Assembly (NCBI GenBank): GCA_945897785.1
Contig: CAMDGD010000002.1
Location: 24,063 to 88,062, forward strand
From: Paludibacter jiangxiensis
GTDB taxonomy: Bacteria > Bacteroidota > Bacteroidia > Bacteroidales > Paludibacteraceae
Direction of reading: 5' to 3'
Length of the DNA stretch: 64,000 nucleotides
The first letter of the stretch is position 1; the number at the start of each line of letters is the position of its first letter. The position numbers were made by a program, and so were the translations under genes. The notes below the pieces were generated by a model. It made no database searches. It was not told the origin of the DNA and saw only the letters and a program-made list of their open reading frames with translations. Positions 1 to 64,000 of this stretch are shown here, piece by piece.

Positions 1-569
1 GATTCTAATTCCCTGTCAATACGCCAACTGCTACCCATCTCAATTTTTTGTTCAATATAGCGGCTTATCCATGCTAGCAGTTTTTTGTCCTCGTTCGATT
101 TTTCAATCATTTCTTTCACTGCTTCTTCAATAACGCGCTTGGTATTTAGTTCTATACTAAATTTCGACCCTTTGCCCAATTCGCGAGCTAAATTACGCAA
201 TACCCGCTGAAAGAAACCGTCTATTGTACCTACATGAAATCGGCTGTAATCGTGTAGTATCCGTTGAAGTAAGTGCTTGGCTTTTGATTGAATGGTAGCC
301 TCGTTCATAACTTGTCCGCTTTCAGATAAGGCACTTTGTACAGAGGTTAAAAAGAATTGGCTTTCGGCTAGTCCGCTAGCTAAGCCATATAACTCAGCAA
401 TAATGCGGTCTTTCATTTCTCCGGTGGCATCTTTTGTAAAGGTTACCGCCAAAATGCTTCGGTGAGGGTCGGCTTCTTTGCTGATTAAGAGTTGTTTGAT
501 GTATTCTACCGCCAGCGTGTATGTTTTTCCCGATCCGGCAGAGGCTTTGTATGTAAGAAAGTGTATCAA
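1..569 (-). CDS. UvrD/RecB-like (AddA-type) DNA helicase, partial (C-terminus outside window)
   Basis: Reverse-strand frame reads LIHFLTYKASAGSGKTYTLAVEYIKQLLISKEADPHRSILAVTFTKDATGEMKDRI: Walker A ASAGSGKT and SF1 helicase motif Ia (AVTFT). No ATG in frame, so a TTG start near 569 is assumed. Confidence 0.75.
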   Translation of the reverse strand, partial: MIHFLTYKASAGSGKTYTLAVEYIKQLLISKEADPHRSILAVTFTKDATGEMKDRIIAELYGLASGLAESQFFLTSVQSALSESGQVMNEATIQSKAKHLLQRILHDYSRFHVGTIDGFFQRVLRNLARELGKGSKFSIELNTKRVIEEAVKEMIEKSNEDKKLLAWISRYIEQKIEMGSSWRIDRELE

Positions 570-696
570 TTTTGTATGCGTATTATTATTGCCGTTGCTT
601 AGGCAAGTTATTCATTAACACTATTTTTCGCTTTAATTCTTTTGCAAAATAAGAATAAAAAACGATATTTACGGTAATTATTTATAAACAGGCGCT

Positions 697-1197
697 ATGG
701 ACTATTTTTTGATTATTGTTGGTGCAATTTTAATTATAGCCGGTATTCTAGGTTGTTTTTTGCCTGTGTTACCCGGCCCGCCAATTAGTTATTTGGGAAT
801 TTTACTGTTGCACTTTACCCAGAGGGCTGAGTTCTCTTTAGAGTTTTTGTTGTTTTTTGGTATTGCAGTGCTATTGGTGCAGGTGCTCGATTATTTTGTG
901 CCTATATGGGGCACAAAGAAATTTGGTGGTGGTAGTCGTGGTGCCTGGGGTAGTGCTTTTGGTGTAATAGCAGGCTTATTTATTTTACCCCCTTGGGGAA
1001 TCATTATTTTCCCTTTTTTAGGAGCTGTTATTGGTGAGTTAAGCGACGGAAAACCGCTTACTTTAGCAGTAAAAGGTGGATTAGGTGCTTTTCTAGGTTT
1101 TTTGGTAGGGGTGCTTTTTAAATTAGCCCTCTCTCTTGTTTTGGCGTATTTCTTTTTTAAAAATGTTGCTTTCTTTATTTGGCAAGCGCTTTCGTAA
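697..1197 (+). CDS. DUF456 family membrane protein
   Basis: 166 aa, hydrophobic, GCFLPVLPGPPISYLGILLL N-terminus typical of DUF456. Confidence 0.75.
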   Translation: MDYFLIIVGAILIIAGILGCFLPVLPGPPISYLGILLLHFTQRAEFSLEFLLFFGIAVLLVQVLDYFVPIWGTKKFGGGSRGAWGSAFGVIAGLFILPPWGIIIFPFLGAVIGELSDGKPLTLAVKGGLGAFLGFLVGVLFKLALSLVLAYFFFKNVAFFIWQALS

Positions 1198-1252
1198 TAA
1201 TTGGGTACTAAGTACTCTTCAATAAGATAGATAAGTATTTAAAAACAGGCTG

Positions 1253-1801
1253 TTAGTCAACAATCATTCCTTGGGCTAATTCCGTTGCAGTTTTTTTTCC
1301 TTTAAGAATTTCTACAAGTGTTAGCGAAAAAGCGATAGCTGCACCAGGGCCTTTTCCGGTAATAATATTGTCGGTGCATACAACTCGTTGGTCAGTAATA
1401 TTGGCGTCAATTAAAAACTTCTCGAAACCGGGGTAGCAAACCGCATCTTTGTTTTTAAGTAGGTGCATTTTGCCCAATACCAACGGTGCAGCACAAATGG
1501 CCGCAAGGTATTTGTTTGCTTGATGGTAGGTTTGTATAAGCTCTTTTAGAGGTAAGTACCCATCTAAGTTAGCACTTCCGGGCATGCCACCGGGCAAAAC
1601 CAATGCCTGTCCTTGGCTAAAATCTGTATCTTCAAATAACTGGTCGGCCTCTACGGCAATGTTATGCGCTCCAAGCACTTTTTTTTGTCCGCTGATAGAT
1701 ACCGTAACCGTATGTAACGAAGCTCTACGCAAGACATCGATAATTGTAATAGCTTCAATCTCTTCGAATCCATCGGCTAAAAAAACATAAATACTATGCA
1801 T
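1253..1801 (-). CDS. DJ-1/PfpI family protein (YajL/ThiJ-like)
   Basis: FLADGFEEIEAITIIDVLRRA...LVLPGGMPGS...LAAICAAPLVLG nucleophile-elbow Cys motif. Confidence 0.88.
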   Translation of the reverse strand: MHSIYVFLADGFEEIEAITIIDVLRRASLHTVTVSISGQKKVLGAHNIAVEADQLFEDTDFSQGQALVLPGGMPGSANLDGYLPLKELIQTYHQANKYLAAICAAPLVLGKMHLLKNKDAVCYPGFEKFLIDANITDQRVVCTDNIITGKGPGAAIAFSLTLVEILKGKKTATELAQGMIVD

Positions 1802-1804
1802 GGG

Positions 1805-2611
1805 TTACTGTTGTTTGAAGCGGTAAATAATTTCGCCTATAGCATTTCCGGCTGTTTGCGATGCAGAGAATTTTAATCGTTTTGCTGCATTTTTGCATTC
1901 TTCTCTTAGGTTTTCTTCAGAGATGGTGGTGCCTTGTTTTATGTTTGCTGCAACCACATTGCCGTTTTTATCTACGGTAATACTAACTACAATTCGTCCT
2001 TCTTGGTTGCCTACATAGCTGGGTTTATAAAAGGAGCTGTTTAAGTCTCTGCCGGCTAGCGACCAAGAGTTTCCACCTGCAGTGCCTCTGCCTAAAGGGT
2101 TTCCTGGGGTACCGGTTTCGCCTCCGCCACTAGTTCCTTCGCCGCTGGTATTATTGCCACTGCCAAAAGCACTTTTTGCCGCTGCTCTTGCCTTTGCCTC
2201 CTGTGCTGCTTTTGCATCGGCAAGAGCTCTTGCTTTGCGCGCTTGTTCGTCTTTTTCTCGTTGTATTTGTTGTTGACGCAACTGCTCCTGACGAACCAAT
2301 TCTTTTTGTTTTCTTTCTTCAGCCCGTTTTTTTTGTGCTTCGATGGCAACCGAAGGGTCTTCTTGGGTAAGCGCCTCAGGTGGTGAGCTCTCTGCCGGTG
2401 GCGAAGGGATTGGTTCAGCTGCAGCTACGGGATCGGTAGTTGCTTCTTCGGAAGGAGCTCCATCAAAACCACCGCCAAAATTTACTTCAATGCCATCTTC
2501 TTTAGTTATTTCTGTTTTATTTACAGAAAGCCCAAACAAAAGTAGCAATAGCAGTAAAATACCATTGAAAACAATAGTGCCAATAATGCCGTATGTTTTT
2601 GATCGTTGCAT
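1805..2611 (-). CDS. TonB-like energy transducer
   Basis: N-terminal TM, long K/E/A-rich linker, C-terminal GRIVVSITVDKNGNVVAANI TonB-C-like domain; adjacent to exbD/exbB-like genes. Confidence 0.8.
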   Translation of the reverse strand: MQRSKTYGIIGTIVFNGILLLLLLLFGLSVNKTEITKEDGIEVNFGGGFDGAPSEEATTDPVAAAEPIPSPPAESSPPEALTQEDPSVAIEAQKKRAEERKQKELVRQEQLRQQQIQREKDEQARKARALADAKAAQEAKARAAAKSAFGSGNNTSGEGTSGGGETGTPGNPLGRGTAGGNSWSLAGRDLNSSFYKPSYVGNQEGRIVVSITVDKNGNVVAANIKQGTTISEENLREECKNAAKRLKFSASQTAGNAIGEIIYRFKQQ

Positions 2612-2619
2612 AGGTTATG

Positions 2620-3039
2620 CTAATTGCTTGCTGATGGTTTTGTGGCAATAACCAGTTTAAGTTTGTTTTGATTGGCTATATCCAACACCTTAACAATTTC
2701 TTTGTACGGTAGGTTTTCGTGTGCGTGTAAGGACACAAAGGTTGTTGTGTCTTTTGCCATGGCTGCTTTTAAATAATCTTCAAGTGCTTCAAAATCAATT
2801 GGAGAAGTGGCTCCTTTTCCTTCGGCTACAGAGTAATTGCCAATGCTATCTATAGTTACTTTTACTAACACAACCCTAGTTGAGGCTTTTGATTTGCTTT
2901 GAGGTAGTTTTATCCGTAAATCGTTGGGTGCCGACATGGTTGCGGCTATCATAAAAAATAACAGCAAAAGAAACATCATATCGGTCATTGACGACATGTT
3001 GAATGCTGATTCAAATTTACTTCTTCTCTTTATAGCCAT
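2620..3039 (-). CDS. ExbD/TolR family biopolymer transport protein
   Basis: FNMSSMTDMMFLLLLFFMIAATM ExbD TM motif; operon context. Confidence 0.88.
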   Translation of the reverse strand: MAIKRRSKFESAFNMSSMTDMMFLLLLFFMIAATMSAPNDLRIKLPQSKSKASTRVVLVKVTIDSIGNYSVAEGKGATSPIDFEALEDYLKAAMAKDTTTFVSLHAHENLPYKEIVKVLDIANQNKLKLVIATKPSASN

Positions 3040-3072
3040 TGCTTTTGGGGCGTTTAGATTAGTATTATGAAA

Positions 3073-3759
3073 TTATGCCGGTTCGTTTAGCATATCTAAA
3101 AACTCAATGCTGCGAGTTTCTAGGTTACGCATTACATTATCTACCCTTGATACTAGGTAGTTGTACCCAAAATAGGCAATTATACCCACAAAAAGTCCGG
3201 CAACGGTAGTAACCATAGCGGTATAAATACCTCCGGCTAAATCGGACAATACAATGATATTGTCGCCCCTGCTACTCATTTCGAAAAAAGCATCTACCAT
3301 TCCTATTACTGTTCCGAAAAACCCTATCATTGGACCTCCACCGGAGATGGTAGCTAAAATGCCCAGTCCTTTTTCAAGTTTTCCGATTTCAAGATTACCC
3401 ACATTTTCAATAGCAACAAGCACATCACTCATTGGTCGGCCAAGGCGACTTATGCCTTTTTCTACCATGCGCGAAGAAGGATTGTTTGTTTGGCGGCAAA
3501 GGTTTAGTGCCGAATCCACTTTACCCTCAAAAATATAGTCTTTTATCCTGTTCATAAACGACTTATCTTCTTTGGAGGCTTTGTTAATAACCACCATCCG
3601 TTCAACAATAATGTAAATGGCAATAATTAACATTAAGGCCAAAGGAATCATGATTATACCGCCTTTCATGGCCAAATCGAACAGATTTTTTTCTGTAGTA
3701 ACTTTTTCTGTTATATCTGCTACAGGAGGAGCTACTTGTAAAATCAACATCAAATTCAT
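3073..3759 (-). CDS. MotA/TolQ/ExbB proton channel family protein
   Basis: ATISGGGPMIGFFGTVIGMVDAFF...GGIYTAMVTTVAGLFVGI ExbB/TolQ signature. Confidence 0.9.
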   Translation of the reverse strand: MNLMLILQVAPPVADITEKVTTEKNLFDLAMKGGIIMIPLALMLIIAIYIIVERMVVINKASKEDKSFMNRIKDYIFEGKVDSALNLCRQTNNPSSRMVEKGISRLGRPMSDVLVAIENVGNLEIGKLEKGLGILATISGGGPMIGFFGTVIGMVDAFFEMSSRGDNIIVLSDLAGGIYTAMVTTVAGLFVGIIAYFGYNYLVSRVDNVMRNLETRSIEFLDMLNEPA

Positions 3760-4024
3760 AGTGATTGATTTATTATTTGATTAGTATATATAGGATGATA
3801 ATGTTTTATATAGATGCAGCACAAGCTGCTTTTCCATAAGTTTAATGCAAAAATAATAGAAAACCATAAAGATTAATAAGATAGTTGATAAGTTTTCGGA
3901 AAAACACAAAAACTGCTCCTTTTATCTGAAGTGAAATGCTAAATATTTTTAAATCAGGGTAGGAAAAATGAATAAAAAAAAGGTACTTTTACAACACCAT
4001 TCAATTTATACTAAACTTGTGTGT

Positions 4025-4903
4025 ATGAAAGTAGTCATTTTTGGAAATACTTACAAAAAGGATAATTTAGCTTTATTGAGCACTTTGTTTGAGGTGCTTA
4101 CTCGAAAAAAAGCGCAAATTGGTATTGAAAAAGCTTTTTTTGAGTTTGTTTCGCAATACATTGTGGTTAGTCCTAAGGTCGATGTTTTTTGTGCCGAAGA
4201 TGTTTTTATGGCCGATTTGGCGGTAAGTATTGGCGGTGATGGTACTTTTTTGAAAACAGCCTATTGTGTGGGCAATAAAGGAATTCCTGTAATAGGCATA
4301 AACACTGGTCGCTTAGGGTTTTTGGCTGATATTGCCCACGATGATATTGTTGGTCCTTTAGAAAAAATTCTGAATAACGAATTTTTGATAGAAGAACGAA
4401 CAGTGCTAGAAATGAAATGTGGAACGCAATGCAAAGTCAATTGTAGAAATGTGGCCTTGAATGAAATTGCCATTTTAAAGCAAGACAGTTCCTCTATGAT
4501 TACCATTGATGCTTATATCAACGATAAACACTTGATTTCGTACGAAGCGGATGGCTTGATTGTAGCCACCCCTACAGGATCAACAGCTTATTCGATGAGT
4601 GTTGGCGGCCCCTTAGTTATTCCGAACGCCAAAAATATTATACTTACGCCCGTTGCCTCACATAGTTTAACGGTACGCCCACTGGTATTAACCGACGACT
4701 CCATTATTCGTGTAGAAGTAAAAAGTCGCACTAACTCGTTTTTGGCTTCTGTAGATGGTCGCTCAGAAGTGTTTAATCACACCAATACCTTACATATTAA
4801 AAAAGCCAACTACACCATAAAAGTAGTAAAACAGCAAGACCACGATTTCTTTAACACCCTGAGAAACAAATTGTTGTGGGGTGTTGATAAGCGGATTCAT
4901 TAA
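4025..4903 (+). CDS. nadK: NAD kinase
   Basis: SIGGDGTFLKTA (GGDG), GINTGRLGFLADI, TPTGSTAYSMSVGGP, SHSLTVRPLV; start set at internal MKVVIFGNTYKK rather than the longer ORF start 3968. Confidence 0.93.
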   Translation: MKVVIFGNTYKKDNLALLSTLFEVLTRKKAQIGIEKAFFEFVSQYIVVSPKVDVFCAEDVFMADLAVSIGGDGTFLKTAYCVGNKGIPVIGINTGRLGFLADIAHDDIVGPLEKILNNEFLIEERTVLEMKCGTQCKVNCRNVALNEIAILKQDSSSMITIDAYINDKHLISYEADGLIVATPTGSTAYSMSVGGPLVIPNAKNIILTPVASHSLTVRPLVLTDDSIIRVEVKSRTNSFLASVDGRSEVFNHTNTLHIKKANYTIKVVKQQDHDFFNTLRNKLLWGVDKRIH

Positions 4904-5149
4904 ATGTTTTGGTGATTGTAGTTCTTGACTGATATTTGGGGGTATTGTAAATAGTAATAAAGAGAGGAATGATAATGATAAAAAAGAAAGCAAAGAGCAT
5001 AAAAAATGTTTAATGTGATTTTTACAGTATAAATAAACCCTACAAACTGGAAATTGTTTTCTTTTAGTTCTTTTCCTTACGAGTAGGCAAAGATGTCAGA
5101 AATAGTTGGTAGAAACTTTTACAGAGTGTATTATCATTGAGATATTGAG

Positions 5150-5184
5150 AAGTTTACTGAAATTCGTTTCAGTAAACTTTTTTT
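5150..5184 (+). terminator. Perfect 13-bp hairpin with TTCG loop followed by T-run
   Basis: AAGTTTACTGAAA-TTCG-TTTCAGTAAACTT then TTTTT. Confidence 0.6.
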
Positions 5185-5189
5185 ATCTG

Positions 5190-5515
5190 CAAAAAACTAA
5201 GAAAAAACGTTGTTTGTCTTGTAATAGTTTGGATGTTATTTGTTGGAGAAAACAGAATAACAAGCAACGTATTAAATGGAAAAATTGTGCCTTATTGGTT
5301 ACGAGAAATTACGCGTTACAATCAAATAGGAATAGCTTTTTTTGGTTTCGAGAATGGATAGTTGGTAAACAGACATTTGAACAGTCTGTAGAAAAAATCG
5401 GATACAATGGGCGTACATTAAAGCTATATTTTTTACACTTATTTTGATAAGTTTCCAACCATGAATATTTGGCATTCATAGAACGTAGCTCTACTCATTT
5501 TTGATTAAATTAAGG
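5190..5515 (+). pseudogene. Degenerate transposase fragment (zinc-ribbon plus HTH N-terminus, IS1249/IS256-like architecture)
   Basis: KKKRCLSCNSLDVICWRKQNNKQRIKWKNCALLVTRN...SFFWFREWIVGKQTFEQSVEKIGYNGRTLKLYF, then a frameshift and stops; the next frame continues DKFPTMNIWHS*NVALLIFD. Confidence 0.6.
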
Positions 5516-5791
5516 AATATAGTGAATACATATATTTTTAAAAAGAAACAAAACAAAGAAAATATGAAAGGCTGGAACTCACTCCGTTTCATGTAGTTTG
5601 TAAGCTGTGTAGGAATAAACAACATCTTGCCGTATATAGAATTTTTTAATTACTGACTTTCTAAGGGTTGGTTTGTGATACCCGTTCTACATACTCATTT
5701 TTCACACTTTTTTATTTCTATTGTAAAATATTTCTATTGAGCTGAATATAATTTTTTTCCTGAAAATTATATTATTGAAATGTACTTAGAT

Positions 5792-5829
5792 AAAAAAAAG
5801 CGTTTATCATATAAAATGATAAACGCTTT
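5792..5829 (-). terminator. Rho-independent terminator downstream of 5853..6095
   Basis: 14-bp stem AAAGCGTTTATCAT / ATGATAAACGCTTT, 5-nt loop, T8 on the minus strand. Confidence 0.8.
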
Positions 5830-5852
5830 AAAAACATAAAAAAACGCTACTC

Positions 5853-6095
5853 TCAAAAATTCTTATGTTTAATTCGCTGAGCCATAAATTTTACCGGGTC
5901 TGTTCTGAAAATACCAGAGACCAATAAAATACCCGCAACAGCGAAAGATACTGTACCAAACGTACCGGACAAGACTTCGGTTAAACACAAAGTTAAAATG
6001 CTAAGACCTAAGGTTAATCTGATAACACTTGAGGTTTTTCCAATGTTGTTAATCATACTCAAAAAGTTTAGGTTGGTTTTTCTTGCTTTAAACAT
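5853..6095 (-). CDS. Small membrane protein, DUF2892-like
   Basis: NIGKTSSVIRLTLGLSIL...VSFAVAGILLVSGIFRTDP, two predicted TM segments. Confidence 0.55.
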   Translation of the reverse strand: MFKARKTNLNFLSMINNIGKTSSVIRLTLGLSILTLCLTEVLSGTFGTVSFAVAGILLVSGIFRTDPVKFMAQRIKHKNF

Positions 6096-6221
6096 ATAAC
6101 AAGCTTACTTAAAAATTGTTCTCTATAAAATGTTAATAACAAAAAGTTTTTTACAAAAAAACTATATATTACTTATTATCAATTTTTTACATACAACTAA
6201 TAGATAAAAAAATGTAATTCA

Positions 6222-6878
6222 TCAATCATCTTGCTTTACTTGGTCTTTATATGTGGTAATGGTGTACTCTTCAGGTATTAAAAATGTTTCGACAGGAAAA
6301 TCTTTTTTAACTACTCTTTTGGCTTGCATTGTTACAATTTCATTACCCTGCGTTTTCTGACTCCAAAGAATAAAGCCTTTTAATTCCTTATAAAGAAAGA
6401 AGTTTGCATTCTCACCACCAAGTTGTTCGGTTACAAAAACCTCATCTTTCATTTTTTCTTTCGATTCTAAATTAGTAATACTTATATCGTATTTCTGACA
6501 TAGGTAGCCAGATATCTTTTTTGTTTCATTTCGCTTCTTAATTTTTATACGAAATGCTGAAAGAGAGTTTTCTATATCTTCTCTATCGTAAACTAAGGCT
6601 GTTCTATCGTCATCAACATCATTTAAATTAGCCAAAAAAACACTGTCGGCATTAGCAATAACCGTCATTGTTGAGACAGACGTTTGCACTACTTGCTTAC
6701 TGTTATTGCCGGATACGAAATAAGTAACCTGCTTAGGCATTTCCTGTACATCTTCCTTTAAAAACCCTTGATAACTGAGCGAAAAAAAAATTTCGGCAGA
6801 AACTCCATTTTGTGCATACAAGTTTGTAGCAAAAAGAAAACAAAAAAGGAGAAATCTCACAGATGTTTTCACTGACAA
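6222..6878 (-). CDS. Exported DUF4412-like / GLPGLI-like protein
   Basis: Signal peptide; KKISGYLCQKYDIS and EVFVTEQLG motifs. Confidence 0.5.
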   Translation of the reverse strand: MSVKTSVRFLLFCFLFATNLYAQNGVSAEIFFSLSYQGFLKEDVQEMPKQVTYFVSGNNSKQVVQTSVSTMTVIANADSVFLANLNDVDDDRTALVYDREDIENSLSAFRIKIKKRNETKKISGYLCQKYDISITNLESKEKMKDEVFVTEQLGGENANFFLYKELKGFILWSQKTQGNEIVTMQAKRVVKKDFPVETFLIPEEYTITTYKDQVKQDD

Positions 6879-6928
6879 GTAATTTTTATGGGTTAATTAG
6901 TAGAAATGACGTGTTGCTATTTGACAAC

Positions 6929-6957
6929 TATAGCCCTACCAAAAAGGCAGGGCTATA
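6929..6957 (-). terminator. Hairpin downstream of the GH57 gene
   Basis: TATAGCCCTACC-AAAAA-GGCAGGGCTATA imperfect palindrome 17 nt past the stop; no clear U-run on the 3' side. Confidence 0.4.
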
Positions 6958-6973
6958 AAAAAGGTACTTAGCT

Positions 6974-8317
6974 TTATTTTTTTTCTCTAGGAGTAGCTGG
7001 TGTTTTTGTAGGCTTAATAGGAACCGTTTCCTTCGCTTTCAATGTATTTAATTTATTTTCGAGCTTATTTATTTTCAACTCCTGATTATTTATCGTTTTC
7101 AACAACGAATTCAACTCCTCATTATCGATGCTTGAAGGGTATTGCTCTTCAACCCGTTGCAAGAAATCTGAAAGCACATTCATATAATTCATAAATGCCT
7201 CATACGGAGATTCGTACGGACTAAAATGTGCACTAGCCCCACTGGTAAAATGTTTGGTGCACATATAATAAAAATGGTCGCTACTTTGCAAGTTCTGCCA
7301 ATCGTATTGAAGCGACTTATCGTTACACAACCTTACCCGTTCGCCTACGCTATACAATTTCTGCAAGGCTTCATTTTGTAAGTCGTTACCGGTAAAGGCA
7401 CTTAAATCTTTTTCTTCATCTGCCCATGACACCGGATACGGAGAAGTAATTACTTCCGTTGACTTACTCTTCTCGGCTATTTCTGAAGGAGTAGCAAAAC
7501 TAATTTTATTAACCAAGGCATGATATGGCAGGGCTTTCATAAAATCAAAAATTCCATTTTCGGCAGAGTTAATATCACCCAATGCGGCATAGCTCATGCC
7601 TATACTTACAAACTCCTCTTTTGTATCCATCTCCGATATCCAACGAATATACTTATCCGCTGTTAAAGGATACTGATCCCAGCTCCAGTTTGAAAAACGA
7701 AAAGAAACATCATCACTTAATTTGAAATTCCGTGTCATCAATTTCAATTTCGAATTATATGGATGTCCGTATAGATAATTAGGACTCCTCCAACCTAAAA
7801 TATGTTTTGCGCCTTCTGTAAGCATCAGTTTATATCCGGATTTTGCAACTAAATCACCAATCTCATCTGAATAAATTAATTCGGTATTTTTAAAGGTGGT
7901 TGGCTTTTTACCAAAAAGCATTTCAATTTTTTGTGCATGCTTTTTCACTTGCAGTTGAAACTCGTCCTCATCGTAAATGCTTGATAAAGAATGAGCGTAT
8001 GTTTCGGCCAAAAACTCAACGCTGCCGGTATTTGCTAAGGCCTTAAAGCTGTCAATCACTTCGGGAGCATATTGTTCCAACTGTTCCAAGGTTATACCCG
8101 AAATAGAAAATGCTACTTTAAACTTTCCGTTTGAGTTACGTATCATTTCCAACAAAGCCTCATTTGCGGGCAAATAACACACATCCGTTAATCTCCGAAT
8201 AGAAGCTTCGTTCACATAATCATCATAATAATAATGATCGTTGCCAATTTCGAAAAAACGATACCGTTTTAATTGTAAAGGTTGGTGCAAGGTAAAATAA
8301 AAACAAATAGTCTTCAT
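6974..8317 (-). CDS. Glycoside hydrolase family 57 (alpha-amylase-like)
   Basis: ICFYFTLHQPLQLKRYRFF...FKVAFSISGITLEQLEQYAPEVIDSF...EFLAETYAHSLSS GH57 motifs; cluster context. Confidence 0.88.
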   Translation of the reverse strand: MKTICFYFTLHQPLQLKRYRFFEIGNDHYYYDDYVNEASIRRLTDVCYLPANEALLEMIRNSNGKFKVAFSISGITLEQLEQYAPEVIDSFKALANTGSVEFLAETYAHSLSSIYDEDEFQLQVKKHAQKIEMLFGKKPTTFKNTELIYSDEIGDLVAKSGYKLMLTEGAKHILGWRSPNYLYGHPYNSKLKLMTRNFKLSDDVSFRFSNWSWDQYPLTADKYIRWISEMDTKEEFVSIGMSYAALGDINSAENGIFDFMKALPYHALVNKISFATPSEIAEKSKSTEVITSPYPVSWADEEKDLSAFTGNDLQNEALQKLYSVGERVRLCNDKSLQYDWQNLQSSDHFYYMCTKHFTSGASAHFSPYESPYEAFMNYMNVLSDFLQRVEEQYPSSIDNEELNSLLKTINNQELKINKLENKLNTLKAKETVPIKPTKTPATPREKK

Positions 8318-8407
8318 AAGTATGTTTATTTGTTTATTTGTTTCTTATGAAAAAAACATCGCAGAAACAAAAATAGTAAATCATCAAACAGTAAATAGTA
8401 AATTCTT

Positions 8408-9667
8408 CTAGTGCCATCCAAGCACTTTATTGTATATATCGCGTACTTTATATCCTGCTTTCTCCCAAGTAATTGTATTTACTTCAAATTGACCTTCGTT
8501 ATGCAAGCACTTATACATCGCCGGATATTTAACAATACTGTAAATAGCATCTGCCATGGCATCAATATCCCAGTAATCAATTTTGATGGCATTATTGAGT
8601 ATTTCTGCACAACCCGATTGCACAGAAACAATACTTGGTGTACCAACCTGCATTGCTTCCAAAGGGGAAATACCAAAAGGCTCAGAAACAGAAGGCATAA
8701 CATACACATCACTTTCTGCCAACATTTCGTGCACTTTATCTCCCCGTAAAAAACCGGTAAAATGAAACTTATCGGCAATATTTCTTTTAGCTACTAAATG
8801 AATCATTTGATTCATCATATCGCCACTTCCTGCCATTACAAAACGCACTCCATCGGTTTTTTCCAATACCCTTACAGCAGCCTCAACAAAATACTCAGGC
8901 CCTTTTTGCATGGTAATACGGCCTAAAAAAGTAACTACCTTATCTTTTCGTGGTGTTTTTTTAAACCGTTCTGCATTTTCTAAAGGTGACACAGCATTGT
9001 GTACCGTTGTAACTTTTGATGGGTGTTGATGGTATTTTTCTATAACTGTTTGACGAGTAAGATTACTAACAGTAATAATATGGTTAGCCTCATCCATACC
9101 TCTTTTTTCTATTGCATAAACATCCGGATTTACATTTCCACGACTACGGTCAAAATCTGTTGCATGCACATGTATTACTAGCGGTTTTCCCGAAATTTTT
9201 TTTGCAAAAATACCGGCAGGGTAGGTGAGCCAATCGTGCGAATGAATAATATCAAAATTTCCAGTATGAGCTATAACACTAGCTGAAGCCTCATAGTTGG
9301 ATATTTCTTCTAATAAGTTATTAGGATAAACACCTGAGAAGTTAATACAACCTAATTCATCTGTTTCTATACGACGAAAATCATATTTGATATGGTTACG
9401 ATAATAAAAGTATTCATCAGGATGCATCAATTTTCCAATACGATGATTTACATGATCCCAATTATTATCTTTCCAAACTACCGGAATACAGTTTGCACCA
9501 ATTATTTTCAAAAAACTAGTGTCTTCATCTCCATGTGGCTTAGGTATAACAAAGGTTATTTCCATATCGGGTTGCAAAGACATACCTTTAGTAAGCCCAT
9601 AACTTGCAGTACCTAATCCCCCTAAAATATGAGGAGGAAACTCCCAACCAAACATTAATGCTTTCAT
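8408..9667 (-). CDS. Glycosyltransferase family 4, glycogen synthase-like
   Basis: MFGWEFPPHILGGLGTASYGLTKGM...IIHSHDWLTYPAG...FLGRITMQKGPEYFVEAA...MPSVSEPFGISPLEAMQVGTPSI. Confidence 0.9.
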   Translation of the reverse strand: MKALMFGWEFPPHILGGLGTASYGLTKGMSLQPDMEITFVIPKPHGDEDTSFLKIIGANCIPVVWKDNNWDHVNHRIGKLMHPDEYFYYRNHIKYDFRRIETDELGCINFSGVYPNNLLEEISNYEASASVIAHTGNFDIIHSHDWLTYPAGIFAKKISGKPLVIHVHATDFDRSRGNVNPDVYAIEKRGMDEANHIITVSNLTRQTVIEKYHQHPSKVTTVHNAVSPLENAERFKKTPRKDKVVTFLGRITMQKGPEYFVEAAVRVLEKTDGVRFVMAGSGDMMNQMIHLVAKRNIADKFHFTGFLRGDKVHEMLAESDVYVMPSVSEPFGISPLEAMQVGTPSIVSVQSGCAEILNNAIKIDYWDIDAMADAIYSIVKYPAMYKCLHNEGQFEVNTITWEKAGYKVRDIYNKVLGWH

Positions 9668-9747
9668 GTATTTATTTCAGATTTAACTCCAGTTTTACCT
9701 TCGGTTCAGATTTCAAATTTCAGCTTACCTGGTGTATTACGCTAAAT

Positions 9748-11700
9748 TTAATTTTTTTCTTGTACTTCTTCAAATTGCTTTAGTACTTGTAACATCCGTA
9801 AAATCTCAGCTACATTCATAGCAAAAGACATTGCTCCATGGCCTTTAAAAGGAGGATTTCCGTCATATAATTCATTTAAGGTGCCTATACACAATTCACT
9901 CATTTCACTTTCAAAACCAATAATCCGCCGTTCCAAGAATGATAACCCACTCATTTTATACACCTTAAGGTAAGCTTCGGCAAATGAGCCCATCAACCAA
10001 GGCCACACAGTGCCATTGTGGTAATTGTAACTCCGACCAACTTCATCGCCTCTATATTCCGGTCGGTAAGAACCGCTTTTCGGACTCAAACTGCGTAAGC
10101 CTTTGGGTGTTAGTAATTCACGTGTTACAATATCTACTATTGATTTTTGTTGGACTTTATCTAGTGTTGAATAAGGCAAAGAAACAGCAAAAATCATATT
10201 TGGCCGAACCTCCCAATCACGGTAATTGTTAACAACAAAATCGTATAAGTATTTGCCATTCCAAAAAGTGCGTACAAAAGACTGTCGTGCAAACTCAGCC
10301 TGATAATTCAATACATCCGATTCATATTCATTAGAAGTATTGCGAGCCACTTCGGCCCCAAACTTAAGGGCATTATACCACAAGGCATTAATTTCTACCA
10401 AGCAACCAGTTCGCTGGGTGACCGGTTTTCCCCATGCCATTCCGTTCATCCAAGAGGCTGGTTTATCGTAGCCGTTTGTTTCTAACAAACCATCTTCAGA
10501 AAGAAATAAATTTGGGTGCTGCTGATTACGAATAAAGGCTAACACATCGAATAAAATGTTACCATATCGTTCCATCATATGGTTAATGGAAGTTGCCAGA
10601 GCATACTGTTGCAACGACCAAACAAACCAAAGTAACACATCGGGAGCATCTAATTCTTTGATGTGACTTTCGTGGTCTTGATGGCGAATAAATTTACCTA
10701 CCGCCTCAACAGCAGTTTGCATTATTCGTTCAAAAAAAGGTACATCATCAATTGCCAATGAAACGCCCGGTAAAGCTACAAACAAATCACGAGCTCGGCA
10801 TTTAAACCACGGGTATCCGGCCATCAAATAATGTCCATCTCCTATCTTATTATAAAATTGCTGTCCCGCATTCTTCAAACAATTAAAAAAATCCAAACGA
10901 GAAGTTCGCTTTGCCAGTTCTTCTGTATACATTTTTTTAAAATGAGCCGTATTTGCTTCAGAAACGCCCGCTGAGAAGAAAACACTTTCGCCTTTTTTTA
11001 TGGGCATCTCAAAATATCCGGGTACAAACAAATCTTCTTTAAAATCGTATCCCCGTTCTTGTTCCTTATAATATTCAATTCCTCTATACCAATCAGGCGT
11101 ACTTACGAACGCAACAGGTTTAGAAAACTGCATATATAAGGTAGGAAAATTTGGATATAAACAAGATGTTATGCCATTTTCAATTTCCTGAAAGGCAGTA
11201 TTTGCCTGACTATTCTCATGCGACAATTCATTTACGCTTCGAAAAGCCAATAAGGGATTAAAGCGCATGGTAACAGGTGAGCGCGCTTCCAATAAAGTAT
11301 ATTTAAGCAATATTCTGTTTTCGTGCGAAATAAAAATACGTTCTTTAGAAAAAACAACGCCTCCAACCCGATAAATAGTTTTGGCAACGGTCTCAATATT
11401 AAATTCGCGAATGTATTTATGTCCCTTAGGGCTATAATGATCGCCTTCAAATTTATGGATTCCCATGTGAAATTCGGCGCCGTGTTGAATTACTGTTTCA
11501 TCAAAAGACGAAAGCAATACAAAATTATCTTCACCCAATTCGGGCAATGGCACTACCAGTAAGCCGTGGTATTTTCTTGTATTGCAGTCAATTACGGTGG
11601 TTACGCTATACGCTCCCGATTTATTGACTCGCAACATCTCTTTGGTTAACGATTTTTCAAGGTTGATTAAAAGGGTCTTGTCGAAGTTTAAATAACTCAT
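9748..11700 (-). CDS. Glycogen debranching enzyme (amylo-alpha-1,6-glucosidase)
   Basis: TRKYHGLLVVPLPELGEDNFVLLSSFDETV; YPWFKCRARDLFVALPG; YHNGTVWPWLMG. Confidence 0.92.
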   Translation of the reverse strand: MSYLNFDKTLLINLEKSLTKEMLRVNKSGAYSVTTVIDCNTRKYHGLLVVPLPELGEDNFVLLSSFDETVIQHGAEFHMGIHKFEGDHYSPKGHKYIREFNIETVAKTIYRVGGVVFSKERIFISHENRILLKYTLLEARSPVTMRFNPLLAFRSVNELSHENSQANTAFQEIENGITSCLYPNFPTLYMQFSKPVAFVSTPDWYRGIEYYKEQERGYDFKEDLFVPGYFEMPIKKGESVFFSAGVSEANTAHFKKMYTEELAKRTSRLDFFNCLKNAGQQFYNKIGDGHYLMAGYPWFKCRARDLFVALPGVSLAIDDVPFFERIMQTAVEAVGKFIRHQDHESHIKELDAPDVLLWFVWSLQQYALATSINHMMERYGNILFDVLAFIRNQQHPNLFLSEDGLLETNGYDKPASWMNGMAWGKPVTQRTGCLVEINALWYNALKFGAEVARNTSNEYESDVLNYQAEFARQSFVRTFWNGKYLYDFVVNNYRDWEVRPNMIFAVSLPYSTLDKVQQKSIVDIVTRELLTPKGLRSLSPKSGSYRPEYRGDEVGRSYNYHNGTVWPWLMGSFAEAYLKVYKMSGLSFLERRIIGFESEMSELCIGTLNELYDGNPPFKGHGAMSFAMNVAEILRMLQVLKQFEEVQEKN

Positions 11701-11841
11701 AATTTACACGGGAACTAAAGGGTATGAAAGAAAGTTCGCAATTTAATAAATTGTTTTATAAGTTTACCAATAATAATTAAAAAAAAATACAGCTATTTAT
11801 AAAATGATAAAATCGTTATCATGTTTATGGTAGGGCTTTTT

Positions 11842-11892
11842 ACAAAAAAAAGAGAGAATAGCACACGAAGTGAATTCTCTCTTTTTTTTTGT
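11842..11892 (-). terminator. Strong (possibly bidirectional) terminator after rplS
   Basis: ACAAAAAAAAGAGAGAAT ... ATTCTCTCTTTTTTTTTTGT long stem with A/T tracts on both sides. Confidence 0.75.
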
Positions 11893-11905
11893 AAAAAATA
11901 TCTTT

Positions 11906-12253
11906 TTAATATCTTTTTTCTTTGATACGGGCTTTCTTACCGGTTAAGCCACGCAAATAATATAATTTTGCACGACGCACCTTACCTACTTTGTTTACAG
12001 TAATAGATTCAATAAAAGGAGAATCTAAAGGAAAAATCCGCTCTACACCCACATTATCCGATATTTTACGAACAGTAAATCGTTTGGTGTTTAGGTGACC
12101 GGAAATTTTAATTACCACCCCGCGGTACTGTTGAACACGCTCTTTGTTACCCTCGATAATACGATAAGCAACCGTAATAGTGTCTCCACTTTTAAAAATC
12201 GGGTGCGTTTTTTCTGTAGCAAATGACTGCTCAGCAACTTTAAGTAAATCCAT
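11906..12253 (-). CDS. rplS: 50S ribosomal protein L19
   Basis: [29 protein letters not shown]...[16 protein letters not shown]...[22 protein letters not shown]. Confidence 0.97.
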
Positions 12254-12485
12254 TTTTTATAGTATAAAATTGAACAACATTATGAGCAACAATACACAGA
12301 CCTCTCTTAATTCTGTCAGCGGTTACCCAAAACGGAGCGCAAATTTAGGTAATTTTTTTTGCACCACAATAAGTTTCAACTAAAAATGTTATTCGTGGCT
12401 CATTCTTTTGCAAATAAACGACTTTACCTTATAAAGTTTATAAGACTCAAATATGGCTAAACAAGGGTTTTTATTTTTTATTTTT

Positions 12486-12493
12486 TATCTTTG
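12486..12493 (+). promoter_or_regulatory. Candidate Bacteroidetes -7 element (TAnnTTTG)
   Basis: TATCTTTG upstream of the GH3/beta-lactamase gene; consistent with the Bacteroidetes -7 consensus; no mapped start site. Confidence 0.35.
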
Positions 12494-12704
12494 AGCGATG
12501 AAAAAAAATAAAAAACTGTTTGTATTTTACAAGAAAAAGATTTGATAGATAAAACGAGCTATCTTTTCTGACTACAATTTTGATAATAGTGGGCTATATG
12601 AAAAGAATGTTGGTCAAATAATGAGTCGTTCTAGGTTCAACTATTTCGCAGGAAAATTTTTAACAGTTTCTACTATTACCTCAACGATTAAACACACCCT
12701 ATTG

Positions 12705-15632
12705 ATGACAGTTCGAAAAAAAATATTTTTAATACTTATCTCTGCGTTATTATGCTTTACAGGCAAGCTTTGGGCAAACGACAAAACAGCCTGTAATTTG
12801 TGGGTAGATTCGGTTTTTAACACCTTAACTACCGACGAACGGATTGGTCAATTATTAATGTATAACAGTCCGGCACAACTAAACTCAAAAAATGTAAATG
12901 CTTTATTAAATGCAATAAACGAGCAATACATTGGCGGATTGTTATTTTGGTCGGGAACAATAAAAGAGCAAGCCGAACTAACTAATGTAGCTCAAGCAAG
13001 TTCCAAAGTGCCAATTATGGTAGCTATGGATGGCGAATGGGGTTTATCTATGCGCTTAAAAGATGGTTTACGGTATCCTCGAAAAACTAGCTTAAGTGCG
13101 TTAAGCAACGAAACACTTATTTACGAACTTGGGGTTGAAATTGGCCGTCAGTGCAACGAATTAGGTATTCATATTTCATTTGACCCTGTTCTTGATGTTA
13201 ACCTTAATCCGGAAAATCCGGTTATTAACACCCGCTCTTTTGGCGATAATGCCGAAGATATAAGTCGGAAAGCCTCACTTTTTGTTCAAGGACTAGAAAA
13301 CAGGAAAATAATGTCTGTAGGAAAACATTTTCCGGGACATGGAGACACCTCACAGGATTCGCACCATGAATTAGCTGTTGTAACACACGACTCGATTACT
13401 TTGCAAAATATCGACCTGCTTCCATTTAAACAATTGATTCAAGAAGGTATGCCCGGAGTAATGATAGGGCATATTGCAGTACCGGCTATTGACTCTAGCA
13501 ACACCCCTGCGTCACTTTCGCCTATAATTACAACCACATTATTAAAAGACAACTTGCAATTTAAGGGACTGGTTTTTACCGATGCCATGAAAATGAAAGG
13601 AGTAAGTAATCAAAAAGATGCTTGCGTTAGAGCTCTTTTGGCCGGAAACGATGTTATTCTTGACCCTGACAACATTAAGCTAGCCTTTGATGAAATAAAA
13701 AAAGCTATAAAAGATAGTGTTATCTCACTTGAACTTATAAACGAAAAATGTAAAAAAGTACTTACATACAAATACTTATACGGAGTAACTAAATTTACGC
13801 CGATTGATACTACGAACTTAGAAAAAAGAATTAATACCCCGCAAGCCCAATTAATACAAGATAAAATCGCCAAACAAAGCATAACGGTAGCAAAAAACAA
13901 CAACCAAATACTACCAATAAAAAAGGTAAAAGACCAACAAATTAGCATCGTTTCCATAGGTACAACAAAGCATACCGATTTTTTGTCAACTTGTGCATTG
14001 TACGCAAGTACTACCAATCATTACCTGCACAATACAACTAATAAAAGCACATTCGACAGTATCATCAACATAATTGATTCAAGCAACTGCGTAATTATTG
14101 CCTTACACAACACCCAGCTTCCCGACAGCCTATTGGCAAATATTGGCAACAGAAAAAAAACAATACTGATAAGCTTTATAAATACTTATCAGCTAAAAAA
14201 CTATCCTTTATCTATAGCAAATGCCGATGCTATCATTGTGGCTTACGAAAACATGCCTTTGATGCAAGATGCTGCTGCTCAAGTATTATTTGGCGGATTC
14301 ACAGCCAGCGGAAAGCTACCTGTAAACAGTGTAGAGGAGCTACAAAAAGGTCAAGGCTATATTACTCCAAAAACCCGTTTAGGGTACGCTACGCCGGAGC
14401 TTGCAGGGATGAATAGTGTAATACTAGAAAGCATAGACACCATTGCACTAAATGCCATCGAGAAAATGGCTACTCCGGGTTGCCAAATATTAATAGCCAA
14501 AAAGGGAACCGTGGTTTACCACAAGTCATTTGGGCACCACGACTACACAAAACAACAAGCAGTAAAAAATTCAGATACTTACGATCTGGCATCCATTACC
14601 AAAGTAGCGGCAACCCTGCCGGTAATTATGCAATTATACGATAAAGGGAAAGTCAATCTAGAAAAGAGAATCAGTCATTATTTACCTGAACTAAAGCACA
14701 GCAACAAAAAAAATTGTACTGCTTATGAACTGCTAACCCATCAAGCCGGACTAAAACCGTTTATCCCTTTTTACCAAGTAGCTATCGATTTGAAGGCTTT
14801 CGATAATAAATTGATACAAAGAAAAAAAGATTGTCAATACTCCATCCAGGTTGATGAAAAATATTACGGGTTAAACAATTTATCCTTTAAACCCGGTTTT
14901 ATAAGTTCTTGTGCAGACCCAAGCCGCCAATTACAAATAGCAGATAGCCTCTGGGTAATAAATGCTTTTAAAGACAGTATTTGGAATGCTATAGTGGAGT
15001 CGCCTTTAGGTGAGAAAAAATACCTATACAGCGATTTAAGTTTTCTGATGTTGCAAAGAATGGCTGAAGAAATTTCAGAAAAGCCATTAGAAAAATTGGT
15101 AAAAGACAATTTCTACCAAGCCCTAGGCGCAAGCACTACTGGATATAAACCTTTGGAGCGACTATCAGTAACCGACATTGTGCCAACTGCCTGCGATTCA
15201 TTTCTACGCAAACAATGCTTGCGCGGATATGTACACGATCAAAACGCAGCATTTATGGGCGGTGTTGCCGGTCACGCAGGTCTTTTTAGCAATAGCAACG
15301 ACTTAGCTAAATTATTTCAGATGATAGTAAACGGAGGTGAATATGGCGACAATCGATTTTTCTCTGAAAAAACAAGCACTTACTTCACAACAGAAAAAAG
15401 TCCGATTAGTCGCAGAGGGCTAGGATTTGACCGCTACGAAACAGCCGATGGGCATATTCTTTACGGACACAATGGCTTTACAGGAACTTGTGTTTGGATA
15501 GACCCCAAGCAAGAAATTGTGTATATCTTTTTATCGAACCGCGTACACCCCGATAGTTGGAATAAAAAACTAATGAAAATGGATGTGCGAACACGAATTA
15601 TTGAGAAAATTTATCAAGCAATACTTCCGTAA
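12705..15632 (+). CDS. GH3 beta-N-acetylhexosaminidase-like domain fused to a class C beta-lactamase-like serine hydrolase domain
   Basis: KHFPGHGDTSQDSHHEL (GH3/NagZ motif) N-terminal; DLASITKVAATLPVIMQLYDKGKV (SxxK) and YSDLSF in the C-terminal half; signal peptide after M at 12705. Confidence 0.92.
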   Translation: MTVRKKIFLILISALLCFTGKLWANDKTACNLWVDSVFNTLTTDERIGQLLMYNSPAQLNSKNVNALLNAINEQYIGGLLFWSGTIKEQAELTNVAQASSKVPIMVAMDGEWGLSMRLKDGLRYPRKTSLSALSNETLIYELGVEIGRQCNELGIHISFDPVLDVNLNPENPVINTRSFGDNAEDISRKASLFVQGLENRKIMSVGKHFPGHGDTSQDSHHELAVVTHDSITLQNIDLLPFKQLIQEGMPGVMIGHIAVPAIDSSNTPASLSPIITTTLLKDNLQFKGLVFTDAMKMKGVSNQKDACVRALLAGNDVILDPDNIKLAFDEIKKAIKDSVISLELINEKCKKVLTYKYLYGVTKFTPIDTTNLEKRINTPQAQLIQDKIAKQSITVAKNNNQILPIKKVKDQQISIVSIGTTKHTDFLSTCALYASTTNHYLHNTTNKSTFDSIINIIDSSNCVIIALHNTQLPDSLLANIGNRKKTILISFINTYQLKNYPLSIANADAIIVAYENMPLMQDAAAQVLFGGFTASGKLPVNSVEELQKGQGYITPKTRLGYATPELAGMNSVILESIDTIALNAIEKMATPGCQILIAKKGTVVYHKSFGHHDYTKQQAVKNSDTYDLASITKVAATLPVIMQLYDKGKVNLEKRISHYLPELKHSNKKNCTAYELLTHQAGLKPFIPFYQVAIDLKAFDNKLIQRKKDCQYSIQVDEKYYGLNNLSFKPGFISSCADPSRQLQIADSLWVINAFKDSIWNAIVESPLGEKKYLYSDLSFLMLQRMAEEISEKPLEKLVKDNFYQALGASTTGYKPLERLSVTDIVPTACDSFLRKQCLRGYVHDQNAAFMGGVAGHAGLFSNSNDLAKLFQMIVNGGEYGDNRFFSEKTSTYFTTEKSPISRRGLGFDRYETADGHILYGHNGFTGTCVWIDPKQEIVYIFLSNRVHPDSWNKKLMKMDVRTRIIEKIYQAILP

Positions 15633-15646
15633 GTGTTAAAAATCAC

Positions 15647-17911
15647 TTAGCCATTATTAGCTGTTTCGTCTATCCGTAACACAGAATTTACCGCTTTAAT
15701 TTTTAAAATGCGCATACACAAGTCATTCACTTGTTGCGTGCTGTGGACACTAATTTGAAAACGACCTTCGAAAATACCGTCTTTACTCTCCAAATTTATT
15801 CTCTGAATATTTACTTCCAAATCTTCCGATATCACTTTGATTATTTGCGAAAGTACGCCTTGCGTATCAATGCCTTTTATCTCCAGAATGGCAGGGAAAG
15901 AGAAAATTTGTTTACTTACCCACTGAGCCGAGACAATACGCTCACCGTAGTTAGTTTTCAATTTAGTTGCTACAGCACACTGCCTCTTGTGTAAGGTAAT
16001 TTTACCATCGTCATTTATATAACCCAACACATCGTCTCCCGGAATCGGGTTACAACAATCGGCAATAACATATAACTCGTCCTTATTATCGTCAGTTAAC
16101 TCAATAGTTTTTTTTCTGTCAATAATCGGTTTTTGTGCAATAGCATCTAAGTCTTCATCATTGGCTTTTAACTCTTGTCTTCTAGGATTTAAAAACTGGT
16201 TTTTCCAGTAACTCATCCATTTAGACCCTGTTTTTTGCTTAAATACCTTCTTATCAATTTCCTCTAAACTAAGTAATTCCTTGCCTAAATCGTAGAATAA
16301 ATCTTTGCGGTTTTTTAACTTAAAGTAGAGCATCAATTGATCTAAACTTTCATCATCATTGGGAATTTTCATCTTCTGAAAATACGCATCCAATATCATT
16401 TTTCCGTTAGAAATGTAGCTTCGGGTTTCTTTTTTAAATACTTCTTTAAGCTTTGTTTTTGCTCTTGCTGTAGATACAAAGTTCAACCATTCAGGCTGGG
16501 GAGTCTGCTTTTTAGAAGTTAACACTTCTATTTGATCGCCACTATTTAACACATGGCTCAAGGGTTCTAATTTATAATTTACCTTCGCACCTATACATTG
16601 AAACCCTAAATCGGTATGCAAATAAAAGGCAAAATCTAACGCTGTTGAACCTTGTGGCATAGTTTTAATTTCACCTTTAGGGGTAAAAACAAATATTTCT
16701 GTAGCAAAAAGATTCAGTTTAAAAGTATCTAAAAAATCGATGGCATTGGTTTCAGGATCTTCAAAAACTTCTTTAATTGTTTTTAGCCAATTGTCTAATT
16801 CCGTTTCAGTAGGATTTTCGCCGGTTTTATATTTCCAATGTGCCGAAAGTCCTTTCTCAGCAATTTCATGCATCCGTTCGCTTCGAATTTGTACTTCGAT
16901 CCAGATACCTTCCGGACCCATTACGGTAACATGTAATGCTTCGTATCCATTTGCTTTTGGCGTACTTACCCAGTCTCTAATTCTTTCAGGATGAGGTCTA
17001 TAATGACTTGTTACCGCAGAATACACCATCCATGACTGGTTTTTCTCTTCAATATCGTACCGAGTTCTAAAAACAATACGAACGGCCAACAAATCGTATA
17101 CATCTTCGAAGGGGATATTTTTATTTTTCATCTTATTCCAAATAGATGAAATACTCTTTACCCGCATTTCGATGTCGTATTCATAATTCATCAACTGCAA
17201 CTGGTTTTCAATTGGTTTTACAAAACGAGCATATACCTCTTGCCGCTGTGTTTCTCCTTCAAATAATTTATTTTTTAGTTGTTGATATATTTCCGGATGT
17301 TCGAACTTCAAACTAAGATCCTCAAGTTCTGTTTTTATCTTATGCAAACCTAAACGATAGGCTAATGGAGCATAAATATAGGTGGTTTCGCCGGCAATTT
17401 TGTACTGCTTAGCAGGAGGCATGGAGCTAAGCGTACGCATATTGTGTAGTCGGTCAGCAATTTTTATCATAATTACGCGCACATCCTCTGAGATAGTAAG
17501 CAATAACTTTCTAAAGTTTTCTGCCTGCGTAGAGGCTTGTTCGCCAAATACCCCACCGGATATTTTAGTAAGCCCATCCACAATAGTAGCAATCTTATCG
17601 CCAAAAAGATTGCGGATATCCTCTACCGTGTAATCGGTATCTTCAACAACATCGTGCAACAAGGAAGCACACACCGAGGTAGTTCCCAAACCTATTTCTT
17701 TTACCACAATGCGCGCTACAGAAATAGGGTGTATCATATACGGTTCACCGGAACGACGACGTGATCCCTCGTGCGCTTTTGCAGCAAAATGGAAAGCCCT
17801 ATCTACCAACTCGTAATTTAGATTGCGAACCGAGCTCTTGTATTCTTCTATCAAAAACCAGTATTCTTGTTTGATTAAATCATCATCCGATATGTGAGCT
17901 TGTTCCTCCAT
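15647..17911 (-). CDS. RelA/SpoT family bifunctional (p)ppGpp synthetase/hydrolase
   Basis: HD motif LLHDVVEDT, RelA/SpoT synthetase region, TGS domain (FVFTPKGEIKTMPQGSTALDFAFYLH), C-terminal ACT domain. Confidence 0.95.
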   Translation of the reverse strand: MEEQAHISDDDLIKQEYWFLIEEYKSSVRNLNYELVDRAFHFAAKAHEGSRRRSGEPYMIHPISVARIVVKEIGLGTTSVCASLLHDVVEDTDYTVEDIRNLFGDKIATIVDGLTKISGGVFGEQASTQAENFRKLLLTISEDVRVIMIKIADRLHNMRTLSSMPPAKQYKIAGETTYIYAPLAYRLGLHKIKTELEDLSLKFEHPEIYQQLKNKLFEGETQRQEVYARFVKPIENQLQLMNYEYDIEMRVKSISSIWNKMKNKNIPFEDVYDLLAVRIVFRTRYDIEEKNQSWMVYSAVTSHYRPHPERIRDWVSTPKANGYEALHVTVMGPEGIWIEVQIRSERMHEIAEKGLSAHWKYKTGENPTETELDNWLKTIKEVFEDPETNAIDFLDTFKLNLFATEIFVFTPKGEIKTMPQGSTALDFAFYLHTDLGFQCIGAKVNYKLEPLSHVLNSGDQIEVLTSKKQTPQPEWLNFVSTARAKTKLKEVFKKETRSYISNGKMILDAYFQKMKIPNDDESLDQLMLYFKLKNRKDLFYDLGKELLSLEEIDKKVFKQKTGSKWMSYWKNQFLNPRRQELKANDEDLDAIAQKPIIDRKKTIELTDDNKDELYVIADCCNPIPGDDVLGYINDDGKITLHKRQCAVATKLKTNYGERIVSAQWVSKQIFSFPAILEIKGIDTQGVLSQIIKVISEDLEVNIQRINLESKDGIFEGRFQISVHSTQQVNDLCMRILKIKAVNSVLRIDETANNG

Positions 17912-17942
17912 AGTTTTTTTTACATATAATAATTACGAAACA

Positions 17943-18911
17943 TCAATCAAAAACTTGTGCACAGTTATTTGTGTACTGTAACATTTCATCGTATTCGGCA
18001 GGTGATAAATCTTTGAAATAATAATTGATAGGATTTACCGGTTTTCCCTTATAATGCACTTCGTAATGTAAATGCGGACCTGTGGACTTGCCACTATTAC
18101 CTACAAAACCAATCACTTCTCCTCTGTTTACCTTAACGCCTTTGTTTTTTACAATCTTATGCATATGCGCATAAAGTGTTTGGTAATTAAAGCCATGATT
18201 TATTATAACACAATTGCCATACCCTTGTTTCCAGCCGGCAAAAACAACCACCCCATTACCGGTAGCAAAAATTTTGGTGCCAATAGGAGCCGTAAAATCC
18301 ATGCCAGCATGAAATTTTCGGGTATGATAAATTGGGTCGATACGCATGCCATACCCTGAGGCCATCCGTTTTAAGTTTTTATTAAACACCGGCTGAATTG
18401 CAGGAATATTTTGCAACCTTTCTTCGTTTGTTTTAGCTAAACGAACAATCTCATCAAACGATTTTGATTGAATATATAACTGTCGGCTTAACTCCGTTGC
18501 TTTTTGCGTAGTATTTAGTACAATTTGCGAGTTGGTAAATTCGCGAATATAATCGTAACGGTTGGTTCCTCCATAGCTTCCTTTTCGTACCGAAACAGGA
18601 ATTGGTTCTGCCTGAAAAATTACCCGATACAAATTATTATCGCGCTGTTGTAAATCAGACAACACTGCTTCTAATTGATTGTATTGCCTATTTAAAATAC
18701 GATACTGCGCCCGTATATTACTGTTTTCTGTTCGTAAATTTTTTTGGTACGGCGACTCAACCGTAAAAACAAAAAATAAAAAGAAAATGATTCCTAAAAA
18801 GAAACTGGTAAAAAAATGCAACAATATCCGCTTAAACCTTCCTTTAAAAGAAGTGTCCACTTTCTCATAATTAAGGGTTTCCGGATTAAAGTAGTATTTT
18901 ATTTTTCCCAT
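17943..18911 (-). CDS. M23 family metallopeptidase (peptidoglycan endopeptidase)
   Basis: RKFHAGMDFTAPIGTKIFATGNGVVVFAGWKQGYGNCVIINHG...YAHM...GNSGKSTGPHLHYEVHY; start taken at MGKIKYYFNPETL. Confidence 0.93.
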   Translation of the reverse strand: MGKIKYYFNPETLNYEKVDTSFKGRFKRILLHFFTSFFLGIIFFLFFVFTVESPYQKNLRTENSNIRAQYRILNRQYNQLEAVLSDLQQRDNNLYRVIFQAEPIPVSVRKGSYGGTNRYDYIREFTNSQIVLNTTQKATELSRQLYIQSKSFDEIVRLAKTNEERLQNIPAIQPVFNKNLKRMASGYGMRIDPIYHTRKFHAGMDFTAPIGTKIFATGNGVVVFAGWKQGYGNCVIINHGFNYQTLYAHMHKIVKNKGVKVNRGEVIGFVGNSGKSTGPHLHYEVHYKGKPVNPINYYFKDLSPAEYDEMLQYTNNCAQVFD

Positions 18912-19208
18912 ATTAGAAGCTACAGTGGTAAAAAAGCCTTGTTGAACTATTCTGCACAAAAACGGTTCATGCAAATAGGCTAATTTATAATAGATTTTGG
19001 CAAAAGTAAAGATTTTTCTGCTAATTTTGCGAACCAAATAAAGAAATTATGCCAATATGAAAATGTGCTGATTAGCAAATGAAACAAACCTTGTTTAGCT
19101 AATGGCATGTATGTAGAATTCAGCAAATTTTATTTTTTTTGTATAAAACACCTATTTGTGCTCTTTTAATGGGCACATCTGTACACTAAATAATTGGAAA
19201 ATTAACTT

Positions 19209-21827
19209 ATGACCGCTAAAGAAATCCGCAAATCATTTACCGATTTTTTTTCCTCAAAAGGGCATCATATTGTCTCTTCGGCTCCAATGGTAATAAAAAA
19301 TGACCCTTCGTTGATGTTTACAAACGCTGGGATGAATCAGTTTAAAGATATTTTTTTAGGCAATGCGCCTGTAAAATATCCACGAATAGCTAATTCGCAA
19401 AAATGTTTGCGGGTAAGCGGAAAACATAACGACCTAGAAGAGGTTGGCCATGATACCTACCACCACACCATGTTCGAAATGCTTGGAAACTGGTCGTTTG
19501 GCGACTATTTTAAAACGGAAGCCATAGCCTGGGCATGGGAATACTTAACGGAAGTCGTAAAGCTAGACAAAAATCGGCTGTATGCATCTGTTTTTGAGGG
19601 TGATGCAAAAGAAGGATTGGAACGAGATAATGAAGCTGCGACCATTTGGACAAAATATATTCCCACAGAACGAATCATCAACGGCAATAAAAAAGATAAT
19701 TTTTGGGAGATGGGCGACACCGGTCCCTGTGGTCCGTGTAGCGAAATACATATCGACTTGCGGAGCGACGAAGAAAGGGCAAAAGTACCCGGAGTGGAAT
19801 TGATTAATAAAGACCATCCGCAGGTGGTAGAAATATGGAACAATGTATTTATGCAGTTTAACCGCAAAGCCGATGGTTCCCTAGAGCTGCTTCCTTCACA
19901 ACATGTTGATACAGGGATGGGTTTTGAGCGGTTATGCATGGCTATTCAAGGCAAACAATCTAACTACGATACCGATGTTTTTCAGCCTATCATTATCGAA
20001 ATTGGGAAGATTGCCGGAATTCACTACCACGACAACGAAAAAACGGATATAGCCATGCGCGTTATTGCAGACCATATTCGCACCATCGCTTTTTCAATTA
20101 CCGACGGACAGCTGCCTTCTAACGCAAAAGCCGGATATGTTATTCGCCGAATTTTACGCCGTGCCGTGCGGTATGGATACACTTTTTTGAATCAACGCTC
20201 AGCCTTTATGTATAAACTAATTCCTGCGCTAATCGAAAGCATGGGAGCGGCATATCCGGAATTACATGTGCAACAAAGCTTGGTGGAGAAAGTTATTAAA
20301 GAAGAAGAAGAGTCTTTTTTACGGACATTGGAAACCGGTATTAGGTTGTTGGATAAATACCTCCCTCAAACCCCAGCTCAGGTAGGTGGGGTATTGAGCG
20401 GAAAGATTGCCTTTCAATTATATGATACTTATGGGTTCCCGTTGGACTTAACAGAACTGATTTTACGAGAAAATAGCATGACCGTTAATATTGAAGAATT
20501 CACTATTGAAATGGAAAAGCAAAAAGCCATGGCTCGTAATGCTGCAGCTACCGAAACAGGCGACTGGGTTACTATTCGTGAAGGGGATACCGATTTTATC
20601 GGGTACGACTTTTTAGCCTGCGATGCAGCCATTCTTCGCTACCGAAAAGTATCGCAAAAAAACAAAGATTTTTATCAATTGGTATTGGATAAAACACCTT
20701 TTTATGGAGAACAAGGTGGACAAAGTGGCGATAGCGGAACGCTAATTTCCGACACCGAAACAATACAAATTATTGATACAAAAAAGGAAAATGGCTTAAG
20801 CATACATATTTGCACTGCGTTGCCGAAAGATATTACTGCTTCGTTTAAAGCTACAGTTAACCTAGCAAATAGAACCGCTATTGAAAATAACCACACAGCC
20901 ACACACCTATTACACGAAGCCCTACGAGAACTATTAGGTACGCATGTAGAGCAAAAAGGTTCGTTGGTAACAGCCGATTATTTACGTTTCGACTTTTCTC
21001 ATTTTCAAAAACTGACAAACGAAGATATTCGTGCGGTAGAACGATTGACCAATAAAAAAGTGCGCGAAAATATTGCCTTAGAAGAAGAACGAGAAATGCC
21101 TATTGCCGAAGCTCAAGCTCTTGGCGCCATGGCATTATTTGGAGAAAAATATGGAGAAAAAGTACGGGTGGTAAAATACGGTAGCTCTGTTGAATTGTGT
21201 GGTGGAACCCATGTGCAAGCAACAGGTCAAATTGGCTTAGTTCGCATTGTTTCTGAGTCCTCTGTAGCAGCAGGCATACGTCGTATCGAAGCAGTTACCG
21301 CCGAAAAAGCAGAAGCCCTTTGCGACGAACTACAAGACCAAGTGCGGGAGGCAAAAGCGCTATTCAATAATGCACCAAATTTAATTGCCACCATTAGAAA
21401 AACGGTGGAAGAAGCCGCCGAACTAAAAAAACAAGTGGAACACTTTGAGCAAGAACAAGTAACAGCCATCGCACAACAATTAGCCACACAAACACAAACA
21501 ATAAACAACATAAAAGTTATCTCCTACAAAGCTACCATAAGTACAGATATGGTACGAGGTATTGCCTCGCAATTACGCAACCGCTTTGCCGACGAGAAAT
21601 TTTTATTGGTAATAGGCACCGTAAACGACAACAAACCTTCACTTACCATAGCTTTAAGTCAGCCGCTAGTTGACGCCGGTTTCAATGCTAACCAACTTAT
21701 CCGCGAGGCAGCCACCGAAATTGAAGGCAATGGCGGGGGACAGCCATTTATGGCTACAGCCGGAGGCAAAAAAGCTGATGGCATAGACAAGGCTATTGCT
21801 AAAGCTATTGCACTTATTGAAAAATAG
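19209..21827 (+). CDS. alaS: Alanyl-tRNA synthetase
   Basis: [28 protein letters not shown]...[17 protein letters not shown]-terminal [15 protein letters not shown]. Confidence 0.98.
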
Positions 21828-22223
21828 TAGTTGCTGTATTAGGTAAGTTGCTGTGAATCCAAAAAAGAATACATTGTATTAAATATGAATTTTGAATCAA
21901 AATAAAATCTTGATGGAGAAGAGTTGAATCACATCATTTAAATAATAGTTACCATCAAAGCCCAACCATATCAAAAAATGAAGAACCATATTACATAATT
22001 AGAAATACCCCACCAAAAGGGACAAGTTAGGAAGAATGTCAAATATATTCAATTGTAAACAAATAGAAATCAGCTTTATATAAGAGTCCTTAGCAATGAA
22101 ATGGTTTCTAAACTAAAATAACCATTTTTATTTTTCAAAAAAACAACCTATCTTAGTTGAATAAAAGAAATAAATAAATGGATTAATTTATTAGTTCCCT
22201 TATCTAAAATTTACAATTACACT

Positions 22224-22898
22224 ATGACTATCAACCTAAAAAGAGAACAAGAAAGTACACTACAAAGACCTTGTTTAACCTATAGTTTGGCTTCTCAGGT
22301 ATTTTTTTTCGGAATGGATGTATTGGCAGGTAGAAAAAACAGTTTGCAGAAAGCTAAATTACTAGAAATACTTGCATCGGTACCATATAGAGAGTGGGAA
22401 ATTAAACAATACTACACATTGTCGTTAAGCTATTTTGCTAAAAAGAAAGTAGATTGGGCTCAAGAAATAATGCATTGGGGAAGACAGGCTCAGGATAATG
22501 AATATATGCATTTACTCTTGATAGAAGAGAAAATGAAAGAAGATAAGCTGAAAAACAAATGGTTTTTATCCACACCCATCGTTTTACTTATTCTTTTTAG
22601 CTATGTATTTTTTTCAAAGCTAGTGGCCTGCATAAATATTAAAACTGCCTTTGCCTTTAACGGTGCTTTCGAAGACCACGCCGAACATATTTACGCACAT
22701 ATGGTACAAGAAAATCCTCAGTGGGAAACTCAAAAAGCAAACAACCCTACCGTAAAAGAATATGGAGATTTCTCTAACTGGGCCGATGTGTTTCGTCGCA
22801 TCTCGTTAGATGAAAGAGACCACAGAAACCACAGCTTTTACTACCTTAACCAACCAGAAAAAATTGTGTCATATGAAGGGATGCCCCCTTTAAAATAA
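22224..22898 (+). CDS. Alternative oxidase / plastid-terminal-oxidase-like di-iron quinol oxidase
   Basis: Motifs LLEILASVPY (E48), DNEYMHLLLIEE (E93, H96), FNGAFEDHAEHIY (E150, Y157 at +7), LDERDHRNH (E197, H200): the E, ExxH, E, ExxH ligand set and spacing of AOX/PTOX; hydrophobic stretch 113-146. Confidence 0.85.
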   Translation: MTINLKREQESTLQRPCLTYSLASQVFFFGMDVLAGRKNSLQKAKLLEILASVPYREWEIKQYYTLSLSYFAKKKVDWAQEIMHWGRQAQDNEYMHLLLIEEKMKEDKLKNKWFLSTPIVLLILFSYVFFSKLVACINIKTAFAFNGAFEDHAEHIYAHMVQENPQWETQKANNPTVKEYGDFSNWADVFRRISLDERDHRNHSFYYLNQPEKIVSYEGMPPLK

Positions 22899-23045
22899 TT
22901 TTATGGCATAATGCTTCAACAGGAAAATGCCTTAACTAGCTAAAAAAGCCTCCGTTTTTTCAGCGCGTAAAGCACAAAACTTGCGCTAAGAAAAACTTCC
23001 ATTTGGGGCAAAAAAATACTATCTTAGCAGATAGTAATAAATTTT

Positions 23046-23399
23046 TTGGAAGAAAAAAGCTTAATTCATGATGCAGTCAAACTATCTTATAAGCGGTATA
23101 TAATTCTTTCAATAGTATTTGTTATTTTTGGAGCTTTTCGCTTTATTATAATCTATATCAATTGATTTTGCCGTTTTACCTAGCCATAGAGGAAATATAC
23201 TAGCCTTACATCTGTTGCTTTTTATGGAAGCATACGTAAAGCAGTCTTGCTACAAAACGCTTTTTACCATTTGCCGACTGAACTCTCGATAAACAAAACA
23301 TTTTTAAACTGTGGCTACCGTTTTAGTGGAACATTGATAAACAATACACAAATAGCCGGCACAATTGAGAGTATGAATGTGTGGTATAAACTTGCTTAA
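23046..23399 (+). pseudogene. Degraded small membrane-protein gene
   Basis: Single frame reads LEEKSLIHDAVKLSYKRYIILSIVFVIFGAFRFIIIYIN*...*...* then [65 protein letters not shown] and two TAG interrupt it in the middle. Confidence 0.4.
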
Positions 23400-23408
23400 A
23401 AAATACAG

Positions 23409-24608
23409 CTATTCTTTGCTGTTAATTTGCTTTCGAGGGCTCTTGCTTGTTGTGCTTTTAGTTATTGTTTTTCTTGTTGCTGGTTTTTTTACAGCAATTA
23501 CACTGGGTTCGTTGGTATAAAACAGCGCTTCATCTCCCAAAATAAACCGTTTATAATATGATACAATGATTGTAGTTATAGGCAACGCTATAATCATACC
23601 GGCAACCCCCATTAAAGAACCCCATATAGATAGCGACAATAAAATAACAGCAGGATTCATACCCATGGCTTTACCCATAATTTTGGGAATCAACACAATG
23701 TCTTCGAAAGCTTGAATAAGTATAAATATAGATACAATGGATAAAACAACCATCCAGTATGGCTGTCCGGTTTCTATAGATTTTAGCAAGGCAACGAAAC
23801 CCAACGGCAAAATCATGATTACTTTTAAGTATGGTACCATGGTTAGTGCCCCAATAAGTAATCCCATCAGTATACCCAAAGGCAAATTAATAATTTCAAA
23901 ACTAATGGCAAAAAGCACCCCTACAATAGTTGCAATTAGTGCTTGTCCTCTAAAATACCGGTTCATACCACTTTCCAAATCGCCAACCATATCCATAATC
24001 CTAAGTCGGAATTTTGAAGGCACCAACTCTATCCAACCATTGGTAATTTTTTCATAATCGACCAAAATAAAAATGGTATATAAAAACACGATAACTACTA
24101 CCAAAAGACTAATTACAATATCGATAGATCCTAAAATTATACTCCCAAAGCGAGGTATTAGTGATTTTACACCCTCAGAAACACTTTCTTGTTTCAGTAA
24201 TTTTTCAAAATCAATTTTATGCATCCAATCAACTAAAAATGCCTTTATATCATTGGGAATAAAGGAAGCTTCTTGAATTTGCTTTATATAAACCGAAAAT
24301 AAGCTCGTGGTACGGCTTAATTCACCTATAATTGGAGGGAAAATCAACCATATCACGCCAACCAATACTACACCAATAAGGAGCAACGCAAGAATAATGG
24401 AAAAAATTCGATTCTGTATCTTGAGTTTATATTGAAAAACTTCAACCAAGGGATTAATCATATACGCCAAAAGCCAAGCTACCAAAAAAGGAAGCAAAAC
24501 AGCACTTAACCTATTTACCAATAAAAATAATAAAACAATTACTAACAGGGCTATAATCATCCGTACTACCCTATCAAAAGTGAATGGTTTTTCGTAAGCA
24601 GAGTTCAT
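23409..24608 (-). CDS. AI-2E family transporter
   Basis: Multi-TM; LLPFLVAWLLAYMINPLVE...MGMNPAVILLSLSIWGSLMGVAGMIIALPITTI. Confidence 0.9.
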   Translation of the reverse strand: MNSAYEKPFTFDRVVRMIIALLVIVLLFLLVNRLSAVLLPFLVAWLLAYMINPLVEVFQYKLKIQNRIFSIILALLLIGVVLVGVIWLIFPPIIGELSRTTSLFSVYIKQIQEASFIPNDIKAFLVDWMHKIDFEKLLKQESVSEGVKSLIPRFGSIILGSIDIVISLLVVVIVFLYTIFILVDYEKITNGWIELVPSKFRLRIMDMVGDLESGMNRYFRGQALIATIVGVLFAISFEIINLPLGILMGLLIGALTMVPYLKVIMILPLGFVALLKSIETGQPYWMVVLSIVSIFILIQAFEDIVLIPKIMGKAMGMNPAVILLSLSIWGSLMGVAGMIIALPITTIIVSYYKRFILGDEALFYTNEPSVIAVKKPATRKTITKSTTSKSPRKQINSKE

Positions 24609-24869
24609 GGTATTATCATTATTAATTATGATCTATTTGCAAGGTAATAAATAACTATTAGAATATATCCTATAAAGAGTAAAGTGAGATAACGATAATA
24701 GTGAATTTTATTTACACGTTATTTTTTATGTCTTGGCTCTTAACACTCCTGTAATATTAAATGAATATTGTTTTTAAAAAATAACATAATGGATTATATT
24801 TGCTATTTTTACAGAGACTTTTGCAAAGGTAGCAAAATACATTTTTCAAAAAAGGAATACGATTATATT

Positions 24870-25628
24870 ATGACAAAAGAAGTTTTTTTAGCACTCATTC
24901 AGAAAGACATACAAGAACTCGATATGATTACCAAAGGCTTATTCGAGACCGAGACCTTATCGCCTACAATAGTCAAGTTAGCCTCGTCAAAAGCACAAGA
25001 ACTGGTTGATAATTTGCGAAAATTAGCGCAGCTTAAAACCGAAATCATCCTCCAACATATAGCAGAAGAAAATAAAATAGCGCCTATTATAGAACTTACA
25101 CAAGAAAAAGAGATAATTTCTGTGGAAACAGCTATTGAAATAGAAGAAATTATTGAAGAGGATTATACTGCAGTAACAAAAATTGAAACACTCAATACAG
25201 ACGATTCTACAGTCCTATCTCCCCAAAAAGAAACAGAATCAATAGCAGAAAAACCTATTGAAAATGCGGTAGAAATTGAACAACTAATTGAACAAAAGAA
25301 AGAAGAAACTGTTTTAGAAAGAGTTAAAGTACAAACGGAAACAAAAATTATCGGTATAACAAAACAAAAAAATGATAGTTTTGCGAGTACCTTAGCCAAC
25401 CAAAAAATTAACGACATTAAAAAAGCCATTAGCATTGCTGATCGATTCCGTTTTCAACGAGAACTTTTTACCGGAGATGCTGAAAAAATGAACGACGCCC
25501 TTACTTATATAAACAATTGTTCGGATGCTAATGCTGTTCAACAATTCCTATCTGAAAATTTTGATTGGAACAAAGAAAACGAGACAGTAGAAGACTTTAT
25601 GAACTTGATAAATAGATTATTTGCCTAA
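24870..25628 (+). CDS. Hypothetical protein with acidic low-complexity centre and distinct N- and C-terminal helical domains
   Basis: MTKEVFLALIQKDIQELDMITKGLFE N-terminus; KINDIKKAISIADRFRFQRELFTGDAEKMNDALTYINNCSDANAVQQFLSENFDWNKENETVEDFMNLINRLF C-terminus; start moved from 24768. Confidence 0.7.
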   Translation: MTKEVFLALIQKDIQELDMITKGLFETETLSPTIVKLASSKAQELVDNLRKLAQLKTEIILQHIAEENKIAPIIELTQEKEIISVETAIEIEEIIEEDYTAVTKIETLNTDDSTVLSPQKETESIAEKPIENAVEIEQLIEQKKEETVLERVKVQTETKIIGITKQKNDSFASTLANQKINDIKKAISIADRFRFQRELFTGDAEKMNDALTYINNCSDANAVQQFLSENFDWNKENETVEDFMNLINRLFA

Positions 25629-25629
25629 T

Positions 25630-26304
25630 ATGAGTAAGCTCTTTGTGGTGCCAACGCCTATCGGAAATTTAGAAGACATGAGTTTTCGTGCTATCAGAAT
25701 ACTGAAAGAAGTAGATTTGATTTTAGCCGAAGACACCCGCACAACAGCATTCTTGCTAAAGCATTTTGAAATAAGCACACACGCGGTAGCGCACCATAAG
25801 TTTAATGAACACAAAACAGCTGATAGTATTGTATCTAAAATACAGGGAGGGCAAAACATTGCCTTAGTGTCTGATGCAGGTACGCCCGCAATATCCGACC
25901 CCGGTTTTTTACTTGTTCGTGCTTGTGCCGAAAATGGTATTGAGATAGAGTGCTTACCTGGCGCTACAGCCTTTGTTCCTGCTTTAGTGAACTCCGGTTT
26001 GCCAAACGATAAGTTTTGTTTCGAAGGATTTTTGCCTGTTAAAAAAGGACGACAAACCCGGTTGAAAGAGTTGGCTACAGAAACACGAACTATGGTTTTC
26101 TATGAATCGCCCTTTCGACTAGCTAAAACACTGAGTCAGTTTGCCGAATATTTCGGATCGACAAGAAAAGCATCTGTATCGCGCGAGATATCAAAAAAAT
26201 TTGAGCAAACATACCGAGGAACAGTACAAGAACTAGCCTTTTTGTTTACAGAAAAGCCGCCAAAAGGAGAAATCGTGGTAATTGTTGCAGGATATGAAAA
26301 TTAA
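25630..26304 (+). CDS. rsmI: 16S rRNA (cytidine(1402)-2'-O)-methyltransferase
   Basis: LFVVPTPIGNLEDMSFRAIRILKEVDLILAEDTRTT...SDAGTPAISDPGFLLV...PGATAFVPALVNSGLP. Confidence 0.96.
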   Translation: MSKLFVVPTPIGNLEDMSFRAIRILKEVDLILAEDTRTTAFLLKHFEISTHAVAHHKFNEHKTADSIVSKIQGGQNIALVSDAGTPAISDPGFLLVRACAENGIEIECLPGATAFVPALVNSGLPNDKFCFEGFLPVKKGRQTRLKELATETRTMVFYESPFRLAKTLSQFAEYFGSTRKASVSREISKKFEQTYRGTVQELAFLFTEKPPKGEIVVIVAGYEN

Positions 26305-26357
26305 CATTATTTTTGTCTCTAATTGCTGAAATATAAAATGCGCTAAAATTAATCAAC

Positions 26358-27224
26358 ATGAAAAAACTTATTTTGTTTGCCGTTCTCTCCCTGTTTCTTT
26401 CTTCTTGTGTAAAAGAATCACAGGAATACAAAGAATTAAAAGAAGAAAACGATTCATTGGTTGCCATAAATTCTAAAAAGATTTCTGAAGTAGAATCATA
26501 CCTGCAGCGAATAAACGATATTGCCGACAACTTTGATAAGGTTAGAGCAACCGAACAGTATGTAAATACAGATGCATCGGGCGAAAAAATATCAAAAGAA
26601 GCCGTAGAACGAATTACAGAAAATGTGCAATTAATGGCCGATATTCTTCAAAAGAATAAAGAGGAAATTGCCAAATTAGAAGAAGAGGTTAAAAAGAATA
26701 AGGGAGCAAAATCACAATTACAACGAGTAATTGACCGATTAAATTCCACTTTACAAGAAAGAGCCTTGGCTATGGACTCCTTGAAAATGGAGCTTGCTTT
26801 AAAGGATGAGAAATTACAACAATTAGGGTATGAATTAGGGGTGTTAGCTGAATCAAATACTGTTTTATCGAATGACAACATTAATAAAACAGAAAAATTA
26901 AAAAAACAAGAAGAGTTAATGCATACAGCATGGTATGTGTTTGGCTCACGCAGAGAACTTAAATCGCAACAAATTTTAACAAAAAACGGAATTTTTAGTA
27001 GTGCAAAAATTCTTCAAAACGATTTTAATAAAGATTACTTTGTAAAAATTGACACCCGCACAACCACAACCATTCCATTATACAGTAAAAGAGCTAAAGT
27101 GTTAACCAACCATCCAATGAAATCGTATGCCATTACCGAAGAAAACGGGACCAAAGTAATTAACATTAAAAATTTTGTTGAGTTCTGGAGCATTTCTCGA
27201 TATTTAGTAGTACAAGTAGATTAA
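26358..27224 (+). CDS. Coiled-coil lipoprotein, hypothetical
   Basis: Lipobox LSSCVKES, long coiled coil, C-terminal globular region. Confidence 0.7.
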   Translation: MKKLILFAVLSLFLSSCVKESQEYKELKEENDSLVAINSKKISEVESYLQRINDIADNFDKVRATEQYVNTDASGEKISKEAVERITENVQLMADILQKNKEEIAKLEEEVKKNKGAKSQLQRVIDRLNSTLQERALAMDSLKMELALKDEKLQQLGYELGVLAESNTVLSNDNINKTEKLKKQEELMHTAWYVFGSRRELKSQQILTKNGIFSSAKILQNDFNKDYFVKIDTRTTTTIPLYSKRAKVLTNHPMKSYAITEENGTKVINIKNFVEFWSISRYLVVQVD

Positions 27225-27246
27225 ACACATCGTAATAAATCATTCT

Positions 27247-27278
27247 AAAGCAGGCAAAATATTTTGCCTGCTTTTTTT
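27247..27278 (+). terminator. Rho-independent terminator
   Basis: AAAGCAGGCAAAATATTTTGCCTGCTTT perfect palindrome plus T-run. Confidence 0.85.
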
Positions 27279-27368
27279 ATCATCTATAAAAAAACGTAGT
27301 TAGTATTTATCTCACTTACGCTGCTTTTTTTATAAAAAAATTTATTCTATTTAAAAAATTTTCACCTT

Positions 27369-27403
27369 TTTGTTGGTTTTAATAATCAATTTAAGTAGTT
27401 TTG
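27369..27403 (+). promoter_or_regulatory. Candidate Bacteroidetes promoter upstream of the M28 peptidase
   Basis: TTTG/TTG near 27369-27375 and TAGTTTTG (TAnnTTTG) at 27396-27403, ~20-nt spacing. Confidence 0.35.
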
Positions 27404-27477
27404 GTTTTTGAGGAATAAATTCTTCGAGGCAAAGACAACACGCTTATACTATCAACCTACAATAAAATCAGCTATCT

Positions 27478-28809
27478 ATGAAAAAGATTACAAGTTTATT
27501 TCTGTTTACGCTAATCTATGTTAATTCGGTTGCACAAGTTTTTCCTACAACAGATTCTACCTGGGCAGAATCTTCTCCGGTAATTGATTATGCTCGCGAA
27601 GTAATTAACACACTTTGCGACCCAAAGATGAATGGTAGAGGTGTGGTAAAAGGAGGGGATCAATTGGCCGCAGATTATATCCTAACCGAATTTAGATCTA
27701 TTGGGGTAACACCTATTGGGAATAGCTATTTCCAAAAATTTCCGGTTAATGCCAATACCTTTCCAAATAAAATGGATTTACTATTTGATAAAGACAAAAC
27801 ATCGCTACAAGCCGGTATAGACTTTTGGGTAGAGCCAAATTGCCCGTCAATTATAGGTAGTTATAAGCTTATTTATATTGATCGTAAAATGTTGAACGAC
27901 CGCATGGTATTGCTTGATAAACTGCGGGATGCAAAAGAAGGATTTATCTTGATAGATAACGAAAATAAAACTGGTGAATCGCCAGAAACTACAAAGAAAA
28001 TTGATGCGCTTATTCAAAAAATTAAAACGGATATGCAGGTGCAACTTAAAGGTGTTATGATTTACGATAAGGTTAATTTATCTTGGGCTAGTTCAAATAT
28101 ACAAAGTGCACGACCGGTAATTTATGTGGTAAAAGACATGGATATATCAAAGGTTAAAACGGCAAAAGTTGAGATTGAAGCTGAATATAAGACTACTTAC
28201 CAAACCCAAAATGTTGTAGGGATTATTGAAGGAAGCCTATTTCCTGACTCTGCGATAATTATATCAGCACATTACGACCATTTGGGTATGATGGGTGCAA
28301 ATGTAATTTTTCCCGGAGCAAACAGCAATGCTAGTGGTGTTGCAATGATGCTTAATTTAGCCAAACACTTTGAAATGATTAAGCCAAAATACAGCATTAT
28401 CTTTATTGCTCTTGGAGCAGAGGAACTTGGTCTTGAAGGATCAAAAGCATATACTAATTTTCCGGCACTTCCTTTAAGTAAAACAAAGTTCTTACTCAAT
28501 TTTGATGTTATTGGCACTGGCGTTGATGGAGCTGTAGTTGTTAATGGCAGCCTATTAGAGGCAAATTACAAGATGCTAAATGACATTAATAACCGTGATA
28601 AATACATAAAAAACTTAAAACCTAGAGGCGAAGCTTGTATCAGTGGACATTGCATTTTCCAGAAAGCAGGTGTGCCAAGCTTTTCATTTTATGCCGTTGG
28701 TGGAGATATTTACTACCATAAATTAGAAGATACGCCCGAAAATACACCGCTTACTGCCTTTGAAAGTATGTTTAATATTATAATCAAGTATATAGAACGT
28801 ATTAAGTAA
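27478..28809 (+). CDS. M28 family (aminopeptidase-type) metallopeptidase, exported
   Basis: Signal peptide; IIISAHYDHLG...GANSNASGVAMMLNLAKHF...IIFIALGAEELGLEGSKAY. Confidence 0.92.
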   Translation: MKKITSLFLFTLIYVNSVAQVFPTTDSTWAESSPVIDYAREVINTLCDPKMNGRGVVKGGDQLAADYILTEFRSIGVTPIGNSYFQKFPVNANTFPNKMDLLFDKDKTSLQAGIDFWVEPNCPSIIGSYKLIYIDRKMLNDRMVLLDKLRDAKEGFILIDNENKTGESPETTKKIDALIQKIKTDMQVQLKGVMIYDKVNLSWASSNIQSARPVIYVVKDMDISKVKTAKVEIEAEYKTTYQTQNVVGIIEGSLFPDSAIIISAHYDHLGMMGANVIFPGANSNASGVAMMLNLAKHFEMIKPKYSIIFIALGAEELGLEGSKAYTNFPALPLSKTKFLLNFDVIGTGVDGAVVVNGSLLEANYKMLNDINNRDKYIKNLKPRGEACISGHCIFQKAGVPSFSFYAVGGDIYYHKLEDTPENTPLTAFESMFNIIIKYIERIK

Positions 28810-28813
28810 CCCC

Positions 28814-29848
28814 ATGAGAAACAATTTTATTGTTTTATTATTAATTGTAGTCTTTAGTGCATGCAGCACTACTAACCGACTAACTCTTTCGGTTATTGAA
28901 CCGGCTCCTGTTAGTATATCACCAGCTATAAAAAGGGTGGGTATCATTAACCGAAGTGAAGCAAACGAAAAAAACAACCTACTCAATAAAATTGAAAAAA
29001 TAGTAACGCTCGAGAGCAAAACCCTAGATACCGATGGGGCAAAATCTTGTGTCTTAGGTCTACAAGATGAACTGTTAAGCAACAGTAGATTTGAAGAGGT
29101 AATACTTCTAGATCACATAATATTAAAAGGATCCGGCATAGGAATTATGCCCGCTGCATTACCGCAAGACGAGGTGACAAAAATTTGCAGGGCTAACGAA
29201 TTAGATGCCATTTTTGCTCTTGAATCATACGACACCAACAGCAAAATTAACTACAATACAGCACCAGCTCCAATTAATACGCCTTTAGGTACTATTCCGG
29301 CTATGGAACACATTGCTACCTTACGCACCGAGATAACAACCGGCTGGCGCATTTACGACCCGTTGGCAAGCGATGTGATTGATGCTTTTCAGTTGGTCGA
29401 TGTTATTAACTCAACAGGTAGAGGCTTAACTCCTGTAAATGCAGCAAACGCAATTATTGGTAGAAAAGAAGCCGTTAAGGATGTAAGCAAACGAATAGGA
29501 CAAACTTATGGATTGCGTATAAGACCTTTTTCTATTCGTGTAGGAAGAGACTACTTTGTACGGGGAACAGATAACTTTAAAATTGCCAAACGAAAAGCAC
29601 GCACCGGCAATTGGGATGAAGCTGCAGAATTATGGAAAAAAGAAACTCAAAATAGCCGAAAAAAAATTGCCGGAAGAGCGTATTACAATATGGCTATCAT
29701 TAACGAAATAAACGGAAACCTCGACTTGGCAGTAGATTGGGCTCAAAAATCATACGAAAACTTCAACAATAAAAAAGCCCTTTATTATGTCAACATACTT
29801 AAAAACAGACAGTATAGAAATGCTGTTTTAAACGAGCAACAACAATAA
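28814..29848 (+). CDS. Lipoprotein, DUF6340-like
   Basis: Lipobox FSACSTT; C-terminal TPR-like KRKARTGNWDEAAELWKKET...AGRAYYNMAIINEINGNLDLAVDWAQKSYE. Confidence 0.65.
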   Translation: MRNNFIVLLLIVVFSACSTTNRLTLSVIEPAPVSISPAIKRVGIINRSEANEKNNLLNKIEKIVTLESKTLDTDGAKSCVLGLQDELLSNSRFEEVILLDHIILKGSGIGIMPAALPQDEVTKICRANELDAIFALESYDTNSKINYNTAPAPINTPLGTIPAMEHIATLRTEITTGWRIYDPLASDVIDAFQLVDVINSTGRGLTPVNAANAIIGRKEAVKDVSKRIGQTYGLRIRPFSIRVGRDYFVRGTDNFKIAKRKARTGNWDEAAELWKKETQNSRKKIAGRAYYNMAIINEINGNLDLAVDWAQKSYENFNNKKALYYVNILKNRQYRNAVLNEQQQ

Positions 29849-29854
29849 TAGTAC

Positions 29855-30793
29855 TTACAATACAAATCCCCGCAACAGTTCAGCCGCTGTCATTCGTTTT
29901 TTTCCGGACAATTGTATCGAAACTAAATGTAAGTAACCATCTACAGTTGCTACCTTAATAAACGATTTTTGGTCGGTTATTAAAGTGCCTGGTTTATTGT
30001 TATGTGCACTCAGTTCTGCCTTGCTTTCAAACACCTTTAAGTCGATTGATTTTCCGCTAGCCGATACAAGCGCTGCACGAGCCGCCGGATATGGTGACAA
30101 GCCACGCACAAAATTATACAAATATACAACCGACTTAGTCCAATCAATTAAGCAGGTTTCTTTAAAAATTTTGGGGGCTATTTTCATGTTTTCAGTATAT
30201 GACTGCGGAACACCTTGTGCCTTGTTTTGAAGTATAAGTTCAACCGTTTCGAGCACTAAATCAGCGCCTAAAACCATTAAACTATCATGTATTACACCAG
30301 CTGTATCGTTACCTGAAATAGGCAATTTCTTTTGTAAAATAATATTGCCGGTATCAATGGCTTGTTGTAAAAAGAATGTAGTTACACCTGTTTCCTTTTC
30401 TCCGTTAATTATTGCCCAATTAATTGGTGCAGCTCCTCTGTATTGTGGCAATAATGAAGCATGCAAATTAAACGAACCCAATCGAGGCATATTCCACACC
30501 ACCTCGGGCAGCATTCTAAATGCCACCACAATTTGCAAATCAGCCTGTAGGGCTTTTAGTTCTGTTGTAAAAGCTTCATTTTTAAGATTCTCGGGTTGCA
30601 ATACAGGTATATTATGGGCTAAGGCATATTGCTTAACTGGAGAATATTGAATTTTTTGTCCCCTGCCGGCAGGCTTATCCGGCATAGTAACCACCCCTAC
30701 AATGGTATATGCAGCTTCGTGCAAACGCTTTAAACTCTCCACCGCAAAATCGGGGGTTCCCATAAATACAATACGGAAGGCTTCTTTTTTCAT
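29855..30793 (-). CDS. fmt: Methionyl-tRNA formyltransferase
   Basis: RIVFMGTPDFAVESLKRL...FNLHASLLPQYRGAAPINWAIINGEKETGVTTF. Confidence 0.96.
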   Translation of the reverse strand: MKKEAFRIVFMGTPDFAVESLKRLHEAAYTIVGVVTMPDKPAGRGQKIQYSPVKQYALAHNIPVLQPENLKNEAFTTELKALQADLQIVVAFRMLPEVVWNMPRLGSFNLHASLLPQYRGAAPINWAIINGEKETGVTTFFLQQAIDTGNIILQKKLPISGNDTAGVIHDSLMVLGADLVLETVELILQNKAQGVPQSYTENMKIAPKIFKETCLIDWTKSVVYLYNFVRGLSPYPAARAALVSASGKSIDLKVFESKAELSAHNNKPGTLITDQKSFIKVATVDGYLHLVSIQLSGKKRMTAAELLRGFVL

Positions 30794-30890
30794 TATATAG
30801 TAATATTACGGCAAACAAAAGGCTTTGCAAAATTAAGAAACTGTTTGTATTTTAGCTAACAGTATCAGGACCAAAACATGTTCCCACATA

Positions 30891-30934
30891 AAAAAACTCA
30901 CCCGATGAGTTTAATTCATCGGGTGAGTTTTTTT
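30891..30934. terminator. Terminator between fmt and the sigma factor gene
   Basis: AACTCACCCGATGA-loop-TCATCGGGTGAGTT with A-tract before and T-tract after (bidirectional type). Confidence 0.85.
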
Positions 30935-30953
30935 ATGTCAGCTTTCCAACAAG

Positions 30954-31547
30954 TTAATTTAGCTCTAACTGCATGTTGTTTTCTTCGGCAATTTTACGCA
31001 TATTCAAAACAGCATAACGCATTCTTCCTAAAGCGGTATTAATGCTTACGCCTGTTTTTTCGGCAATTTCTTTAAAACTTAAATCTTCGTAATACCGCAT
31101 CCGTATTACCTGTTGCTGATTGCTGGGAAGATAATCTACCAAGCACGCCACATCAGTCATTACTTGCTCATGCATCAAACAATCTTCTATGCTTTTATCG
31201 CATAGATTGGAGATGTTAAGCAATTGAAAATCTTCGTTTTCAAAAGAGCAGGTGTTTTCGTTTTGGTTCCGGCGGAAATAATCAATAATCAAGTTATGTG
31301 CGATACGGTTTATCCACGCCAAAAATCGACCATTATCAATGTACTTTCCTTGCTTGATGGTGGTAATAGCTTTAATAAAAGTTTCCTGGAAGACATCTTC
31401 GCAAAGATCTTTGTTGCGTACAATAAAATAAATGTAAGAATAAACGCGACTTTTGTAGCGGTTCAATAGCGTTTCGAAAGCTTCGTTATTGCCATTTGCG
31501 TAAAGTTCAACCAATAATTCATCGGTTAGAAACAGGTGGTTTTTCAT
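30954..31547 (-). CDS. ECF-type RNA polymerase sigma factor
   Basis: NEAFETLLNRYKSRVYSYIYFIVRNKDLCEDVFQETFIKA (region 2) and DLSFKEIAEKTGVSINTALGRMRYAVLNMRK (region 4); start at MKNHLFLTDELL. Confidence 0.92.
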   Translation of the reverse strand: MKNHLFLTDELLVELYANGNNEAFETLLNRYKSRVYSYIYFIVRNKDLCEDVFQETFIKAITTIKQGKYIDNGRFLAWINRIAHNLIIDYFRRNQNENTCSFENEDFQLLNISNLCDKSIEDCLMHEQVMTDVACLVDYLPSNQQQVIRMRYYEDLSFKEIAEKTGVSINTALGRMRYAVLNMRKIAEENNMQLELN

Positions 31548-31767
31548 TACTTTGTGTATTAGAATCAAAGTATAAATTCTACTATAGGCAAATCTTTTTG
31601 GTTTGATATTAATAAACAATGACATTTGTTTTACAAAAATAACATTTAAATTAATATACGCAAGTTAAAATTATAGTTTTAACATTTTATATATGTGTTA
31701 AAAAAATGAATTACTCTAGCACCATCTAATAAGGGTTTGACTAGACAAAACTATACTACAACAAGTA

Positions 31768-34041
31768 TCAAAAAGGATAGCCAATGGCAAAATGGAAGGC
31801 AGTATCTTGCCAAGTAAAGGGTAAGCGCCATTGTAATGTACGCGATTGTGAGGGGTCATACAGTTTCACCCCCATATCTAGACGGAATAAGAAGAATGTA
31901 AAATCAAAACGGAGACCAATACCGTAGGCATAAGCTAACTCTTGATAGAATGTGTTGGGATTAAACAAGCCACCCTCCTGTGTATTGTATTGATTGATGG
32001 TCCAAATATTTCCGGCATCGATAAAAGCAGCTCCTTCGAGTAGCCAAAACATTTTAAATCGATATTCAAAATTCAAGTCCAACTTAATATCTCCTGAACG
32101 CATAAAATCTATCCCCATATTACTACTTTGGTACAAACCGGGTCCTAATGTTCTAACCGACCAGCCACGAACACTATTAGCCCCACCGGCAAAAAACCGC
32201 TTTTCGAAAGGCACCACATCGGCATTTCCGTACGGATAAGCTAAGCCTACATTATAGCGAAAAACAAATTTATTGCGGTTGTCAACCACCTTGTTGTAGG
32301 TATAGTCGAATTCTGCTTTTACGAATTGCGAAAACCGTATGCCACCAATTTTATATGCATCATCAACCTTTGGTACTTCTAGTAAGTTGCATATAGCCGA
32401 CAAGGTATTACCTGCGGTTTCGATATTGCCACGGTAAAAATAATAGTTTCGTAAAGCTTGGTTTGGCTTTTGCGTTGTTTTGGAGAAACTAAATCCGGTA
32501 CGAACAATAAAGTGGTCTTCGTAGCTATAGCGTATTACTGAAGGAACATCGATGTAGGTTGTTCTAAATATATCGGATATCCGAGGCAGATATACATACT
32601 TGGCATCAATCAAATCGAACACATACCTTTCGTTATTTGTTGATCCGGTAACCCAAATGTATTTTAAGGCTGAACCGGCAACGGTACGCGAATACCATGG
32701 GTTTGTTTGATGATTAAACGCTACAGAAAGCTCTGTACTTGAACGAATTCTTCGTTTTACTTTTTCGCTAATTAATGGGAATAAAAACTTAGGAAAATTT
32801 AAGCTGGCTTCGCCCCCAATATCGATAGAATTATTGGTTAGCAAATTTTCTAAATTACCCATAGGCTGATATGCAGTACGAATTTTTATGTTTAGCTGTT
32901 CAGAACCTTTAAACACATTACGGTGTTGGTAAGAGGTGCTAAATGCGGCTCCTAAATCACCATCAGTATTTGTCCCCTCTACATCAACCGAAAAACCTTG
33001 TAGTTTGGTGGGAGACAATAGTATCATACAATCGAGCATTCCCTCTCGCTCGCGAAATAGAATATTAACATACTTGGTGATGCTCAAGTTGTTTAAAGAT
33101 GCATAGGTTTTCTCAACGGCTTTTTCATCATAATAAGTACCTGGAATGATGTGAGTTTTTTCGGCTAACAAGGAAGCATTCAAAGGTCTTTCTTTGTCGT
33201 AAAAAAAAGTAAAATTACCTTTGCGTAGGGTGTCATTAATTTGTTCGGCATAAGCTTTCTCAGGGTTGTACCAAGGGATAAAGGCTACTCTGCGCACCAT
33301 CAATCGTTTGTGCATTTGCTCTTCAATCGTACCATCGGGGCGACTTTGAAGCAGTGGTTTTGATTTAATAGTGATATCAACTTGATTAGACTGTAAGCTA
33401 CTGTCTGCTTCGATATATAAATGCTCTTTATTGAAATAATAGAACCCTTTTTTTTTGATGAACTCCTCTATTCTTTGCCGTTCTGCCTCGAGTACATCTA
33501 CATCAAATCTTTCGTTTTTGGTAAGTAAAGAACTTGCGGTATCTTTCATAATATAAGGCCGAATGCTATCATCATCTATATCATAAGTAATAGTACGAAT
33601 AGTGTAAGGTTTATTGCCGATAATCGCATAGCTCAAATTGGCTTTCTTCTTTTTCAAGGAAACCTGCACTTTTACGTTGGAATTGATATAGCCCTTGTTA
33701 GACAAATACTTTTGTATCTCAATGCGCGTGCGTTCTGTTTCATCACTGTTTAGAATTACAGGAGGTTCGCCCATTTTTCGCCACATTCGATTATACCTTT
33801 TCGTGGTATCTTTGCCGGAGATATTGTACACGCGAAGCTGCAACCGGTAAGTGCCAAAAATACCCGGATTAGGCTTTTGGCGCACATAAGGGTTCAATTG
33901 TTCTTTGCCAATGCCTTCGATATCAGACTTAATATTCACCTTATTTAAAAGATATTTATCCTCGGGAACAAACTTTGACAAGTTACACGAAGATAACAAC
34001 AAAATAAGAAGAGATATTATGGTTAGAAATTTAAGCTTCAT
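31768..34041 (-). CDS. BamA/TamA-family outer-membrane lipoprotein (TamL-like)
   Basis: Lipobox LLSSCNLSKFVPEDKYLLNKVNI; POTRA-like repeats; C-terminal FFAGGANSVRGWSVRTLGPG bacterial surface antigen motif. Confidence 0.9.
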   Translation of the reverse strand: MKLKFLTIISLLILLLSSCNLSKFVPEDKYLLNKVNIKSDIEGIGKEQLNPYVRQKPNPGIFGTYRLQLRVYNISGKDTTKRYNRMWRKMGEPPVILNSDETERTRIEIQKYLSNKGYINSNVKVQVSLKKKKANLSYAIIGNKPYTIRTITYDIDDDSIRPYIMKDTASSLLTKNERFDVDVLEAERQRIEEFIKKKGFYYFNKEHLYIEADSSLQSNQVDITIKSKPLLQSRPDGTIEEQMHKRLMVRRVAFIPWYNPEKAYAEQINDTLRKGNFTFFYDKERPLNASLLAEKTHIIPGTYYDEKAVEKTYASLNNLSITKYVNILFREREGMLDCMILLSPTKLQGFSVDVEGTNTDGDLGAAFSTSYQHRNVFKGSEQLNIKIRTAYQPMGNLENLLTNNSIDIGGEASLNFPKFLFPLISEKVKRRIRSSTELSVAFNHQTNPWYSRTVAGSALKYIWVTGSTNNERYVFDLIDAKYVYLPRISDIFRTTYIDVPSVIRYSYEDHFIVRTGFSFSKTTQKPNQALRNYYFYRGNIETAGNTLSAICNLLEVPKVDDAYKIGGIRFSQFVKAEFDYTYNKVVDNRNKFVFRYNVGLAYPYGNADVVPFEKRFFAGGANSVRGWSVRTLGPGLYQSSNMGIDFMRSGDIKLDLNFEYRFKMFWLLEGAAFIDAGNIWTINQYNTQEGGLFNPNTFYQELAYAYGIGLRFDFTFFLFRLDMGVKLYDPSQSRTLQWRLPFTWQDTAFHFAIGYPF

Positions 34042-34184
34042 GCGGCCTATGGATAGTTAAAATCAAAAACGGAACTTTTTTATTTCCTTGCAAATATAGT
34101 TGTTTCGGCATTTCTTTTTTAGCTTTGTAGGGTAAAATATATGCAAAGTAAAAAATCGATGCAATAAAATACTGGTTCGTGCGT

Positions 34185-34931
34185 ATGTTAAGTATAAATA
34201 AACTAAAGGCATTAAAACGGTTACACACCAAAAAAGAGCGGGATGCGGAAGCTGTTTTTATTGCCGAAGGAAGCAAATTAGTAGCTGATTTATTGAATTG
34301 CTTTGCTTGCGAAACCCTTTTAGCCACGCCCGAGTGGATTTCTGAAAACACACCATTAGCGGCTGAACTTATAGCAATATCCGAGGCAGAACTAAAAAAA
34401 ATATCCCTACAAAAAACACCACAACAAGTCTTTGCTGTTTTTAAACAACCCAAGCCAATATTAAATAAAACAAGTTTACTTAATGAGCTATCGTTGGCAT
34501 TAGACGATATTCAGGATCCCGGAAATTTAGGCACTATTTTTCGTATAGCCGATTGGTTTGGTATAGAAAAAGTTTTTTGTTCTTTGCATTGTGCAGATAT
34601 TTTCAATCCGAAAACCATACAAGCTAGCATGGGAGCGATTGGAAGGATACAGGTTTTTAAGGTTAATCTACCTGAGTTTTTGGCCGAAGTAAAACCCAAC
34701 CTACCCCTTTACGGTAGTTTTTTATCTGGACAAAACATTTATGATGCGCCTTTATCCTCAACAGGCATCATTGTTATGGGAAACGAAGGAAAGGGAATTA
34801 GCCAAGCTGTAGAAGCACAGCTTACTCAAGGACTATTCATTCCGAGCTACCCAAGCCATAGACCATGCTCCGAATCACTTAATGTGGCAACGGCTACAGC
34901 AATAATTTGTGCTGAATTTAGACGAAGATAA
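34185..34931 (+). CDS. TrmH/SpoU family RNA 2'-O-methyltransferase
   Basis: LALDDIQDPGNLGTIFRIADWFGIEKV...IVMGNEGKGIS...IPSYPSHRPCSESLNVATATAIICAEF. Confidence 0.92.
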   Translation: MLSINKLKALKRLHTKKERDAEAVFIAEGSKLVADLLNCFACETLLATPEWISENTPLAAELIAISEAELKKISLQKTPQQVFAVFKQPKPILNKTSLLNELSLALDDIQDPGNLGTIFRIADWFGIEKVFCSLHCADIFNPKTIQASMGAIGRIQVFKVNLPEFLAEVKPNLPLYGSFLSGQNIYDAPLSSTGIIVMGNEGKGISQAVEAQLTQGLFIPSYPSHRPCSESLNVATATAIICAEFRRR

Positions 34932-34937
34932 GTCGAG

Positions 34938-35312
34938 TTAAGTGTTGGCGAAGCAGCTTACTTCTTGCAACCAAGTGTTGGCAGAAAAGCGCTTATTAGT
35001 TAAATCAATTGCTTGCAATACAAAAATAGTTTCGCTCAAGCCTTCTTGTAATTCAATTTTTTTTTCTTCACAGCGAGTATTTAGTACTTCAAAAACAGAA
35101 TAATTTTCTAGTGCGGGTATATCTTCGGGCAACAATAATGCAGGAATAATAATACCCGAATAAAAAATAGTATTTGCTGTTTCGTGCATGCAATCGTTTA
35201 AAGAGAAAATGGCTGCAATCTTACCTAATGCATTGATTTCTACCACTCCATTAATAAGTATTCGTTGCGGATTGCAATACACAAAATGAGCACCATAACG
35301 AGTTGTTGTCAT
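34938..35312 (-). CDS. Stand-alone N-terminal amidohydrolase composite-domain-like protein (no TIM barrel)
   Basis: GAHFVYCNPQRILINGVVEINALGKIAAIFSL...NTIFYSGIIIPALL resembles amidohydrolase N-termini but lacks the HxH metal site. Confidence 0.5.
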   Translation of the reverse strand: MTTTRYGAHFVYCNPQRILINGVVEINALGKIAAIFSLNDCMHETANTIFYSGIIIPALLLPEDIPALENYSVFEVLNTRCEEKKIELQEGLSETIFVLQAIDLTNKRFSANTWLQEVSCFANT

Positions 35313-36076
35313 TTTCTATAAGGGTTAAAAATCCGTTGCAAAGAAATAGCATAAAAATACACCCGTTGATTTTGTTCAATAGTAGTAGGTTTGTTTAATA
35401 GGTTTATCGAAACCGAATCAATTTGTTTTTTCGGCTCTGTTTGCAACTCAAAATAACAAAGGGTAGGAGATTGGGATAGGTCAAAGGTGTGATTTTTTAC
35501 TTGCTCGGTACTATCTGTATATCGAACAAACACGATTGATTCAGCTCTTTGTTTTTTTGATACCCCTTCTATACGAACCTGAAAGCGGATTTTCAGAACA
35601 TCGCCTGCAACAACATCTTTTCCGCTTAACTTAAAAAGTGATTGCTCTGCCCTCTGATTGGCGGATACAAACACTTCTCGTCGGTGAGTTTGTATGGAAA
35701 CTGAATCTAAAGAATCGGTTGGAGCAATAGGACGCTCGTACTTGCCGGCAACGATTTCTTGATTAATTGTTTCGAGCCTTGCCATTACTTTATTCTGTAG
35801 GCGCATATACTCCTCACTATTTTTCACATACCACATCAAAGAGCTATCGTACTGCTGTTGAGTAAGCCCGTGCTTTTGTAAAATCTGATTGTAATACTTT
35901 GTTTTTAAGGTGTCGCCAACAGGCATATTTTTGAGCTGTGCCGTGCCTTCGAATAGGAATAAATCGACAAGTATATTTTCCATTTTTTTTTCTGACAGTA
36001 TATTTTCCGGGCGGGTATTGCAAGCAGAAAGCAACAAGCCAACAAATAACACCAAACAAAGAACACTACGCCTCAT
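35309..36076 (-). CDS. DUF4296-containing lipoprotein
   Basis: Lipobox LLSACNTRPENILSEKKMENILVDLFLFEGTAQL...QQYDSSLMWYVKN; next to lspA. Confidence 0.85.
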   Translation of the reverse strand: MRRSVLCLVLFVGLLLSACNTRPENILSEKKMENILVDLFLFEGTAQLKNMPVGDTLKTKYYNQILQKHGLTQQQYDSSLMWYVKNSEEYMRLQNKVMARLETINQEIVAGKYERPIAPTDSLDSVSIQTHRREVFVSANQRAEQSLFKLSGKDVVAGDVLKIRFQVRIEGVSKKQRAESIVFVRYTDSTEQVKNHTFDLSQSPTLCYFELQTEPKKQIDSVSINLLNKPTTIEQNQRVYFYAISLQRIFNPYRK

Positions 36077-36695
36077 CCGATTCCTTTTTAGTTTCTAAAC
36101 TATCGTTTAAGTCTTTGCGGTAAAATAGTAAAATAATAAAAACCCCTGTGGTAACTGCTGCATCGGCAACATTAAACACCGGACTAAAAAACAGGGTATT
36201 GCCAATACTATTTTTTATTATGGGGAAATAAAACATATCTACCACCTTACCATACAAAAAAGGCGCATATCCTGGTTCCCCGTTGGGATGATGTAAAAAA
36301 GTAGCGACTTGACCCTCGCTACCATTAAAAATAAGTCCGTAAAAAGCACTATCAATTAAATTACCAATAGCTCCGGCCAAAATTAAGCCAACACAAATTA
36401 TAAAGCCCAGACGATACCCTAACTTTATCAGCCTATGTAAAAAATATATAATAAACCCGATAGCTATTATGCGAAAGATGCTTAGAAAGAGTTTTCCAAC
36501 GATTTCCATGCCGAAAGCCATGCCGTTATTCTCAACAAAATGCAATTGAAACCAATCGAAAATATAAATACTTTCGCCTAGCATTAAGTTCGTTTTTATC
36601 CAAAATTTCAAAGACTGGTCTAAGAGCAAGACCATAGCAATTAAGGCAATAATTAATCCGGTTTTATTCCGTTTCGACAAGGTTGCAGTTTTCAT
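36066..36695 (-). CDS. lspA: Lipoprotein signal peptidase II
   Basis: LLDQSLKFWIKTN...HFVENNGMAFG...GAIGNLIDS...VVDMFYF...FNVADAAVTTG. Confidence 0.95.
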   Translation of the reverse strand: MKTATLSKRNKTGLIIALIAMVLLLDQSLKFWIKTNLMLGESIYIFDWFQLHFVENNGMAFGMEIVGKLFLSIFRIIAIGFIIYFLHRLIKLGYRLGFIICVGLILAGAIGNLIDSAFYGLIFNGSEGQVATFLHHPNGEPGYAPFLYGKVVDMFYFPIIKNSIGNTLFFSPVFNVADAAVTTGVFIILLFYRKDLNDSLETKKESDEA

Positions 36696-36815
36696 TTTGA
36701 GCAATAATCTTTTTAAAAAATACAGTAAGCAGAAAGGAGAACTTAAAAAAACAAATCGACAACCGGACACAACAGCCTGATTGTCGAAGAATATAGTAAT
36801 GTATGTTAAGCCATT

Positions 36816-37193
36816 TTATTTGCGTGCATCTTTTGCTTCAATGCTTAATGTAGCGTGAGGCACCGCGCGTAGCCTTTCGGCAGGAATAAGTTTTCCTGTT
36901 TGAGCACAAATACCGTACGATTTGTTTTCGATACGCACCAAAGCAGCTTGCAAATGCTGAATAAATTTCATTTGCCGTTGCGCCAACCTGCCTGCTTCTT
37001 CTTTACTTAATGTAGCAGCACCCTCTTCTAATACTTTAAAGGTAGGCGAAGTATCGGTGGTATCGTTTCCGTCCATATTGGTTAAGCTTGCTTTTAACAA
37101 ATCATAATCGGCATGTGCTTTATCTAACTTCTCTAGAATGATGGCTTTAAATTCTGCCAACTCCGCATCGTTGTATCTTGTTTTTTCTTCCAT
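36816..37193 (-). CDS. TraR/DksA family protein
   Basis: ALVRIENKSYGICAQTGKLIPAERLRAVPHATLSIEAK; start at MEEKTRYNDAELAEF. Confidence 0.9.
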   Translation of the reverse strand: MEEKTRYNDAELAEFKAIILEKLDKAHADYDLLKASLTNMDGNDTTDTSPTFKVLEEGAATLSKEEAGRLAQRQMKFIQHLQAALVRIENKSYGICAQTGKLIPAERLRAVPHATLSIEAKDARK

Positions 37194-37369
37194 AGTAGAA
37201 TGTTTTTTAATTATGTTTGTTCCTCGTTGCGAATATACAGTAATTTTTAATAGTATTTTAAAGTGTTGATAAAAATATAAACTGTTATACAGACTATTTT
37301 GCATTGAAACATCAAAATGCTAGTAATTCTTTCGTCTAGTTTCTTTGTGTTTTTGCTCTTGAGTAAAAA

Positions 37370-40300
37370 CTAGTTGTTGATTTTTTTTACTGAAACAAAC
37401 ACTTCAAAATCGTCAAAATCAAGTGTGGTAGGGTTATCTACCTTATCGAGCACGGTAATTTCTTTGGCAAGTACCTGATTAGCAATATATTCCTTAAACT
37501 CACCTATCATATCATCTAGCTCGGCTTGTTGTTGTATTGCTACACTAATACGATCGGTAATTTCGAAGCCGCTCGATTTACGCAAATTCTGAATTCTGTT
37601 TACCAATTCGCGCGCAAGCCCTTCTTTCTCGAGTTTTTCGGTAATAGAAATATCTAACGCCACGGTTAAGATACCCTCATTGGCTACTAACCAACCGGGG
37701 ATGTCTTCCGAAATAATTTCCACATCTTCTAAGGCAATATCAATGGTTTGTTCATCAATAACACACTTAAATCGTGTTGTTTTTTCTAATGAGGCAATAT
37801 CCTCTTGACTAAATGCTTGTATTTGAGCTGCAAGCTGTTTCATGTTTTTGCCACACTTTGGTCCGAGCTTTTTAAAATCGGGTTTCACTTTTTTCACCAA
37901 GATGCCCGACGAATCATCAACAAACACAATTTCTTTTACATTAACTTCGCTTAAAATAATATCTTTAACCTTTTCAATATACCCTTTTTGCGTATTATCG
38001 AGCACCGGAATCATAATAGATTGCAAGGGTTGTCGCACCTTAATATTTACTTTTTTTCGTAAGGCTAAAGTCATGGATGAGATGGACTGAGCCAATTGCA
38101 TGCGCGCTTCTAAGTCTTTATCTACAAACCTTTCGTTGAACTGCGGAAATTCGGATAAATGCACTGATTCTACTTGTTCTTTTGTGGTAACCGAAACAAG
38201 GTCGAGGTATAATTTATCGGCATAAAACGGAGCGATGGGCGCCATTAATTTTGCCACTGTTTGTAAACAAGTATATAAGGTTTGATAGGCAGCAAGTTTG
38301 TCTTGATCCATAACGCCACCCCAAAACCGTTTGCGGTTTAATCGAACAAACCAATTGCTTAAGTTATCGTTTACAAAATCGGCTATCGCTCTACCGGCAC
38401 GGGTAGGTTCATACTCATTAAGTGCAGAATCTACTTCATTTATCAACGAGTGTAAAAGGGAAATTATCCATCGGTCAATTTCGGGCCGTTGGTTTACCGG
38501 AACTTCTGCTTGCGAGTAATCAAACTTATCTACATTGGCATACAAGGCAAAAAAGGAATAGGTATTATATAAGGTGCCGAAAAATTTACGCCGCACCTCT
38601 TCTATCCCTTCCGTATCAAATTTTAAGTTATCCCATGGTGAAGCATTGGTTATCATATACCAGCGCAATGGGTCTGAGCCGTATTTTTCTATTGTAGAAA
38701 AAGGATCGACAGCATTGCCCAATCTTTTCGACATTTTATTGCCGTTTTTATCCAACACCAATCCCGTTGATATTACATTTTTAAAGGCAACACTATTTTT
38801 TACCATAGCGCTTATAGCATGTAAGGTAAAGAACCAGCCGCGTGTTTGATCTACCCCTTCCGAAATAAAGTCGGCAGGAAAATCTGTAACAGTTCCCTCA
38901 AACGGAAAATGAATTTGCGCATAAGGCATAGCACCGGAATCGAACCAAACATCAATCAAATCGGTTTCTCGTTTCATAGGTTTACCTGAGGGAGAACGCA
39001 AAATGATTTGGTCCACAAAAGGGCGGTGCAAATCGATGGTTTCCGGCGCATAATTTTTTGTTGAGTAATCGCCCACAGTAAAGTTTTTATATGGATTTTC
39101 GGACATTAATCCTGCTTCAACCGCTATTTTAATTTCATTCATCAATTCTTCTATCGAACCAACACATAGTTCTTCTGTGCCATCTTCGGTACGCCAAATT
39201 GGCAGCGGGGTACCCCAATAGCGTGAGCGCGAAAGGTTCCAATCGTTAAGGTTCTCGAGCCATTTACCAAATCGACCTGTTCCTGTTGAAGCCGGTTTCC
39301 AATTAATTTGCTTGTTAAGCTCCATCATCTCATCACGAACGGCTGTTGAGCGAATAAACCAACTATCTAACGGATAATACAATACCGGTTTGTCGGTGCG
39401 CCAACAATGTGGATAATTGTGGGTATGTTTTTCAATTTTAAATACCTGATTGTTTTGCTTAAGCATCACACAAATATCTACATCGAGCGAGGGTGTTTCA
39501 GTAGAACCAACATCGGTTGTATGTTCTGGTGCAAAGGCATTTTTCACATACCGTCCGGCCCACTCGCTATACATGGGTACATGAACAAAGTCTTGTACAA
39601 ATTCAGCATCCAGCGCATCAAGCAAATAAAACTTACCACTCATATCCACCATTGGTCGGCGGTTACCCTCTTTATCTGTCAACATTAAAGGCGGCACACC
39701 GTGTGCTTTGGCTACACGATCGTCGTCGGCACCGAAAGTAGGTGCTATATGCACTATACCGGTACCATCTTCGGTTGTAACAAAATCGCCTGTAATTACC
39801 TTGAAAGCATTTTTGCCAGGGTTAACCCAAGGTATTAATTGTTCGTACGACAACCCAGCTAAGTCGCTACCCGAGAACTCGGCTATAATAGTAAACGGCA
39901 CTAATTTATCGCCGGCAACATAAGCATCTAAAGCTAGCTCGTTGGCTTTTTCGCTAAACAACGAGAACATAAGCGCTTTGGCCATGATAACGGTTTGTTT
40001 TTGGCCGGTATAGGGGTTGTAAGTTTGAACAGCCACATACTCAATATTGGACCCAACACAAAGGGCTGTATTAGAAGGTAAGGTCCACGGAGTAGTTGTC
40101 CATGCTAAAAAATAACTATCGCCCCAGGTAGGCAGGTTCATTTTTTCGACAGCTGTCGGTGTCAACTTAAACTGTGCCACACAAGTGGTGTCTTTAACAT
40201 CGCGGTAGCATCCGGGTTGATTAAGCTCGTGCGAGCTCAAACCAGTACCGGCAGCGGGAGAGTAAGGCTGAATGGTGTATCCTTTGTACAACAAATTTTT

Positions 40301-40807
40301 ATTATACAACTGTTTAAGCAAGTACCACAAACTTTCAATATATTTATTATCGTATGTAATGTATGGGTTTTCCATATCTACCCAATAGCCCATTTTTCTG
40401 GTTAAATCTTCCCATTCTTTGGTGTATTTCATTACATCTTTACGGCAGGCTGCATTATATTCATCTACCGAAATAGTTTTTCCAATATCTTCTTTTGTTA
40501 TGCCCAAGGCCTTTTCTACACCTAGCTCAACGGGCAAGCCGTGCGTATCCCATCCGGCTTTTCGGTTAACCAAAAAACCTTTCATGGTTTTGTATCGACA
40601 AAAAATATCTTTTATGGTACGAGCCATTACATGATGAATACCGGGCATGCCGTTTGCCGATGGAGGTCCTTCATAAAACACAAACGAAGGAGCTCCCTGA
40701 CGGATATGCAGACTTTTAGTAAAGAGCGACTTGTCGTCCCATTGTTTCAATATTTCTTTGTTGACATCGGAAAGATTAAGATTTTGATATTCAGGAAATT
40801 TACTCAT
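37370..40807 (-). CDS. ileS: Isoleucyl-tRNA synthetase
   Basis: YEGPPSANGMPGIHHVMAR (HIGH-like), DKNGNKMSKRLGNAVDP (KMSKR). Confidence 0.98.
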   Translation of the reverse strand: MSKFPEYQNLNLSDVNKEILKQWDDKSLFTKSLHIRQGAPSFVFYEGPPSANGMPGIHHVMARTIKDIFCRYKTMKGFLVNRKAGWDTHGLPVELGVEKALGITKEDIGKTISVDEYNAACRKDVMKYTKEWEDLTRKMGYWVDMENPYITYDNKYIESLWYLLKQLYNKNLLYKGYTIQPYSPAAGTGLSSHELNQPGCYRDVKDTTCVAQFKLTPTAVEKMNLPTWGDSYFLAWTTTPWTLPSNTALCVGSNIEYVAVQTYNPYTGQKQTVIMAKALMFSLFSEKANELALDAYVAGDKLVPFTIIAEFSGSDLAGLSYEQLIPWVNPGKNAFKVITGDFVTTEDGTGIVHIAPTFGADDDRVAKAHGVPPLMLTDKEGNRRPMVDMSGKFYLLDALDAEFVQDFVHVPMYSEWAGRYVKNAFAPEHTTDVGSTETPSLDVDICVMLKQNNQVFKIEKHTHNYPHCWRTDKPVLYYPLDSWFIRSTAVRDEMMELNKQINWKPASTGTGRFGKWLENLNDWNLSRSRYWGTPLPIWRTEDGTEELCVGSIEELMNEIKIAVEAGLMSENPYKNFTVGDYSTKNYAPETIDLHRPFVDQIILRSPSGKPMKRETDLIDVWFDSGAMPYAQIHFPFEGTVTDFPADFISEGVDQTRGWFFTLHAISAMVKNSVAFKNVISTGLVLDKNGNKMSKRLGNAVDPFSTIEKYGSDPLRWYMITNASPWDNLKFDTEGIEEVRRKFFGTLYNTYSFFALYANVDKFDYSQAEVPVNQRPEIDRWIISLLHSLINEVDSALNEYEPTRAGRAIADFVNDNLSNWFVRLNRKRFWGGVMDQDKLAAYQTLYTCLQTVAKLMAPIAPFYADKLYLDLVSVTTKEQVESVHLSEFPQFNERFVDKDLEARMQLAQSISSMTLALRKKVNIKVRQPLQSIMIPVLDNTQKGYIEKVKDIILSEVNVKEIVFVDDSSGILVKKVKPDFKKLGPKCGKNMKQLAAQIQAFSQEDIASLEKTTRFKCVIDEQTIDIALEDVEIISEDIPGWLVANEGILTVALDISITEKLEKEGLARELVNRIQNLRKSSGFEITDRISVAIQQQAELDDMIGEFKEYIANQVLAKEITVLDKVDNPTTLDFDDFEVFVSVKKINN

Positions 40808-41033
40808 CTGTGTTTGTATTTGTACATTTCTACCGTATAAAATATTAAGGATGCAAAATTAGGATATTTATTCTATTATTCAAAGTAGAACCGTGGGGCA
40901 AAGATGATTTGAAAATTGTTTACTTGTAAAACAGTTGATTTGTTGAAGCGTTTAACTGTTGAGGTATTTCCGAAGTCAAGAGTTTTAGGTATTAATCTGT
41001 TTTATAGACTAATAGCTTATTTTGTATTGAAAA

Positions 41034-41083
41034 TAAAAATGCAAACCCCGTCTTTATTTTTTACTCTCTTGTATAGATTCAGG
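41034..41083 (+). repeat. Diverged dispersed copy of the queA-flanking repeat core
   Basis: TGCAAACCCCGTCTTTATTTTTTACTCTCTTGTATAGATTCAGG aligns with CGCAGACCCCGTCTTTTGTCTTTACTCTTTG...TAGATTCTAG at 60691-60743. Confidence 0.6.
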
Positions 41084-41463
41084 TTTTTCTTTAATGGTTA
41101 GAGTCGAAAATTTAATTAAGCTGAAAAAAAACTGTAATCAAATGAAATTCAATATATATGTGTGTAATTTCTGTAATATGCTATGCTTTTATTTCGAAGG
41201 CAGAATAACAAAGACTTTTATCAATTTACTTCGTACTTGATAAAAAATAAAACACTAAAATCTTAGCGATTCTATTATATGCTCTATGATGAAGCCTGCA
41301 GTGTGTTTATGTGTTTATTAATATAAGTAATTAGAACACAGTATCGTGCTTTTTATAGTAATTGCCGTCATATTTATTGGACAGACAAATAGTTGAGTAG
41401 TTTTTTTTTGAAAGCATAAAAACTTCTTAATAAAGCCCGTTTATACTAGCAAATTTTAGCTGC

Positions 41464-41871
41464 TTATTTTAAAGGAATGATACGATTTGTTAGGCGACAA
41501 ACGGAGATTAATTGCTTGTGTTTGTCGCTAATTCGTATGTCCCAAACATGGGTGCTTTTTCCTTGAAATAAAATACGGGCTTCGGCAATTACTTCATTTT
41601 CGGTTGTATAGCCAACATGACTCCCGTTAATATCTATTCCAAGAACGGTAAATTTTGTATTGTCGATTAGCGACATTGAGCCTGCACCCCCAAGACTTTC
41701 GGCTAAGGCCATGCTTGCTCCTCCGTGTAGTCTTTGTTGAGGTTGCTGTGTGCGATGGTCAACCGGCATGGTAGCTCGAATGCACCCATTTTCTACTGCC
41801 GTAAATACGATGCCTAGATGAGCCACCAACGTATTTTTTGTTAGGCGATTTAGCTCGTTTATATCTATCAC
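41464..41871 (-). CDS. PaaI-family hotdog-fold thioesterase
   Basis: RLHGGASMALAESLGGAGSM...GIDINGSHVGYTTENEVIAEARILFQGKSTHVWDI. Confidence 0.9.
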   Translation of the reverse strand: MIDINELNRLTKNTLVAHLGIVFTAVENGCIRATMPVDHRTQQPQQRLHGGASMALAESLGGAGSMSLIDNTKFTVLGIDINGSHVGYTTENEVIAEARILFQGKSTHVWDIRISDKHKQLISVCRLTNRIIPLK

Positions 41872-41892
41872 AATTGCTATCCTTTTTTGCTA

Positions 41893-42894
41893 TTATTCTT
41901 GCATGTTTTTAATTGCACCGGTTTTTATGTCGTAGGTAATTTTTGTGTTTTTGCTTGAGCAGCGAGGGAGTTTTTGTAAGCTGCCGTGTTGAGAAACGGT
42001 AAGCTTTTCACGGAAAAATTCTTTCTCTCCGGAATTAACAATGACTTCCGCAGTTCCGGGTAATCGGTAGTATAAGCCTGTTTTGTTTTTTGCTTTTACT
42101 TGAGGCGTATTGTTTTTTGTTGTTTTTATACTGACATAAACCGGTATTCCGCTCAAATCATCTTTATCAACAAGGCCGTTTATTGTAGAAACTCGAAACA
42201 ATATTTCGTTGTCACGGTTCTTGTCAGGTTCAATTTCAAATTCCTTTTTGAGGTATTCTTTAGTAACTTTTCCGGTAAAAAGGGCTACCAATGCTTTTTC
42301 TGTTTGATCGAGTTTTTTGAGCATCAATTTTAACGCAGCTCCGTCAGGCATTTGTTCGCTTTCGCCAGAAATTAGATTGATGCGGCTTTCTCTGATGCGG
42401 TAAATTTGTTTTGCGGCATTTTCGGCCATTTTCGCTATTGAATTAGCCACCAGTTGGTCTTCTGTTAGCACTGTGTTGGCAATAAAATCGGCATCAGATT
42501 CTTCCTTTTTATTTTTTATGTTTGATTCTTTATTAATGATAGAGCAAGTCGTATTAATGCCAGAAATGACTCCTTTGCTAGTAAGTGTTATTAATGCATT
42601 TTTTGTTGATTGAAATGTATTTAACGGATCAGCAATGCCTTTGCGAAGCACGGTGACTTTTGTCAATTCGTACGAAGTTTTGTTTTCGGTTACTACATCA
42701 CTAATGCCTAGGTATCGTTCGGCGTAACGAAAATACGGTCCGGCTTGTTGTGTAGTTTTGCAAGCTGTAGCTTTAACAACCAACACTGTTTTGGGTAAGG
42801 AGTAAACCATTGCCGGTTTATTGTTAATTTCTTTTTGTGCAAAAGCGCTTAGCGCCAATAGTATCGATAGTAAGGATAAAGCAACTTTTTTCAT
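41893..42894 (-). CDS. DUF4831 family protein
   Basis: YSLPKTVLVVKATACKTTQQAGPYFRYAERYLGI; C-terminal YRLPGTAEVIVN. Confidence 0.8.
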   Translation of the reverse strand: MKKVALSLLSILLALSAFAQKEINNKPAMVYSLPKTVLVVKATACKTTQQAGPYFRYAERYLGISDVVTENKTSYELTKVTVLRKGIADPLNTFQSTKNALITLTSKGVISGINTTCSIINKESNIKNKKEESDADFIANTVLTEDQLVANSIAKMAENAAKQIYRIRESRINLISGESEQMPDGAALKLMLKKLDQTEKALVALFTGKVTKEYLKKEFEIEPDKNRDNEILFRVSTINGLVDKDDLSGIPVYVSIKTTKNNTPQVKAKNKTGLYYRLPGTAEVIVNSGEKEFFREKLTVSQHGSLQKLPRCSSKNTKITYDIKTGAIKNMQE

Positions 42895-42929
42895 AAAAGT
42901 AAGTATTATATGGTGTAGGTAAAATGATT

Positions 42930-44423
42930 TTAATAAATTAATCTGAGCGCATCAATTATGTCTCCTGCTATCATGGCTGTTTGTCCGTTGATTTCTGCTG
43001 CTTTATCGCCAGCCTTTCCGTGCAAAAAAACCCCAAAAAGAGCGCTTTCTTTCGGTTCATAGCCTTGTGCTAGTAGCGATAAAATCATTCCGCAAAGTAC
43101 ATCGCCACTTCCGGCAGTTGCCATACCCGGATTACCGTTGGTATTAAAATGGACTTCGCCATTCGGACAAACAATGGCTGTATGCGCTCCTTTAAGCACG
43201 ACAAATATATGGTGTTTTTGTGAAAAATCCTGTGCTTTTTGAATTTGTTCGTAACGATTTTTGTATGGTCCGCTTAAGCGCTCAAATTCTTTGGGATGGG
43301 GAGTAATTATTGTGTTTTTTGGTAGTAAGTTAATCCATTCAGGGTGTTTGGATAGGATGTTGATAGCGTCAGCATCCAACACAAGCGGTTGTGTTGCTTG
43401 TTCCATTAGGCGCATCAATACTTTGCTCGAATCAGGCTCAGTGCCTAGTCCACAGCCAATGCCAATAGCCGAATAAGGACTTAAATTTTCGGGTAATAAA
43501 CTTATTGTTGAATGTGCTTTATCGGGCAAACACATTGCTTCGGGCACGGCTGCTTGAAGTACGGCAACACCACACTCCGGACAGTGAGCAGTAAGCAATC
43601 CTACGCCACTGCGTAAACAAGCTTTGGCCGATAAAACAGCAGCGCCCATTTTGCCATAGCTACCTCCAATAAATAAGGCATGGCCGTATGCACCTTTGTG
43701 GGTAAACTTTCCCCGTTGCTTTAGTGGGGGCAGTGTTGTGTAATTAGTTAGAAAAAAGTTTGTTTGGGTTTGCTGAATAGCCTCCGGATGGAGTCCTATA
43801 TCAACAATCTTCCATTTTCCAATAAACAAGTCATTTTCAGGTAAAAGAAATGCGATTTTCGGAAATTGAAGCGTTATCGTATAAGTAGCTTTTACAATGT
43901 TTTCGGAGTTATTGTGTGTGTTGTCTTCTCCAAAAAGACCTGAAGGAATATCGATAGAAATAACCGGTATTCCAGCGCTATTTATCTTTTTTACTATATC
44001 AGCAAATAGCCCTTCTAACGGGCGGTTTAAGCCGGAGCCGAAAAGCGCATCAATAATATAATCTGATGTAATATCAGGTAGTGTTTCTATGGATTCTATA
44101 GTTGATATGCTAACGGTTTTTTGTTTTTGTAGTCGTTCGAGGTTGATGGTACAATCGTTTGATAATTTTCCTGTTGGGTTTACTAATAAAACGTCCACCT
44201 CGAAACCACAAACGGCTAACAATCGTGCTGTTGCCAATCCGTCGCCACCATTATTCCCTGTACCGGCAATAACAGTCAGTTTTTTTGTTTCACCAAAAAA
44301 CCGCAGCAAATACTCGGTAATTGCGTTGGCAGCTCTTTCCATTAAATCGATAGAAGCGATAGGTTCGTTGGCAATAGTATAAGTATCAAGGGATTTTATT
44401 TGCGTAGTTGTAAAAAGTTTCAT
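42930..44423 (-). CDS. nnr: Bifunctional NAD(P)H-hydrate epimerase / ADP-dependent dehydratase
   Basis: VIAGTGNNGGDGLATARLL (YjeF_N) and ITPHPKEFERL, NGNPGMATAGSGDVLCGMI (carbohydrate kinase-like YjeF_C). Confidence 0.95.
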   Translation of the reverse strand: MKLFTTTQIKSLDTYTIANEPIASIDLMERAANAITEYLLRFFGETKKLTVIAGTGNNGGDGLATARLLAVCGFEVDVLLVNPTGKLSNDCTINLERLQKQKTVSISTIESIETLPDITSDYIIDALFGSGLNRPLEGLFADIVKKINSAGIPVISIDIPSGLFGEDNTHNNSENIVKATYTITLQFPKIAFLLPENDLFIGKWKIVDIGLHPEAIQQTQTNFFLTNYTTLPPLKQRGKFTHKGAYGHALFIGGSYGKMGAAVLSAKACLRSGVGLLTAHCPECGVAVLQAAVPEAMCLPDKAHSTISLLPENLSPYSAIGIGCGLGTEPDSSKVLMRLMEQATQPLVLDADAINILSKHPEWINLLPKNTIITPHPKEFERLSGPYKNRYEQIQKAQDFSQKHHIFVVLKGAHTAIVCPNGEVHFNTNGNPGMATAGSGDVLCGMILSLLAQGYEPKESALFGVFLHGKAGDKAAEINGQTAMIAGDIIDALRLIY

Positions 44424-44535
44424 GAGCTATTTTGTTAAAAGTGTAAAGTTAAGTAATTAAAAACAAAGCTTTTGTTTTCGAAAGAAAAAACTTTCTATAT
44501 TTTTGTTTCGAAAAATTTACGAATAACTCGTTTCA

Positions 44536-45846
44536 ATGAAAAAACACCCAAAAGGACTCTATCTGCTTTTTACCGTAGAGATGTGGGAGCGGTTTAGTTA
44601 TTACGGCATGCGTGCGTTGCTTATTTTCTACCTTACCAAAACATGGGTAGAAGGGGGGTTAGGTATAGATGAGCAAACCGGCAATCTTATTTATGGGTTT
44701 TTTACAGGCTTTGTTTATTTTACGCCAATAATTGGAGGCTGGTTGGCCGACAATTACTTGGGACAGCGTAAATCTATCAGTATAGGTGCTTTTACCATGA
44801 TGCTTGGTCAGTTTTGCCTAGCTTTTGATCAAAGTAAAACTTCCTTGTTCTTAGGGTTGGCATTATTGATAATTGGTAATGGTTTTTTTAAACCCAATAT
44901 TTCGGTTTTGGTAGGTCAGCTTTATGCGCCCAACGACAAACGAAAAGATGCAGCGTTTACCATTTTTTATATGGGTATAAATTTAGGTGCATTGTTGGCT
45001 CCGCTTATTACCGGATATTTGGCGGTAAAATATTCGTATAACTACGGATTTTTTGCAGCGGCTATAGGTATGCTTTTGGGGCAGTTGTTGTTTATGTTTT
45101 TAGGCAATAAATACTTGGGAGATATAGGCAAAAAGCCCTCTGTTACCAAACAACTTAACTACAGCGAAAGCGGAAATATTCCCTTAACGAAAGAAGAAAA
45201 AGACCGAACAAAGGTTATTTTTTTTATTGTCTTTTTTGTTATTTTCTTTTTTGCCGGATTCGAGCAGGCGGGCAGTTCTTTTTCTTTATATACCGAAAAA
45301 TACATTCAACGAGAGGTTTTTGGCTTTACAATTCCTTCTGCTTGGTTTCAATCCGTTAATCCCTTGTTTATTGTATTGTTGGCTCCAATTTTTACATTGC
45401 TTTGGAACTGGTTGGCATATAAAAACAACGAACCCAATATTCCAATTAAAATGGGCTTGGGTATGATTTTATTGGGGCTTGGTTTTGTTTTAATGGTGGG
45501 TGCCGTAATGGAAAGAGGAGGTGATATTGCCGATAACTCTATCAAAGCTAATCTGGCATGGCTAGTTTTTGCCTATTTGTTGCATACTTTGGGAGAGCTT
45601 TGTTTGTCGCCAATAGGCCTCTCGATGGTTTCGAAATTGGCTCCCGTAAAATTAGCCTCTATATTGATGGGCGTTTGGTTGATGAGCAGTTTTGTGGCAA
45701 ATATTGCTGCGGGCTTTTTGGCTTCGTCGGTTTCGAAGATGGGGGCTTTAAGTATTTTTGCTGTTATTGCCTTAATATCGATAGTTTTAGGGTTTGTTTT
45801 GTTGGCTATTAACAAGCGGTTATTTAAAATGATGCATTTGGAATGA
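44536..45846 (+). CDS. POT-family peptide MFS transporter
   Basis: HPKGLYLLFTVEMWERFSYYGMRALLIFYLT; GGWLADNYLGQRKSI; FFKPNISVLVGQLY. Confidence 0.95.
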   Translation: MKKHPKGLYLLFTVEMWERFSYYGMRALLIFYLTKTWVEGGLGIDEQTGNLIYGFFTGFVYFTPIIGGWLADNYLGQRKSISIGAFTMMLGQFCLAFDQSKTSLFLGLALLIIGNGFFKPNISVLVGQLYAPNDKRKDAAFTIFYMGINLGALLAPLITGYLAVKYSYNYGFFAAAIGMLLGQLLFMFLGNKYLGDIGKKPSVTKQLNYSESGNIPLTKEEKDRTKVIFFIVFFVIFFFAGFEQAGSSFSLYTEKYIQREVFGFTIPSAWFQSVNPLFIVLLAPIFTLLWNWLAYKNNEPNIPIKMGLGMILLGLGFVLMVGAVMERGGDIADNSIKANLAWLVFAYLLHTLGELCLSPIGLSMVSKLAPVKLASILMGVWLMSSFVANIAAGFLASSVSKMGALSIFAVIALISIVLGFVLLAINKRLFKMMHLE

Positions 45847-45896
45847 AGGCTTTTGTTTTTTATTTTTCCTTTGTATATATTTATTTTTTTTAGATT

Positions 45897-46439
45897 ATGA
45901 AACCAGTCATTCGTATTAAAGATAAAACCTTTGAGCGTTCAATTTCATCTGCAAAAATCTTGATGGAGGTAAAACGAATGGCCGCGTCAATAAATACAGC
46001 ATTGGCTGACGATTCTCCTCTTTTTTTGGTAGTACTTAACGGGGCTTTTATGTTTGCTGCCGATTTGATGAAAGAAATTACCATACCCTGCGAAGTGTCT
46101 TTTGTAAAATTGGCTTCGTATCATGGTACCAAAACAAGCGGAAATGTTAAAGAACTGATAGGATTAAACGAAACAATAAGCGGTCGTACTGTTGTGGTGG
46201 TCGAAGATATTGTAGATACAGGCATTACCATGCATCGTATTATAAACTCGCTTAATACCATGCAACCCAAAGCTATCCATATAGCTACTTTTTTTCATAA
46301 ACCGGATGCTTTGCAAAAGGATATTCAGATAGATTTTGTAGGCATGCGTATTCCTGATGCTTTTATTGTAGGCTATGGCTTAGATTACGATGGCTACGGA
46401 CGCAATTTGAAAGATATTTATACATTAATAAACGAATAA
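45897..46439 (+). CDS. hpt: Hypoxanthine phosphoribosyltransferase
   Basis: LVVLNGAFMFAADLM...VVVVEDIVDTGITMH PRPP loop...FIVGYGLDYDGYGRNL. Confidence 0.94.
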   Translation: MKPVIRIKDKTFERSISSAKILMEVKRMAASINTALADDSPLFLVVLNGAFMFAADLMKEITIPCEVSFVKLASYHGTKTSGNVKELIGLNETISGRTVVVVEDIVDTGITMHRIINSLNTMQPKAIHIATFFHKPDALQKDIQIDFVGMRIPDAFIVGYGLDYDGYGRNLKDIYTLINE

Positions 46440-46448
46440 TATATTACT

Positions 46449-47018
46449 ATGAAGCACATTGTATTATTTGGCCCTCCGGGTTCAGGGAAAGGAACGCAAA
46501 GTGAAAATATTATCGAGAAATATGGTTACGGTCATATTTCTACCGGCGATGTGTTGCGTGCCGAAATAGCAAACAAAACAGATTTAGGGAAAACGGCCAA
46601 AGACTATATCAACAAGGGACAATTGGTGCCGGATAGTTTAATAATTGATATGCTTGATAAAAAGCTGGATGATTTTGTAAATGCTCAAGGGATAATATTT
46701 GATGGGTTTCCTCGTACAACGGCTCAGGCAGAAGCGCTCAAGCAAATGTTGCAAAAGCGAGGTACAGATGTAAGTGTTATGCTTAATTTACTTGTGCCCG
46801 AACAAGAGCTAATTGATCGTTTAGTTAAGCGAGGCGAAACATCGGGAAGGTCGGATGATAATTTGGAGACCATACAAAGTCGCCTTAATACTTACAACAA
46901 CCAAACAGCTCCGGTTATCGATTATTACAAGGCTGAAGGGAAGCTAGCCAATATCAAAGGATTGGGTACTGTGTCGGGTATTTTTGAGTTAATTTGTGAA
47001 CACATTGATGCGGTTTAG
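46449..47018 (+). CDS. adk: Adenylate kinase
   Basis: IVLFGPPGSGKGTQ...GHISTGDVLRAE...IIFDGFPRTTAQAEAL. Confidence 0.97.
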   Translation: MKHIVLFGPPGSGKGTQSENIIEKYGYGHISTGDVLRAEIANKTDLGKTAKDYINKGQLVPDSLIIDMLDKKLDDFVNAQGIIFDGFPRTTAQAEALKQMLQKRGTDVSVMLNLLVPEQELIDRLVKRGETSGRSDDNLETIQSRLNTYNNQTAPVIDYYKAEGKLANIKGLGTVSGIFELICEHIDAV

Positions 47019-47176
47019 CCATACCGTATAACTTATTTTTTTTACAGAAGCTAATTAAATGATGATTAAGTTCCTGTCTCGTTATTTCAGGACGAGACAT
47101 GTCTTGTTGTTTGAAGAAATATTGTGACTTAGTTTAACTTTTTAACTAAATAACTTATTCAAATAAATAGTTCTAT

Positions 47177-47659
47177 TTAAAAACCACAAGTTGTACTACA
47201 AGTAGAAATTGGGAATATACACATTCTTATTTGAAGCACAGCATCGTGTATATTTCCTTTCATTGGATATGAAAATCCAATAGAGAAATCTATATTTCGA
47301 GCCACTTTATTCCCGAAAATAAGGTCGTATGTTCCGGGTGTGCCATCTAATACTCTATCCATAAATGCATTAAACGAAACACCGAGTCCAATAAATCCAC
47401 CTTTTGTGTTTGTTTTTATTAGGCCTTGTAGTGGAACTAATAATTGATTGTTGCTTTGATAAACCGCCCCTGTTCGAAGTGAAAAACCCGTTAAGGCATA
47501 TTCTACTAAGGGACCTCCTCCGTAAACGGTCGTAAATGAATCGATAGGCATGGTAGTGCTATTACTTCCAACCCCGACACCTCCAATAGCACCAAACTTA
47601 AATTGAGCATTCATCGAAACGGCGATGAACAATACTGATAGTAGTATGAATTTTTTCAC
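47177..47659 (-). CDS. Small exported (beta-barrel-like) protein of unknown function
   Basis: Signal peptide and alternating hydrophobic/Gly-rich strands; Cys-rich C-terminus CSTTCGF. Confidence 0.5.
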   Translation of the reverse strand: MKKFILLSVLFIAVSMNAQFKFGAIGGVGVGSNSTTMPIDSFTTVYGGGPLVEYALTGFSLRTGAVYQSNNQLLVPLQGLIKTNTKGGFIGLGVSFNAFMDRVLDGTPGTYDLIFGNKVARNIDFSIGFSYPMKGNIHDAVLQIRMCIFPISTCSTTCGF

Positions 47660-47768
47660 AAGAATTAATATTAAATATTTGATTTACAGGTTTCTATTCT
47701 ATTTTTGGCGGTTATTTGAGTGCATTTTCCGCTTGTAAATATACGTATTTTTTGTGTGAGATGGATTT

Positions 47769-49685
47769 CTAAAAAGTTGTTTTGTCTGTCAAGGTGTATT
47801 TTTTTTTATTGTCAAAGTGCAACACCCCATTGTCTGTTAGGTATCGTATTGTTTCCAAAACAACTGTTTCTTTTTGTTGTGTAATAGCTACTAATTCTTC
47901 GGCACTTAAGGGCTGTTTTTTTAGTGCTGCTTGTATAGCTTCGGTTGTTAATATAAACGCTTCTTCTTTCATTTTTGAAGCCTTATTGCTTAAGCAAATG
48001 TCGCATTGATTGCAGGGAGAAATATTGTGCTGACCAAAATAGCGTAATAAAAACTGACTTCGGCAAACTGTTGTTTGTGTAGCATATTGCAGCATATGGC
48101 CTACTCTTTTTTCGTAGCGGTTTTTTCGTTCATCGTACACCGTTTTGTTAATGATTAGGCGATTCGTTTCTACCCTGTTGCAAGAGTATATAATAAACGG
48201 TGTTTTTTTTGCCGGGATATAATTTACCACCCGTAACCTACTCAAAGCCAGTAATTGTTGGTAAACGTCATCGCGCGTAATTTTTAATCGCTTGGCTAGT
48301 ATCTCTTCGTTAATATGGGCATATTCCGTAAATAAACCGGTGTAAGAACGGAGCAATACTTGTATAAGGGCATTGAGCGATTCGTTGTTTAGCTGAAAGT
48401 GATAAAGCTCGTCTCGTTTTACGGTAAAAAGAATGCGCGAAGGATTATCCAGTTCTTCCGTTAATTGAATATATTCGGCTTGTTCTAGTATTTTTAGACT
48501 GCTATAAGTTTGAATAATTGGCAGCTTATATGTGTTGCAAAAATCAGTTAGATTAAAAGGATACACCATTCCTTCGCCACAACCAACAGCCAACTGGAAG
48601 TAACTGCTCAGTTTCTCATACACCTTTTTAATTAAGTCTTTGGGAGGAAAAGTATCGCTAATCCTTTTTTTTATTTTGGTTGCGTCACTTTTGTTGTGCA
48701 ATTGTACGGCAAATGCTTTTTTCTCATCTCTGCCTGCTCTGCCTGCTTCTTGAAAATAGGCTTCTAGTGAGTCTGGTAAATCTAAATGAATTACCACACG
48801 AACATCCGCTTTGTCTATACCCATCCCAAAAGCATTGGTAGAAACGATTACCCTTAGGTCATTTTTTTTCCAAGCATTTTGTCTTGCGTCTTTTTTTTCG
48901 CTACTTAAGCCTGCATGAAAATGTGCAGCCGATATGCCTTGTTCATTAAGGAAGTCGGCTATCTCTTTTGTCTTTTTTCGGTTGCGCACATAAACAATGG
49001 CCGTTCCTTTTACGCGGGTTAAAATCGATAGTAGTTGGTGATTTTTATCTTCCGCAAACCGAACAATATAAGCTAAATTTGTTCTTTCAAAACTTTTCTG
49101 AAAAACATTTTCCATAGGAAATTGCAGTTTCAGCTGTATGTCTTTTACCACATCAGGAGTAGCTGTTGCAGTTAAGGCTAGTATGGGAACATTTGGTAGG
49201 TACTGCCGTATATCGGCAATTTTCAAGTATGATGGTCTGAAATCATATCCCCACTGCGAAATGCAATGCGATTCGTCAACAGCTATCAGTGATACTTTCA
49301 TTTGATTAATGCGCGAAAGAAAAATCTCGGTACTCAGACGCTCAGGAGAAACATACAGAAATTTGTAGTTGCCATACATACAGTTTTCCATAGTCACAAT
49401 AATTTCGTCGCGCGACATTCCCGAGTAAATGGCTGCTGCTTTAATTTTGCGTTTTTTTAAATTATCAACCTGATCTTTCATTAAGGCAATAAGCGGCGTA
49501 ACAACCAAGCAAATGCCCTCCATAGCTAGTGCGGGAACCTGAAAGGTAATCGATTTACCTCCTCCGGTTGGCATCAATGCTAAGGTGTCTTTTCCCGTGG
49601 CAACAGAATCAATAATTTCTGCTTGTAAGGAACGAAACGCTGAGTATCCCCAGTTTGCTTTTAATATGTCTAGGTATTGATTCAT
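47769..49685 (-). CDS. recQ: RecQ-family ATP-dependent DNA helicase
   Basis: LALMPTGGGKSITFQVPA, AVDESHCISQWGYDFRPSY, FGMGIDKADVRVVIHLDLPDSLEAYFQEAGRAGRD, C-terminal Cys zinc site. Confidence 0.93.
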   Translation of the reverse strand: MNQYLDILKANWGYSAFRSLQAEIIDSVATGKDTLALMPTGGGKSITFQVPALAMEGICLVVTPLIALMKDQVDNLKKRKIKAAAIYSGMSRDEIIVTMENCMYGNYKFLYVSPERLSTEIFLSRINQMKVSLIAVDESHCISQWGYDFRPSYLKIADIRQYLPNVPILALTATATPDVVKDIQLKLQFPMENVFQKSFERTNLAYIVRFAEDKNHQLLSILTRVKGTAIVYVRNRKKTKEIADFLNEQGISAAHFHAGLSSEKKDARQNAWKKNDLRVIVSTNAFGMGIDKADVRVVIHLDLPDSLEAYFQEAGRAGRDEKKAFAVQLHNKSDATKIKKRISDTFPPKDLIKKVYEKLSSYFQLAVGCGEGMVYPFNLTDFCNTYKLPIIQTYSSLKILEQAEYIQLTEELDNPSRILFTVKRDELYHFQLNNESLNALIQVLLRSYTGLFTEYAHINEEILAKRLKITRDDVYQQLLALSRLRVVNYIPAKKTPFIIYSCNRVETNRLIINKTVYDERKNRYEKRVGHMLQYATQTTVCRSQFLLRYFGQHNISPCNQCDICLSNKASKMKEEAFILTTEAIQAALKKQPLSAEELVAITQQKETVVLETIRYLTDNGVLHFDNKKKYTLTDKTTF

Positions 49686-49811
49686 TGTTGAAAAAACTTT
49701 TCAAAGTTACATATATATTCGTTAATTTTGAAGTTTCTATAGCAAGCATAAATCTATTGAACTGTGACCCATTTTTTCCGTTAACTGTTTATTATACCGA
49801 ACCAATCTTTT

Positions 49812-51449
49812 ATGAAAAGGATTTTTGCAATACTTCTTTTTATTACCACAACCAGCTATGTTCTAGCTGCAGATAGCTATAAGTATTGGGTGCAGTTTTC
49901 CGATAAAGATAGTTCGCTGTACGCTTTAGACGACCCCTCCGTTTATCTTTCAACAAAAGCTGTAGCCAGAAGAATTAAGCAAAACATTCCCATTGATTCG
50001 ACCGATTTACCTGTAAATGAGTCGTATATAGATTCGGTGTTGCTTACGGGTGTATCTCTGCATACCAAAAGTAAGTGGTTAAATGGTATTACCATATCGG
50101 TTACAGACACAAGCCTGATGCAACAAATTGCGAATCTCCCTTTTGTGCAACGAATTGAACTTACTTATATTCCCAATTACTTAAAAAAAGCCAACACTGA
50201 TGCCAAAAATTTTCCTTCCAAAAGGGTAGCACAAACCAATAACGGTTACGGAAATGCCTATGCACAAATTAACATGCACAATGGCGATTGGTTGCATCAA
50301 GCGGGTTTTAAGGGGCAGGGTATTACTATTGCGGTGTTGGATGTTGGCTACTTACATGTAAATGCCTTAAGTGCTTTTTCGCAAGCGTTTACTAATGGGC
50401 AAATATTAGGAACGCACGATTTTGTTAATCCTGCTTCTGATTTTTACTCCACCCATGAACATGGCTGCCAAGTGCTTTCGGTAATGGCTGCATACTATTA
50501 TAACAACTATATTGGCACAGCCCCGGAGGCTTCGTATTGGTTATTTCGATCAGAAGATGAGCTGTCGGAATTTCCGGTAGAAATAGATAATATGGTGGCT
50601 GCTTTTGAATTTGCCGATAGTGTAGGGGTCGATATAGTTACTTCATCATTAGGATATTCAAATTTTAATAATCCGATAATGAGTTATACTTATGCACAGA
50701 TGGACGGACTCACTTCTCGTGCCTCTATTGCACAAAGAATTGCCAATCGTAAGGGTATGATTGTATTGAATAGTGCCGGTAATGAAGGCGCAAAACCTTG
50801 GCATTATATTACCGCTCCGGCTGATGCCGACAGTATTATTACAGTAGGAGCCGTAACCGAAACGCTCGAACGGAGTTCCTTTAGCGGATGGGGGCCTACC
50901 TACGATGGAAGAATAAAACCTACTGTTTGTGCGTTAGGAACAAATACGGCTATTATTACTAGTGACGGTAATGTCTCTGTAAACAACGGAACATCGTTGG
51001 CGTGTCCTATTATAGCTGGGTTAACAGCTTGTTTGTGGCAGGCCTTGCCCGATTTCACCAATGCGGAAATCATCGATCTTATTGTAAAAAACGGCAGTCA
51101 GTTCGAAACTCCTGATAACGAAATAGGCTTCGGAATACCTGATTTTTATGCTGCCTATACAGAAGGAGCCGGAATTACTAAAAACCTCGTTTTTGCTCAG
51201 AAAGATGTGAAAATTTATCCTAATCCTGCAAAAACAGGCGTACGGATAGAACTGAGTACCGACATAGTTGATAATTATACAAAATTATCTTTTGTTTTGA
51301 TAAATTTAAGTGGGCGCAAAGTGTTTACCGAAAAAATTAAAGGTTCTGTAACTGATATTCCTTTAAGTCGAATTCGGCAAGGGGTTTATACCATCTTAAT
51401 ACAGTCAGGCGAACAGATTCTTTACCGAGAAAAACTGATAAAAAAATGA
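49812..51449 (+). CDS. S8 (subtilisin-like) peptidase with C-terminal type-A T9SS sorting domain
   Basis: Asp ITIAVLDVGY, His THEHGCQVLSVMA, Ser NNGTSLACPIIAGLTACLW; C-term KIYPNPAKTGVRIEL...GVYTILIQSGEQILYREKLIKK. Confidence 0.9.
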   Translation: MKRIFAILLFITTTSYVLAADSYKYWVQFSDKDSSLYALDDPSVYLSTKAVARRIKQNIPIDSTDLPVNESYIDSVLLTGVSLHTKSKWLNGITISVTDTSLMQQIANLPFVQRIELTYIPNYLKKANTDAKNFPSKRVAQTNNGYGNAYAQINMHNGDWLHQAGFKGQGITIAVLDVGYLHVNALSAFSQAFTNGQILGTHDFVNPASDFYSTHEHGCQVLSVMAAYYYNNYIGTAPEASYWLFRSEDELSEFPVEIDNMVAAFEFADSVGVDIVTSSLGYSNFNNPIMSYTYAQMDGLTSRASIAQRIANRKGMIVLNSAGNEGAKPWHYITAPADADSIITVGAVTETLERSSFSGWGPTYDGRIKPTVCALGTNTAIITSDGNVSVNNGTSLACPIIAGLTACLWQALPDFTNAEIIDLIVKNGSQFETPDNEIGFGIPDFYAAYTEGAGITKNLVFAQKDVKIYPNPAKTGVRIELSTDIVDNYTKLSFVLINLSGRKVFTEKIKGSVTDIPLSRIRQGVYTILIQSGEQILYREKLIKK

Positions 51450-52687
51450 GCCTGTCAGACCAATCACTTTCGTTATTGGAATTGAATGAGCAGCTAAAGG
51501 ATTGTATTCATTCTCGATTTTTTTCTGCCGTTTGGATTCGTGCAGAAATTAGTGAGCTGCACGAAAATAGTTCCGGTCATGCTTACTTGGAATTGATAGA
51601 AAAGGAAGCTAATGCCGATTTTATTTTAGCAAAGAGCAGAGCAAATTGCTGGGCATCGACTTACCGTATGCTAAAACCGTATTTCGAAAGCACTACCGGC
51701 GAAAACCTTACGTCCGGTATAAAAGTGCTAATTGCTTGCACTGTTGAATACCACGAGCTGTATGGTTTAAGTTTGACAATAAAAGATATAGAGCCGGCCT
51801 ATACTGTGGGAGATATGGCGCAAAAGCGATTGAAAACTATTCGTCGCTTGCAAGAGGATGGTGTTTTTGATATGAACAAACAGTTGTCGTTAAGTAAAAC
51901 GCCTCAGCGCATTGCTATTATTTCTTCAGAAACAGCCGCAGGGTATGGCGATTTTATGCATCAGTTATTGTTTAATGAGCATGCCTTTATTTTTTATATA
52001 AAGCTATTTCCGGCTATTATGCAGGGAGAACAGAGTGTGGCCTCAATTATTAGTGCCTTGGATGCCATTTATAAGGTGCATAATTGTTTTGATGCGGTAT
52101 TGATTATTCGTGGTGGAGGGGCAAGTGCTGAGTTAAGTAGTTTTGATTCGTACGATTTGGCCTTTAATTGCACCCAATTCCCTTTGCCTATAATAACCGG
52201 TATAGGGCATTTGAGAGATGAGTCGGTGCTTGATTTGGTTGCACATACTTGTGCTAAAACACCTACAGCAGTGGCTGATTTTTTATTGGATTGCATGGAT
52301 GAGGCTGAACGAGAAATTGATTACTTGCAAAGAAATATCGTACAACTTACACAGCAATTGATTGCCTATGAGTCGGCTCGTTTGCAGAAAGCTTCCACCA
52401 AACTGCCTAATTTAGTAAAGAGCCATACTGCATCAAAAAAGGAAGCACTGAGTTTATTTGAATTGAGTTTACATACGAGCTTGCGGCAATTTTTTGCAAG
52501 TAGAAACCACCAGCTTTCGTTAATGGAAAACGAAACTCGCTTGTCATCGCCCGAGCGCTTGCTTAAAAAAGGCTATTCGTTGACTTTTAAAAATGGGAAG
52601 CTTGTAAAAAGTAGTGCCCAGCTAAATAAAGGAGATGCCATTTCCAGTCGCTTTTTTGATGGCACTACAGATAGTGTGGTAAGTTAG
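51446..52687 (+). CDS. xseA: Exodeoxyribonuclease VII large subunit
   Basis: WIRAEISELHENSSGHAYLELIEK...VLIIRGGGASAELSSFDSYDLA...ITGIGHLRDESVLDLVAHTCAKTPTAVADFLL. Confidence 0.94.
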   Translation: MSLSDQSLSLLELNEQLKDCIHSRFFSAVWIRAEISELHENSSGHAYLELIEKEANADFILAKSRANCWASTYRMLKPYFESTTGENLTSGIKVLIACTVEYHELYGLSLTIKDIEPAYTVGDMAQKRLKTIRRLQEDGVFDMNKQLSLSKTPQRIAIISSETAAGYGDFMHQLLFNEHAFIFYIKLFPAIMQGEQSVASIISALDAIYKVHNCFDAVLIIRGGGASAELSSFDSYDLAFNCTQFPLPIITGIGHLRDESVLDLVAHTCAKTPTAVADFLLDCMDEAEREIDYLQRNIVQLTQQLIAYESARLQKASTKLPNLVKSHTASKKEALSLFELSLHTSLRQFFASRNHQLSLMENETRLSSPERLLKKGYSLTFKNGKLVKSSAQLNKGDAISSRFFDGTTDSVVS

Positions 52688-52730
52688 TTTTTTTTTAAAG
52701 CAGAATATTACAAAATAAAACCCTAACCCC

Positions 52731-52922
52731 ATGGCAAAAAAATCGTATACAGCATCGATTGAAGAGATAGAATCAATATTGAGGCAAATTGAAACAGAGG
52801 CTTTAGATGTAGATGTGCTTACCGAGAAGGTGCAACGAGCAGCAGAATTAATTAAAAGCTGTAAAGAGAAATTGCATAAAACAGATAGTGAAGTGCAGAA
52901 AATTTTGGATGATATGGCTTAA
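52731..52922 (+). CDS. xseB: Exodeoxyribonuclease VII small subunit
   Basis: 63 aa, SYTASIEEIESILRQIETEALDVDVLTEKVQRAAELIKSCKEKL; directly after xseA. Confidence 0.9.
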   Translation: MAKKSYTASIEEIESILRQIETEALDVDVLTEKVQRAAELIKSCKEKLHKTDSEVQKILDDMA

Positions 52923-52940
52923 TAAGCATAAGTTGCTTAT

Positions 52941-53732
52941 TTACTCACGTATCATTATTCCGCTAAGCATTCTGCCCGAGTTAGCTCCTTGTCTTCGCGC
53001 TGAAAAAAATAAGGCTTCATCTGTATAAGTACAATAGGGCGAATGAATAATATCGCTTACTCCTGCTTTTGTTAATTGTAAGAATACTGCCTGTCGAATA
53101 TCAAATAAATGCTTGCCGTTTGTTGTTGATTCAAACAATTGATCTACAGCAAAATTTTTGTCTTTGAATGCTGTATATAGTTCATCGCCAACTTCGTAAA
53201 CCTCTTTACCTATACACGGCCCGATAGATACAACCAGTTCGTTAGCTTTTGTTCCAAACTGTTCTTGCATCGTAATAAGGGTCTTTTCTACAATATTTTC
53301 GAGCGTACTTTTCCAACCGGAGTGTATAGCTGCAATGGCTTTATGCTTAGAGTCGTATAGTAAAATTGGCACACAATCTGCCGTTGTTACCGTTAGGCAT
53401 AAGTTGGGGGTGTTAGAAATAAGGGCATCATATCCCTCTAATTGCTGTTTTCTATCGGTAAGTGAAAGCTTACTAAGGGTAGAATCTACAAGTTTTACCG
53501 CTGTGCCGTGCGTTTGATGGGCGAAATAGAGCTGAGTGGGTAAGATACCTAATGCTTTTGCTAATAGCGCTCGGTTTTGAGCTATAGCGCTTGGGTTATC
53601 TTGCGTAAATTCGCCTAAGTTAAGCGATTCGTATAAACCGATACTGTGGCCACCACTCCGCGTACTGCAAAAATGGGTTATTTCTGCTGCATGCCGGCTA
53701 AGGGTTGGGTATGTAAGAAGCACTAATGACAT
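52941..53732 (-). CDS. pgeF: YfiH/PgeF-family polyphenol oxidase (laccase-domain) protein
   Basis: HQTHGTAV, TVTTADCVPILLYDSKHKAIAAIHSGWKSTLENI, SIGPCIGKEVYEVG. Confidence 0.93.
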   Translation of the reverse strand: MSLVLLTYPTLSRHAAEITHFCSTRSGGHSIGLYESLNLGEFTQDNPSAIAQNRALLAKALGILPTQLYFAHQTHGTAVKLVDSTLSKLSLTDRKQQLEGYDALISNTPNLCLTVTTADCVPILLYDSKHKAIAAIHSGWKSTLENIVEKTLITMQEQFGTKANELVVSIGPCIGKEVYEVGDELYTAFKDKNFAVDQLFESTTNGKHLFDIRQAVFLQLTKAGVSDIIHSPYCTYTDEALFFSARRQGANSGRMLSGIMIRE

Positions 53733-53777
53733 ATATCTATCTGCAGTAGCATTTATTCGAAAAGAACTAGTCGTTAC

Positions 53778-54929
53778 TTATTCGTTGTCGAATTGTTCGT
53801 CCCAACCTATACCGCGAAAAGCAAATTTTTCATCGTCTTCATCTTCAATAGCTGTTTCCTTTTCGGTTTCATCTTCGTCACGAGGAATTGTTTTCAAGTC
53901 TATAGGTTTATGACTGATAGTCATCACCCTATTTTCTTCTTTGTTAATTTCCTCCCAAAGCAAGTCTTTAAGTTCCATTAAGCCTGTTTTTGCAATGGAT
54001 GAAATAAAAATGGTTTTGGTGTCATTGGGAAGGTTTTCACTTAAGGCTTCTTTTAATTCCTCGTCCAGCATGTCAGATTTTGTGATAGCCAATAACCGTT
54101 GTTTGTCGAGCAACTCAGGGTTGTACTGACCTAGCTCATTAAGCAATATCTCGTATTCTTTTTTGATGTCGTTGGCATCGGCAGGAACCATAAATAACAA
54201 AATGGCATTGCGTTCTATATGTCTTAAAAACCGTAAGCCCAAGCCTTTGCCTTCGTGTGCTCCTTCAATAATACCCGGAATATCAGCAATACAAAACGAT
54301 TTATTGTCGCGGTAAGGAACAATACCTAAGTTGGGTACCAGTGTGGTAAAAGGGTAATTGGCTATTTCAGGTTTAGCTGCAGAAACAACAGAAAGCAGCG
54401 TTGATTTTCCGGCGTTTGGAAATCCAACCAAGCCAACATCGGCCAACACTTTTAGTTCTAGTACAATGGTTCGTTCTTGCATTGGTTCTCCGGGTTGGGC
54501 ATATCGTGGCGCCTGATTGGTGGACGTTCTAAAATGCCAATTGCCTAATCCTCCGCGTCCTCCTTTGCATAAAAAATGCTCTTGGCCATGTTCAGCAACT
54601 TCGGCAATAAATTCGCCTGTTTCGCCGTCGTAAGCAACCGTGCCTATGGGAGCTTCAATAACTTGGTCTTTACCGTCTTTACCAAAACTGCGGCTTTTAC
54701 TTCCGCCTTGTCCGTGATCAGCAAAAATATGTCGTGCGTATTTTAAGTGAATAAGCGTCCATAAATCTTTGTTTCCACGGATAATAACATGTCCCCCGCG
54801 ACCGCCGTCACCCCCATCGGGACCACCTTTGGTGATGTATTTTTCGCGATGAAAATGTGTAGAACCCGGACCGCCCTTTCCGGAGCGACAAAATATTTTG
54901 ATATAATCAACAAAATTAGAACCAGCCAT
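53778..54929 (-). CDS. obg: Obg-family GTPase
   Basis: Gly-rich OBG domain ([15 protein letters not shown]), [50 protein letters not shown]. Confidence 0.97.
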
Positions 54930-55432
54930 AATTAAATTTTTCGAGCTGCAAAGATAGGCAAAAGAAAGGACAATGAGAATAGCTGCTTTTTAGTTAAATA
55001 GTGTAAATAATCAAGCCAGAGTGGACTTTTTTATTTACAACCAGATAAATTTTTATGCATAACCTTTAGTAAGAACTGTCAAATAAGTTGTGTAAATGAG
55101 AACTACCACCTTTTCAACAACACCCGCCGTTTTATATTATACACTCATCTTACCGTAGGCTATTATTTCAATACACAAACACCCCACTGCGGCGTACGGC
55201 TATGGTAAGATGCCATGCTGCCTACGCTCATCAGAGGGGTTGCAGCAAAGCCAATAGCTATGCAATTAACAAAAATGGATTTTTTTAATGGTTTTAACTT
55301 TTTAAGCATAGTGTCAAGTGTATTGCCAATTCTTGTATGCAATGTTAAACTTTTTCTTTTGTAATTATTTAGCAAGAATGGAAAAGTGTCTTTCTTTGTA
55401 CTTGCTTATTTTTGTATCGGTAAATAATTGCT

Positions 55433-56293
55433 ATGCAAGTTAAACCTACAACACGAGAAGAATATTTGAAGCGTATAAATCGGCTAACCGAGTATATCAA
55501 CGCAAATTTACAGGAGGAATTAGATTTAATCTCTTTGGCTGAACGTTGTATGTTATCCCCATATCATTTTCATCGCATTATGAAAGCGTTTTTGGGTGAA
55601 CCTCTAGGAGCATATATCAACCGTTTGCGTGTGGAAAATGCGGTTCGCTCGCTACGGTATTCCAATGCTTCTATTCAAGATATTGCTTATAGTGTAGGTT
55701 ACTCCTCGCCGGCTTCATTCACCAAGGTATTTAAACAATACTACGGCTTTTCGCCATCTGAATTTAGAAACAACAAAAACCTAGTGATTATGAAACAAGA
55801 TCGAAAAAAAAGCGAAATCAATTTAAAGGGACCTAAAATTCAAGAGGTACCCGAAAAAACAACCTTGTATATAGCTGTTACAGGTAAATACTCCGAATTA
55901 GATTTTGGTGGCTGCTGGGGCAAACTATGGGGCTGCGTAAAGGAACAACAACTCTTTGCTAAGGGCGTTGAACATATCTGTGTATACCACGATGATCCGC
56001 AAATTACCGAAACCGATAAACTGCGTACGGATATTTGTTTGGTAGTTACTAAACCTGCTAAACCACAAGGTGAGATAGGTGTAAAAACGATTGGAGGAGG
56101 CAAGTATGCTGTATTTTTGTATCAAGGTTCGTATGAAAATCTCGGTGCCGTGTATGATACTATTTTTGCCCAATGGCTCCCTGAGAGTGGCTGTGCGTTG
56201 CGTAATGCACCATGTATGGAAAAATACATTAGTCATCCAGATAGAGTAGCCCCTGAGAAGTTGAAAACGGAGATTTATGTGCCGCTAGAATAA
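55433..56293 (+). CDS. AraC-family transcriptional regulator with GyrI-like effector domain
   Basis: LISLAERCMLSPYHFHRIMKAFLGEPLGAYINRLRVENAVRSL...IAYSVGYSSPASFTKVFKQYYGFSPSEFR; C-terminal GyrI-like. Confidence 0.93.
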   Translation: MQVKPTTREEYLKRINRLTEYINANLQEELDLISLAERCMLSPYHFHRIMKAFLGEPLGAYINRLRVENAVRSLRYSNASIQDIAYSVGYSSPASFTKVFKQYYGFSPSEFRNNKNLVIMKQDRKKSEINLKGPKIQEVPEKTTLYIAVTGKYSELDFGGCWGKLWGCVKEQQLFAKGVEHICVYHDDPQITETDKLRTDICLVVTKPAKPQGEIGVKTIGGGKYAVFLYQGSYENLGAVYDTIFAQWLPESGCALRNAPCMEKYISHPDRVAPEKLKTEIYVPLE

Positions 56294-56297
56294 GTTT

Positions 56298-56343
56298 AAA
56301 AAAGTAAGCCATCAACAATAATGCTGATGGCTTACTTTTTTTT
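56298..56343. terminator. Convergent bidirectional terminator between the araC-type gene and ssrA
   Basis: AAAAAAGTAAGCCATCA-loop-TGATGGCTTACTTTTTT; ends 2 nt from the tmRNA 3' CCA. Confidence 0.85.
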
Positions 56344-56344
56344 G

Positions 56345-56735
56345 TGGACCTGACGGGAGTCGAACCCGTGTCCAAACGAGGAACTAACTTGCTTTCTACA
56401 TGCTTATCTTCGCTTAAGTTTTCGAAATAACACAAGACCGAAGCCACCAATGTTATCCTTAGTCTTTTAATTTCACCAAAGAATCAAGACCTTTCTTTGG
56501 CTATCCCTGAATTTTCTACACCGCTTGATCGGACGCTTTAGGGCGTAGCTTCCGAGCGATGTCTCGTCCTATCACATGTGACCGGATAAAGTTTAATCTA
56601 CTATAATTCGATTAAGCAGCAAGAGCGTAATTATTTTCGCCAGTTAAAATGTGCCGACTATGATTTAAGTGCTATCCGACAACGCACTGCATGCTTACAA
56701 ATCACCTCTACCCGCTGTCAAAACCAAACAGGCCC
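56345..56735 (-). ncRNA. ssrA: Transfer-messenger RNA (tag encodes GENNYALAA-stop at 56612..56641)
   Basis: Reverse strand begins GGGCCTGTTTGGTTTTGACAGCGGG and ends GGACACGGGTTCGACTCCCGTCAGGTCCA; GGGCCTG pairs with CAGGTCC; internal GGCGAAAATAATTACGCTCTTGCTGCTTAA. Confidence 0.95.
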
Positions 56736-56737
56736 TT

Positions 56738-56773
56738 TTAATCAGAACGGAGAAATGAGAACAGAGAACGAAA
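56738..56773. repeat. Left inverted repeat of the S23/four-helix-bundle element
   Basis: TTAATCAGAACGGAGAAATGAGAACAGAGAACGAAA; reverse complement matches 57165-57200 at 33 of 36 positions. Confidence 0.85.
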
Positions 56774-56793
56774 AGAGAGAGAAGGAAAGAGGG

Positions 56794-57144
56794 TTAGTCA
56801 TCTCCTAGTTTTTTGATTATGGCGTATAGCATTTTGGATATTTCTTCGAGGGTATTATAAAAATAGTCGTACCCTTCTTTGGATATTTTTTCAATATCAA
56901 CCAAGTGATCCATGATGCCAACACATTCAAAAACACTTCCTCTGGCCATTACCATAAAATGTCTTCTGTCTTTTTTTGAAAACCTTGCCGACCCTTCGGC
57001 AAGGTTTAATAATATACTCGTAGAAGCTCTACTGAGTTGATCTTTTAAAATAAAATCTAATTTACTTTTAGCAATAAATAGCTTTATATCTTTACAATAC
57101 TTACGCGTTTTTAAATAAACATCTAACTTCTGAAACTCAAACAT
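56794..57144 (-). CDS. Four-helix bundle protein (23S rRNA intervening-sequence S23 family)
   Basis: FQKLDVYLKTRKYCKDIKLFI...LKDQLSRASTSILLNLAEGSARFSKKDRRHFMVMARGSVFECVGIMDHL...LEEISKMLYAIIKKL. Confidence 0.9.
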   Translation of the reverse strand: MFEFQKLDVYLKTRKYCKDIKLFIAKSKLDFILKDQLSRASTSILLNLAEGSARFSKKDRRHFMVMARGSVFECVGIMDHLVDIEKISKEGYDYFYNTLEEISKMLYAIIKKLGDD

Positions 57145-57164
57145 AATCTACAGTTTTCCTTGTA

Positions 57165-57200
57165 TTTCGTTCTCTGTTCTCCGTTCTCTGTTCTGATTAA
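57165..57200. repeat. Right inverted repeat of the S23/four-helix-bundle element
   Basis: TTTCGTTCTCTGTTCTCCGTTCTCTGTTCTGATTAA; contains consecutive GTTCTCY units. Confidence 0.85.
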
Positions 57201-57208
57201 TCCGTTTT

Positions 57209-58738
57209 CTATTTCGCAAAAGATACCGCTCTAGTCTCTCTGATCACCGTAATTTTCACTTGTCCCGGATAGGTCATTTCATCTTGTATTTTTTTAGCGA
57301 TATCGAACGATAGTGTTTCGGTATCTTTGTCGCTAATTTTGTCGGCACCAACAATCACCCGTAGCTCTCTGCCGGCTTGTATAGCATATGTTTTTAATAC
57401 TCCCGGATAAGAAAGTGCAAGGTTCTCTAGGTCGTTAAGTCGTTTGATGTAGGCTTCAACAATTTCTCTACGGGCTCCCGGACGAGCACCACTTATGGCA
57501 TCGCAAACCTGTACAATAGGGGATAGTAAGCTGGTCATTTCTATCTCGTCGTGGTGTGCGCCAATGGCATTGCAAATTTCTGGTTTCTCTTTGTATTTTT
57601 CGGCCAGTTTCATACCTAAAATTGCGTGTGGTAATTCCGGCTCATCGTCAGGCACTTTGCCAATATCGTGCAATAAGCCTGCTCTTTTAGCTTTTTTAGG
57701 ATTTAGCCCAAGCTCAGAAGCCATAATAGCACAAAGGTTTGCTGTTTCCCGTGCATGTTGCAATAAATTTTGTCCGTAAGATGAGCGGTACTTCATTTTA
57801 CCAATCATACGAATCAACTCAGGATGTAAACCATGTACGCCCATGTCGATAGTGGTTCGTTTTCCGGTCTCGATGATTTCTTCTTCAACTTGTTTTTTTA
57901 CTTTAGCCACAACCTCTTCGATGCGTGCAGGGTGAATACGACCATCTGTAACCAATTGATGTAAGGCCAAGCGAGCAATTTCTCTCCGTACCGGATCAAA
58001 GCCTGAAAGCACAATGGCTTCTGGGGTGTCGTCAACAATAATTTCGATACCGGTAGCCGCTTCTAAGGCGCGGATATTTCTACCTTCGCGACCGATAATG
58101 CGTCCTTTTAGCTCGTCTGATTCTATATGGAATACCGTAACGGAATTTTCAATGGCTGTTTCGGTAGCAACCCGCTGAATGGTTTGCACAATTATCCGTT
58201 TAGCTTCCTTATTGGCCGTCATTTTAGCTTCTTCCATCCGTTCGTTGATATACGACATGGCTTCTGTTTGGGCTTCGTCTTTTAGCGACTCTACCAGCTT
58301 TTCTTTAGCCTGATCGACAGATAAGCCCGAGATGCTTTCTAATTTACCCAACGCTTCTTTATGGATTCTCTCCAGTTCTTTCTTTTTGTTCTCTATAACT
58401 TCAATTTGAGTTTCCAGGTTGGCTTTAATAGCATCTGTCTCAGATGATTTTCGTTGCAAATCTGCTTGAATTTGCCCTTGTTGCATTTCTCGTTGCTGAA
58501 TTTTTGCTTCAATTTGTTGGATTTTAGCATTACGCTCGGCAATGTGTTTTTCGTACTCTTCTTTTAAGTTTAGGTACTTCTCTTTTACTTCAATAAGCTT
58601 ATTTTGCTTTAGCACTTCGGCTTTAGCTTCAGCCTCTTGAATTAAATTTTTTGCTCGGGTTTTTACGATAAAATTTACCGTTATCCAAGTGATTATACCT
58701 CCGCCTATAAAAGCGCTGATTATTAGAATAATATTCAT
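57209..58738 (-). CDS. rny: Ribonuclease Y
   Basis: N-terminal TM, coiled coil, KH domain [40 protein letters not shown] domain [10 protein letters not shown]. Confidence 0.96.
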
Positions 58739-58760
58739 TTTTTATATAAATTAATTGGTT

Positions 58761-58813
58761 AAAAAAAACGCACTACCTTATCGAAAACCATGGTTTTACG
58801 ATAACATAATGCG
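58761..58813 (-). terminator. Hairpin plus U8 between zapA and rny (terminator/attenuator candidate)
   Basis: Minus strand CGCATTATGTTATCGTAAAACC-AT-GGTTTTCGATAAGGTAGTGCG-TTTTTTTT. Confidence 0.6.
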
Positions 58814-58832
58814 GATTAATATAGTTGTTTGT

Positions 58833-59144
58833 TTAGTTTTCAGTTTCTTGTTGTAAGTATGCTTCTAACGCAGCATCCATGCTTTCTAGTTCGGCCAACA
58901 GGGGTTCTATATCCTTGTTATTTTGTGTTTTAAGACCGTTTACTGCAAGGTTTAACGCAACCATGGATAGTATTGTTTCCAATGGTTTTAGCTGATACTT
59001 CTTTCTGTATGCTATGATTGCTGCATTAATCAAATCGGATGCTTTGCGGTATGTTTCCTCTTGATTTCTAGGAATTGGCAAGCGCAAGGCTTCTTGTTGT
59101 TCTTGTATCTTAAGACTAATTGTCAGCAAATCAAACTCTTTCAT
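58833..59144 (-). CDS. zapA: Cell division protein ZapA-like
   Basis: ISLKIQEQQEALRLPIPRNQEETYRKASDLINAAIIAYRKKY...MVALNLAVNGL; upstream of rny. Confidence 0.75.
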   Translation of the reverse strand: MKEFDLLTISLKIQEQQEALRLPIPRNQEETYRKASDLINAAIIAYRKKYQLKPLETILSMVALNLAVNGLKTQNNKDIEPLLAELESMDAALEAYLQQETEN

Positions 59145-59147
59145 GCT

Positions 59148-59441
59148 CTATTGATTTAAAAGAGCTAAACATTTATCTATTTCCCGCACCATTTTAGTCA
59201 ATCGTTGTTTGGCCTTTTTTCTTTCTTCGTCGTTGGTAGAAAGGAGTCCGACAGTAACAAGATTGTCGTGTTTGGTTTGAAGCTCCAACAAGAGTTTGTG
59301 ATCATACATCAATTCATTTTTCTGCTTGTTAAAAGCATCTGCTAAAGCTTTGTTTTTAGCTTTTTCTGCTTCATACATCCCTTTTAATCGGGAAATTTTT
59401 TCTTGTAAGCTGTGCAGTAATTGAATATGTTCTTCAGTCAT
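59148..59441 (-). CDS. Small coiled-coil protein upstream of zapA
   Basis: MTEEHIQLLHSLQEKISRLKGMYEAEKAKNKALADAFNKQKNEL coiled coil. Confidence 0.7.
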   Translation of the reverse strand: MTEEHIQLLHSLQEKISRLKGMYEAEKAKNKALADAFNKQKNELMYDHKLLLELQTKHDNLVTVGLLSTNDEERKKAKQRLTKMVREIDKCLALLNQ

Positions 59442-59553
59442 GTTGAGGCAAAATTCACACAAAAATAGCGAAACCGTTTCGAAAAAAAAACAAAAGCGTG
59501 GTATTTTTGTTAAAAATAAAGTAGTTGAATTGCTATGGTGCTCTTCATAAGCC

Positions 59554-60483
59554 TTATTCGTTTAACATGCGTAGGTCTGCTGCGCCATAAACTTCTGTAG
59601 ATATTTCGTTGAGCCAGCCTGCCTGTTGCAATACGGCAGTATGAATTTTGATGAAACGAATGCCACTTAAAGTAACAGGGTTTCCTACTGAGTCGCGGGC
59701 ATTAGCGATATCAAATTCATTGCCTTTTTTTGTTTCGTTGTAATCGCCTGCTGCATTATTCTCGGCATATCCGTAGTTGAAACGATTGGGATATACCACC
59801 CAGCTTTCTGTGGTTCCGGTGCTGTTATTATAGTAGGCGTCGGGTAGGCGGGTTCCTGTAAAAAGTAAGGAGTCTTTTGTGTTGTCTGGCCACCAGGCGT
59901 AGCTTGTTGTACTGCCAAAACCAACCCGTAAAGTGTCGCTGTTGCCTTTGTTATCTTTCCATGTTATGTTTTCGTTTAAGGCTGGTTTGTAGTAGGTTAT
60001 TTGGTACTGGGTATAAGTTTCTGAGTGGTTGTGTGCGCTACCGCTTAGTTCGTACCAAGTGTCGTCCGGTAATCCGTTTCCGTTGGTATCTTCCATAACT
60101 GATACGATGCCCGGTTCTGCCGCAGGGGAATTGCCGCAAAAAACAATCAAGTCATTGCCCTCAAGGTTGGGTATGGTATGGTTAAATTTTCCGATAATAT
60201 ATCCGCCAAATCCACCTAAAGAAACGGCTGATTTTGGGTTGTCGGGATAAACGGTATAAAGGTAGTGGGGTTTGCCAACAAAGTACTCGCTGTTCGTTAA
60301 TGCTGTGTTTGTGGCGTATTGTCCGGGGGCATATTGATAATCTAAAACTTGCACAATGTAGCATGCGCTGTCTTTTAGTTCGTCTATTTCGGTTACTGGA
60401 GGTTCGTGGGTGATTTCATCTTCTTCGCACGAAAAAAAGAATATAGCGTTAAGTAAGATTAGGATGCTAATAAGCCATTTCAT
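59554..60483 (-). CDS. Surface lipoprotein with DxNGNGxxDD Ca-binding-like loop
   Basis: Lipobox FFFSCEEDE; SVMEDTNGNGLPDDTWYELSGS. Confidence 0.65.
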   Translation of the reverse strand: MKWLISILILLNAIFFFSCEEDEITHEPPVTEIDELKDSACYIVQVLDYQYAPGQYATNTALTNSEYFVGKPHYLYTVYPDNPKSAVSLGGFGGYIIGKFNHTIPNLEGNDLIVFCGNSPAAEPGIVSVMEDTNGNGLPDDTWYELSGSAHNHSETYTQYQITYYKPALNENITWKDNKGNSDTLRVGFGSTTSYAWWPDNTKDSLLFTGTRLPDAYYNNSTGTTESWVVYPNRFNYGYAENNAAGDYNETKKGNEFDIANARDSVGNPVTLSGIRFIKIHTAVLQQAGWLNEISTEVYGAADLRMLNE

Positions 60484-60535
60484 CTGATTGTAATTTAGTA
60501 TAGTCTCGGGTATTTTATTTTTTTAAAGAATGCAT

Positions 60536-60639
60536 GTCCACGAATTAGAGTTAAAAGTCAAAAAAATACAGGTCCACGGATTACACGGATTAACGCAGAT
60601 TAAAAGTCGAAGGTCAAGAAATATTGGGTCCGCAAATTA
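60536..60639 (+). repeat. Short-unit imperfect repeats (GTCCRCRRATTA x3)
   Basis: GTCCACGAATTA (60536), GTCCACGGATTA (60572), GTCCGCAAATTA (60628). Confidence 0.7.
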
Positions 60640-60722
60640 GCACCAATTTACACGAATTTCAGTTGTGCATGTTTTCAATTTTGATAGTAAAACGCAGACC
60701 CCGTCTTTTGTCTTTACTCTTT
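60607..60722. repeat. Left arm of the large inverted repeat flanking queA
   Basis: Reverse complement of 62076-62191; 44-nt identical core AAAGAGTAAAGACAAAAGACGGGGTCTGCGTTTTACTATCAAAA plus a second near-identical block GAAATTCGTGTAAATTGGTGCTAATTTG(C/T)GGAC. Confidence 0.9.
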
Positions 60723-60806
60723 GTTTTTTTATCTAGATTCTAGACTCTTCCTATCATAGTTTGTTTTCTGCAAATTTCATTAATTTTGTCCATCAAAACA
60801 AATAAA

Positions 60807-62084
60807 ATGTTTCAACACCCGCATAAAATACGAATAGCAGATTACGATTATTCTCTGCCAGATGAACGTATAGCCAAATTTCCGCTTGAGCAACGGGATG
60901 CCTCAAAATTATTGCTGTACAAAAACGGCAAAATTTCAACAAGGCAGTTTTTTGAGCTTCCCGATATGTTGCCCGCAGATAGTTTGCTGGTATTTAACAA
61001 TACCAAAGTAATTCAAGCGAGGCTTATCTTCTCTAAAGATACAGGAGCCCAGATAGAAGTATTTTGTTTGGAGCCATATAGTCCAAATGACTATGCTCAA
61101 GCTTTTCAGCAAACACAATGCTGTGAATGGAAATGTATGGTGGGGAATCTAAAGAAATGGAAAACTGGTGTGTTGCAATTGTTCGTTGGGGGGAACGATG
61201 TATTGCCTCAACGGATTACCGCCGAGAAAATTTCTACTGTTGAAAACACCCATATCATTCGTTTTACCTGGGATAATCCGGTTTATAATTTTGCTGACAT
61301 ATTGGAATTGGCCGGCGAATTACCTATTCCGCCGTACCTTCATAGAAGCACCATTGAAAAAGATAAAGAGACATACCAAACCGTGTATTCTAAAATTAAG
61401 GGTTCGGTAGCTGCTCCAACGGCAGGCTTGCATTTTACTCCGCAAGTGCTCGCAAACTTGCAAGCCAAAGGCATAGAAACAAATGAACTTACCTTGCATG
61501 TGGGTGCAGGTACTTTTCAGCCTGTAAAATCGGATGTTATTGAAGGGCACACTATGCATGCCGAATTAATTTCGGTACGGAAAGAAACTATAGCGCGATT
61601 GCTTACAAAAATAGATACGATTGTGGCGGTGGGAACAACCTCTGTTCGTACACTCGAAAGTCTCTATTATGTTGGTGTCTTACTAGAAAAGAATCCAAAT
61701 GCAACACAAGCTGAATTAGCTATAATGCAATGGATGCCTTATCAAACAGAATTTACTATTACGACAACAAAAGCGTTGCAAAACATACTAACTTACCTTG
61801 AAAGCAAGCAATTGGATAGGCTGCAAACTTCTACTCAGATTATTATTGCTCCCGGCTATCAATTTAACTTGGTAAAGGCTATTATCACTAATTTTCATCA
61901 GCCTAAAAGTACCTTGTTGTTATTAATTTCAGCCTTCCTTGCTGGAGATTGGAAGGGGGTATATACTTATGCACTCGAAAATGACTACAGGTTTTTGAGT
62001 TATGGAGATAGTTCTTTGTTGATTAATGATGTATTAGAATCAAGAATAAAGAACCAAGAATATAGACAAAAGAATAAAGAGTAA
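60807..62084 (+). CDS. queA: S-adenosylmethionine:tRNA ribosyltransferase-isomerase
   Basis: ADYDYSLPDERIAKFPLEQRDASKLLLY...APTAGLHFTPQVLANLQAKGIE...LTLHVGAGTFQPV...ITNFHQPKSTLLLLISAF. Confidence 0.96.
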   Translation: MFQHPHKIRIADYDYSLPDERIAKFPLEQRDASKLLLYKNGKISTRQFFELPDMLPADSLLVFNNTKVIQARLIFSKDTGAQIEVFCLEPYSPNDYAQAFQQTQCCEWKCMVGNLKKWKTGVLQLFVGGNDVLPQRITAEKISTVENTHIIRFTWDNPVYNFADILELAGELPIPPYLHRSTIEKDKETYQTVYSKIKGSVAAPTAGLHFTPQVLANLQAKGIETNELTLHVGAGTFQPVKSDVIEGHTMHAELISVRKETIARLLTKIDTIVAVGTTSVRTLESLYYVGVLLEKNPNATQAELAIMQWMPYQTEFTITTTKALQNILTYLESKQLDRLQTSTQIIIAPGYQFNLVKAIITNFHQPKSTLLLLISAFLAGDWKGVYTYALENDYRFLSYGDSSLLINDVLESRIKNQEYRQKNKE

Positions 62085-62191
62085 AGACAAAAGACGGGGT
62101 CTGCGTTTTACTATCAAAAGTAAAAATTTGCACTACCGAAATTCGTGTAAATTGGTGCTAATTTGTGGACAAGTACTTTCTTGACCTTCGA
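62076..62191. repeat. Right arm of the large inverted repeat flanking queA
   Basis: See left arm 60607-60722; overlaps the last codons of queA. Confidence 0.9.
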
Positions 62192-62516
62192 ATTTTTATC
62201 ACTTCCAAATAAAAAATGCCGGTTTGTATTAGTACATTCATCAATTGGCTTATTCGCAAGAGCTGCAAATAAAAAATGCTATATTAAACCAGTCCTTGCA
62301 TTTTTTTACCTAAATATCTGAGCCCATCGATTGGATGAAAAACTTATTAATAAAGCATTTGTTAGGGTTCTTGTTGAGAGTATTTGTTTGCATCCGCAGT
62401 TTGTATTGAATAAATATATAAGTTCCGATTTTTTTCTTTTTTAATACTTTTCCGTTTGTTGATTTAGTAGTTATTTCCTTACTTTTGTGCATACAAAAAA
62501 TTCAAGTTCATTCCCC

Positions 62517-64000
62517 ATGCACGAAAAACTTATTATCCTTGATTACGGTTCGCAAACCACACAGTTAATTGCACGACGCGTGCGCGAGTTAAACACCTAT
62601 TGTGAAATTGTGCCGTATAATAAATTTCCTCATGATGCTAGTAATGTAAAGGGCGTAATTCTTTCAGGTAGTCCGTTTTCAGTATATGATGAAGCGGCTT
62701 TTAAAACCGATTTATCTAATATTCGCAAGAAGTTTCCTGTGTTGGGCATTTGCTATGGCGCACAGTTTATTTCGCATACCTCCGGCGGTAAAGTAGAGCC
62801 GGCAGGTTCGCGTGAGTACGGTCGTGCACACCTCACCGAAATCAATAACAGTGATGCCTTGTTGAAAGGCGTAGAGAAAGATGCTCAGGTATGGATGTCG
62901 CATGGAGATACCATTACGCAAATACCATCAAACTTTAGTATTATTGCTAGCACACCGCAAGTAAAAATTGCTGGGTATCGTGTAACCGATGAAAATACCT
63001 GGGGTGTTCAATTTCATCCGGAAGTGTTTCATACCGAATGTGGTAAGCAAATTTTGGAGAATTTTGTCGATATATGTGGATTTAAGAAAGATTGGACTCC
63101 GGCTTCCTTTATTGAAGAAACAGTGGATATGTTGAAAGAGAAACTAGGCAATGATAAGGTGATTTTAGCGCTGTCTGGTGGAGTAGATTCATCTGTTGTT
63201 GCAGTATTATTGCATAAGGCCATTGGTAAAAACCTAACTTGTGTGTTTGTTGATAATGGTTTGTTGCGTAAAAACGAGTTTGAAAAGGTGTTGGAAGATT
63301 ATGCGCACCTTGGCTTGAATGTGTTGGGTATTGATGCCAAAGAGAAGTTTTATAAGGATTTGGCAGGAGTAAGTGAGCCGGAAGCAAAACGAAAAATTAT
63401 TGGTAGCGGTTTTATTGATATTTTTAATCAAGAAGCAAAAAAGATACAGGATGTAAAATGGCTCGGACAAGGAACCATTTACCCCGATATTATTGAATCG
63501 CTTTCAATTACAGGGCATGTAATTAAATCGCACCATAATGTGGGTGGGTTGCCTAAAGAAATGAACCTTAAATTGGTAGAACCGCTTCGGCTTTTATTTA
63601 AAGATGAGGTGCGCAGTGTGGGTATCGAATTGGGTATGATGCCGCATTTAATTAAACGGCATCCTTTTCCGGGTCCAGGCTTGGGTATTCGTATTTTGGG
63701 CGATATTACCCCCGAAAAAGTACGCATTTTGCAAGAGGCAGATGATATTTATATTCAAGGCTTACGGGATTGGGATTTGTACGATAAGGTATGGCAAGCA
63801 GGCACCATCTTACTCCCCGTACAATCGGTTGGAGTAATGGGCGATGAACGAACTTACGAAAATACGGTGGCTTTGCGTGCAGTTACATCTACCGATGCCA
63901 TGACTGCCGATTGGGCACATCTGCCGTACGAGTTCTTGGCCAAAATGTCCAACGAAATAATAAATAAAGTAAAGGGAGTAAACCGCGTGGTGTATGATAT
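62517..64000 (+). CDS. guaA: GMP synthase (glutamine-hydrolysing), 3' end outside window
   Basis: [25 protein letters not shown]...[10 protein letters not shown]...[21 protein letters not shown]...[14 protein letters not shown]; not in the ORF track because it runs off the window. Confidence 0.97.

Follow-up and report, generated by a model that had tools for sequence, protein, structure and literature searches.

Paludibacter jiangxiensis carries, at positions 22224-22898 (plus strand) of the 64,000-nucleotide stretch analysed here (the window), an uninterrupted 224-aa open reading frame with an ATG start, whose motifs raise the question of whether a member of the Bacteroidales encodes an alternative oxidase (AOX) and, if it does, what such an enzyme would do there and where it came from. 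Based on ORF inspection, Pfam, profile and fold searches, alignment and a tree, the product is predicted to be an AOX-superfamily di-iron quinol oxidase.

The window protein belongs to the AOX superfamily

The preliminary description of this locus had read the product as an AOX/PTOX-superfamily di-iron protein, which Pfam, profile, fold and tree all bore out. The HMM search it had proposed against the Pfam AOX family (PF01786) matched the window protein at 35.1 bits (E=1.4e-8), above the curated cut-off of 22.7 bits, and all 10 members of a first alignment (A1, ten Bacteroidota sequences) matched the same family; NCBIfam held no model fitting the protein. A search of the PDB with the single sequence returned chance ribonucleotide reductase matches only, and an alignment profile was required: the A1 profile detected trypanosome AOX (TAO; 3vv9) at E 2.9e-4, with NExxH in register on E162/H165, DExxH on E266/H269 and FEDHAEHIY on LEEEAVITY. 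Moreover, when an AlphaFold model built from A1 (mean pLDDT 83.9, pTM 0.83) was compared with the PDB via Foldseek, ranks 1-13 were all trypanosome AOX (E 7e-5 to 8e-4), and in a fold search of viral models cyanophage PTOX came at rank two.

The ligands were compared in a 28-sequence alignment (20 Bacteroidota sequences, three alphaproteobacterial AOX, TAO, two Nostoc and two cyanophage sequences). All six di-iron ligands, E48, E93/H96, E150 and E197/H200, were invariant (28/28), as was Tyr157, seven residues past the third Glu and equivalent to TAO Y220; homologues at 42-66% identity kept every ligand. Each motif lay where the preliminary description had placed it, all on the plus strand: Glu48 in LLEILASVPY, overlapping KAKLLEI (22350-22370), which also holds the quinol-pocket residues Lys43 (the TAO R118 position) and Leu47; Glu93 and His96 in DNEYMH, the NExxH motif being NEYMHL (22497-22514); Glu150 and Tyr157 in FEDHAEHIY (22668-22694), together with His152, common to PTOX at a position where AOX has Glu; and Glu197 and His200 in LDERDH, the DExxH motif being DERDH (22809-22823). 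Within the quinol pocket Leu47 and Ala153 are retained, while position 43 is Lys in 20/20 Bacteroidota sequences and Arg in 8/8 others. In the TAO structure, Arg118 and Glu215 line the inhibitor/quinol pocket.

A Bacteroidota clade apart from AOX and PTOX

With trypanosome, plant mitochondrial and alphaproteobacterial AOX the window protein shares the fold, the six ligands, the Tyr, the quinol-pocket Leu and Ala, NExxH and DExxH. It differs from them in Lys43 for Arg118, Trp58 for Gly and His152 for Glu215 (EDHA for the EEEA motif), is 15-18% identical to trypanosome AOX over the fold match, and comes from a host not expected to make ubiquinone. On the other hand, the ligands, the E-x-H-A His two residues past the third Glu and the Pro-Tyr after the first Glu motif are shared with PTOX of cyanobacteria and cyanophages, the host of the window protein being non-photosynthetic; here the differences are the pocket Lys for Arg and about six additional residues before the NExxH helix, and the window protein has no counterpart of the ~20-residue insert that precedes the DExxH helix in the Nostoc proteins.

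The phylogeny against PTOX, mitochondrial and proteobacterial AOX that had been suggested earlier placed all 20 Bacteroidota copies in one distinct clade (99/100), with the copy of genome G667 outermost. Long branches part this clade from PTOX and from AOX, and its distance from PTOX is about that between PTOX and AOX; the deep branching order is uncertain, because the tree program flagged the long branches. Thus the label "PTOX-like" given in the preliminary description held for the profile-profile comparison, where PTOX was nearer by E-value (6.9e-12 vs 4.8e-9 for AOX), but not for the tree, where the clade is not close to PTOX. On all the sequence and fold features that were open to testing, the window protein falls within the AOX superfamily but in neither named subfamily: both the canonical (mitochondrial/proteobacterial) AOX and PTOX are set apart by the separate clade and by Arg at the Lys43 position. 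Within the clade, the window protein grouped with six Paludibacter-type sequences (100/98). When the copies from the window's family were constrained to one clade, the AU test rejected the tree (p 0.012), and therefore some exchange or differential loss inside the Bacteroidales is likely.

Distribution and genomic context

Homologues were sought in 61 relatives first and then in the whole family (358 genomes), where nine genomes from three genera carried AOX. A profile search found it in 11/394 genomes of the order, while PF01786, searched for in genomes spread across the phylum, matched 2/398, namely the window genome and G667; none was found in 14 control genomes. These searches confirmed the earlier supposition that AOX is rare in Bacteroidota. 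A 2025 survey (PMC7618691) reported AOX from Pseudomonadota alone and PTOX from Cyanobacteria alone, and in open-access papers we found no report of AOX from Bacteroidales or Bacteroidota. Therefore AOX has apparently gone unreported from this phylum, and database entries may already carry the AOX label through automatic PF01786 annotation.

In the window, the AOX gene is solitary, with alaS on one side, a PerM-type transporter gene on the other and no respiratory neighbour. Of the flanks described earlier as a non-coding stretch and a pseudogene, the left one stood: 21828-22223 is AT-rich (GC 0.255) and non-coding, with no long ORF and no homologue among the loci compared, and a weak Bacteroidetes -7-like site (TATCTTAG, at 22149) within it is a near-consensus match only. 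On the right, ORF inspection of 22899-23408 gave broken reading frames, a possible gene remnant; "pseudogene" is plausible but unproven, because the flank has only broken frames and matched no ORF in the compared loci. Three same-genus genomes without AOX retain PerM, the 3' side of which is different in each: the locus is a variable junction, compatible with gain or loss, whether old or recent. In one of them (G002; L067:5456-6159) the place of AOX is taken by two small genes resembling, by eye, an HEPN/nucleotidyltransferase (MNT) toxin-antitoxin pair. A PerM gene also adjoins AOX in G1123; it was dropped as evidence of an ancestral shared locus because its product is only 27% identical to the window PerM. 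Elsewhere in the window, a tmRNA gene (56342-56735, minus strand, 146 bits) was the sole Rfam match.

Several other carriers place AOX beside respiratory or regulatory genes. In G032 and G379 it adjoins a complete nqrA-F operon with a Fur-family regulator near, and the G032 neighbourhood also holds rubrerythrin; in G304 and G307 AOX is followed, at about 0.1-0.9 kb, by a gene for a Fur-family regulator; and in G667 AOX is embedded in a nuo operon, flanked by NuoD and NuoE/NuoF. Neighbours are variable in the remaining carriers. In genera g243 and g336, AOX is adjacent to or one gene from a conserved membrane protein of ~820-840 aa (L042:11351-13804, L045:4785-7298, L047:827-3304), by eye a spermidine-synthase-like fusion, with radical-SAM-like genes also near. 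Outside the phylum, two Nostoc plasmids carry an AOX/PTOX gene near a gene for a "hexameric tyrosine-coordinated heme protein" (L024:215-496, L025:1122-1403), and on plasmids p3 of Azospirillum and pR1b of Sphingomonas a globin gene comes after an AOX gene (L071:1238-1675, L072:1298-1744).

Respiratory gene content of AOX carriers

Neither CydA nor haem-copper oxidase subunit I was found in the window genome, which holds a complete nqrABCDEF on contig 31. Since the genome is about 86% complete (85.8%), an oxidase may have been lost to a gap in the assembly; nine further AOX carriers also lacked both oxidases, including the 96-99% complete G032, G786 and G792. Several COX1-family matches in other carriers sit in reading frames of 745-768 aa, a length that would be typical of quinol-dependent NO reductase. 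Nqr was present in 19/20 AOX carriers, and the remaining carrier, G667, has Nuo.

AOX carriers of the order tended to be without cytochrome bd: CydA was found in 2/10 of them vs 242/334 order genomes (Fisher test p 0.0007; 0.006 counting only carriers surely within the sample; 0.026 by genus), in tests that ignore shared ancestry. The pattern recurred within genera, as in g237 (G786 and G1065 with AOX and without CydA, G991 with CydA and no AOX match) and g255 (G910 with AOX and without CydA, G804 and G1002 with CydA); the Paludibacter-type AOX carriers G302-G314 do possess CydA. Two of the three same-genus relatives of the window genome have neither AOX nor CydA, and therefore neither is essential in this genus. 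The three (G001-G003) also gave no NqrA match, whereas the AOX-bearing window genome has the nqr operon in full; within the genus, Nqr may be gained or lost along with AOX.

Proposed role and the quinone question

From the computed family, fold, ligands, clade, neighbours and co-occurrence we infer, with good though not full confidence, that the window protein is a haem-free, non-pumping menaquinol:O2 di-iron oxidase of a Bacteroidota-specific clade, paired with Nqr and standing in for cytochrome bd. The protein, probably attached to the membrane surface, would receive electrons that pass from NADH via the Na+-pumping Nqr to menaquinol, and would transfer them through its di-iron site to O2, yielding water, in a step without proton pumping. 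AOX would thus act as the terminal oxidase of the window strain instead of cytochrome bd, and may be the only enzyme passing electrons from the membrane of this bacterium to O2; on exposure of an otherwise anaerobic cell to air, NADH and quinol would be held oxidised and O2 scavenged. The earlier suggestion of a non-pumping quinol oxidase for O2 tolerance is therefore supported as the best inference, while nothing specific in favour of its proposed role in NO tolerance was found in our analysis.

Two known systems offer parallels. In P. gingivalis cytochrome bd has a comparable O2-tolerance role (PMC4668044); the CydAB of anaerobic Bacteroidales would share with AOX the function of a quinol:O2 oxidase, but it is an electrogenic haem enzyme of more than one subunit and of unrelated sequence. 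In the anaerobic protist Blastocystis AOX buffers O2 (PMC6204527), likewise serving as a sink for O2 in an anaerobe that has no cytochrome-driven electron transport, but there the enzyme is eukaryotic, mitochondrial and linked to complex II, while that of the window is bacterial and paired with Nqr.

The quinone is the weakest step of this proposal. Ubiquinone is essentially confined to Pseudomonadota (PMC13386864), so that ubiquinol is unlikely as the substrate. Among the 20 carriers, MenD above the cut-off was found in only three (G307, G309 and G894) and MqnA/D in two more (G892 and G1123); in the window genome (G000) neither MenD nor MqnA/MqnD was found, and a MenA-like prenyltransferase scored just under the cut-off (99.6 vs 102.15 bits). 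Nearly all carriers have Nqr and MenA-like prenyltransferases, although most gave no match to MenD or MqnA/MqnD. The carriers would thus be quinone scavengers or users of another quinone route. Gut Bacteroides are documented to scavenge quinone or DHNA (PMC5738691), and Men pathways are often incomplete (PMC4746308); together with the MenA-like gene, this makes menaquinol from a scavenged precursor the likeliest substrate.

Alternative explanations of function and origin

The scarcity of quinone synthesis genes also speaks for another function, namely that of an AOX-fold di-iron oxidase that scavenges O2 or peroxide with electrons from a non-quinol donor (soluble reductase, rubredoxin or ferredoxin). 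This reading would also accommodate the clade-wide Lys in place of the quinol-pocket Arg (TAO R118) and the rubrerythrin and Fur-family regulator of the G032 neighbourhood, but it leaves aside the retained pocket residues Leu47 and Ala153, the quinone-requiring Nqr of 19 carriers, the position of the G667 gene in a nuo operon, and the MenA-like prenyltransferases and documented scavenging discussed above; we regard it as improbable. Still less credible is a di-iron hydroxylase or other ferritin-like enzyme in place of an oxidase, such as a COQ7-like quinone hydroxylase or an aldehyde deformylating oxygenase. Both have the four-helix di-iron superfamily in common with AOX and both appeared lower in the Foldseek ranking, but at E 0.2 and 0.08 respectively, against 7e-5 for the best AOX match, the family next after the 13 AOX matches being about 100-fold weaker; moreover none of the aligned sequences departs from the AOX Tyr or from the NExxH/DExxH motifs, and the Pfam search matched AOX and no other ferritin-like family, COQ7 included. 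A different ferritin-like family, which the preliminary description had named as an example of what would undo its assignment, was thus not the better fit, and a menaquinol oxidase of the AOX superfamily is the reading we retain.

As to origin, the lone position of the gene had earlier been taken to suit horizontal acquisition. A recent import, whether of PTOX from cyanobacteria or of AOX from proteobacteria or protists, would agree with the patchy presence of AOX (1/4 genomes of the window genus, 9/358 of the family) and with the varying sequence 3' of the PerM gene among same-genus relatives. However, the closest relatives of the window protein came from Paludibacter-type genomes of the same family (59-66% identity), the 20 Bacteroidota copies form their single clade behind long branches to PTOX and AOX, and the composition of the gene is mid-range for the window (GC3 0.342), with no import signal in its codons. 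Furthermore, the window protein had no match among plasmid and phage records; it was the more distant G667 protein that matched, with some 29-34% identity, a Nostoc plasmid AOX and a cyanophage PTOX. No donor outside Bacteroidota was seen; recent import is mostly refuted and the least probable of the alternatives weighed here, and the earlier argument from the lone position was not sustained.

Implications

Taken further, the clade may constitute a third AOX/PTOX subfamily, confined to Bacteroidota, specific for menaquinol (or another low-potential quinol) and marked by the Arg-to-Lys change in the pocket, which together with Nqr would form a short NADH-to-O2 chain free of haem oxidases and take the place of cytochrome bd in anaerobes, perhaps using scavenged quinone, as most carriers are without known quinone synthesis genes; we advance this wider view tentatively, rating it a little short of even. 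If true, such a menaquinol oxidase, being independent of haem, would also be handy in the laboratory. Two questions are now directly testable: whether an AOX uses menaquinol, and whether anaerobes can rely on Nqr plus AOX for O2 tolerance in place of cytochrome bd. A deep Bacteroidota clade would be a third branch of the enzyme, beyond the ubiquinone and plastoquinone worlds, and therefore has a bearing on the time and the lineage in which the enzyme originated.

Follow-up and report, generated by a model that had tools for sequence, protein, structure and literature searches.

An S23 gene between inverted heptamer arrays in the rny-ssrA spacer of Paludibacter jiangxiensis: a probable mobile relative of rRNA intervening sequences

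In the genome of Paludibacter jiangxiensis, a small gene of the S23 family, the proteins of 23S rRNA intervening sequences (IVSs), lies between rny and ssrA, outside any rRNA gene. What is such a gene doing directly in front of a tmRNA? The window analysed here is the whole 64,000-nt stretch of DNA that contains this locus. A sequence-only reading of the window had suggested a relative of IVS elements outside rRNA, which might be mobile and whose transcript would fold into a stem presenting the ORF in its loop. Our analysis indicates that the S23 element, roughly 0.46 kb long, is probably a mobile element of the IVS type, with heptamer arms specific to its locus, inserted in sense into the rny-ssrA transcript 5′ of the tmRNA.

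The locus touches on three open questions: why some bacteria fragment their 23S rRNA, what role the IVS protein S23 plays, and what the heptamer repeats of cyanobacteria are. Should rRNA IVSs prove to be just one habitat of a large heptamer-armed family resident in operons and in tRNA/tmRNA precursors, these would become a single testable question. IVS elements, the S23 family and the cyanobacterial heptamer hairpins are already known. New, as far as the literature was searched, are the generality of heptamer arms among S23 genes, their residence in operons, a branch associated with tRNA and tmRNA genes, and the connection of all these with rRNA IVSs. No description of heptamer-armed S23 elements outside rRNA was found in a search of incomplete coverage, with preprints outside it, so novelty is not proven.

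Anatomy of the element in the rny-ssrA spacer

The features of the locus are the following:

56344–56735, minus strand: ssrA (tmRNA), found by ARAGORN and Rfam (RF00023, E = 2.4e-57)
56738–56742, minus strand: downstream copy of a candidate target-site duplication ATTAA (in sense GTTCTG[ATTAA]AAGGGCC), ambiguous, overlapping the inverted repeat
56738–56773, minus strand: 3′ arm (in the sense of S23), an inverted heptamer array, complementary to 57165–57200 at 33/36 positions
56794–57144, minus strand: S23 (23S_rRNA_IVP) ORF of 116 aa encoding a four-helix bundle (PF05635, E = 2.9e-24; TIGR02436)
57165–57200, minus strand: 5′ arm (in the sense of S23), heptamer array TCAGAACAGAGAACGGAGAACAGAGAACG, recognised by complementarity and predicted RNA pairing
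57197–57201, minus strand: upstream copy of the candidate duplication ATTAA (in sense ACGG[ATTAA]TCAGAAC), ambiguous, overlapping the inverted repeat
57209–58738, minus strand: rny (RNase Y) ORF, from the ORF list; rny adjoins ssrA in several relatives

The 36-nt inverted repeats reported around one S23 ORF are as described. The arms (outer limits 56738–57200) are complementary at 92% of positions, are 391 nt apart and flank a single intact S23 ORF. The earlier description did not include the tandem heptamers of which they are built. Both arms are inverted arrays of the degenerate heptamer AGAGAAC/GGAGAAC, with 5.4 copies in the 3′ arm (a period-7 array of AGAACAG) and 3.7 copies in the other. 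In the same test as was applied to other loci, the arm pair scored 28.5, compared with 12.0 at most in shuffles. The proposed stem was reproduced by the predicted RNA fold of the element, in which the arms are paired around the ORF (MFE −136 kcal/mol, z = −7.4) and which none of 100 shuffles equalled.

The element fills the rny-ssrA spacer completely, leaving 8 nt to the rny stop and 2 nt to the 5′ end of the tmRNA, and all three genes lie tightly together on one strand. The IVS architecture had thus been placed correctly between rny and ssrA. In a motif search, the Bacteroidota promoter motif TAnnTTTG was not found within 400 nt upstream of the window tmRNA. The same search located it approximately 30–60 nt upstream of the tmRNA in most relatives in which rny does not adjoin ssrA. 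As far as a motif search can tell, this absence fits co-transcription with rny, and the element is probably co-transcribed with both rny and ssrA. The ORF list contains no transposase inside the element. The Rfam scan of the whole window returned the tmRNA only, and identity with a group I or group II intron was rejected because the scan gave no match to a catalytic intron RNA. 23S rRNA was not found in the window genome, which is a MAG.

Heptamer arms at other S23 genes and in rRNA intervening sequences

Six PF05635 genes are present in the window genome. Inverted arms made of short tandem repeats of other sequences accompany further copies (AAAGATA/AAAGACA at L001 and ATAGTAA at L005 and L006), and L002, which lies at the end of a contig, shows an array of 7/8-mers on a single side. 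In the window genome and its relatives, 76% of 116 S23 genes possess a complementary arm pair, counted at a score of ≥13. The corresponding values were 5% for arms swapped between loci, 4% for shuffled arms and 2% for other ORFs. A second set of 100 further S23 genes gave 74% versus 4% with swapped arms, again with a period of 7. These genes came mostly from genomes of Bacteroidota, Ignavibacteria, Pseudomonadota, Planctomycetes, Chloroflexota and candidate phyla, and included one Methanophagales archaeon and plasmids, mainly cyanobacterial. The collection was scanned with a narrower S23 alignment, a divergent alignment of 13 proteins being too variable.

The arms show autocorrelation peaks at lags 7 (0.65), 14 (0.62) and 21 (0.58), other lags giving about 0.2–0.4. 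A minority of arms have repeat units of 8 or other lengths, and about one quarter of S23 genes have no detectable arm pair. Paired heptamer arms are the rule for S23 genes, and the combination of inverted repeat and S23 that was sought at other loci is therefore present at most of them. The heptamer sequence is specific to each locus, yet both arms of a locus match, which implies that their pairing has repeatedly been preserved or re-established. G exceeds C in the 5′ arm in 84% of cases. Arm similarity tracks protein similarity, with a mean cosine of 0.44 above 60% identity, a class that includes orthologous sites, and of about 0.05 below 50%.

The connection with rRNA is provided by Azospirillum lipoferum 4B. 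A plasmid match in this strain sits in helix 45 of a 23S rRNA gene and is a genuine IVS, and its arms are heptamer arrays (TCAGAGGACGGATGACAGAGGACGGA). A second 23S copy of the same strain has the same flanks without the element and carries the helix tip GTGTGATCTTCGATCACGC in its place. The IVS of Coxiella burnetii, 428 nt long, is excised by RNase III and has tandem GACAGAT heptamers upstream of S23p in numbers that vary between strains; in the available part of that report, the authors do not tie them to a wider class of elements (PMC4990558). The window element resembles the Coxiella IVS in having an S23 ORF between complementary ends, a similar length and a position inside a transcript. 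It shares with 23S IVSs the S23 (23S_rRNA_IVP) protein and the predicted long terminal stem, but occupies a rny-ssrA spacer instead of rRNA, and its S23 belongs to a branch apart from that of the Azospirillum IVS. The idea of a non-rRNA relative of IVSs is thus borne out by like arms at most S23 genes and at a true helix-45 IVS, and the rRNA IVS appears to be just one setting of a broad class of mobile elements that live inside transcripts.

Cyanobacterial STRR sequences are 7-bp, hairpin-forming repeats of unknown function located between cistrons, for example hupS-hupL (PMC2670836). They are similar to S23 sites at which heptamer arrays or hairpins stand without S23 (L257, L081). STRRs have been described without any protein, and they may be identical with such S23-less remnants.

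Placement within transcripts and mobility

With simple ORF calling, S23 genes were co-directional with both neighbours in 188 of 201 cases and opposed by both in 3. In 5-kb loci treated with the same gene caller, 69 of 71 S23 genes (97%) were co-directional with both neighbours versus 71% of ordinary genes. At L165, as a single case, S23 lies on the strand opposite its neighbours. Median distances are 0.5 nt between the upstream stop and the beginning of the 5′ arm, and 10 nt between the end of the 3′ arm and the next start. On plasmids, S23 sites include the cas6-cas4 gap, the cmr2-cmr3 gap and a conjugation operon. If rRNA IVSs do belong to a larger heptamer-armed family, a large number of operons (cas, cmr, fad, trb, rny-ssrA) carry an element that likely affects their RNA processing.

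Two groups of sites deserve separate mention. The elements of L166, L167 and L170 are located within CRISPR-Cas operons of cyanobacterial plasmids (cas6-cas4, cmr2-cmr3), of which relatives have S23-less versions. At L191, L202, L234 and L188, in different species, related S23 elements lie now on one side, now on the other of genes in what looks like one fatty-acid degradation (fad) operon, as would result from repeated independent insertion.

Among the closest protein relatives of the window S23 (53–55% identity) are three that also stand beside stable RNA genes: L269 and L270 just downstream of tmRNA and L272 by tRNA-Leu. Further relatives have tRNA-Ser and tRNA-Pro on either side or a tRNA-Arg as neighbour. 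In the two sets of S23 genes described above, with 219 records in all, a tRNA or tmRNA within 300 nt was seen for two genes only, one of them being the window copy. In the phylogenetic tree, the stable-RNA copies, with the exception of the rRNA IVS, form one supported branch (99/90), and the stable-RNA label changes 4 times versus 16.4 expected. Some arms in this branch are 6-mer arrays.

The order tRNA-Ser(GCT)-S23-tRNA-Pro(TGG) recurs in many families (L275, L277, L279, L280, L282, L283, L285, L286, L288 and L289). Several of these copies have no detectable arms, and they are possibly a resident, domesticated form. Another locus of the window subclade (L271:1500–2384) contains a tandem pair of almost identical S23 genes separated by some 200 nt, in which a hairpin and 6-mer repeats are found.

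Mobility was assessed at occupied and empty sites, the search covering one genome per species. Empty rny-ssrA spacers of roughly 4–14 nt, sought on the suggestion of the sequence-only reading, occur in the relatives L060 and L078, and the spacer of L081 holds a heptamer hairpin without S23. In Trichormus variabilis, an element lies between two genes that are about 13 nt apart in close relatives, with flanks about 97% identical, and is bounded by a clean 5-bp direct repeat GTAAT. The same site in L257 has heptamers of the same kind and no S23 gene. Nostoc plasmids provide a second occupied/empty case, with a 3–5 bp repeat at a stop codon. In the pairs of occupied and empty plasmid operons, flank identity is 88–98%. 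Two more sites lack a clean duplication: at one the element is situated in the last codons of the upstream gene, and at the other a few target bases are replaced.

The search for target-site duplications, which had also been advised, succeeded in part. GTAAT is the one unambiguous duplication; the other insertion sites have either ambiguous repeats, ATTAA in the window among them, or a target that is altered at some bases. In a survey of 134 loci, direct matches at the outer ends of the arms had a mean maximal length of 4.22 versus 4.12 with swapped flanks. Duplication as a general mark of these elements was rejected, this survey being near chance with the boundaries used.

Homology confined to the element (arms and ORF, 70–85% nucleotide identity over about 400–430 bp) was found at unrelated sites in the pairs L168/L169, L035/L093, L144/L124, L188/L195 and L005/L006. 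Both members of the last pair belong to the window genome, and their upstream genes are remotely similar (26% protein identity). Most S23 loci have differing neighbours, and some orthologous positions are retained between species. Between copies at different sites, dN/dS is 0.04–0.12 where computable, and these low values indicate that the S23 protein is kept by selection. A recent second copy of the window element was not found, its closest relatives having about 55% protein identity. Judged from sequence comparison, S23 elements are mobile as a class. The mobility suggested for the window element has therefore gained ground at the class level: other S23 genes do carry arms, similar elements stand at unrelated loci, and sites without S23 exist both in plasmid operons and in rny-ssrA spacers.

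Proposed mechanism and rival explanations

The structural model of the window S23 protein (pLDDT 95.5) superimposes on the S23 structures 2rld and 2gsc with TM scores of 0.8–0.9 (0.84–0.89). Its fold is also similar to that of the Avd protein of diversity-generating retroelements (DGRs), with TM 0.80 to 4dwl and 0.79–0.81 to DGR RT-Avd complexes. Homology between PF05635 and Avd has been called likely (PMC10053308), and the Xanthomonas S23 protein is a homopentamer (PMC4990558).

We consider the following course of events the most likely. The element would be transcribed along with its host operon, and its arms would fold into a long RNA stem. RNase III would cut this stem, and RNase P would probably act at the 5′ end of the tmRNA. 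The element would thereby leave the transcript with rny and tmRNA unharmed, and host RNAs would survive because the element is placed where breakage is harmless. Such an excision from the transcript would explain the sites occupied: tips of rRNA helices, tRNA and tmRNA precursors, and gaps between cistrons. The S23 protein may bind the element RNA or the heptamers, be required for spread and aid a host enzyme that inserts new copies. To our knowledge, the S23 family has no catalytic site, and cleavage and copying of the DNA must therefore fall to a different enzyme.

The identity of that enzyme is where rival explanations diverge. The element could be a non-autonomous, MITE-like DNA transposon with S23 as cargo, mobilised in trans by a host transposase such as an HUH enzyme of the Y1/RAYT type, with transcription needed only for the expression of S23. 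Terminal inverted repeats and the single clean 5-bp duplication at another site agree with this, although, as far as we know, Y1 enzymes make no target duplication. Over 61 genomes, comprising that of the window and those of 60 relatives, the number of S23 genes correlates with the Y1_Tnp count (rho 0.66, or 0.63 after genome size), the values being 0.08 for reverse transcriptase and a weak 0.24 for rve, the control. We regard this correlation, which takes no account of phylogeny, as a lead. REPIN/RAYT systems are likewise short hairpin elements scattered between genes with a helper protein encoded elsewhere. Y1/RAYT transposases bearing the same arms were nevertheless looked for and dismissed: RAYT genes are flanked by GC-rich REP-type palindromes, whereas S23 elements have long heptamer arms, S23 and no Y1 transposase. 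Insertion in sense in 188 of 191 co-directional contexts would also be out of the ordinary for a DNA transposon, barring a bias caused by selection for expression. We consider this explanation rather unlikely.

Still less probable, in our opinion, is an RNA-borne element inserting through reverse transcription, with an Avd-like S23 and a reverse transcriptase supplied in trans. The Avd-like fold and the near-absolute sense orientation within transcripts speak for it. The window element, unlike a DGR, has no adjoining reverse transcriptase; the two RVT_1 matches of its genome are on contigs C38 and C75, and the window is on C2. Moreover, several S23-rich and nearly complete genomes lack PF00078, among them G004 and G026, which have 9 and 11 S23 genes, and the numbers of the two genes are uncorrelated. 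Reverse transcriptase was rejected as the helper on the last two grounds, and S23 elements do not require such an enzyme to be encoded by their own genome. The remaining explanation dispenses with mobility: S23 would be an ordinary resident gene and the inverted repeat a regulatory hairpin or terminator. The tight fit into operons, purifying selection on S23, the orthologous positions and the recurring tRNA-Ser/S23/tRNA-Pro order are all in its favour. It is largely refuted for the S23 class by the empty sites with closely similar flanks, the empty 23S copy within one strain, the element-only homology at unrelated sites and the differing neighbours at most loci, and we hold it to be very improbable. 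S23 matches were not found in phages at the sensitivity used, and an IMG/VR search with the window S23 protein gave no match.

Beyond the preferred reading of the window element as an IVS-type mobile element, a broader proposal can be made, in which, taken jointly, our confidence is evenly balanced. S23 with inverted heptamer arms would constitute a widespread class of transcript-resident mobile elements in Bacteria and at least one archaeon, with rRNA IVSs as its best-known habitat. The S23 pentamer would recognise the heptamers specific to its locus, arms and protein would co-evolve, STRR hairpins would be remnants, and the window branch would be specialised on tRNA and tmRNA transcripts. 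Such a class would provide a wealth of insertions in nature for which unoccupied sites exist, together with a small soluble protein and a locus-variable repeat matched between the arms.

A dispersed intergenic cassette was observed in addition. It consists of a heptamer array AAAGAACCAAGACAAAAGAACGGAGAAC followed by an array of the 10-mer AATTAGTGGA and CTGTGTTAATCCGTG repeats, in some cases with a GC hairpin. The cassette occupies 62036–62190 of the window and sites on further contigs of G000, namely C63 (L010), C10 (L017), C21 (L019), C24 (L021) and C41 (L022). Its heptamers are common to the window S23 arms, but it has no S23 gene. In the window, the cassette extends the 3′ end of the ORF at 60786–62084.
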